A DNA stretch of 33,582 nucleotides from assembly GCA_902511425.1 (NCBI GenBank), contig CABXFE010000013.1, positions 1 to 33,582 on the forward strand, in the 5' to 3' direction. Positions 1-33,582 of the stretch are shown piece after piece; position 1 is the first letter of the stretch, and every line of letters begins with the position of its first letter. The notes under the pieces were generated by a model. It was not told the DNA's origin, ran no database searches, and saw nothing but the letters and a program-made list of their open reading frames with translations. The translations under genes and the position numbers were made by a program. This DNA comes from an uncultured SAR86 cluster bacterium (GTDB lineage: Bacteria; Pseudomonadota; Gammaproteobacteria; Magnimaribacterales; D2472).

Positions 1-1026
1 ATCTCTCAGCCCAAAGAGAAGTATGTTGAGTCACTATTTGAAGAATTAGTGACTAAGACTGGATTTAATAGTTTTGAAGAATGGGCTATTGAGTCTCAAA
101 CCACCGCCCTTATTGTTATAAAAAAAGACACAATTATTTATGAGAAATATTTTAATGGTTTTGTTAGAGATTCCTATTTCCACTCTCAATCTATGGCAAA
201 GTCGTTCATATCTTTTTTAATTGGAGCCGCTATTGATGATGGTCTAATCAAAAGTATAGAAGATTCAATAACTAACTATATTCCTGAACTTTTACAGCGT
301 GATCAGCGTTTTAAAAATATTTCCATAAAAGATTTGCTCGAAATGCGTTCTGGACTCGAATACAACACAAGCTTCATACCTTTAACAAATATTCATTCTC
401 CTTGGCATGACGAAGTAGTTAGCTATTACCACCCTAATGTTCGAAAATTACTACTTGAAAATGTAGAGATTTCATCTGAACCAGGAAAATATTTTCAATA
501 TTCTAATTACAACACAAGCTATTTGGGCTTGATTCTTGAAAGAGCTACTACTGTGTCAGTATCCAATTATTTGGAGCAGAAATTGTGGTCAAGAATAATG
601 GAATATGATGCGCTTTTCTCCAAAGATAGCAAAGAATCAAATTTTGAATATACGCCAAGTCGCTTGATTGCCCGAGCAATTGATTATGCTCGTTTTGGTC
701 AGCTTATGCTCAATGATGGAAATTGGTATGGAAATCAGCTTATATCAAAAGATTGGATTCAGGAATCTACCCAAGAAAACAAATCCATTTCTCGTGACAT
801 ATATCCTAAGTGGTTTGGAAGAAGCGACAAAAGAATTTACTATAATTACCATTGGTGGGGTCATGTGAATAGTGATGGTACTTTCAATTTCTATGCAAAT
901 GGAAATCTTGGGCAGAACATCTATATTATCCCTGATAAAGAAACTGTGATTGTTCACCTTGGTAATTCACTGAAATATTATAGTAGTGATTTTGATTTAT
1001 GGGATGTTGCTTTGCAGCTGAATTAG
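1..1026 (+). CDS. serine hydrolase, beta-lactamase/class C family (5'-truncated by window edge)
   Basis: Frame 1 is open from base 1 (ISQPKEKYVESLFEELVTKTGF...) so the listed GTG start at 49 is probably internal. SMAKS (SxxK) and YSNYN (YxN-like) motifs. Confidence 0.8.
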   Translation: MSQPKEKYVESLFEELVTKTGFNSFEEWAIESQTTALIVIKKDTIIYEKYFNGFVRDSYFHSQSMAKSFISFLIGAAIDDGLIKSIEDSITNYIPELLQRDQRFKNISIKDLLEMRSGLEYNTSFIPLTNIHSPWHDEVVSYYHPNVRKLLLENVEISSEPGKYFQYSNYNTSYLGLILERATTVSVSNYLEQKLWSRIMEYDALFSKDSKESNFEYTPSRLIARAIDYARFGQLMLNDGNWYGNQLISKDWIQESTQENKSISRDIYPKWFGRSDKRIYYNYHWWGHVNSDGTFNFYANGNLGQNIYIIPDKETVIVHLGNSLKYYSSDFDLWDVALQLN

Positions 1027-1150
1027 AAATTAATTGATAACAATGAATTGTTTGAGTTGGATAGGGAAATCACAACTATTATTAAGGAGGAGTTAATTGT
1101 CGTTTAAATTTAGTCCGTTACCGTGGAGCAGAACATAACAGCTAATTAAC

Positions 1151-1768
1151 ATGGGTATATTGTTATCAATTCATATATTGGCTGGAACAATTGCTCTTCT
1201 TTGTGCTGCCCTGGCAGTTTCATCTGAGAAAGGAAAAAAATTCCATGTTCTTTCAGGTAGAACATATTTCTGGTGCATGGTTGGTATTTTCTTAACAGCT
1301 ATTCCAATGTCAATTATTAATAGCAATACCTTTTTATTTCTGATAGCAATTTTTTCTTTCTATTTAGCTTTTGCAGGCATGCGTTTTGCTAAAAATAGAA
1401 AAGGTATAGCGACGACAATTGATTGGATCGCGGTTAGTTTAATGATTTTATCGGGATTGGGGATGTGGGCATTGGCTATAACTTACTTCATAAGTGACAA
1501 TTCTCAATACATAACACTTCTCGTTTTTGGATTTATTGCACTAGCGCTCGGATACGGAGACTATAGAAGCCACAAGAATAAAACAGCAACAGGAAAAGAG
1601 AGAATTGCAAAGCATCTAACCAATATGATGGCTGGAACCATAGCTGTTATTACTGCTGTTTTAGTTGTCAATGTTAATATTGAGCCTATATGGATATGGT
1701 GGGTATTACCGACGGTGGTGATTACGCCAATCATCTCTTACTGGAATAAAAAAACTTTGTCACCGTGA
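1151..1768 (+). CDS. multi-pass membrane protein, DUF2306-like
   Basis: 205 aa, hydrophobic helices, N-terminal LSIHILAGTIALLCAALAVSSEKGKKFHVLSGRTYFWCM typical of DUF2306-type proteins. Confidence 0.6.
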   Translation: MGILLSIHILAGTIALLCAALAVSSEKGKKFHVLSGRTYFWCMVGIFLTAIPMSIINSNTFLFLIAIFSFYLAFAGMRFAKNRKGIATTIDWIAVSLMILSGLGMWALAITYFISDNSQYITLLVFGFIALALGYGDYRSHKNKTATGKERIAKHLTNMMAGTIAVITAVLVVNVNIEPIWIWWVLPTVVITPIISYWNKKTLSP

Positions 1769-1838
1769 AAAAGTTATTCACTGTTTCAATACACTCCGTT
1801 ACTGTCGAGTAAATAAAGATTAGTTTTTAGACTATACG

Positions 1839-2126
1839 ATGGAAATAAATTGGGTGATCTTAGGCTGGTTAATCGACATGACTCTTAATGGTTTTGTTTG
1901 GCTTGTTATTGCCTCAATTTTTCTTTTATTAATCGATGTGACTGATAAATGGACAAGAAAAGCTATTCAATGGATGGGTGAGGTTGATGAATGGATAAGA
2001 ATATATATAGAGAAATCATTTGAATGGATTCAAAAGAAGAATCTTCAAATACTTTCTAGCATCACTTTGTTGATTATCTTTGGTATTCTTGCTCAACTGG
2101 GAATAATACCAAAGCTGATATCTTAA
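1839..2126 (+). CDS. small membrane protein, unknown function
   Basis: 95 aa ORF with two hydrophobic segments. Confidence 0.5.
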   Translation: MEINWVILGWLIDMTLNGFVWLVIASIFLLLIDVTDKWTRKAIQWMGEVDEWIRIYIEKSFEWIQKKNLQILSSITLLIIFGILAQLGIIPKLIS

Positions 2127-2263
2127 TATAAAGGACGCTCAAAAAATGAAGCTTTATTGGCTCTGTTTTGAGCTCAAAAGAATAGTAAGATAATTTATAT
2201 GATTGTTTTATTTTTGCATTCTTGAGGCAGTCATCTCATAGCCAGAAGATTTCAGGTGAGCCA

Positions 2264-2851
2264 ATGAGCGCAAGTGAAGCCCATGCTTTTTTGCTGCAAA
2301 CCGCTAAAAAAGAAAAGCATCATGCCTTTTTTAAATTTATGCAAAGCTCAAAGGTTTTATCAATAGAGACAAGAATTGATAGTTCGCTAACGTTAAAATA
2401 TTTTTTAGTTAAAACAATTATCGGTCAGCAAGTCTCTACCAAAGCGGCACAGTCTATTTGGCAAAAAGTCAAAATTGCCCTCGATAAATATCAATCAAAA
2501 ATTACACTAGATATATTAAAAGATCAGGGCCTATCAAAACCAAAAGCATCATACATTCTCGGCATCATGCAAGATCAAAGAATTGAAAATATGACAGTGG
2601 ACAAATTAAAGCAGCTAACCCCAGAAGATTTAACACAATTTTTTTTACAACTTAAGGGTGTGGGGCCCTGGACATTGGGCGTTGTCAGAATGTTTTTTAT
2701 TCAAGACACAGATGTCTTTCTAGAGGGCGATTTAGGAATTAACAAAGCGCTAAAAAATTTTTTTAGTTCCGATAGCTACGTAGGACACCACTATTCTCCC
2801 TATCGAACTTACCTCTGCCTCTATTTATGGAAGAGCCTCAATAATTCTTAA
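2264..2851 (+). CDS. DNA-3-methyladenine glycosylase-like (HhH-GPD superfamily)
   Basis: LKGVGPWTLGVVRMFFIQDTDVFLEGDLGI: helix-hairpin-helix plus GPD catalytic Asp pattern. ATG at 2264 preferred over the TTG at 2222. Confidence 0.8.
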   Translation: MSASEAHAFLLQTAKKEKHHAFFKFMQSSKVLSIETRIDSSLTLKYFLVKTIIGQQVSTKAAQSIWQKVKIALDKYQSKITLDILKDQGLSKPKASYILGIMQDQRIENMTVDKLKQLTPEDLTQFFLQLKGVGPWTLGVVRMFFIQDTDVFLEGDLGINKALKNFFSSDSYVGHHYSPYRTYLCLYLWKSLNNS

Positions 2852-2943
2852 AAAAATTTTGAGCTTTCTTGCCAAATTAAGTTGTAAAATTTTGAATTTA
2901 AAAGTGGTATAAAGTTTATGATATGCCCAAACGGTAAAAATTA

Positions 2944-3837
2944 ATGAAACCCTTAATACTTGATTGTGCGCTAGGAACTGAACTTGAAAATCGTGGCGAA
3001 TATCTGCCGAGCTTTAAAACTTCTATTTGGTCAGCGTATTGCCTTATTCACAAACCAGAAGTTATTAAACAAATACATATAGACAATATAGAGGCTGGTG
3101 CAGATGTTATCACTACGTCAAATTATCAGGCAACTCCTGAATTATTGAAACGTGAACCATCTGCTCCACCATATGACGATTTAGCAAAGCGATCTCTAGA
3201 ACTATGTAAAGAAGCAATAATTAAAACAGGGGCTAAAACTAAAATCGCAGGATGCTATCCTCCCATTCATGTTACTTTTAGACCTGACTTAAGCTCAAAA
3301 GAAAAAAAATTAAGAAAGTTTTATGAGACATTAGGTGAAATCTATCAGAATAATGTTGATGTGATTATTTGTGAGACCATGGCATCAATTTATGAGGGCA
3401 CTATCGCCGCATCAACCGCAAAAAATTTTTCTGAAACAGTTTGGCTAAGCTGGACAACCAGAGGAAATAAATTAAATAGACTGCCGAGCACTGAGCTATT
3501 AGATCTTGCTATTAGTGAAGGTTTAAAGCTAGACATTGATTGTCAATTGGTTAATTGTGTTCATGCAGATACAGCAAGCCTAGCAATTGAGAAATTAAAA
3601 AAAGAAAAAAGTTATGGAATTTATGCTAATTCTTCGATATACAAAAAAAATAAATTAGAAGGATTTGTGAGTGATTCAGATGAGTGGCATTATCATAATC
3701 ATCAGCCTATTACTCCAGAAGATTATAAAGAGTTTGTACTGGAGTGGATCGACAGAGGGGCCTCTATCATTGGTGGATGCTGCAGAACTACAACCGAGCA
3801 CATAAAAGAAATAAAGAAAGTTGTGGATCAGCTATGA
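2944..3837 (+). CDS. homocysteine S-methyltransferase (MmuM-like)
   Basis: LDCALGTELENRG N-terminus, VNC and terminal GGCCRTTTEHI zinc-binding Cys motif. Confidence 0.85.
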   Translation: MKPLILDCALGTELENRGEYLPSFKTSIWSAYCLIHKPEVIKQIHIDNIEAGADVITTSNYQATPELLKREPSAPPYDDLAKRSLELCKEAIIKTGAKTKIAGCYPPIHVTFRPDLSSKEKKLRKFYETLGEIYQNNVDVIICETMASIYEGTIAASTAKNFSETVWLSWTTRGNKLNRLPSTELLDLAISEGLKLDIDCQLVNCVHADTASLAIEKLKKEKSYGIYANSSIYKKNKLEGFVSDSDEWHYHNHQPITPEDYKEFVLEWIDRGASIIGGCCRTTTEHIKEIKKVVDQL

Positions 3838-4199
3838 ATTGGTATTTAGTTACAGGAGCGCTTATTTCTTTGGTTGGAGTGCTTTTTCATGGTGCAGCAG
3901 GCCAAAAAAAATATATGGGCAACATTTATAAAAGTGAAATGGAGGAATTAACCAAATCTTTAAGCCTAGTTTCATGGCATATTTTTACTATCTTCCTTTT
4001 TATCAGCGCGTTAACTTTATTTTCTATATCCTATAACCCGGAACTTGCCATGGCCGCTTATCCAATTATTGGAGTTAATCTTTTAGGCTCTCTGCTATTC
4101 ATTTTCCTTGGACTGGGAAAGCATAAGGTTTTATTAAAAATGCCTGGAGCATACTTGATGGGAAGTGCCGCTCTTTTTGCCTCGTTAGGTATTTTATAG
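3834..4199 (+). CDS. small membrane protein, unknown
   Basis: MNWYLVTGALISLVGVLFHGAAGQKKYM...; ATG at 3834 overlaps the upstream TGA stop (ATGA), so the listed 3744 start is probably too early. Confidence 0.65.
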   Translation: MNWYLVTGALISLVGVLFHGAAGQKKYMGNIYKSEMEELTKSLSLVSWHIFTIFLFISALTLFSISYNPELAMAAYPIIGVNLLGSLLFIFLGLGKHKVLLKMPGAYLMGSAALFASLGIL

Positions 4200-4226
4200 A
4201 TCTTCAATATTTCAATAGGCTGGTAG

Positions 4227-4700
4227 ATGAAAAATCTAAACATTGTTTCCTTTAAAAAAAAATATAAAGCAGATTTTGAAAAACTTAATCGCGAATGGAT
4301 TGAAGAATTCTTTCAAATGGAAGATGAGGATTTTTATACCCTTCAAAATCCCGAGTCTTATGTAATAGAAAAGAATGGTGAAATTTTTTTTGCTCTATAT
4401 GATCAAAAAGTAATAGGAACAGCGGCAATGATACCTTTTTCGGATTCTTTATTTGAGTTGGCAAAAATGTCAGTTATGAAAAGTTTTCAAGGAAGGGGAG
4501 TTGGCAAATTATTACTAAAAAGATGTATTTTGTTTGCACAAGAAAGACAGGCAGATGAAATTTTTCTTTTAACCAATGATGTTTTAAAGCCCGCCCTTAA
4601 TCTTTATTTATCTTGCGGATTTAAAATAAGAGACAAGTATGATGATGAAAGATACAAAAGAGGGAATACTAAAATGACTTTAATTTTGAAAGATCAATAA
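4227..4700 (+). CDS. GNAT family N-acetyltransferase
   Basis: LAKMSVMKSFQGRGVGKLLLKRCILFA acetyl-CoA binding motif. Confidence 0.85.
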   Translation: MKNLNIVSFKKKYKADFEKLNREWIEEFFQMEDEDFYTLQNPESYVIEKNGEIFFALYDQKVIGTAAMIPFSDSLFELAKMSVMKSFQGRGVGKLLLKRCILFAQERQADEIFLLTNDVLKPALNLYLSCGFKIRDKYDDERYKRGNTKMTLILKDQ

Positions 4701-4703
4701 TAT

Positions 4704-5237
4704 ATGAAAGAGTTCAAGAATTTAATTGTGTTAGGACCGCTAATATATGCACTGCATCATTTTGAGGAGCACGTAATTTTTAATTTCAGGGACTGGCGTC
4801 TTGCCTACTTTGCTGATAATAATCCTATTCCTACAGAAGAGGTGCTCATCAGACTTATAGCACTTCTTTTAATTTTTGTTTTTGTTCATTTGATTAAAAA
4901 TAATAGAGGCAGCGCCCACATAGTCTTGTTTTTTCTAATGACAACCCAAGTGGTGAATGCATTTTTTCATATATTTTTCAGCTTCTACTTTTATGACTTT
5001 AGCCCTGGAGCCATCACTGCAGTATTGCTATATTTGCCTATTAATTTCTTAATTATTAGGTCTGCATTCCAAGAGGGATTTATAGGCAGCTATCTTGAGT
5101 TATGCCTGCTTTTTGTTGCTGGCATAACCACTTTTGCTTTGTTTGAATTAATTGGCCCACAAGTTATCGCTTACACCGTTTTGCTAACGCCAATTTATTA
5201 CATCATGATGAATAGGATGGAATCAGTAAAAAATTAA
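4704..5237 (+). CDS. HXXEE domain-containing membrane protein
   Basis: N-terminal ALHHFEEHVIF motif followed by hydrophobic helices. Confidence 0.65.
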   Translation: MKEFKNLIVLGPLIYALHHFEEHVIFNFRDWRLAYFADNNPIPTEEVLIRLIALLLIFVFVHLIKNNRGSAHIVLFFLMTTQVVNAFFHIFFSFYFYDFSPGAITAVLLYLPINFLIIRSAFQEGFIGSYLELCLLFVAGITTFALFELIGPQVIAYTVLLTPIYYIMMNRMESVKN

Positions 5238-5467
5238 GGCAGCTTAAAGAGCTTCTCAACACTACAATCTAATGTTTTGGCTATCTTTAATGCTAAAACA
5301 GTGGAGGGTACATAAACACCGTTTTCAATGGCGTTAATGCTTTTTCTGGAAACCTCCGCACTCTCAGACAGCTCCTGTTGAGTTAAACCAGCAGCTTTTC
5401 TGAGCTCCTCTAAATTATTTAAAAGTTTTTCATGACTCTTACCCACTTTTTGATTCCCGGTAGTCAC
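5234..5467 (-). CDS. XRE-family helix-turn-helix transcriptional regulator
   Basis: LRKAAGLTQQELSESAEVSRKSINAIENGVYVPSTVLALKIAKTLDCSVEKLF. Confidence 0.9.
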   Translation of the reverse strand: MTTGNQKVGKSHEKLLNNLEELRKAAGLTQQELSESAEVSRKSINAIENGVYVPSTVLALKIAKTLDCSVEKLFKLP

Positions 5468-5969
5468 CTAGAGAAAACCAAACCAAGAGCATTCCAAAAA
5501 TAAGCCATGCGAAAGCTGCTATTTGATAAATCATGTTGTTAGCTAATTCGTAGCTCCAATTAGACCAATCCTGAATTGAGAATAGTACAAAAACACCAAC
5601 TCCATTTATAAAATATCCAACTGCAGCAGTTTTGTAATATCTAAGGGCAGTATATTCATCATACAAAACATTATTCTTTTGCTGATCACCAAAATAATAG
5701 GATGCAGTTAAATAGCCAGATACCAAGAAAACCAAAATACCAGGCGCAAACATTATATTATTGCTAGTAATATGCCAGCCTAAGTCTGCTCCAGATAATT
5801 CAAGCAACAAATAGCCTGCAAAAAATATTTGGAAAAGACCAGAAATAAAAACCAATATAAATCTTTTTAGGTGCGTTACCTCCCAGTTAACTTTTCCCGA
5901 AAGAATCACCCATGCAAAAGCTGTTACCCCAAGAGTTGCAATTAACCAAATATAGAAATTAATATCCAT
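5439..5969 (-). CDS. multi-pass membrane protein, unknown
   Basis: 176 aa hydrophobic ORF overlapping the XRE gene; likely same operon. Confidence 0.65.
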   Translation of the reverse strand: MDINFYIWLIATLGVTAFAWVILSGKVNWEVTHLKRFILVFISGLFQIFFAGYLLLELSGADLGWHITSNNIMFAPGILVFLVSGYLTASYYFGDQQKNNVLYDEYTALRYYKTAAVGYFINGVGVFVLFSIQDWSNWSYELANNMIYQIAAFAWLIFGMLLVWFSLGDYRESKSG

Positions 5970-6376
5970 TATTTCTTCTCAAACGAATCTACGGCTTTGT
6001 TAATTTCGCTGCTTTCATTTGGGTAAATGTATCCTGCAATTAAAGAGCCAACCCCAATGGTGCCTACCAAAGCGCCAACTCCCATTAAGATATTAGGCCC
6101 AGTTATGCTCCCAAAAAGAAATAAACCAAAACCTACAAACATAGCTATCACACCATTTCTTCTATAGTCAATTGGCTTTTTTTTATCTTTAAAATTTTCT
6201 AATAAATCTTCAACATCAGAAGGATTTTCTAAGTTTTTAGAAATAGAAACCATAGCCGCATATTTGTCTTTGTCTGATTTAGTGCTGTAGTAAAAGATCA
6301 CCCATACTAATAATACAGGCATTAATATTGCCACCCAACCAGTACCAACAGCCATCACGCCAGTAAATTCATCCAC
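5969..6376 (-). CDS. small membrane protein (DUF6249-like)
   Basis: 135 aa with TM helices; GTG start at 6376 preceded on the minus strand by AAAGGAGAAGATA (strong SD). Confidence 0.65.
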   Translation of the reverse strand: MDEFTGVMAVGTGWVAILMPVLLVWVIFYYSTKSDKDKYAAMVSISKNLENPSDVEDLLENFKDKKKPIDYRRNGVIAMFVGFGLFLFGSITGPNILMGVGALVGTIGVGSLIAGYIYPNESSEINKAVDSFEKK

Positions 6377-6392
6377 TATCTTCTCCTTTAAA

Positions 6393-6443
6393 AAATGTAA
6401 CGCAAAGGTATCATTAATATTTTGAGAAGTAAAGGTTACATTT
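6393..6443. promoter_or_regulatory. perfect 9-bp inverted repeat, candidate operator pair for the XRE operon
   Basis: AAATGTAAC (6393-6401) and GTTACATTT (6435-6443) separated by 33 nt, immediately upstream of the minus-strand operon. Confidence 0.45.
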
Positions 6444-6513
6444 AAAAAAAATAAAAGAACTTTCAGGTTGGTAATTAGTGAGAAATGAAATAATTGCTAA
6501 TTTAGTTTATATT

Positions 6514-6564
6514 ATGCCTATGTGTGATTGCTGTAGCTGCTGTAACTGCGATTGTTGCTCATAA
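6514..6564 (+). CDS. 16-aa Cys-rich short ORF, candidate leader peptide MPMCDCCSCCNCDCCS
   Basis: ATG CCT ATG TGT GAT TGC TGT AGC TGC TGT AAC TGC GAT TGT TGC TCA TAA read directly; 8 Cys codons; upstream of gloB on the same strand; overlaps a hairpin. Confidence 0.55.
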   Translation: MPMCDCCSCCNCDCCS

Positions 6565-6585
6565 GCAACGATTAGAGTTTTCTTT
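6550..6585 (+). terminator. candidate attenuator/intrinsic terminator overlapping the end of the Cys-rich sORF
   Basis: GATTGTTGCT-CATA-AGCAACGATT, a 10-bp stem with two G.U wobbles and a 4-nt loop, followed by AGAGTTTTCTTTA. Confidence 0.5.
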
Positions 6586-6630
6586 ATACTTTCTGTTTAA
6601 CGGTTTTCGTATTTCTATATCAAAAATAAA

Positions 6631-7428
6631 ATGCTAATAAAGCAAATACCCATCCGAAACGACTTAAAAAATTACATGTACCTAATGGCATGTGAAAAAA
6701 CATCTGAGGCTATAGCCATAGATCCATTGGATCATGCCTTATGCCTTGAGACGGCAAAGCAAATGGGGTGGAAAATAACCATCGTTGCTAATACTCATCA
6801 TCATCATGATCATATTGGTGGCAATGGCCCGGTGATTGCTGCGACAGGCGCTGAGTTGGTTTCTCATAAAGATGCAATGGATGCCATACCCAACGTTGAC
6901 AGGGGTTTAATGTCTGGAGATGAATTGCAGTGCGGCGACTTCATTTTAAATGTGCTGGACACACCAGGACATACGATGAGCCACATCTGTTTATATTTTC
7001 CAGGGAGTGCAGATGAGCAGCCTGCATTATTTTGTGGAGATACATTGTTTAATGCAGGAGTAGGCAGGTGTGATTTTGGTGGCGAGCCTAAAATTCTCCA
7101 TAAGACTTTTGAAGATCATATTTTCCCACTTTCTGATGATGTTAGGATCTTCCCAGGCCATGATTATATTGAAAATAATTTAGAGTTTACTCTTGATCGT
7201 GAGCCTGACAATAAGACTGCACTTTCTCTGCGAGACAAATTTAAAAACGGCTTGGATGCAGAAAGTTTTGTTAGTGATATTGGTCTAGAGCGCCAAATCA
7301 ATGTTTTCTTTAGACTTAATGAAAATCAGGTAAGGGCAGGGCTCGCATTAAGCCTTGATCTGGATGTGGCAAGTTTTGATAACCAAAAAACCTTTATTGG
7401 TCTGCGTAAATTAAGGGATACTTGGTAG
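6631..7428 (+). CDS. gloB: hydroxyacylglutathione hydrolase (glyoxalase II)
   Basis: THHHHDHIGG metal motif, TPGHTMSHICLY, FCGDTLF, GRCDFGG, FPGHDYIENNLEFTLDREPDN. Confidence 0.92.
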   Translation: MLIKQIPIRNDLKNYMYLMACEKTSEAIAIDPLDHALCLETAKQMGWKITIVANTHHHHDHIGGNGPVIAATGAELVSHKDAMDAIPNVDRGLMSGDELQCGDFILNVLDTPGHTMSHICLYFPGSADEQPALFCGDTLFNAGVGRCDFGGEPKILHKTFEDHIFPLSDDVRIFPGHDYIENNLEFTLDREPDNKTALSLRDKFKNGLDAESFVSDIGLERQINVFFRLNENQVRAGLALSLDLDVASFDNQKTFIGLRKLRDTW

Positions 7429-7473
7429 GAACTAAGACACCACTTGACGAGTATGCTTTAATGGTTGCAGTAA

Positions 7474-7905
7474 ATGAATTTGTTCAATAGAATCAAAACC
7501 TCAAATGATATGAATACACAAGTAAACGCAGATAAGGCATCAATTACATTGTCATTGGCATGCATGATTCATTGCCTTTTAATGCCCTCATTCTTAGTTT
7601 TGACTTCTGGTTTCTTTGCTCTATCGATAGACAACGAGCTTATTCATAAGACGTTTCTAATAATAGTGCTCCCAGTTAGTTTGTATGCTTTGATCTCGGG
7701 GTACAGAAATCACAAGATTCTTTCATATTTTTATTTAGGTACATCAGGTTTATGGATTCTTGTCTTTGCAGTTTTTTTTGGAGAGGGCGTGCTTGGAGAG
7801 TTTGCTGAGAAGTCCTTAACTTTGCTAGGTTCAATAATAGTTGCCTCTTCGCATTACAAAAATTATAAAGCATGCAAAGAACTTGATTGCTCATGCCATG
7901 AGTGA
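7474..7905 (+). CDS. MerC-family membrane protein
   Basis: DKASITLSLACMIHCLLMPSFLVL (MerC-like Cys-containing first helix), four TM-like helices, Cys-rich C-terminus CKELDCSCHE. Confidence 0.75.
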   Translation: MNLFNRIKTSNDMNTQVNADKASITLSLACMIHCLLMPSFLVLTSGFFALSIDNELIHKTFLIIVLPVSLYALISGYRNHKILSYFYLGTSGLWILVFAVFFGEGVLGEFAEKSLTLLGSIIVASSHYKNYKACKELDCSCHE

Positions 7906-8456
7906 TGGCAAAGATCACTTTAAGAAAGTTTCATAGATACATTAGTCTGCTCATAGCAATCCAACTCCTTTTATGGACCGTATCAGGAATTTATTTTTCT
8001 TTTAACAAAATAGAGAACGTTCGCGGCGAACAATATCTGATTACTGAGGTAGAAGCATCTATTGCCGATAAACCGAAAGTAGAAAAACTAGGCTTTGAAT
8101 CTGCAATGCAGATTGTAAAAGATAGAACGGTTCTTCAGCCACAAACAATTGAGATTATAAACGACCCACAAAGAGGCTCAGAGTATCGAGGAAGAGAGCT
8201 GCCTTTGTATAAAGTTGTTTCCCTTTCCAATGAAGGCAAACAAATCAATGTATATCAAGATCCATTTACCGGTGAAATCATTGCTATAAGATCTACTCAG
8301 TGGAGAATCTGGGATCTGATGTGGGGCCTGCATATTATGGATTGGATAGATAGAGATAATATTAATAATTTGTTGTTAAAGTTTTTTTCTTTGCTAGCTT
8401 TGCTAACTTCTATCTCTGGTATAGCTTTATTTTTTACGAAAAATCAGGAATCGTAA
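7902..8456 (+). CDS. PepSY domain-containing membrane protein
   Basis: LRKFHRYISLLIAIQLLLWTVSGIYFSF..., YQDPFTGEIIAIRST..., C-terminal TM; overlaps merC-like stop codon. Confidence 0.75.
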   Translation: MMAKITLRKFHRYISLLIAIQLLLWTVSGIYFSFNKIENVRGEQYLITEVEASIADKPKVEKLGFESAMQIVKDRTVLQPQTIEIINDPQRGSEYRGRELPLYKVVSLSNEGKQINVYQDPFTGEIIAIRSTQWRIWDLMWGLHIMDWIDRDNINNLLLKFFSLLALLTSISGIALFFTKNQES

Positions 8457-8489
8457 TTAAAAATATCTAATTTAAAAAATAACAATTTT

Positions 8490-9113
8490 ATGAAAATACG
8501 AAAAGCAGTTGAGGTTTTTGGAGTTTGGGCTGAACAAGGCAAAGACGTTGGCATGGAAAAAGGTCATGCTGCAGCAGTCAGTGAAATGCTTGATTTTGTA
8601 ATCCAGGAAAGAGAGCGCCTTAATAAAAATTTTTCATTTTTAGATTTGGGTTGCGGTAATGGTTGGGTGGTAAGAAAGATTGCTGAAAACTCAAACTGTA
8701 GTGATGCTCACGGCATTGATGGGGCCTCTCAAATGATTGAAATTGCAAGAAAACAAGCAGGTCGGGAGGAGTACACTCTTGCAAACATTGACGAGCATGA
8801 GCTCACCCAAAAATATGATCTCATTCATTCTATGGAGGTGCTTTATTATTTAGAAGACCCGGCTTCAATACTGAATAAAATAGCCAACTCTTGGCTTAAT
8901 GAGGGAGGAAGATTTATTGCTGGCATAGATTTGTACTATGAAAATACTGATTCTCACTCTTGGGAAGAAAAAGTAGGGACCAAAATGTTGATGTTTAAAG
9001 AAGCAGAGTGGGCTGATTTTTTCAAGCAAGCAGGTTTTAATGATGTGACAAGCTGGCGCGCCAACCAATCTGAAGACTGGGAAGGAACCTTGGTTTTAAC
9101 TGGAAAAAAATAG
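8490..9113 (+). CDS. class I SAM-dependent methyltransferase
   Basis: FLDLGCGNGWVVRKIA motif I and downstream Rossmann-like motifs. Confidence 0.85.
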   Translation: MKIRKAVEVFGVWAEQGKDVGMEKGHAAAVSEMLDFVIQERERLNKNFSFLDLGCGNGWVVRKIAENSNCSDAHGIDGASQMIEIARKQAGREEYTLANIDEHELTQKYDLIHSMEVLYYLEDPASILNKIANSWLNEGGRFIAGIDLYYENTDSHSWEEKVGTKMLMFKEAEWADFFKQAGFNDVTSWRANQSEDWEGTLVLTGKK

Positions 9114-9122
9114 CTATATAAA

Positions 9123-9965
9123 ATGTTTAACAAATTAGATCATCTTATTGTTGCGGTTAAAGACTTGCAGGAAGCTGAAAATAATTACCAAAAATTATTT
9201 GGCATGGCGCCTGTTTGGAGTGGCAAACACAAAGAATTAGGCACAAGCAACTCCTTGTTTAATTTCCAAAATACTTATTTTGAGTTACTGGCTCCTACCA
9301 GCGAGGGTTTGGGCGCTGATCTTGTAAACTATTACCTAGATACCACTGGCGAAGGTTTGATTGGCATGGTTTTTGCCACAGAGGATATTGCTGGCGTCCA
9401 TAGCTCTCTTCAAGAGAGGAAGTTTCTTATAGGGGATACTTCGGATGGGGTGGGCATCAATTCTTCTGATCAGAAGCTTAGAAAATGGAAAAATTTATTT
9501 CTTCCTCCTGAGCTAACTAGAGGCATCTTTTCATTTGTGATCGAGCACACCGAGGGAAGTCTTCCCCAACCCAAAAGTTTAGAGCCGTCATCTCCTCACA
9601 AATTAGATCATGTGGTAATTAATACCAATGACGCAAACGGCTTCATAGAAATTTATAAAGACATTTTTAACATTCGTCTTGCCCTCGATAAAACCATTGA
9701 GCATTGGCAAAAAAGAATGCTCTTTTTTAGACTGAACAAAACCACCATAGAGGTTGTAGAGCAAGAAGATGATTTACCGCCTAGCGATAAGATGTGGGGC
9801 TTGGCTTGGGATGTAAAAGACATAGAAAAAGCTCATCAGCGTCTTGCAAATGAGGGGATTGAAGTCACGCCCATTCAAAAAGGCGTGAAGGAAAAAACTT
9901 TGGTTGCTACTGTAAAATCTCATACCCAAAACGTTCCTACGCTTCTTATCCAGCATTTAAACTAA
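9123..9965 (+). CDS. VOC/glyoxalase-like domain protein (two VOC modules)
   Basis: LDHLIVAVKDLQEAENNYQKLFG and a second module HKLDHVVINTNDANGFIEIYKDIF. Confidence 0.8.
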   Translation: MFNKLDHLIVAVKDLQEAENNYQKLFGMAPVWSGKHKELGTSNSLFNFQNTYFELLAPTSEGLGADLVNYYLDTTGEGLIGMVFATEDIAGVHSSLQERKFLIGDTSDGVGINSSDQKLRKWKNLFLPPELTRGIFSFVIEHTEGSLPQPKSLEPSSPHKLDHVVINTNDANGFIEIYKDIFNIRLALDKTIEHWQKRMLFFRLNKTTIEVVEQEDDLPPSDKMWGLAWDVKDIEKAHQRLANEGIEVTPIQKGVKEKTLVATVKSHTQNVPTLLIQHLN

Positions 9966-9970
9966 ATACC

Positions 9971-10333
9971 ATGATTGAAATAATTTTATACACCTTACTT
10001 TTATATTTTTTGCAGCTATTCCTTCCGGTAACTCTTAAACGAAAAATGACAGAAGAGATGTTTTTCAGATCAAGGCGCACGACTGAAAATTTAAAAGAGT
10101 CATTGCCAGCATTCCTAGCACTAGCAATTCTTTCAATTATCCTCGATGTTCAGGCAAACACGATGGCCGCATCTTTTTGGCTTCTTTTAAGAGTTATTTT
10201 TGCAGTAATCTATATTTCAGGTTTTAACTTAAAGCCTGCGAATGAATCTGGGCATCAAGCTCAACCTTTAAGAAGCTTTGTTTGGGCTTTATCAATCGTT
10301 GCTTTATTTGATATGGCTTTCAATTTTTTTTGA
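9971..10333 (+). CDS. MAPEG family membrane protein
   Basis: R-RTTENLKESLPAFLALAIL pattern, about 120 aa, hydrophobic helices. Confidence 0.65.
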   Translation: MIEIILYTLLLYFLQLFLPVTLKRKMTEEMFFRSRRTTENLKESLPAFLALAILSIILDVQANTMAASFWLLLRVIFAVIYISGFNLKPANESGHQAQPLRSFVWALSIVALFDMAFNFF

Positions 10334-10348
10334 TAAAATTTTAACTTG

Positions 10349-11620
10349 ATGAAAAAACTAACACTCTTTTTATATGCACTCACCCTTCCATTTTTTTTGG
10401 GTTTACTTTCTGCATCTGCCATTGATGAGGCTACCATTCATTCAGAAAAAATTGTCTTAGGCTCAGGTTGTTTTTGGGGAGCTGAAAAGGGTTATGAATC
10501 TTTGCCTGGAGTAATTGATGCTGTTTCTGGTTATGCCGATGGAAAAGGCGTTCGAGCCACTTATAGGGAAATTACAAAACTTAAAAATAAGTTTAATGCT
10601 AATAATCATGCTGAGGTAGTAGAGGTCACTTACAACAAAAACCTCATCTCTACCGAAGCACTGTTAATGCATTATTTTGAATCACATGACCCCACTCAGC
10701 TAAATCGTCAAGGAAATGACATTGGCACCCAATACAGATCAATTATTTTGTATTCAACAGAAGAACAAAAAGAAATAATTGATGAGGTTCTTGCAACCTT
10801 TCAAGAGCTTTTATCAACTGCAGGTTATGGCTCTATCACAACCTTAGTTAAACCGATTAAAAATTTTTATAAGGCAGAAAAATATCATCAGGACTACATA
10901 GCAAAAAATCCAAATGGATATTGTCCCGATCATTCTACGGGTGTTAAGTTTGCTGAAAAAGAAACTATTCAAATTGTCGATAATTCAGATCTACTTTCAG
11001 GAAAGCATATTATCGTGATTGAAGCAGAGGGCTATTGCCCATATTGTGACAAATTTAGAGCTGATGTTGTAAAGAACTATTATGGCAATATTCCACTAGT
11101 ATTTAGGCTAGCATCTCAGCTACAAGGTTTAGCTATTAATTCACCAACTTGGGCTACTCCAACTATTTTATTTTTAGAAAATGGAAAAGAGGCCTTTGGT
11201 TATCAAGGCTATCTAAACCCCAAAGAATTTTATGAGGCTCTTGGCTACTTTAAGCTTGGAGACTCAGAAGCATACAAAGTTGCATTTCAGCAGGGAACAG
11301 ATGCAAGGTTTTGTAGAGAATATGAAATTTTTAAAAATACCCCTGATGGTATCTTTATTGATAAATTGAGTGGCGCTCCTTTATTTGATACTAAAGATAG
11401 ATTTAATTCCTCCACTGGTTGGCTGTCATTTACAGCCCCGATTAAGGGCTCAGTTTATACAAAGCCTGATAATAGTTACGGAATGCGAAGGACAGAGATA
11501 AGATCGGTTACCTCAGATATTCATTTGGGGCATGTTTTTCAAGATGGACCAAACGGTATGCCGAGATACTGTATTAACGCTACTGTGCTGGACTTTAAGC
11601 CCAGAGACGACCTGAGTTAG
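10349..11620 (+). CDS. exported methionine sulfoxide reductase fusion: MsrA - thioredoxin-like (CPYC) - MsrB
   Basis: Signal peptide; MsrA GSGCFWGAEKGYESLPGV...GNDIGTQYRSIIL...YHQDYI; EGYCPYCDKF thioredoxin fold; MsrB-like GAPLFDTKDRFNSSTGWLSF...HLGHVFQDGP...RYCINATVLDF. Confidence 0.88.
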   Translation: MKKLTLFLYALTLPFFLGLLSASAIDEATIHSEKIVLGSGCFWGAEKGYESLPGVIDAVSGYADGKGVRATYREITKLKNKFNANNHAEVVEVTYNKNLISTEALLMHYFESHDPTQLNRQGNDIGTQYRSIILYSTEEQKEIIDEVLATFQELLSTAGYGSITTLVKPIKNFYKAEKYHQDYIAKNPNGYCPDHSTGVKFAEKETIQIVDNSDLLSGKHIIVIEAEGYCPYCDKFRADVVKNYYGNIPLVFRLASQLQGLAINSPTWATPTILFLENGKEAFGYQGYLNPKEFYEALGYFKLGDSEAYKVAFQQGTDARFCREYEIFKNTPDGIFIDKLSGAPLFDTKDRFNSSTGWLSFTAPIKGSVYTKPDNSYGMRRTEIRSVTSDIHLGHVFQDGPNGMPRYCINATVLDFKPRDDLS

Positions 11621-11665
11621 TTTAAATAATATTTGCAAAATAACTATCTAGCAGTACAATGTTTT

Positions 11666-11719
11666 TATTCGTGATTTGATCCTATTGCCGCGATTTAAAA
11701 GAAAGTGCTAAAACGGAAA
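11666..11719 (+). ncRNA. candidate SAM-II/SAM-V class riboswitch aptamer
   Basis: ATTCGT-GATTT-GATCC-TATTGC-CGCGATTTAAAAGAAAGT-GCTAAAACGGAAA matches the ordered GAUUU / UUGC / CGCG-AU-rich / GCUAAAA-GG elements of SAM-II-like pseudoknots; short P1 (UCGU/GCGA) and CC/GG pseudoknot pairing possible; upstream of a homocysteine methyltransferase. Confidence 0.65.
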
Positions 11720-11746
11720 TTATTCCCAGGATTTAAATAAAAACTC

Positions 11747-11774
11747 AATTGTTGTGTTATTCACAATTATTTTT
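11747..11774 (+). terminator. terminator-like hairpin between candidate riboswitch and start codon (possible expression platform)
   Basis: TTGTG-TTATT-CACAA perfect 5-bp IR (or AATTGT/ACAATT) followed by TTATTTTT. Confidence 0.4.
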
Positions 11775-11798
11775 GAGTGAATTTTGAGGTATAAAAAT

Positions 11799-12857
11799 AT
11801 GAAAAGACAATTAATAGAAAGGTTAGATGCAGGCCCGGTCATTTGTGCAGAGGGTTTTTTATTTGAAGTAGAAAAAAGGGGCTATTTAGCTTCGGGAGAG
11901 TTTGTTCCCATGGTTGCATTGGAGCACCCAGAAGCTTTAGAAAATCTTCACAAAGATTTTCAACATGCGGGATCTGATATCGTTCAGGCTTTTACCTATA
12001 ACGGACATAGAGAAAAAATGAGAGTTATTGGAAAAGAAGAGCTATTGGAGCCTCTCAATAGAGCTGCACTAAAGATAGCAAAAAAAGTTGCTGATAATCC
12101 CATTGGTGGAGGAGAGACGAACTTAATGTCTGGCAATATTTCAAATTCAAATATTTGGGAGCAGGATGATAAGAAGTCTCAGCTTGAAGTAGAAAGCATG
12201 TTCAATGAAATGGTTGAGTGGGCTGTAGATGAGGGGGCTGATTTAATTATGGGCGAAACTTTTTATTATGCTGAGGAAGCTTACAAAGCGCTTGAAATCA
12301 TCCAAAAGTCAGGATTGCCTGCGGTTATTAATATTGCCCCAATGGGAGAAAATATTATGCGAGATGGCGTATCAATAGTTGATACTTGCAAAGAGCTCGA
12401 GCAAAGAGGCGCCGACGTAGTTGGAATGAATTGTTTCAGAGGCCCAGCCACCATGCTGCCTTATTTAAAAGAAATCAGAGAGGCGATTAGTTGTCATATG
12501 GCCGCTTTACCACTTCCATTTAGAACAACCGAAGAACACCCAACTTTCTTTAACTTGCCTGATAATAATGGCTGTTCCTGCCATGCACCGCACGGCAGAA
12601 CATTTCCAACAGCTCTTGATCCCCTTTATTGTAATAGATATGAGATGCGTGCTTTTTTTGAGGAAGTTAATAAGATTGGTATTAAATTACTTGGTGTTTG
12701 TTGTGGGGCAACGCCTATGCATCAAAGAGAAGTGGCTGAAGCAGTTGGTTTAACTGTTCCTGCAAGCAAATACAGAGAAAAGATGGAAAACCATTTTATG
12801 TATGGCACTAACGAGAGAACTGCAAAACATATGCAAGATTATGGAGATAATGCCTAG
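11799..12857 (+). CDS. betaine/homocysteine S-methyltransferase family protein (BHMT-like)
   Basis: AGPVICAEGFLFEVEKRGYL, GSDIVQAFTY, GMNCFRGP, GVCCGATPMHQREVAEAVG. ATG at 11799 with GAGG upstream preferred over TTG at 11784. Confidence 0.85.
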   Translation: MKRQLIERLDAGPVICAEGFLFEVEKRGYLASGEFVPMVALEHPEALENLHKDFQHAGSDIVQAFTYNGHREKMRVIGKEELLEPLNRAALKIAKKVADNPIGGGETNLMSGNISNSNIWEQDDKKSQLEVESMFNEMVEWAVDEGADLIMGETFYYAEEAYKALEIIQKSGLPAVINIAPMGENIMRDGVSIVDTCKELEQRGADVVGMNCFRGPATMLPYLKEIREAISCHMAALPLPFRTTEEHPTFFNLPDNNGCSCHAPHGRTFPTALDPLYCNRYEMRAFFEEVNKIGIKLLGVCCGATPMHQREVAEAVGLTVPASKYREKMENHFMYGTNERTAKHMQDYGDNA

Positions 12858-12925
12858 TACCTCATCTAAAAAAATGTGCTAAAAGATTAAAATCATATTA
12901 ACCTATCTCTTTTGTAGGTAATATT

Positions 12926-13771
12926 TTGACTGATCTAACTGTAAATGAGGTTTACGCAATTGGTGCGCCGATTGTGTTAGCTATGATTTTTGCTGAGCTG
13001 TTAATTTCTAACTGGCAAAACAAAAAATACTACAACAAAGAAGATACCCTTTGTACCATTGGTTTGCTTACAGGAAATATCATTATAGCCTTTTCGATTA
13101 AAGGCTTGATTTTAGCTTTTCACTTTTATTTATATCAATTTAAGGTTCTTGAGCTAGCTAGCATTTTACCTTTGTGGGCAATGTGGGCTTTAACCTTCAT
13201 CATCATTGACCTTGTTTTTTATATCTATCATCGAATGTCACATAGGGTTAGATTTCTTTGGGCCATTCATCTTAGCCATCATTCAAGTGAAGAAATGAAT
13301 TTTGCAGTTTCCTTTAGGCAGGCATGGTTTGGTCCTGTCTCTAAAATACCGTTTTTTATGGCGCTCCCCCTGCTTGGGTTTGATCCAACAATCATTGCAG
13401 TAGCAGGAGTGATCAGCACTTTGTGGGGAATAGTGGGTCATACGCAAATTGTGGGGAAGCTTGGTTTTATTGAATGGGTTCTTAATACTCCATCACACCA
13501 TAGAGTTCATCATGGCTCCAATGAGCAATACATAGATAAAAATTATGGGAACCTATTAATAATTTGGGACAGAATGTTTGGAACCTTCGAGCCAGAAGAA
13601 GAGGCTGTGAAGTTTGGCTTGGTCAATAATGTTAATACCTATAATCCAACAAAGATAACTTTTATGGCTTGGTCATCCATGATTGACGACATTAAGAATA
13701 AAAATAATTTTAGTGAGGCGTTAAGCACAATCATTGGGCCGCCCAGCACTCACGTAAAAAATAAAGTCTAA
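12926..13771 (+). CDS. sterol desaturase / fatty acid hydroxylase superfamily protein
   Basis: Histidine clusters HRMSH, HLSHHSSEEMN, HHRVHHGSN in a multi-TM protein. Confidence 0.85.
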   Translation: MTDLTVNEVYAIGAPIVLAMIFAELLISNWQNKKYYNKEDTLCTIGLLTGNIIIAFSIKGLILAFHFYLYQFKVLELASILPLWAMWALTFIIIDLVFYIYHRMSHRVRFLWAIHLSHHSSEEMNFAVSFRQAWFGPVSKIPFFMALPLLGFDPTIIAVAGVISTLWGIVGHTQIVGKLGFIEWVLNTPSHHRVHHGSNEQYIDKNYGNLLIIWDRMFGTFEPEEEAVKFGLVNNVNTYNPTKITFMAWSSMIDDIKNKNNFSEALSTIIGPPSTHVKNKV

Positions 13772-13831
13772 GCCATCTGATCATAAAATTTTTTTTGACT
13801 TCTCCTATTAGAGGTTTATATTTTTATAGTT

Positions 13832-14311
13832 ATGAATAATTTTAATAAATTAAAATCTACCTTTTTGGCTGGACTATTTTTTTTAAGCATGTCGGCTTTT
13901 TCTTATAATCTAGACGCTCAAAAGTGCGCAGATATAGCAGACCCCTCTAAAAGACTTAGTTGCTACGACGCTCTCTTTCAAGAAAACAAAGTTATTAAAG
14001 AGGCAAAAATTATTCCAAAAAAAACAGCAGCTATAAAAATAGATGAACAAAAGAAAAAAGATTATGGTTTAGCCAAACCAAAAGATGATTTCTCTATCAT
14101 CGCAAAAATAGTTAATGTAAATAAACGTGGGAATTATAAAATCTACATTACTCTAGAGAATGAGCAAATTTGGCGAAGTGTAAAAGATATCTATGATCGA
14201 ACCCCAGTAAGCAATGGGCAAACAGTTACTATTTCCGAAGGTTTTATGAGTGGGTATGTTATGAAGGTTGAAGGAAAGAAAACTAGTTTAAGAGTTAGGA
14301 GGGTTAAGTAA
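13832..14311 (+). CDS. putative exported protein, unknown function
   Basis: Signal peptide then KCADIADPSKRLSCYDALF, a common motif in proteobacterial secreted hypotheticals. Confidence 0.6.
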   Translation: MNNFNKLKSTFLAGLFFLSMSAFSYNLDAQKCADIADPSKRLSCYDALFQENKVIKEAKIIPKKTAAIKIDEQKKKDYGLAKPKDDFSIIAKIVNVNKRGNYKIYITLENEQIWRSVKDIYDRTPVSNGQTVTISEGFMSGYVMKVEGKKTSLRVRRVK

Positions 14312-14312
14312 A

Positions 14313-14759
14313 ATGGAAACAAAAATTCCACCACCAATAGTTACTTTGGTATTTGGTTTATCTATTTATTTTTCTAGAGGGATATTTCCAGTAGTTGAGT
14401 TTCAGTATGCTTTTTATCTTGGAATTTTTTTGCTTTTATCAGGTTTTTCTATTTTAGTATCAGCTGTTAGTTTATTTAGAAAAGACAAGACAACTGTAAA
14501 CCCCCTAAGTCCTGAGCAAGCAACAAAGTTAGTGACAGATGGAATTTTTAAATATTCTCGCAATCCAATGTATCTAGGTATGGCGGTTGTGTTGAGCTCG
14601 ATAGCTGTATTTTTTAATCTTTTAGGCGGCATAATTTTAATTGCTGTATTTTGTGCATATATAACAAGGTTTCAAATTATTCCTGAAGAAAGAGCGATGA
14701 GAGATCTATTTTCAGATGACTTTGATAAATATATAAAAGAAACTAGAAGGTGGGTTTAA
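14313..14759 (+). CDS. isoprenylcysteine carboxyl methyltransferase-like / PEMT-like membrane methyltransferase
   Basis: LVTDGIFKYSRNPMYLGM...IIPEERAMRDLFSDDFDKYIKETRRWV. Confidence 0.8.
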   Translation: METKIPPPIVTLVFGLSIYFSRGIFPVVEFQYAFYLGIFLLLSGFSILVSAVSLFRKDKTTVNPLSPEQATKLVTDGIFKYSRNPMYLGMAVVLSSIAVFFNLLGGIILIAVFCAYITRFQIIPEERAMRDLFSDDFDKYIKETRRWV

Positions 14760-14772
14760 TATTACTCATCAA

Positions 14773-15231
14773 TTGATCAAGCAATTATCATGCTTATTAT
14801 TGTTATCTTTAAATTTCGTATCTGAACATGCAATGAGTGCAAGTAAGGAGTTCAACTTGGATAATCAAATATATAAAGTCCTTACTTTAGAGGAGTGGGA
14901 GCGTGCTCAGGCTTCTGGGGTAATAATTACAGATTTAGATAAAAAAGATGGTTTCATTCACCTTTCTACAGCGACTCAACTCAATGCAACCCTGTCTTTG
15001 TATTTCTCTAAAGAAGAGTCAGTCGTTTTACTTCAAATAGATCAGGCGCAGACAAATGACCAACTAAAGTTTGAGGCCCCAATTCCTCCTGGAAATAGAA
15101 CTAGTTCATTCCCACATTATTATGGTGATTTAAATATTAATTTTGTTTCTGAGATATGGCATTTAAACCGTGGTGCTTTTGAAATACCAATTGAGTTGAT
15201 GCTTCAAGCCGAACAAGGCGCTGACTATTGA
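14773..15231 (+). CDS. DUF952 domain-containing protein
   Basis: IYKVLTLEEWERAQASGVI...KDGFIHLSTATQL...HYYGDLN. TTG start at 14773 gives a signal-peptide-like N-terminus; ATG at 14833 is an alternative. Confidence 0.75.
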   Translation: MIKQLSCLLLLSLNFVSEHAMSASKEFNLDNQIYKVLTLEEWERAQASGVIITDLDKKDGFIHLSTATQLNATLSLYFSKEESVVLLQIDQAQTNDQLKFEAPIPPGNRTSSFPHYYGDLNINFVSEIWHLNRGAFEIPIELMLQAEQGADY

Positions 15232-15271
15232 TGCTTTGTTGTAGAATTAAATTTTTTATTGGAGATAAAAT

Positions 15272-15751
15272 ATGAAACTATTTCTTGCATTAGTTCTTTC
15301 GTTATCCATCATGCCCAGTGCAGAAGCTGCTCATCATAAGCACAAATCTGCTGATGGAAATAACCCATTTATTCTTATCGCAAGGATTCATGTTAAAGAA
15401 GGAATGGTTGAGCGGTATCTTGATATTGCCAATGAAGTTGATAATGCTGTCGAGCTGAGTGAGCCAGGTATGCTATTCCATAATTTTGATGCAGACCCAG
15501 ATGACCCTCTTGCCTTTACATGGACAGAAGTTTATTCAAACAGTGAAGCATTTATCAAACATGATGCAAACCCACCAGTCCAAGAATATGTAGCAAAACA
15601 TGCAGAACTAGCTGATGGCTTTACTATTGAGATCTACGGCAATGTTTCTAAAAATGTAATTGAGACAATTAATCGTCTCGGAATTCCTTTGAAGCACTTT
15701 AAAACAACTCGAGTTGGATATGTAAGAGAAAAAAATTTTAAAGAACATTAG
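15272..15751 (+). CDS. exported antibiotic-biosynthesis-monooxygenase (ABM)-like dimeric alpha/beta barrel protein
   Basis: Signal peptide; NPFILIARIHVKEGMVERYLDIANEV...EPGMLFHNFDADPDDPLAFTWTEVYSNSEAF. Confidence 0.7.
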   Translation: MKLFLALVLSLSIMPSAEAAHHKHKSADGNNPFILIARIHVKEGMVERYLDIANEVDNAVELSEPGMLFHNFDADPDDPLAFTWTEVYSNSEAFIKHDANPPVQEYVAKHAELADGFTIEIYGNVSKNVIETINRLGIPLKHFKTTRVGYVREKNFKEH

Positions 15752-15768
15752 TTTCTGAATCAAAACAC

Positions 15769-16152
15769 ATGAAAAAATTAAAAGAAGAAGCCAAGTTTAA
15801 ATGTTCTGCTAATGAACTGTGGGCCATTCTGTCTGATGTTGGAAGATGCGACTGGGTTCCTACTATTGAGAAGATAGTATTAGAAGGAGACTTGAGACAT
15901 TTTGAGATGATAGGGATGGGGGAGATAACTGAAAAAATCTTAAAACAAGATCATACAAGCATGACCCTTCAGTACTCTGCGATACGGACTCCTGCACCCA
16001 TTGAACATCATTTAGCAACCATGGAAGTAGTATCCCTCAATGACCAAGAGTGCAAGCTAAGTTGGACAACTGAAATTTCTCCAGACATTTTTGCCGATGG
16101 TATTAATCAGGGAATGCTTGTATCGATTGAAGGTATTAAAAAAGTTATTTGA
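15769..16152 (+). CDS. SRPBCC (START-like) family protein
   Basis: FKCSANELWAILSDVGRCDWVPTIEKIVLEGD...MGEITEKILKQD. Confidence 0.75.
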   Translation: MKKLKEEAKFKCSANELWAILSDVGRCDWVPTIEKIVLEGDLRHFEMIGMGEITEKILKQDHTSMTLQYSAIRTPAPIEHHLATMEVVSLNDQECKLSWTTEISPDIFADGINQGMLVSIEGIKKVI

Positions 16153-16154
16153 AA

Positions 16155-16793
16155 ATGATCTGTAATATCTGCAGGTCAGATTCTACCTCAAGCTTTAAAA
16201 CGCTAGATGATAAGACTTATTGGAGTTGTAATGTTTGCGGGTGCAAGTATTTAGATAAATCTTATTTCATCGATTCAGCAGAAGAGAAACAGCGATACCT
16301 AGAACACAATAATAAAATTGAAGATAAACAATATCGAGCATTTTTATCAAGACTTTCTGATCCGCTTAAAGAAAAAATATCTCCTGGCTCAAATGGATTA
16401 GACTTTGGTTGCGGTTCTGGACCAGCCCTAGCAGACATGTTAATCCAAGATGGTTTTGAGGTTGAATTATATGACCCATTTTTTTACCCGAACAAGGATG
16501 TTCTATCTCAACAATATGATTTTATAACCTGCACAGAAACCGCAGAGCACTTTTATGATCCGTTTAAAGAATTTAACAGGCTAAATGATCTACTAAAGCC
16601 CGGAGGCTGGTTGGGAGTTATGACCTCATTTTTGACTTCCGATGAGATGTTTGAGAATTGGTACTATCGAAGAGATCCAACCCATGTGACTTTTTATTGT
16701 GAAAAAACCTTTCAAGTGATAGCCTCTCAAATGAACTGGAAATGCGAAATCAAATCAAAAGATATCGTGCTTCTACAAAAAAATCATGATTAA
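16155..16793 (+). CDS. class I SAM-dependent methyltransferase with N-terminal zinc-ribbon-like Cys pairs
   Basis: CNIC...CNVCGC then GLDFGCGSGPALADML. ATG at 16155 preferred over TTG 16149. Confidence 0.8.
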   Translation: MICNICRSDSTSSFKTLDDKTYWSCNVCGCKYLDKSYFIDSAEEKQRYLEHNNKIEDKQYRAFLSRLSDPLKEKISPGSNGLDFGCGSGPALADMLIQDGFEVELYDPFFYPNKDVLSQQYDFITCTETAEHFYDPFKEFNRLNDLLKPGGWLGVMTSFLTSDEMFENWYYRRDPTHVTFYCEKTFQVIASQMNWKCEIKSKDIVLLQKNHD

Positions 16794-18099
16794 AGCACCT
16801 ACTTCATTTATTCAGCGTTTAAAATTCATTGGGCCCAGTATCATTGTGACTGGTAGCGTTGTTGGAAGTGGTTCAATAGCTCTATCACCATTGTTAGGTG
16901 CGGCTACTGGCTTTGCTTTATTATGGTGGCTTTTATTAAGTCTTTGGAGCAAGCCGCTTATTCAAGCTGAAATTAGCCGTTATGTGATAGCAACAAATCA
17001 GACTTTCTTAGAATCTTTCTCAGATATGCCTGGGCCTAAGACAAACCTAAAAGGTAAGAAAGCTTCATGGCTGGTTTGGTTTATGTTTATTGGCGTGATT
17101 CCATCTGTTGCTGGTATGGGCGGTCTAGCAGGTGCTGTTGCAGAGGCGGGGCATTTGATGATACCAATGCTTAGCACTGAGTCATGGGTTGCAACAGCAT
17201 GTTTTATTACCTGGTTTATTTTGCATCTTGGAACTTATCAAACATTAGAAAAGATTCTGTTGGGAATGGTTTTCTTTTTCTCAGTCGTTACTTTAATAAT
17301 TGCTATCTCTATGCAATCGACACCATATGCAATTACAGGTTCTCAAATCTTGGGAGGTTTTGCATTTATATTTCCGTTTGAGCATGCGGCTTTAGCTCTT
17401 GCAGTTTTTGGCTTTACTGGAATTAGTTATGGAGAAATTATGGCTTATACCTATTGGTGTCTGGAGAAAGGTTATGCCAAACATGATGGTGACAAGCATG
17501 AAGTCAAAGCCTGGATTAAAGTCATGCAAACTGATGTGTGGGCAACAGTTTTTTTTGTAACCATAGGAACTCTTCCATTTTTTCTTTTAGGCGCATCGGT
17601 ATTGAATACTTTAGGGCTTTATCCTCCCCCTGATGGAGATATCATTCAAACCCTTTTAAATATGTTCACTACAATTTTAGGAACATGGGCAAAATGGTTT
17701 TTTATTCCCTTGGCCTTCTTTGTTCTTTTTTCAACTTTGCTATCTGGAACGGCGGCATTTACTAGAACAATTTCAGATTATTTAATTTCAATTGGCCTTG
17801 TTGCTGAAAAAGAAAATACAAGGACGCACTTAATTAAAATTATTGCCTTTGTTATACCGATGTTTTCATGCATTGCTTACTTTTTACTTCCCAATCCAAT
17901 TACTCTTTTATTAATTGCTGGGATTTGGGCAGCGCTAGGGCTTCCGATTATCAATATTGGTGCTTTGTATCTAACAAGTAAATTAAGCAAGGACTTGCAG
18001 CCCAAAAAGACAACAAAAGCGGTGCTGTGGGTCACATTGATTCTTCAGATTTCAATGGCAATGCTAATTTTATTCAGCCAAATCAAAGGTTTTAATTAG
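16786..18099 (+). CDS. Nramp-family divalent metal (Mn2+/Fe2+) transporter
   Basis: GPSIIVTGSVVGSGSIALSPLLGAATGF and multi-TM Nramp-like architecture. Confidence 0.75.
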   Translation: MIKAPTSFIQRLKFIGPSIIVTGSVVGSGSIALSPLLGAATGFALLWWLLLSLWSKPLIQAEISRYVIATNQTFLESFSDMPGPKTNLKGKKASWLVWFMFIGVIPSVAGMGGLAGAVAEAGHLMIPMLSTESWVATACFITWFILHLGTYQTLEKILLGMVFFFSVVTLIIAISMQSTPYAITGSQILGGFAFIFPFEHAALALAVFGFTGISYGEIMAYTYWCLEKGYAKHDGDKHEVKAWIKVMQTDVWATVFFVTIGTLPFFLLGASVLNTLGLYPPPDGDIIQTLLNMFTTILGTWAKWFFIPLAFFVLFSTLLSGTAAFTRTISDYLISIGLVAEKENTRTHLIKIIAFVIPMFSCIAYFLLPNPITLLLIAGIWAALGLPIINIGALYLTSKLSKDLQPKKTTKAVLWVTLILQISMAMLILFSQIKGFN

Positions 18100-18162
18100 T
18101 AATAAATTTTTAAATATTTCTTTTATGGCATAAAATGCCGATCTATTTCCTAGATAAAAAAA

Positions 18163-18825
18163 ATGAATCAGACAGAAAAAAGACGATCTTATATCCACCC
18201 AGAGGGCTTCAAGTTTGCAGCAATCTCCCTTTCCCTCTCAATAATTTTGATAGCGGCTTCTCAGATAGTATCCGCAGTTGGTTTTGTTCTAACCTTTTTC
18301 ATTCTTTGGTTTTTTAGAGATCCCAAAAGAAACACACCACAGGATTCAAATTTAATCATTAGTTCAGCAGACGGCAAGGTGTGCTTAATAGACGAGGCCT
18401 ATCCACCCCAAGAGATTCCGCTCAGAGAAGAGAAAATGAAACGAATTTGTGTTTTCATGAATGTATTTAATGTTCATGTAAATAGGAGCCCTGTTCAAGG
18501 AGAAGCAGAGCATATAATTTATAAAGAAGGACAATTCCTTAATGCAAGCCTTGATAAGGCAAGCGATAAAAACGAAAGAAGCAGCTTGGTTATTAAAACT
18601 GAAAATGGAACCCAGATTGTAGTTGTTCAAATAGCAGGCCTAATTGCTAGAAGAATTTTAAGTTTTATCTCTCCTTCTAATAAGCTTTCTCAAGGAGAAA
18701 GATTCGGCTTAATTAGATTTGGCTCAAGAGTAGATATTTACATGCCATTGGATGCAATAGAAAAGTGCAAAGTTGGGGACAAGGTCGTTGCAGGTGAGTC
18801 AATTTTGGCAGAACTCCAGTTATAA
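18163..18825 (+). CDS. psd: phosphatidylserine decarboxylase, short/archaeal-type
   Basis: FMNVFNVHVNRSPVQGEAEHIIYKEGQFLNASLDKASDKNER...QIAGLIARRI...RFGLIRFGSRVDIYMP; pssA immediately downstream. Confidence 0.88.
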   Translation: MNQTEKRRSYIHPEGFKFAAISLSLSIILIAASQIVSAVGFVLTFFILWFFRDPKRNTPQDSNLIISSADGKVCLIDEAYPPQEIPLREEKMKRICVFMNVFNVHVNRSPVQGEAEHIIYKEGQFLNASLDKASDKNERSSLVIKTENGTQIVVVQIAGLIARRILSFISPSNKLSQGERFGLIRFGSRVDIYMPLDAIEKCKVGDKVVAGESILAELQL

Positions 18826-19551
18826 ATGAAAAAACTAGATTTTAAAGTCCTTCTTCCAAACGTGATTACATTGACAGGCCTTAGCTTTGGATTAAGCTCA
18901 ATTAGATTTGCGATCGAGGCTGATTTTAATTTAGCCATTGTGTGTATTCTATTTGCTGGGTTGTGTGATGTGTTAGATGGCATGCTAGCAAGGCACCTTC
19001 AAAGCGAATCCGATCTTGGAGCGCAGTTAGATTCATTATCAGATTTCTTAAGTTTTGGCATTGCGCCTGGTTTGTTGATTTACATGTCTATTTTTAATCA
19101 AGATCATGGGATTGGCGCATTTGCTGCCTTAGCTTTTATAATTTTTTCTTGCTTGAGGCTGGCTTTGTATAATGTGAGGCTAGAAAAAGCCAAGACAACA
19201 GATGGGGAGCCAGAGCACTTTTTTAGCGGCATTCCAACTCCTGTTGGAGCAATCTTGATTATGCTGCCATTAACCCATTCATTTATGGGCTATGACTGGG
19301 CTTATGAAAATCTTAATTTTGTTGCCGGTTACATCATTTTAATAAGCGGCTTGCTTGTTAGCAGGATTCCAACCTTTTCCATAAAGCGAAAAGGGGTATT
19401 CATCCAATCAAAATTAGTATTTCTAGTTTTATTTTCTATCATTGCGTTAAGCATGATCAATTTTCTATGGATCACCATCAATGTCTTAGCCTTAATTTAT
19501 ATACTTACCATTCCTCTATCCATCATAGCTTGGCAAAGTGGCTCAAAATAG
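18826..19551 (+). CDS. pssA: CDP-diacylglycerol-serine O-phosphatidyltransferase
   Basis: DVLDGMLARHLQSESDLGAQLDSLSDFLSFGIAPGLL CDP-alcohol phosphotransferase motif. Confidence 0.88.
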   Translation: MKKLDFKVLLPNVITLTGLSFGLSSIRFAIEADFNLAIVCILFAGLCDVLDGMLARHLQSESDLGAQLDSLSDFLSFGIAPGLLIYMSIFNQDHGIGAFAALAFIIFSCLRLALYNVRLEKAKTTDGEPEHFFSGIPTPVGAILIMLPLTHSFMGYDWAYENLNFVAGYIILISGLLVSRIPTFSIKRKGVFIQSKLVFLVLFSIIALSMINFLWITINVLALIYILTIPLSIIAWQSGSK

Positions 19552-19578
19552 AGACCCTATTTTTAACAGGGCCTCTAT
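19548..19578. terminator. hairpin between convergent pssA and minus-strand gene, probable bidirectional terminator
   Basis: ATAGAG-A-CCCT-ATTTTTAAC-AGGG-C-CTCTAT; on the minus strand followed by TTTTG; pssA stop lies in the stem. Confidence 0.6.
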
Positions 19579-19588
19579 AAAAAATTAA

Positions 19589-20179
19589 TTACTTGGTGTA
19601 CTTGTAATAACCTTCTGTAGGTATCATCAAATGGGCATAATCCGTCCCTGCAAACATTACATAGGGCGCACCACTCATAAAATCTGTAGGAAATTTTTCG
19701 ATGGTGGCAGGATCTTTTGGCATGAGCATTAGGTGAGGTCCAGATTCAATCCATTCACCTGGAGTTGAATCTTCCTTGTTGAAGACTCCAGCCTTGGTGT
19801 TATCTTCTCCCATATCCCCATTAAGCATCCACATGAAACTATCCCGTTCCATCTCAGGTTTTTTGCCTTGCATATACGCCATCATCCATTTCATGCCTTC
19901 ATCGTCATGACATACCGCCATAGCCTCATGAGGATTTTTCCAACCTTTTTCAGGATAAGGTCTTGGATTTCCAGATTGACATGTCCAACCATTGTTGCCC
20001 TCTCTGATAACTTCTCCACTTGCGCCTATGATGGCGGCATTATCGCCAATGAAAGAAGGGGCGGCACTGGAATAAGCCCATATTTGCCATTTGTCTGAGG
20101 TGTGAGGTCCATAAGGCTCATAGGCAGCTATTGAGACAGTAATCATCAACAGCGATAGTAAGCTAAATTTTTTATACAT
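19589..20179 (-). CDS. putative exported protein, unknown function
   Basis: MYKKFSLLSLLMITVSIAAYEPYGPHTSDKWQIWAYSSAAPSFIGDNAAIIG...; minus-strand ATG at 20179 preceded by GGAG. Confidence 0.7.
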   Translation of the reverse strand: MYKKFSLLSLLMITVSIAAYEPYGPHTSDKWQIWAYSSAAPSFIGDNAAIIGASGEVIREGNNGWTCQSGNPRPYPEKGWKNPHEAMAVCHDDEGMKWMMAYMQGKKPEMERDSFMWMLNGDMGEDNTKAGVFNKEDSTPGEWIESGPHLMLMPKDPATIEKFPTDFMSGAPYVMFAGTDYAHLMIPTEGYYKYTK

Positions 20180-20229
20180 TTTTATTTCTCCTTTAAACAA
20201 ACTATAGTTATTCATAGAGTAAGTTCACC

Positions 20230-20532
20230 ATGAATATATTTCTTAAAATTATTGCATACTTTTGCATTGCTACAACACCCATCCAAGTAATGTTTGTTTT
20301 ATGGGGTATTCAAGTCGTGCTCTCATCTGATTATGAAGTTCTAACATTATCCAATATTGAATTTATAAAAAACTACTTCACATTATTACTGCCAATAGTA
20401 GATTGGTTTTATTCATGGTTTTGGAATTCTTGGTTGAATTTTGTGTTTTCATTACCGCTTATTCTTTCTCAAGCATTTAAAGCCATCATTAGCACCTGGC
20501 TTGGTTTTTGGTTGCTGAGGAGAATTAACTAA
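20230..20532 (+). CDS. small membrane protein, unknown
   Basis: 100 aa hydrophobic ORF. Confidence 0.5.
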   Translation: MNIFLKIIAYFCIATTPIQVMFVLWGIQVVLSSDYEVLTLSNIEFIKNYFTLLLPIVDWFYSWFWNSWLNFVFSLPLILSQAFKAIISTWLGFWLLRRIN

Positions 20533-20536
20533 TTTC

Positions 20537-21691
20537 ATGAAAAAAATACTTCTAATCTTTACATGTCTATTTTTATTATTTGTTGCTTGGGCCTTTCCTT
20601 ATATTGATGAGCTGCGCGATCAAGGCCTAACACTTGAAACTGCATATGGTTATTTTTTTGGAGGACCAGATGTTCCATTTAACCCTAATGATGCAGTTCC
20701 TCAGCTGGATTATTCCAAAGAAAGCTCTTGGGCATCTTTGCCCTCAATTCAAGATGAAGCTGATTTAATTCCTGCTGGGGAAGATGGCATTGATCAACTA
20801 AATTCAGAGGTAGATGTGTTTTTTGTTCATCCTACTGGGTATTTAAAAGGACATACATGGACTGATCCTCTCGAAGAGGAGTCAGCAACCAAAGAAAATA
20901 CTCAATGGATGATGGCTAACCAAGCTAGTGCATATAATGGTTGCTGCAGTATTTATGCACCTCATTATCGCCAAGCATCTATTTATAGTTATTTTGGGAC
21001 TGATGAGCTTCGTGAGGAGGTTCACTCATTCGTATATCAAGATGTAAAAAAATCTTTTGAGTATTTTATTAACAACTTCAGCAATGGGAGACCATTTATT
21101 ATTGCAAGCCATAGCCAAGGTACACATCACTCTATTAGATTGTTAGCAGAAGAAATCGATGGAACTGATTTATATTCAAGGATGGTTGGGGCTTATATTA
21201 TTGGCGGCACAATCTCTAAAGATAGAATGAATGAAATGAACGAAATCTCGATTTGTGATAGCCCAACACAATTGAGGTGCTTGGTGCATTGGGATACATA
21301 CAATGTGAATTATTTGAATAAGGAAATGCCAATTTATAAAAATAATATTTGTGTAAATCCCATCACTTGGAAAAATGAGGGGGCTATATCTAATCTTGCT
21401 GATGCTAAGGGTGCTGTTTATGTTTCAGGTGAATTTGCATTAGACTTCATTGGCGATGATGGTCCTAAGGGAGAAACTTTTAGGCCTTTGGAGGCTCCAC
21501 TTAAGCAATATGTTCAAGCCCAGTGCAAGAATGGACTGCTTTTTACAACTGATCAGACCGGCACTAGATTTCAAGCATTTGGCGGCTCAAAAGGAAACTA
21601 TCACGGCTTAGATTACGCGCTTTTTTATATGGACATTAGGGAGAATGCCATACTTAAAGTTAAGACCTATCTAGACAATATTTATAAATAA
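20537..21691 (+). CDS. DUF3089 domain-containing protein (alpha/beta hydrolase-like)
   Basis: VDVFFVHPTGYLKG...NGCCSIYAPHYRQASIYSYF...FIIASHSQGTHHSIRLLAEEI. Confidence 0.8.
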   Translation: MKKILLIFTCLFLLFVAWAFPYIDELRDQGLTLETAYGYFFGGPDVPFNPNDAVPQLDYSKESSWASLPSIQDEADLIPAGEDGIDQLNSEVDVFFVHPTGYLKGHTWTDPLEEESATKENTQWMMANQASAYNGCCSIYAPHYRQASIYSYFGTDELREEVHSFVYQDVKKSFEYFINNFSNGRPFIIASHSQGTHHSIRLLAEEIDGTDLYSRMVGAYIIGGTISKDRMNEMNEISICDSPTQLRCLVHWDTYNVNYLNKEMPIYKNNICVNPITWKNEGAISNLADAKGAVYVSGEFALDFIGDDGPKGETFRPLEAPLKQYVQAQCKNGLLFTTDQTGTRFQAFGGSKGNYHGLDYALFYMDIRENAILKVKTYLDNIYK

Positions 21692-21705
21692 GACAAAATT
21701 TTAAT

Positions 21706-22023
21706 ATGTCAGCATATTTATCCCTATTAGGCGCAATTGTTTTTGAGGTTGCAGGAACCCTAATGCTTCCTCTCACAAAGGGGTTCTCTGAAAAGTTACC
21801 TACTTTAATTATGAGCGTTTGTTATTTTGCTTCCTTCTATTTCTTAACACTTGCTTTAAGAGCTATACCGCTTGCTATTGTTTACGCTTGTTGGAGTGGC
21901 TTGGGTGTTTTATCAATTGCAGTCTTGTCTTATTTTATCTATGGTCAAGGATTGAGCTTGCAAGCTATTTTCGGATTGCTCTTAATAATAAATGGAGTAA
22001 TTCTTGTTAATATATATAACTAA
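21706..22023 (+). CDS. SMR family small multidrug transporter
   Basis: 105 aa, LLGAIVFEVAGTLMLPLTKGF...PLAIVYACWSGLGVLSIAVLSYFIYGQ. Confidence 0.85.
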   Translation: MSAYLSLLGAIVFEVAGTLMLPLTKGFSEKLPTLIMSVCYFASFYFLTLALRAIPLAIVYACWSGLGVLSIAVLSYFIYGQGLSLQAIFGLLLIINGVILVNIYN

Positions 22024-22044
22024 TAAAAATTAAAAATTAAAAAT
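22024..22044 (+). repeat. 3 x 7-bp tandem repeat TAAAAAT
   Basis: TAAAAAT at 22024, 22031 and 22038, between the SMR stop (22021-22023) and the next ATG (22048). Confidence 0.8.
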
Positions 22045-22047
22045 TAA

Positions 22048-22536
22048 ATGATTAGGTTAATAGTATTGTTTATCATTATCAGTCTAGGTTCTTGCGCAAC
22101 TGACCTCATGAAAGACAACCAATGCATCCTTAACTGGGAAACTGAAAAATTTACATGCCATAAAAAATCAACAGGAAGAGTTTTTTACACTGGCGAAATG
22201 ATTTTTGTAAATGAAATTTCATATAAGCACGGCATAGGCAAGGAGTTTTATGAGGATGGATCACTCTATGAGGGATCTTTTGAATATGGTGTTCGCAATG
22301 GAATGGGTAAATACATATTTCCGTCTGTGGCTTCCTGCTCCTCTATGTGGAAAGAAGATCGGCAGTCTGGAGAGGTGACATGTGAATATTTTGAAAAAGA
22401 AATTGGTCATCTTAGAACTGGCCAAACTGATGGAGCCGGAAATTGGGTTGGAGAAACGGTTTATACATTTCCAAGTGGGGAAAAAATTGTTGAATTTTGG
22501 GATAATGGCACATTGATAAATAAATTAAACAAATGA
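22048..22536 (+). CDS. MORN-repeat putative lipoprotein
   Basis: Lipobox-like SLGSC; YEDGSLYEGSFEYGVRNGMGKYIFP. Confidence 0.7.
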   Translation: MIRLIVLFIIISLGSCATDLMKDNQCILNWETEKFTCHKKSTGRVFYTGEMIFVNEISYKHGIGKEFYEDGSLYEGSFEYGVRNGMGKYIFPSVASCSSMWKEDRQSGEVTCEYFEKEIGHLRTGQTDGAGNWVGETVYTFPSGEKIVEFWDNGTLINKLNK

Positions 22537-23234
22537 CCGAAATTGCTAGCATAGTTCAACAAGATGGTATTTCAATAATTAAGCTCGATGATGGCAAGGC
22601 AAATGCTTTTTCATATGACATGCTCTCCCAAGTAAATGAACTTTTGGCAAAAGTGCCAAGAGACTCAGGAGCATTAGTTATAACTGGAAGAGAGGGGCTA
22701 TTTTCAGGTGGATTTGATCTTAAAACATTAGCAACAGGTGACATGGAAAAAATCACTAAAATGGTTCAATTGGGGTATAACCTTCTCTTAGAATTATTTT
22801 CGTTTGACAGGCCAATTGTTGCTGCTGTTTCCGGGCACTCAATTGCTCTCGGGTTATTTGTAACTTGCTCAGCAGACTATCGTATTGCAATTGACGGTAA
22901 ATATGTGTGTCAGGCAAATGAAGTAAGAAACAATATGGACATACCAACTCAAATTATGGAAATTCTTAAAGCCAGAGTTGATAAAAAATATTTTTATCCA
23001 GCCGTCTATCATTCAGACGTTTATTCAGTGCAAGAGTCTATCAAAGTAGGCTTTATTGATGAGGTTGTTTCTGAGGATCAATTCATGGAAAGGGTCATGG
23101 AAAAGGCAAAAGAGTTAGCAACACTACCTCATCCTTTCTATGCAAATACAAAAAAAACTGCACAGGATGATATTAGACAAAAAATTTCAGATGCAATAAA
23201 AAAGTATGAAAATTTAACAGGCCTCAATAAATAG
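22533..23234 (+). CDS. enoyl-CoA hydratase/isomerase (crotonase) family protein
   Basis: LDDGKANAFSYDMLSQVN...SGGFDLKTL...RPIVAAVSGHSIALGLFVTCSADYRIA. Confidence 0.85.
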   Translation: MTEIASIVQQDGISIIKLDDGKANAFSYDMLSQVNELLAKVPRDSGALVITGREGLFSGGFDLKTLATGDMEKITKMVQLGYNLLLELFSFDRPIVAAVSGHSIALGLFVTCSADYRIAIDGKYVCQANEVRNNMDIPTQIMEILKARVDKKYFYPAVYHSDVYSVQESIKVGFIDEVVSEDQFMERVMEKAKELATLPHPFYANTKKTAQDDIRQKISDAIKKYENLTGLNK

Positions 23235-23267
23235 AACTAGTTACTAAAACGATATAGACTAACCCAA

Positions 23268-23858
23268 ATGAGCAAATACAAAATTTTCATTCCTGAGCAT
23301 TTACGCGCGTATAGGCCTAGACCGATGAGATGGTTGGGCAAGTTTTTAATGAAGATAACAGGCTGGAAAACCACAGGTCATTTGCCAAAAGATGAGCGTG
23401 TAGTTCTTATAGCTGGACCCCACACATCAAATTGGGATTTTGTTTTGGCCATGTCACTGATTTTAAGTTTAGATGTCCATATCCATTGGGTTGGAAAGCA
23501 TTCTATTTTTAAAAAAGGGTTTCGAAGACTGCTAAGAAAAATGGGAGGCATTCCTGTGAATAGAGCGAATCCTGATGCTTTAAAAAATGAGATATACAAT
23601 GTCACTGAGAAATACAAAGGCTTTATCATTGCTATAGCGCCCGAGGGCACAAGAAAGAAAGTGGAGAGACTTAAGTCAGGGTTTTTACGAATTGCTAATG
23701 AAACCAATAGCAGAATTATGATGGCAGGAATTGATTTCTCAAATAAAACTATTGAGCTTGGAGATTTTTTCAGTCCTTCAGGGGATGTGGAGAAGGATTT
23801 AAAATTTATTCAAGAATACTTTTCCAATTTTGCAGGAAAACGCCCAGAACTCTCGTAA
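23268..23858 (+). CDS. 1-acylglycerol-3-phosphate acyltransferase-like (PlsC superfamily)
   Basis: GPHTSNWDFVLAM (HxxxxD-like), GGIPVNRANPDALK, APEGTRKKVERLKSGFLRIA. Confidence 0.8.
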   Translation: MSKYKIFIPEHLRAYRPRPMRWLGKFLMKITGWKTTGHLPKDERVVLIAGPHTSNWDFVLAMSLILSLDVHIHWVGKHSIFKKGFRRLLRKMGGIPVNRANPDALKNEIYNVTEKYKGFIIAIAPEGTRKKVERLKSGFLRIANETNSRIMMAGIDFSNKTIELGDFFSPSGDVEKDLKFIQEYFSNFAGKRPELS

Positions 23859-23887
23859 TCTCAAAAGAATCCTTTATTGTATAAAGA

Positions 23888-25345
23888 ATGTTTAAGAAAT
23901 TACTTATTTTATTTTTTGCGATATTAACAGCTTTGCTCTTAGCAGCATTATTTAGAACAATTATGCACACAGCCGTTCAGACCAAACCCACTGAAGGCGA
24001 AGTAATTTTAATTGATGAGATTAGAGCAATTGAAAATCTAGCTGAGTCTATTAAATTTCAAACTATCTCCTATCAGGAAAAAGAAAAATTTCCTCAAGAG
24101 GAGTTCAATTATTTTATCGAGTGGGCAGCAAAAACATATCCCGAGTTTCATCAAGCACTAACGTTGGAAAAGCTAGGACATTCATTGCTCTTTAAATGGA
24201 AGGGAAGTGATAAAACACTTTCACCTATTCTCTTTGAGGGTCACTATGACGTGGTTCCAATCATTCCAGGTACGGAAGATTTATGGGACGAAATGCCATT
24301 TTCTGGAACCATTTCAAACAACAGGATTTGGGGTCGGGGCGCATTAGATGATAAAAGCGGAGTTATCGGGTTGATGGAGGCTGCCACATATTTAATTAAA
24401 AATAATTTTCAACCCACAAGAACTGTGTATTTTGGTTTTGGCCACGATGAAGAGATTGGCGGCGGCGGCGCAGCTTTAATTACAGAAAAATTAAGAGAAC
24501 AAGGCATTCAACTGCATTGGTCTCTGGGCGAGGGGTCATTTGTAAATAGAGGGTTTTTCCCAGGTGTTGACAAATTGATTGCCCCAATAAACGTTGCTGA
24601 AAAAGGTATTATGAATCTATTGATTGTTGCAAAAGCAGAAGGTGGGCACTCTTCGACGCCGCCAAGCAGAACTGCAGTTACCCTTCTTGCAGAAGCACTT
24701 ATGAAGCTTGAAAAAGAACCTTTGCCAGGAAGTTTGGAGGGGCTCAGCGCAGTTATGTTTGACGAAGTTAGCAAACACATGCCCTTTAGCTATCGTTTTT
24801 TATTTGCTAACAGATGGCTGTTTGGGGGCATTATAGAATCTCAGATGTCATCATCGCCAGTTATTAACGCCATGATCAGAACAACCACTGCACCCACAAT
24901 GCTTAATGGCAGCATAAAAAGCAATGTTTTACCTATAGAAGCCTCCGCACTAATTAATTTTAGGCTTCATCCTAGAGACACTATTGAAAGCGTTACTGAT
25001 CATGTAAGGAGGATCGTTGGTTCGGAAGACGTCGAAGTTCGCTTGTTAGGAGGCATGGAGGCATCCGGCATTTCATCGTGGAACTCCCCCGGATTTGAGA
25101 TTGTTGCAACCTCTCTAAATAAGGTCTACGGCGATGTTATTTCTGTTCCCGGGCTTATGATTGCAGCATCAGACACCAGACATTATTCGAAGATTGCTGA
25201 TAACTCCTTTAGATTTAATCCATTTTCAATTGTGCCTGAAGATATGACAGGCTTTCATGGAACAAACGAGAGCATAGACATTGATAGCTTTGTTGCAGGC
25301 ATTAAAACATATGTTGAGATCATCAGAGAGGGTTCTAGCAATTAG
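23888..25345 (+). CDS. M20 family metallopeptidase (carboxypeptidase S-like)
   Basis: FEGHYDVVP, WGRGALDDKSGVIGLMEA, GHDEEIGGGGAALI, EGGHSSTPP. Confidence 0.9.
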   Translation: MFKKLLILFFAILTALLLAALFRTIMHTAVQTKPTEGEVILIDEIRAIENLAESIKFQTISYQEKEKFPQEEFNYFIEWAAKTYPEFHQALTLEKLGHSLLFKWKGSDKTLSPILFEGHYDVVPIIPGTEDLWDEMPFSGTISNNRIWGRGALDDKSGVIGLMEAATYLIKNNFQPTRTVYFGFGHDEEIGGGGAALITEKLREQGIQLHWSLGEGSFVNRGFFPGVDKLIAPINVAEKGIMNLLIVAKAEGGHSSTPPSRTAVTLLAEALMKLEKEPLPGSLEGLSAVMFDEVSKHMPFSYRFLFANRWLFGGIIESQMSSSPVINAMIRTTTAPTMLNGSIKSNVLPIEASALINFRLHPRDTIESVTDHVRRIVGSEDVEVRLLGGMEASGISSWNSPGFEIVATSLNKVYGDVISVPGLMIAASDTRHYSKIADNSFRFNPFSIVPEDMTGFHGTNESIDIDSFVAGIKTYVEIIREGSSN

Positions 25346-25353
25346 AGCATTTT

Positions 25354-26082
25354 ATGGGCGCAACTAGTCTAGCCTTCAAGGTTTATTTAATTCTTGGGTT
25401 TGAATTAGCAGTTCTCTATGGCTGCGTATTTTTTATCATCCAACAATCCAAAAAAGCGTTTTATGCAAATAAGACGTTTTTAGGCATTGCATTTGCAGAG
25501 GCCGTTAACACAAACAGGCAGACGGATATCTGTATCGTGCAAAATAAAGCCACCACGTTGTTTTTCTTTTGGCTCATATTGTTCGGCATTATCTCAATGT
25601 GGACAGCCACAGCTTTTATTATTTTTTCAAGCTCATGGATCCAACTTTTTTTTATGACTCTCAGCGCAATAGGTTATGGCAGTATTATAGGTTTTATCAT
25701 CATGGATATGGATGAAAATGATGGCATGGTCGGCCTAATAGCTTCGACTTTATCAACAGCAGCAATGTTTATCATAGTCTCTGTTAGTGGAATAAATTTT
25801 GCAAATCCAATCTTCGTATCAACAATTAGCTTTTTAATATTAAGCTTAATTGTTTGGGAGCTTATTACTCTAGTTACAGGCATTTCAAGAGGCGCTACTA
25901 AGATAAAAGCAGTTTTAGCAATTGTTACCTTTTCCATGTCTTTGCTTGCATCTATCAGCAGAGTTAATGTTACCTCTGAAAAAGGTTTAAATGATTGGAA
26001 TACAGCTATCGATCTTGCCTTTGGCATGTACCTAGAGATAATTAATCTTATTTTGTATTACCTAGAGTTAATGGGTAGCTAG
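25354..26082 (+). CDS. multi-pass membrane protein, unknown
   Basis: 242 aa hydrophobic ORF in the same transcriptional direction. Confidence 0.55.
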   Translation: MGATSLAFKVYLILGFELAVLYGCVFFIIQQSKKAFYANKTFLGIAFAEAVNTNRQTDICIVQNKATTLFFFWLILFGIISMWTATAFIIFSSSWIQLFFMTLSAIGYGSIIGFIIMDMDENDGMVGLIASTLSTAAMFIIVSVSGINFANPIFVSTISFLILSLIVWELITLVTGISRGATKIKAVLAIVTFSMSLLASISRVNVTSEKGLNDWNTAIDLAFGMYLEIINLILYYLELMGS

Positions 26083-26094
26083 TATTTTAGAGAA

Positions 26095-26595
26095 ATGAAT
26101 CCTCAATATAGACTGAACACCTTTTGTAATAGCAGCAACAATGAAGCCCAACTTCAGGCAATTTATGATCTAAATCAGGCAAATACTCCAGAAGTTGGCT
26201 CGCTTGAATCCATGCAGCACTTAAAACAATTAATCGAGTTTAGCGAATACAATTTGTTAGTTCTGAAAGAGGATGAGATTGTTGGATTTATTATTTGCAT
26301 GAGAGAGGGCGCTGCTTACGGGTCTGAAAATTATAAATTTTTTACTAAAAGGCTGAAGAAGTTTCTGTATGTGGATAGAGTTGCAATTCATGAGCAACAC
26401 AGAAGGGCAGGTTTGGGACAAGCTATATATGAAGACATATTTTCTCAAGCCAATAATGAAAGTTTGCCTGTAGCACTAGAGGTCAATACGCAGCCTGTTA
26501 ATCAACCCTCACTAAATTTTCATGAGAAGATGGGTTTTGATCAAGTTGGTATCAGAGACTTTGACGATCATAGTGTGGCCTATTTTATTAAATAA
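26095..26595 (+). CDS. GNAT family N-acetyltransferase
   Basis: VDRVAIHEQHRRAGLGQAIYEDIF and NFHEKMGF. Confidence 0.85.
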   Translation: MNPQYRLNTFCNSSNNEAQLQAIYDLNQANTPEVGSLESMQHLKQLIEFSEYNLLVLKEDEIVGFIICMREGAAYGSENYKFFTKRLKKFLYVDRVAIHEQHRRAGLGQAIYEDIFSQANNESLPVALEVNTQPVNQPSLNFHEKMGFDQVGIRDFDDHSVAYFIK

Positions 26596-26598
26596 TTT

Positions 26599-27321
26599 AT
26601 GAAGCATATTTTCTATACCTTCGCTCTAGTTTTCTTTATAGCTGGTTGTGGCAATGCTCCTCAGCCACCGTTTCAACTGAGTGATTTCAGCGATGAGATT
26701 TCTGTTAAAAAAATAGGAAAGAGGTTAATTGATCTACCTTATGGATTGAACTCACTGGAACCAAGAGAAGATGAAGCTCAGGAAGTTTTTATTGCCGTCC
26801 ATGGAGGAGGCAGCGAGGGTTATGAGTGGATTTATCCCATTAAAACAATTGATACAAAACAAAAGCATATGCACTTTTATCGATGGCCCGATAATGGATG
26901 CTTTCAAAACTCTGCAGAGGAACTAGCAGTTCAAATTAATAATCTTTTAAGTCAAAATAATTCTTTTAAAAAAGTATCATTAATTGGTCATAGTTATGGC
27001 GGCATACTCGTCACTCATGTTTTAAAGCATTGGAATGAAGCCACGCCGCTTGAGGTGCATGTTGTCGCATCTCCTTTATTAGGCACCTCAATGCTCAAAA
27101 GCATTTGTGGCTATGAGCCCATTGAAATGCTCCCAAATAACACATCACTTTTTGAATGGAGAACTCAACATCAGCTTGATAGTGCTTTCAAAGACTTATC
27201 TGAAGATCCACAGCAAATAAACATCAAAGGTAGTCTGATAACAGTTCTTCCGGAAACATATAAGGGCAATCGACTAGGACATAATTGGTCCATTAGCTGG
27301 GTTGCAGATGAGATTTTTTAA
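26599..27321 (+). CDS. putative lipoprotein with alpha/beta hydrolase fold
   Basis: FIAGCG lipobox; VFIAVHGGGSEG; VSLIGHSYGGILVTHVL (GxSxG). Confidence 0.75.
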   Translation: MKHIFYTFALVFFIAGCGNAPQPPFQLSDFSDEISVKKIGKRLIDLPYGLNSLEPREDEAQEVFIAVHGGGSEGYEWIYPIKTIDTKQKHMHFYRWPDNGCFQNSAEELAVQINNLLSQNNSFKKVSLIGHSYGGILVTHVLKHWNEATPLEVHVVASPLLGTSMLKSICGYEPIEMLPNNTSLFEWRTQHQLDSAFKDLSEDPQQINIKGSLITVLPETYKGNRLGHNWSISWVADEIF

Positions 27322-27388
27322 TCCTCAGTCTTTATTTAATATGACCAAGGCTTGAGTTAAACTATCTTTTTTTAAAATAAGGACTACC

Positions 27389-28363
27389 ATGCCGCTTCCA
27401 AAAATTTTACAAGATAATTTAGCAATCCCCGTTATTGGCTCCCCTCTTTTTCTTGTTTCTGGACCAGAGTTAGTTATTGCTCAATGCAAGGCTGGAATTG
27501 TGGGATCATTTCCAGCATTAAATGCTCGACCTCAGCACGTGCTTGAAGAATGGTTGATAAGAATTAAAGAAGAGTTAGCCCAAGCAAAAGCTGAAAACCC
27601 CAATTTACCAATTGCGCCATATGCAGTTAACCAAATTTGTCATGCTTCTAATGATAGATTGATGGGTGATATGGAATTATGTGTAAAGCATGAAGTTCCA
27701 ATTATTATTACTTCACTCAGACCGCCTGAGGAAATTGTTACAGCCGCACATTCATATGGTGGCCTTGTTTATCATGATGTCATTAGTGTTCGACATGCAA
27801 AGAAAGCTGCTGAACAAGGCGTTGATGGTTTAATTTTGGTTTGTGCTGGAGCTGGCGGTCATGCAGGAACACTTTCACCTTTTGCTTTAGTAAGAGAGGT
27901 TAGAGAGTTCTTTGATGGAACGATTATTCTCTCGGGCTCTATTAGCTCTGGCAGCGCAGTTGCATCAAGTTTAGCTTTAGGTGCTGATCTTGCGTACCTA
28001 GGAACCAGATTTATTGCTACTGAAGAGGCGAATGCTGATCAGGGGTATAAAGACATGCTGATAGATAGTGTGGCTGATGATATTGTATATTCATCTTTGT
28101 TCACTGGAGTCCATGGTAACTATTTAAAAGGCTCTGTTGAAAATGCTGGCTTAGATCCTAATAATCTCCCCGAGGCAGACAAGTCATCCATGAACTTTGG
28201 ATCTGGAGGCAACACAGATGCAAAAGCATGGAAAGATATTTGGGGTTCTGGTCAAGGCATAGGCTCCATTAAAGACTCTCCATCTGTTCAAACTTTAGTA
28301 GACCAATTAACCGAAGAGTTTAAAGAGGCTGTAAAAGATTTAAATCAAAAATCTACTTATTAG
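27389..28363 (+). CDS. nitronate monooxygenase / 2-nitropropane dioxygenase family
   Basis: IPVIGSPLFLVSGPELV..., GLILVCAGAGGHAGTLSPFALV, LSGSISSGSAVASSLALGADLAYLGTRFIATEEA. Confidence 0.9.
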   Translation: MPLPKILQDNLAIPVIGSPLFLVSGPELVIAQCKAGIVGSFPALNARPQHVLEEWLIRIKEELAQAKAENPNLPIAPYAVNQICHASNDRLMGDMELCVKHEVPIIITSLRPPEEIVTAAHSYGGLVYHDVISVRHAKKAAEQGVDGLILVCAGAGGHAGTLSPFALVREVREFFDGTIILSGSISSGSAVASSLALGADLAYLGTRFIATEEANADQGYKDMLIDSVADDIVYSSLFTGVHGNYLKGSVENAGLDPNNLPEADKSSMNFGSGGNTDAKAWKDIWGSGQGIGSIKDSPSVQTLVDQLTEEFKEAVKDLNQKSTY

Positions 28364-28408
28364 ACCCAATGTAATTTAGCTCTGCTATAGAAAGCTTTTA
28401 ATTTTAAA

Positions 28409-28825
28409 TTATAAATCTCCATCTTTTCTGTGTTCACTTCGATCAACTTCAAACTTTTCTCCATACCTTGCTTCTAGCTTGTCTTGGTTTTCTTTAATTA
28501 CCTCATATGGATCAAGTTTTAAAGCCATACAGGCTGTAGCCCAGTACCACATAATGTCTCCCAGCTCTCTTTTCATATGAAAAATATTATCTTCTGATGC
28601 AGGTTTCCCCTGAAGGAACATCTTTTTTACTATTTCAACGAATTCGCCTGTTTCACTGCCTAATCCAAGCGCAGCTGTTAATAGTCTTGCAGACTCTATT
28701 GGAGAAGAGGAATCAATTTCCTTCATGCGAGCATCTAAGCTGCTTTGATCCAAGCTTGGCTCACTTGTTACCTTGGTGACAAAATCTCCGTAACTGTTTA
28801 AAAACTCTTTTGCTTCATTGCTCAT
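28409..28825 (-). CDS. MazG-like nucleotide pyrophosphohydrolase
   Basis: LGLGSETGEFVEIVKKMFLQGK...HMKRELGDIMWYWATACMAL (EExxE/ExxD-type motifs). Confidence 0.82.
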   Translation of the reverse strand: MSNEAKEFLNSYGDFVTKVTSEPSLDQSSLDARMKEIDSSSPIESARLLTAALGLGSETGEFVEIVKKMFLQGKPASEDNIFHMKRELGDIMWYWATACMALKLDPYEVIKENQDKLEARYGEKFEVDRSEHRKDGDL

Positions 28826-28837
28826 AAAATTCTCCTA

Positions 28838-29836
28838 TTATTTTAGCGGGCTAATTTTCCAATCAAGGGATTCAAGAAAACTAGATTCCGTTGCCTTTTC
28901 TATATCTAAAACTACCTTATTCTTTAAATCTATACCACTGATCAAAGCATAGTCTTCTAAAGACCTATCAAACCCAAGGTTCATTGGTTCTTCAACTTTG
29001 CCAGAAAATAAGTCATCTAGTCTATTTAAACTTTTTTTGTCTAACTCAGTCCATCTAACTGCTCTTTTTTCATCATCCTCTGGATCCCAATGAAGTTTTC
29101 TGGGTATATCGCTTGTATCCGTATAAAGATGAAACAATGGAACATCAGGAATATGGAAAAATGAATAGCCTCGAGTGAACGCCCGCAATGCCATTGAAAG
29201 CTCTTCACCATAGAAATAATAATTAGGATCATATGGTATGTCTTTTACAAAAGACCCCCTTGTAAAAATGCAACCTGCTGCCATTAAAATTGCGTGAGTA
29301 ATGTCATTATGCTTTGTTGGAATACCTATTTGCCTTGAAAATGAGCCTTTTAAAAATAGGCTATCTTTTCTATAGGTTATAATCTGAGTATGTTTGTCCC
29401 CAGTATTAAGAGAAAACAAACCTTTTTCAAAATCCAGAACCTTAAAGCCTCGTGGATAAGAGGTAATAATTGGTTTTTTGAAATAATTGTCATCTGATTG
29501 AATAGTAGAAATTTTTTCCAGTTGCTCAGTAAAAATTTTATCCCAGCTAGGTGCAAATTGTGTATGCGAGTCAACCTGTAAAAAAAAGTCTTCTCCATTA
29601 AAAAAACTTTGCGCTCTATGTCTTGCCCAGCAAGGACCTTTTGAAAACAATGGATCTACGTGCTCGTAATGAATTTGATTTGCGAATGCAATACCATTTA
29701 CTGCAATCCCATTGTCTGACTGATCACAGATACTAAATACTAGATCATCCTTCTTGTCAGCATTGTTGTAGGCGCTAAAAATTGTAGATACCAGCAAGGG
29801 ATCTTGGTAGGATGCAATTGAAATAAATATACTCAT
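28838..29836 (-). CDS. GlcNAc transferase-like glycosyltransferase (GT60/PF11397-like, Skp1-Gnt1 family)
   Basis: IFISIASYQDP, SICDQ, SKGPCWARHRAQSFFNGEDFFLQVDSHTQFAPSWD, PIITSYPRGF, PYDPNYYFYGEELSMALRAFTRGYSFFHIPDVPLFHLY. Confidence 0.82.
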   Translation of the reverse strand: MSIFISIASYQDPLLVSTIFSAYNNADKKDDLVFSICDQSDNGIAVNGIAFANQIHYEHVDPLFSKGPCWARHRAQSFFNGEDFFLQVDSHTQFAPSWDKIFTEQLEKISTIQSDDNYFKKPIITSYPRGFKVLDFEKGLFSLNTGDKHTQIITYRKDSLFLKGSFSRQIGIPTKHNDITHAILMAAGCIFTRGSFVKDIPYDPNYYFYGEELSMALRAFTRGYSFFHIPDVPLFHLYTDTSDIPRKLHWDPEDDEKRAVRWTELDKKSLNRLDDLFSGKVEEPMNLGFDRSLEDYALISGIDLKNKVVLDIEKATESSFLESLDWKISPLK

Positions 29837-29868
29837 TTGTATGCGTTTAGTACTTGGTTAGCATACAA
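29837..29868. promoter_or_regulatory. 8-bp perfect inverted repeat in the GT/P4H divergent intergenic region
   Basis: TTGTATGC (29837-29844) - 16 nt - GCATACAA (29861-29868), left arm abutting the minus-strand start codon. Confidence 0.5.
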
Positions 29869-29880
29869 TTATTTCTACCC

Positions 29881-30519
29881 ATGAATACTGAATATCCAAA
29901 AAAAATTGCTGATAATGTCACCATGTATGCTGCTGATCCCATCTTATATGTGGTCGATAATTTTCTTAGCAATGATGAATGTGATGCATTCATAAAAGCT
30001 TCTGAGGGAAAGCTTCAACCTTCCACAGTCATTAGTCCTAATAAACATATTCAACATGAAAGCAGAACCAGTGAAAATTGCTGGATAGAGCATGATGCCA
30101 ACGACATAGTCCATGAAGTCAGCAAGAGATTTTCAATCTTGGTTCAAATGCCAATTAGAAATGCAGAGCAGTACCAGCTTGTTTATTATAAAAAAGGAGC
30201 CCAGTACAAGCCGCATTTTGATTCATTCGACTATGAAACAGAAGATGGAAAAAATAACTGGGAGCCTGGCGGCCAAAGAATGATCACCGTTATTGCCTAT
30301 TTAAATGATGTCGAAGAGGGGGGCGAGACTGGGTTTCCAGAACTTGGCATTAATGTGCCGCCAAAAAAAGGAGATGCTGTAGTGTTTCATAATACTCTAC
30401 CCAACGACGCAGCCACCCATCCTAAAATTAACCCAAGATCGCTTCATGGAGGCATGCCAGTTATCAAGGGCGAGAAGTGGATGGTTAATCTTTGGTTTAG
30501 AGAAAATCTAAGATACTAA
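29881..30519 (+). CDS. prolyl 4-hydroxylase-like 2-oxoglutarate/Fe(II) oxygenase
   Basis: YKPHFDSFD (HxD), GGQRMITVIAYLNDVEEGGETGFPELG, KKGDAVVFHN, SLHGGMPVIKGEKWMVNLWFRE (distal His and 2OG-binding Lys). ATG at 29881 preferred over TTG at 29854. Confidence 0.9.
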   Translation: MNTEYPKKIADNVTMYAADPILYVVDNFLSNDECDAFIKASEGKLQPSTVISPNKHIQHESRTSENCWIEHDANDIVHEVSKRFSILVQMPIRNAEQYQLVYYKKGAQYKPHFDSFDYETEDGKNNWEPGGQRMITVIAYLNDVEEGGETGFPELGINVPPKKGDAVVFHNTLPNDAATHPKINPRSLHGGMPVIKGEKWMVNLWFRENLRY

Positions 30520-31362
30520 CTACTTTAGTTTTAAAGAATTTTGACTGGTCACAATATTGAATAAATGATCTTGTGCCTCTGGCTTTAGCTGGGCTACTCC
30601 AACCGCTAAAACATCAATGATTGCCATATAAGCCAATCGAGAGGTAAGCGGTCTGGTCAATCTAGCATTTTCTCCAACATCAATATCTAGGGCGATATCA
30701 CATATTCTCGAAAGGGGTGTATTCGATGGCATGAGTCCTATGACAATTACCCCAAAACTTTTAACTGTTTTAATGCTCTCTACTAATGCGGCGGTGTTAC
30801 CAGATTGAGAGATGGCTACAACCACATCTCTATCATTCAATGAATTTGCTGACATAAATTGAATATGAGGATCAGAAATACAAGAAGAGGGTATCTTAAG
30901 TCGAAAGAACTTATGCTGGGCATCCATGGCTATTGGTACAGACCCTCCAAATGCATAAAACTCAACTCTTTTAGCGTTGGCAAGAGTTTCAATGGCTTCT
31001 TCAAGACAGCCTTGATCAAGCTGCGATCTAACATTTAAAATTTCACTAATGGTACTGTCAAAAACTTTTTCTGTAAGTTCTTGGATGGAATCCTCTGAAT
31101 CAATTTCATAAGAATTAAAATAGTCATCTGCAGCTAGTTGCTGAGCAAGAGTAAGTTTAAATTTTTGAAAACCATCAAAATTCACTGCTTTACAAAATCT
31201 AATTAAGGTCGGCTCGCTTACACCTATCTCAGTGGATGCCTGGGCGGTAGTTAATTCAATAATGGCACTAGGCTTATTTAATATAAATTCAGCAACCTTT
31301 ACCTCAGATTTTCTCAAGTTAGGCAGCGCTATTTTAATTTCTCTTAATAATTTAGTTTGCAT
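30520..31362 (-). CDS. MurR/RpiR family (HexR-like) transcriptional regulator with SIS domain
   Basis: LRKSEVKVAEFILNKPSAIIELTTAQASTEIGVSEPTLIRFCKAVNFDGFQKFKLTLAQQLA; SIS domain YAFGGSVPIA, VVVAISQSGNTAAL. Confidence 0.88.
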   Translation of the reverse strand: MQTKLLREIKIALPNLRKSEVKVAEFILNKPSAIIELTTAQASTEIGVSEPTLIRFCKAVNFDGFQKFKLTLAQQLAADDYFNSYEIDSEDSIQELTEKVFDSTISEILNVRSQLDQGCLEEAIETLANAKRVEFYAFGGSVPIAMDAQHKFFRLKIPSSCISDPHIQFMSANSLNDRDVVVAISQSGNTAALVESIKTVKSFGVIVIGLMPSNTPLSRICDIALDIDVGENARLTRPLTSRLAYMAIIDVLAVGVAQLKPEAQDHLFNIVTSQNSLKLK

Positions 31363-31404
31363 AAAGGTTAGAATAGGCTTCTTAGATTAAAAAATGAACC
31401 CCTA

Positions 31405-33579
31405 ATGGATGTTTCTCACATACTAGAAAACTTAAATGACCCTCAACGAGAAGCGGTCACCTCAGAAGATAAGAGTCTTTTAGTTTTGGCTGGAGCAGGT
31501 TCTGGCAAAACAAGAGTGTTGGTTCATAGAATTGCATGGAACGTTGAAGCCATGGGTCTTAATCCCTCATCGATTATGGCTGTAACCTTTACCAATAAAG
31601 CAGCCCAGGAAATGCAATCAAGAATTCAAGAGTTGCTGCAATCTCCTGCGGGAGATATGTGGTGTGGAACCTTTCATGGTCTAGCACACAGAACCCTCAA
31701 ACGATTTTATAAAGAAGCAGGCCTAATTTCTGGTTTCACTATTTTAGATAGCGATGATCAACTACGGATTATCAAGCGCTTAGTTAAAGAGGCGGGCCTT
31801 GATGACGGCGCTTGGCCACCTAAACAAATGCAATGGCAAATTAACAGTTGGAAAGATGAAGGTATTCGTGCTGACAAAGTCAATGACAACGGAGATTTTT
31901 ATGCTCAAACAGTTAAAGGCATTTACAAGCATTATGAAGAAGCATGCCTTAATGATAGCTTGGTTGATTTCGCTGAGCTTTTGCTAAAAGCATATGAGTT
32001 AGTTAAAACCAATAAAACGGTGAAAGAATTTTTCCACAATAGATTTAAAGCTGTTTTGGTTGATGAGTTTCAAGACACTAACACTATTCAATATAACTGG
32101 TTAAAAGAAGTAGCCTCTGATGTTTCCACCATAACTGCTGTTGGAGATGATGATCAATCCATCTATGGTTGGCGAGGAGCTAAGGTAGAAAACATCGCTT
32201 CTTTTGAAGCGAGCTTTGAAAAAGCCAAAATTATTCGCTTAGAGCAAAACTATCGTTCCACCAGCGTGATTTTAAGCGCAGCCAATGCGTTGATTGATAA
32301 CAATCAGGATCGTCTAGGAAAAAATCTATGGACTGATTCTTTAGAGGGCGAACCCATCACCCTTTACCAAGCATACAACGAACAGGATGAGGCAAGATTT
32401 ATTGCTGGGACCATTAAAAATTGGATGGATGGCGGTGAGCTCTATCAGGATGTTGGCATAGTCTACCGCTCCAATGCCCAATCTAGAGCTTTAGAGGAAG
32501 CATTGCTTCGAATTAATATCCCTTATCGAATATATGGCGGTCTTAGATTCTATGAACGCATGGAGATTAAAAATGCCATGAGTTATTTAAAAGTTGTCTT
32601 TAATCCCCATGATAATCCAGCATTTGAGCGGTCTATAGCCAATCCAACCAGAGGTATTGGAGTAAAGTCTCAAGCTAAAATTAGAGATGCCGCTAAGGCC
32701 TATAACTTGTCCTATATAAAAGCAGCAGCAAAACTCCTTGATGAAGGGAAAATGGGCGGTAAGGCTGGTCAGGGCTTAAGAGCATATCTTGAACTGATTG
32801 CACATTGCATAGAATTGCTTGATACAACACCTCTGTCAGATTTGATGGAACTGATCATACAAAAATCAGGTTTATATCAGTATCATAAAAAAGAAGCTGG
32901 AGAAAAAGGCAAAACAAGAATAGAAAACTTAGAAGAGCTTGTAACCTCTGCAAAGAACTTTGAGCAATCATTTGAAAAGGAAAAATCTCACAAAGAGATT
33001 GCAGAAATTTTCTTGGATACAGTGTCCTTAGATGCTGGAGATACTCAGGCTGATGAGTTTCAAGACGCTGTCCAATTAATGACCTTACATTCAGCCAAGG
33101 GATTAGAATTCCCATTGGTTTTCATAACGGGTTTAGAAGAGACTCTTTTTCCGCACGGAAGATCTATTGAATCACCATCGCAACTTGAGGAAGAAAGAAG
33201 ACTTTGCTATGTCGGCATTACTAGAGCTATGAAAAAATTATATTTAACTCACGCCGAATCCAGAAGATTGCATGGATCTGATGTGTTTAATCCACCCTCA
33301 AGATTTTTAAAGGAAATTCCCGCAGTGTTCATTGAGGAGATTAGACCACGTGCCTCAGTGACAACTTCTTATGTGCGTAAACCAAAAAAATCGACCATGG
33401 ATTTTAAAGATGAGGTGGGTATTGGGTTGGGACAAAAAGTTGTTCACCCTACCTTTGGGTTGGGCGTCGTTTTAAACTATGAGGGATCGGGCGAGTCAGC
33501 AAGAGTTCAAATTAATTTTGAAAAAGCTGGCAGTAAGTGGCTGGTACTCGCTTTTGCTAAATTGGAGATGTTGGGATGA
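31405..33579 (+). CDS. uvrD: DNA helicase II (UvrD/PcrA family)
   Basis: LNDPQREAVTSEDKSLLVLAGAGSGKTRVLVHRIAW, VDEFQDTNTIQYNWL, VGDDDQSIYGWRGA, LEQNYRST, LMTLHSAKGLEFPLVFITGLEETLFPH, CYVGITRAMKKLYLTHA; complete C-terminus with stop at 33577-33579. Confidence 0.95.
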   Translation: MDVSHILENLNDPQREAVTSEDKSLLVLAGAGSGKTRVLVHRIAWNVEAMGLNPSSIMAVTFTNKAAQEMQSRIQELLQSPAGDMWCGTFHGLAHRTLKRFYKEAGLISGFTILDSDDQLRIIKRLVKEAGLDDGAWPPKQMQWQINSWKDEGIRADKVNDNGDFYAQTVKGIYKHYEEACLNDSLVDFAELLLKAYELVKTNKTVKEFFHNRFKAVLVDEFQDTNTIQYNWLKEVASDVSTITAVGDDDQSIYGWRGAKVENIASFEASFEKAKIIRLEQNYRSTSVILSAANALIDNNQDRLGKNLWTDSLEGEPITLYQAYNEQDEARFIAGTIKNWMDGGELYQDVGIVYRSNAQSRALEEALLRINIPYRIYGGLRFYERMEIKNAMSYLKVVFNPHDNPAFERSIANPTRGIGVKSQAKIRDAAKAYNLSYIKAAAKLLDEGKMGGKAGQGLRAYLELIAHCIELLDTTPLSDLMELIIQKSGLYQYHKKEAGEKGKTRIENLEELVTSAKNFEQSFEKEKSHKEIAEIFLDTVSLDAGDTQADEFQDAVQLMTLHSAKGLEFPLVFITGLEETLFPHGRSIESPSQLEEERRLCYVGITRAMKKLYLTHAESRRLHGSDVFNPPSRFLKEIPAVFIEEIRPRASVTTSYVRKPKKSTMDFKDEVGIGLGQKVVHPTFGLGVVLNYEGSGESARVQINFEKAGSKWLVLAFAKLEMLG

Positions 33580-33582
33580 AAA

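Follow-up and report, generated by a model that had tools for sequence, protein, structure and literature searches.

A cysteine-dense short gene family of SAR86 bacteria, almost certainly leaderless, and a candidate metallothionein-like role for its peptide

Short upstream ORFs that are rich in cysteine are known from two regulatory settings. In mycobacteria, leaderless polycysteine sORFs act as Cys-responsive attenuators (Canestrari et al. 2020, as cited in PMC9094748, PMC9031893 and PMC13236596). The copper-sensing uORF CruR (DUF2946) is a longer protein of about 145 residues that has a single CXXC and, at its C terminus, a RAPP arrest motif (PMC9426467).

The locus analyzed here lies in a stretch of 33,582 nucleotides (the window) from an uncultured SAR86 cluster bacterium, and it compares with each of these systems in part. 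It shares with the mycobacterial sORFs a very short, Cys-dense and probably leaderless ORF, an mRNA that would begin at the AUG of the sORF, and a codirectional gene that often comes next, but it belongs to another phylum, is followed by a wide variety of unrelated genes (convergent at three loci), keeps a fixed Cys spacing with constrained non-Cys residues, and shows no cysteine-biosynthesis operon downstream. In mycobacteria the attenuator consistently precedes the operon that it regulates and points the same way, whereas no such constant partner was found for the SAR86 ORF. With CruR/DUF2946 uORFs it has in common an upstream ORF with Cys and metal-linked genes near some loci, and it differs in having neither the length of about 145 residues nor the CXXC nor the RAPP arrest motif (PMC9426467); the 69 SAR86 peptides contain zero RAPP-like motifs, end in C-C-x-(K), and are too short for the DUF.

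Metallothioneins and phytochelatins resemble the SAR86 peptide in their very high Cys content, their CC and C-x-C clusters, and the acidic or small hydrophilic residues between these. The defining traits of metallothioneins, i.e., a small Cys-rich peptide with CC or C-x-C spacing and few hydrophobic residues, are found throughout the SAR86 family, whose peptides have only 14–19 residues and, unlike phytochelatins, would be made on ribosomes. We know of no metallothionein as short as this.

The short gene in the window and its conservation upstream of gloB

The + strand at positions 6514–6564 reads ATG CCT ATG TGT GAT TGC TGT AGC TGC TGT AAC TGC GAT TGT TGC TCA TAA. Within the whole window this is the single ORF of up to 25 aa with at least 6 Cys, and 60 dinucleotide shuffles of the window produced one ORF of that kind and zero with 8 Cys. 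The features of the locus are as follows:

6508..6513, + strand: -10 promoter element TATATT (6-nt spacing conserved in SAR86 loci; a generic promoter scan finds the same box)
6514..6519, + strand: ATGCCT, the start proposed earlier (not conserved as ATG; taken here as spacer DNA that separates the -10 box from the putative transcription start)
6520..6520, + strand: putative transcription start on the first base of the ATG (separated by 6 nt from the -10 box; pyrimidine at -1)
6520..6564, + strand: short gene MCDCCSCCNCDCCS, 14 aa, 8 Cys, stop TAA (SAR86 family match; pN/pS 0.18 in the gloB-anchored set)
6550..6573, + strand: hairpin GATTGTTGCT-CATA-AGCAACGATT over the last codons and the stop (genus-specific)
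6631..7428, + strand: next gene, gloB-like hydroxyacylglutathione hydrolase (Lactamase_B and HAGH_C domains; 66 nt past the ORF stop)

An earlier note on this DNA had asked for the ORF to be sought upstream of gloB in relatives, and the ORF passed this check. Relatives were searched with the gloB protein, which yielded 16 orthologues in the genus of the window (own genome included, 76–100% identity). Thirteen of them were preceded by the ORF with all 8 Cys, zero indels and a stop 63–71 nt before gloB, while the other three (G016, G013, G005) had no ORF and a wholly different upstream region. Substitutions were mostly synonymous (pS 0.43, pN 0.08, pN/pS 0.18), and as these loci were located by gloB and not by the motif, their conservation is free of motif bias. 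Judged from such comparisons, the short ORF is real, far above chance and strongly selected.

The same note had described a 16-codon ORF from the ATG at 6514, 66 nt upstream of the gloB ATG at 6631 and on the same strand, with no Shine-Dalgarno site ahead of it. Position and sequence were borne out, as was the lack of a Shine-Dalgarno site; the conserved start is nevertheless 6520, and the peptide thus has 14 aa. The strict alternation of TGT and TGC that it had reported holds true for the window copy, but relatives have TGT TGT, TGC TGC and other combinations at the same places. Its internal repeat CDCCS..CDCCS is not a feature of the family, in which position 6 can be D, S, K or N and position 11 can be S, T, D, A or N.

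Distribution, peptide constraint and promoter geometry in the SAR86 order

The pattern ATGTGYNNNTGYTGYNNNTGYTGYNNNTGYNNNTGYTGY, with up to two mismatches, was found in 75 of the 204 genomes of the SAR86 order (in G089, which is counted here, the start codon is altered) and in 11/22 genera, spanning three families of the order and normally with one copy per genome; the control pattern, read in reverse, had zero matches among the same 204 genomes. The family follows MC-x-CC-x-CC-x-C-x-CC-(x)(K)-stop, with the consensus M-C-D/E-C-C-S/D/K-C-C-E/N-C-S/T/D-C-C-S/A-K. Family-wide statistics on the Cys columns carry the bias of the search pattern, from which the gloB-anchored set and the search with five Cys are free. 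When only the first five Cys were used, 73 genomes were retrieved and the full eight-Cys frame was present in all but G121, which has an early stop; conservation of the last three Cys is thus not a product of the search. Of 369 gammaproteobacterial genomes drawn evenly, two contained the family, both of them SAR86, and it was not found in the sampled gammaproteobacteria outside the order. Among the matches listed in a pattern scan of all genomes, SAR86 cluster bacterium AG-313-N18 carries the same ORF. The non-SAR86 matches listed there were discarded, nearly all of them being poly-Cys frames of low complexity (LCCCCC...).

Peptide length ranges from 14 to 19 aa (15 aa in 48/69), and K15 is present in 53/69. 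The eight Cys are invariant and come only as pairs set apart by fixed single residues, an arrangement to be compared with the contiguous Cys codons of mycobacterial attenuators. Among the 53 unique ORFs, the five non-Cys positions are hydrophilic or small (D/E/K/N/S/T/Q/A, one P), and positions 2–14 contain zero aromatic residues and zero aliphatic residues larger than Ala; as a guide figure, given that the set was picked after the data had been seen, 47% of one-base missense changes would fall outside D/E/K/N/S/T/Q/A. The Cys codons of these unique ORFs vary between T and C at the third base, the first one being nearly fixed (TGT in 52/53).

A TATAAT-like hexamer ends exactly 6 nt 5' of the ATG in 60 of 69 SAR86 loci, and a -10 box with at least 5/6 matches lies near the ATG in 67/69 (97%), compared with 13% of the 349 ATG-started genes examined nearby. 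A pyrimidine stands at -1 in 92% of the 69 loci, directly before the A of the start codon at +1. The alignment of relatives holds from the second ATG (6520) onward, the codon at 6514 being different in most of them. This -10 geometry across 69 loci places the putative transcription start at 6520, the first base of the conserved ATG, and would leave the ATG at 6514 outside the mRNA. By this geometry the mRNA of the ORF is almost certainly leaderless, an option that the earlier note had raised and that the spacing strongly supports. Taken together, the sequence comparisons support a family that is under purifying selection on its peptide, has its own promoter geometry, and is independent of any one neighbour.

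Neighbouring genes and RNA structure

Genes next to the ORF were called mechanically as ORFs, and their start positions and gaps are approximate. Only in the genus of the window is gloB the direct downstream partner, and 28 types of downstream gene were counted over 63 loci, those in other genera including a beta-helix protein, a MerC-like protein, an alpha/beta hydrolase, an HXXEE protein, an SMR transporter, DoxX, a cupin and a VTT protein, among others. The next gene is codirectional in 62/65 loci, a proportion similar to that of ordinary neighbours (363/403). In the remaining three (L075, L080, L142) it is convergent and codes for a cyclase-family protein 32–57 nt away, which makes a leader role for the next gene impossible there. 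The gap between the ORF and the next gene has a median of 66 nt, against 12.5 nt for ordinary neighbours, and a separate -10 box is not enriched in it (42% vs. 64% in shuffles); a long gap without such enrichment makes co-transcription with the next gene plausible. Matching neighbour pairs were more numerous downstream (130) than upstream (70), with control genes trending the reverse way, and gloB and the beta-helix gene account for most of this downstream excess.

The loci L048–L169 and the window (1–33582) are an accessory region whose genes are reshuffled between genomes, similar to a cassette array without a recognised integron. Its recurring genes are short, mostly on the same strand and ever-changing in order (MerC, DUF6249, HXXEE, SMR, DoxX, cupin, GFA, glyoxalase, PepSY_TM). 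The neighbouring MerC and PepSY genes are only suggestive as a hint at metals, the whole region being rich in both. In seven loci of another SAR86 genus (L050, L074, L087, L091, L127, L128, L153), a beta-helix (NosD-like) gene starts 4–13 nt after the ORF, with its start overlapping a terminator-like inverted repeat, and is followed by a gene with CxxCH motifs, probably for a c-type cytochrome.

The hairpin at 6550–6573 is well kept in the genus of the window (94.6% of cells paired in 13 sequences vs. 14–59% when slid), its 5' arm being constrained by the coding sequence. Covariation is weak, with one compensatory change from C-G to U-A, and 41/500 shuffles reach as much. No hairpin of this type was seen in other SAR86 genera, and it is consequently not part of the basic function of the family; within the genus it may end or protect a short mRNA. 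Ribosomes at the stop codon would melt it, so that Cys shortage would favour the hairpin, the opposite of a classical attenuator. Downstream of the ORF, no conserved terminator was found outside the genus of the window, and terminator-like structures occur in 13% of SAR86 loci vs. 5% of shuffles. A conserved terminator and antiterminator between leader and gene, as in the trp, his and leu attenuators, were likewise not found.

The earlier note had proposed a leader peptide tuning gloB and the MerC and PepSY genes after it. As a general function this is not supported, given the 28 downstream types, the three gloB orthologues without the ORF, the three convergent loci and the lack of any structure conserved beyond the genus, while a cis effect on gloB within the genus of the window is possible.

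Viral look-alikes, rival readings and the candidate thiol peptide

A scan of marine viral contigs gave 37 stretches (L214–L250, e.g., L234:1706-1756 and L218:3577-3621) with peptides of the form MC[KDN]CC[KDEN]CC[TNSD]C..C. Eight of these matches lay inside a longer reading frame, in an internal frame, and a ninth seemed spurious; all nine were set aside, leaving 28 peptides of 13–17 aa, such as MCKCCKCCSCTCC and MCKCCKCCTCTCPECN. The search itself imposed the first ten residues, but neither the later Cys nor the length. The viral peptides (MCKCCKCCTCTCPECN, MCKCCKCC[SN]CTCC(E), MCNCCDCCDCGCGCKS) resemble those of SAR86 in length and in how their first seven Cys are spaced (C-x-CC-x-CC-x-C-x-C). 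They differ in that most have Shine-Dalgarno-like sites, many overlap the start codon of the next gene, and they are tightly packed in other gene contexts than in SAR86, without the SAR86-type promoter or the K-stop end. Named-phage records carrying the viral peptides were sought and none was found, phage records searched with the window region gave no match, and the relatives of one viral contig are marine cyanophages, in a match that does not cover the peptide. As the extra Cys and the length were not selected by the search, a function of the peptide becomes more likely, and the recurrence in viruses suggests that the peptide rather than a leader function is what recurs; viral and SAR86 peptides may be convergent.

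The genus of the window also stands out in its sulfur metabolism. No PAPS/APS reductase scored over the Pfam cut-off in any of its 27 genomes, compared with 14/14 controls, and glutamate-cysteine ligase is present in 18/27, which suggests that the genus takes up reduced sulfur and makes glutathione. These two observations bear equally on a cysteine-sensing role.

Such a role would be that of a Cys-responsive leader, in which a shortage of charged tRNA-Cys would delay ribosomes at the eight Cys codons and thereby alter transcription or translation of the next gene. The putative leaderless start directly after the promoter, the density of Cys (8/14 codons), the 62/65 codirectional next genes behind a long gap not enriched in -10 boxes, the hairpin over the ORF end in the genus of the window, and the undetected PAPS/APS reductase, whose absence may make reduced sulfur limiting, all fit this mechanism, which has a mycobacterial precedent (Canestrari et al. 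2020, as cited in PMC9094748 and PMC9031893). We regard it as the main rival reading, with clearly less than even confidence, as the 28 downstream gene types have no evident cysteine theme, three loci are convergent, no terminator or structure is conserved beyond one genus, the viral look-alikes start mostly from Shine-Dalgarno sites, and the strict Cys spacing, the hydrophilic-only spacers and K15 would be superfluous for a codon counter.

Considerably less probable is a nascent leader that senses metals or thiols, similar to CruR, whose binding of a metal or electrophile would alter termination or expression of the next gene. The Cys motif and the first-cistron position near MerC-, PepSY- and glyoxalase-type genes in many loci agree with it, as does the copper-sensing uORF precedent (PMC9426467), but there is no arrest motif such as RAPP, the downstream genes are not consistently metal genes, and the three convergent loci count against it as well. 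Moreover, a nascent peptide of 14–15 aa would remain within the ribosome tunnel when the stop codon is reached. That the ORF is a chance product or a conserved non-coding element (a small RNA, or a DNA site reading as Cys codons) we consider scarcely credible: it is indeed very short, and an Rfam scan of the region gave a single chance microRNA match and nothing meaningful, yet selection is frame-specific with third-base changes in the Cys codons, start, stop and promoter geometry are all conserved, and an 8-Cys ORF is absent from shuffles.

The fixed Cys spacing, the hydrophilic spacers and the conserved Lys end, which a codon-counting leader does not need, favour a thiol peptide acting in trans; a peptide folding round soft metal ions would need such spacing and such spacers. 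We therefore lean, with slightly better than even confidence, towards a leaderless SAR86 microgene that functions through its peptide, which is probably a minimal chelator of the metallothionein type. Transcription from the -10 promoter would begin with the A of the start codon, translation would begin at the 5'-terminal AUG, and the product would be a hydrophilic peptide of 14–19 residues with eight Cys in the spacing C-x-CC-x-CC-x-C-x-CC. In trans, in the manner of metallothioneins or phytochelatins, this peptide would bind soft metals (Cu(I), Zn, Cd, Hg) or buffer thiols; at most loci the ORF would probably also open a transcript that continues into an accessory gene, which differs from locus to locus (gloB in the window). 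We infer transcription, translation, metal binding and physiological role of the ORF alike. The peptide MCDCCSCCNCDCCS contains no tryptic site. More tentatively, and with clearly less than even confidence, we propose that SAR86 and, in parallel, some marine viruses encode the smallest gene-encoded metallothionein-like peptides known (13–19 residues, 7–8 Cys, C-x-CC-x-CC-x-C-x-C(C)), which in SAR86 would come from leaderless mRNAs and, being so short, escape gene callers.

SAR86 are among the most abundant bacteria of the surface ocean and are largely uncultured; a literature search found no paper naming SAR86 together with small cysteine-rich proteins. The arrangement of TATAAT, 6 nt and ATG offers a simple search rule for further leaderless microgenes. 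From this family it seems that Cys-dense sORFs without a leader also occur beyond mycobacteria and that genes of such size escape standard gene calling. Eight Cys in a gene of 14–15 codons, in a lineage without a detected sulfate-reducing step, would point to a mode of metal, thiol or cysteine management that has not been recorded before.
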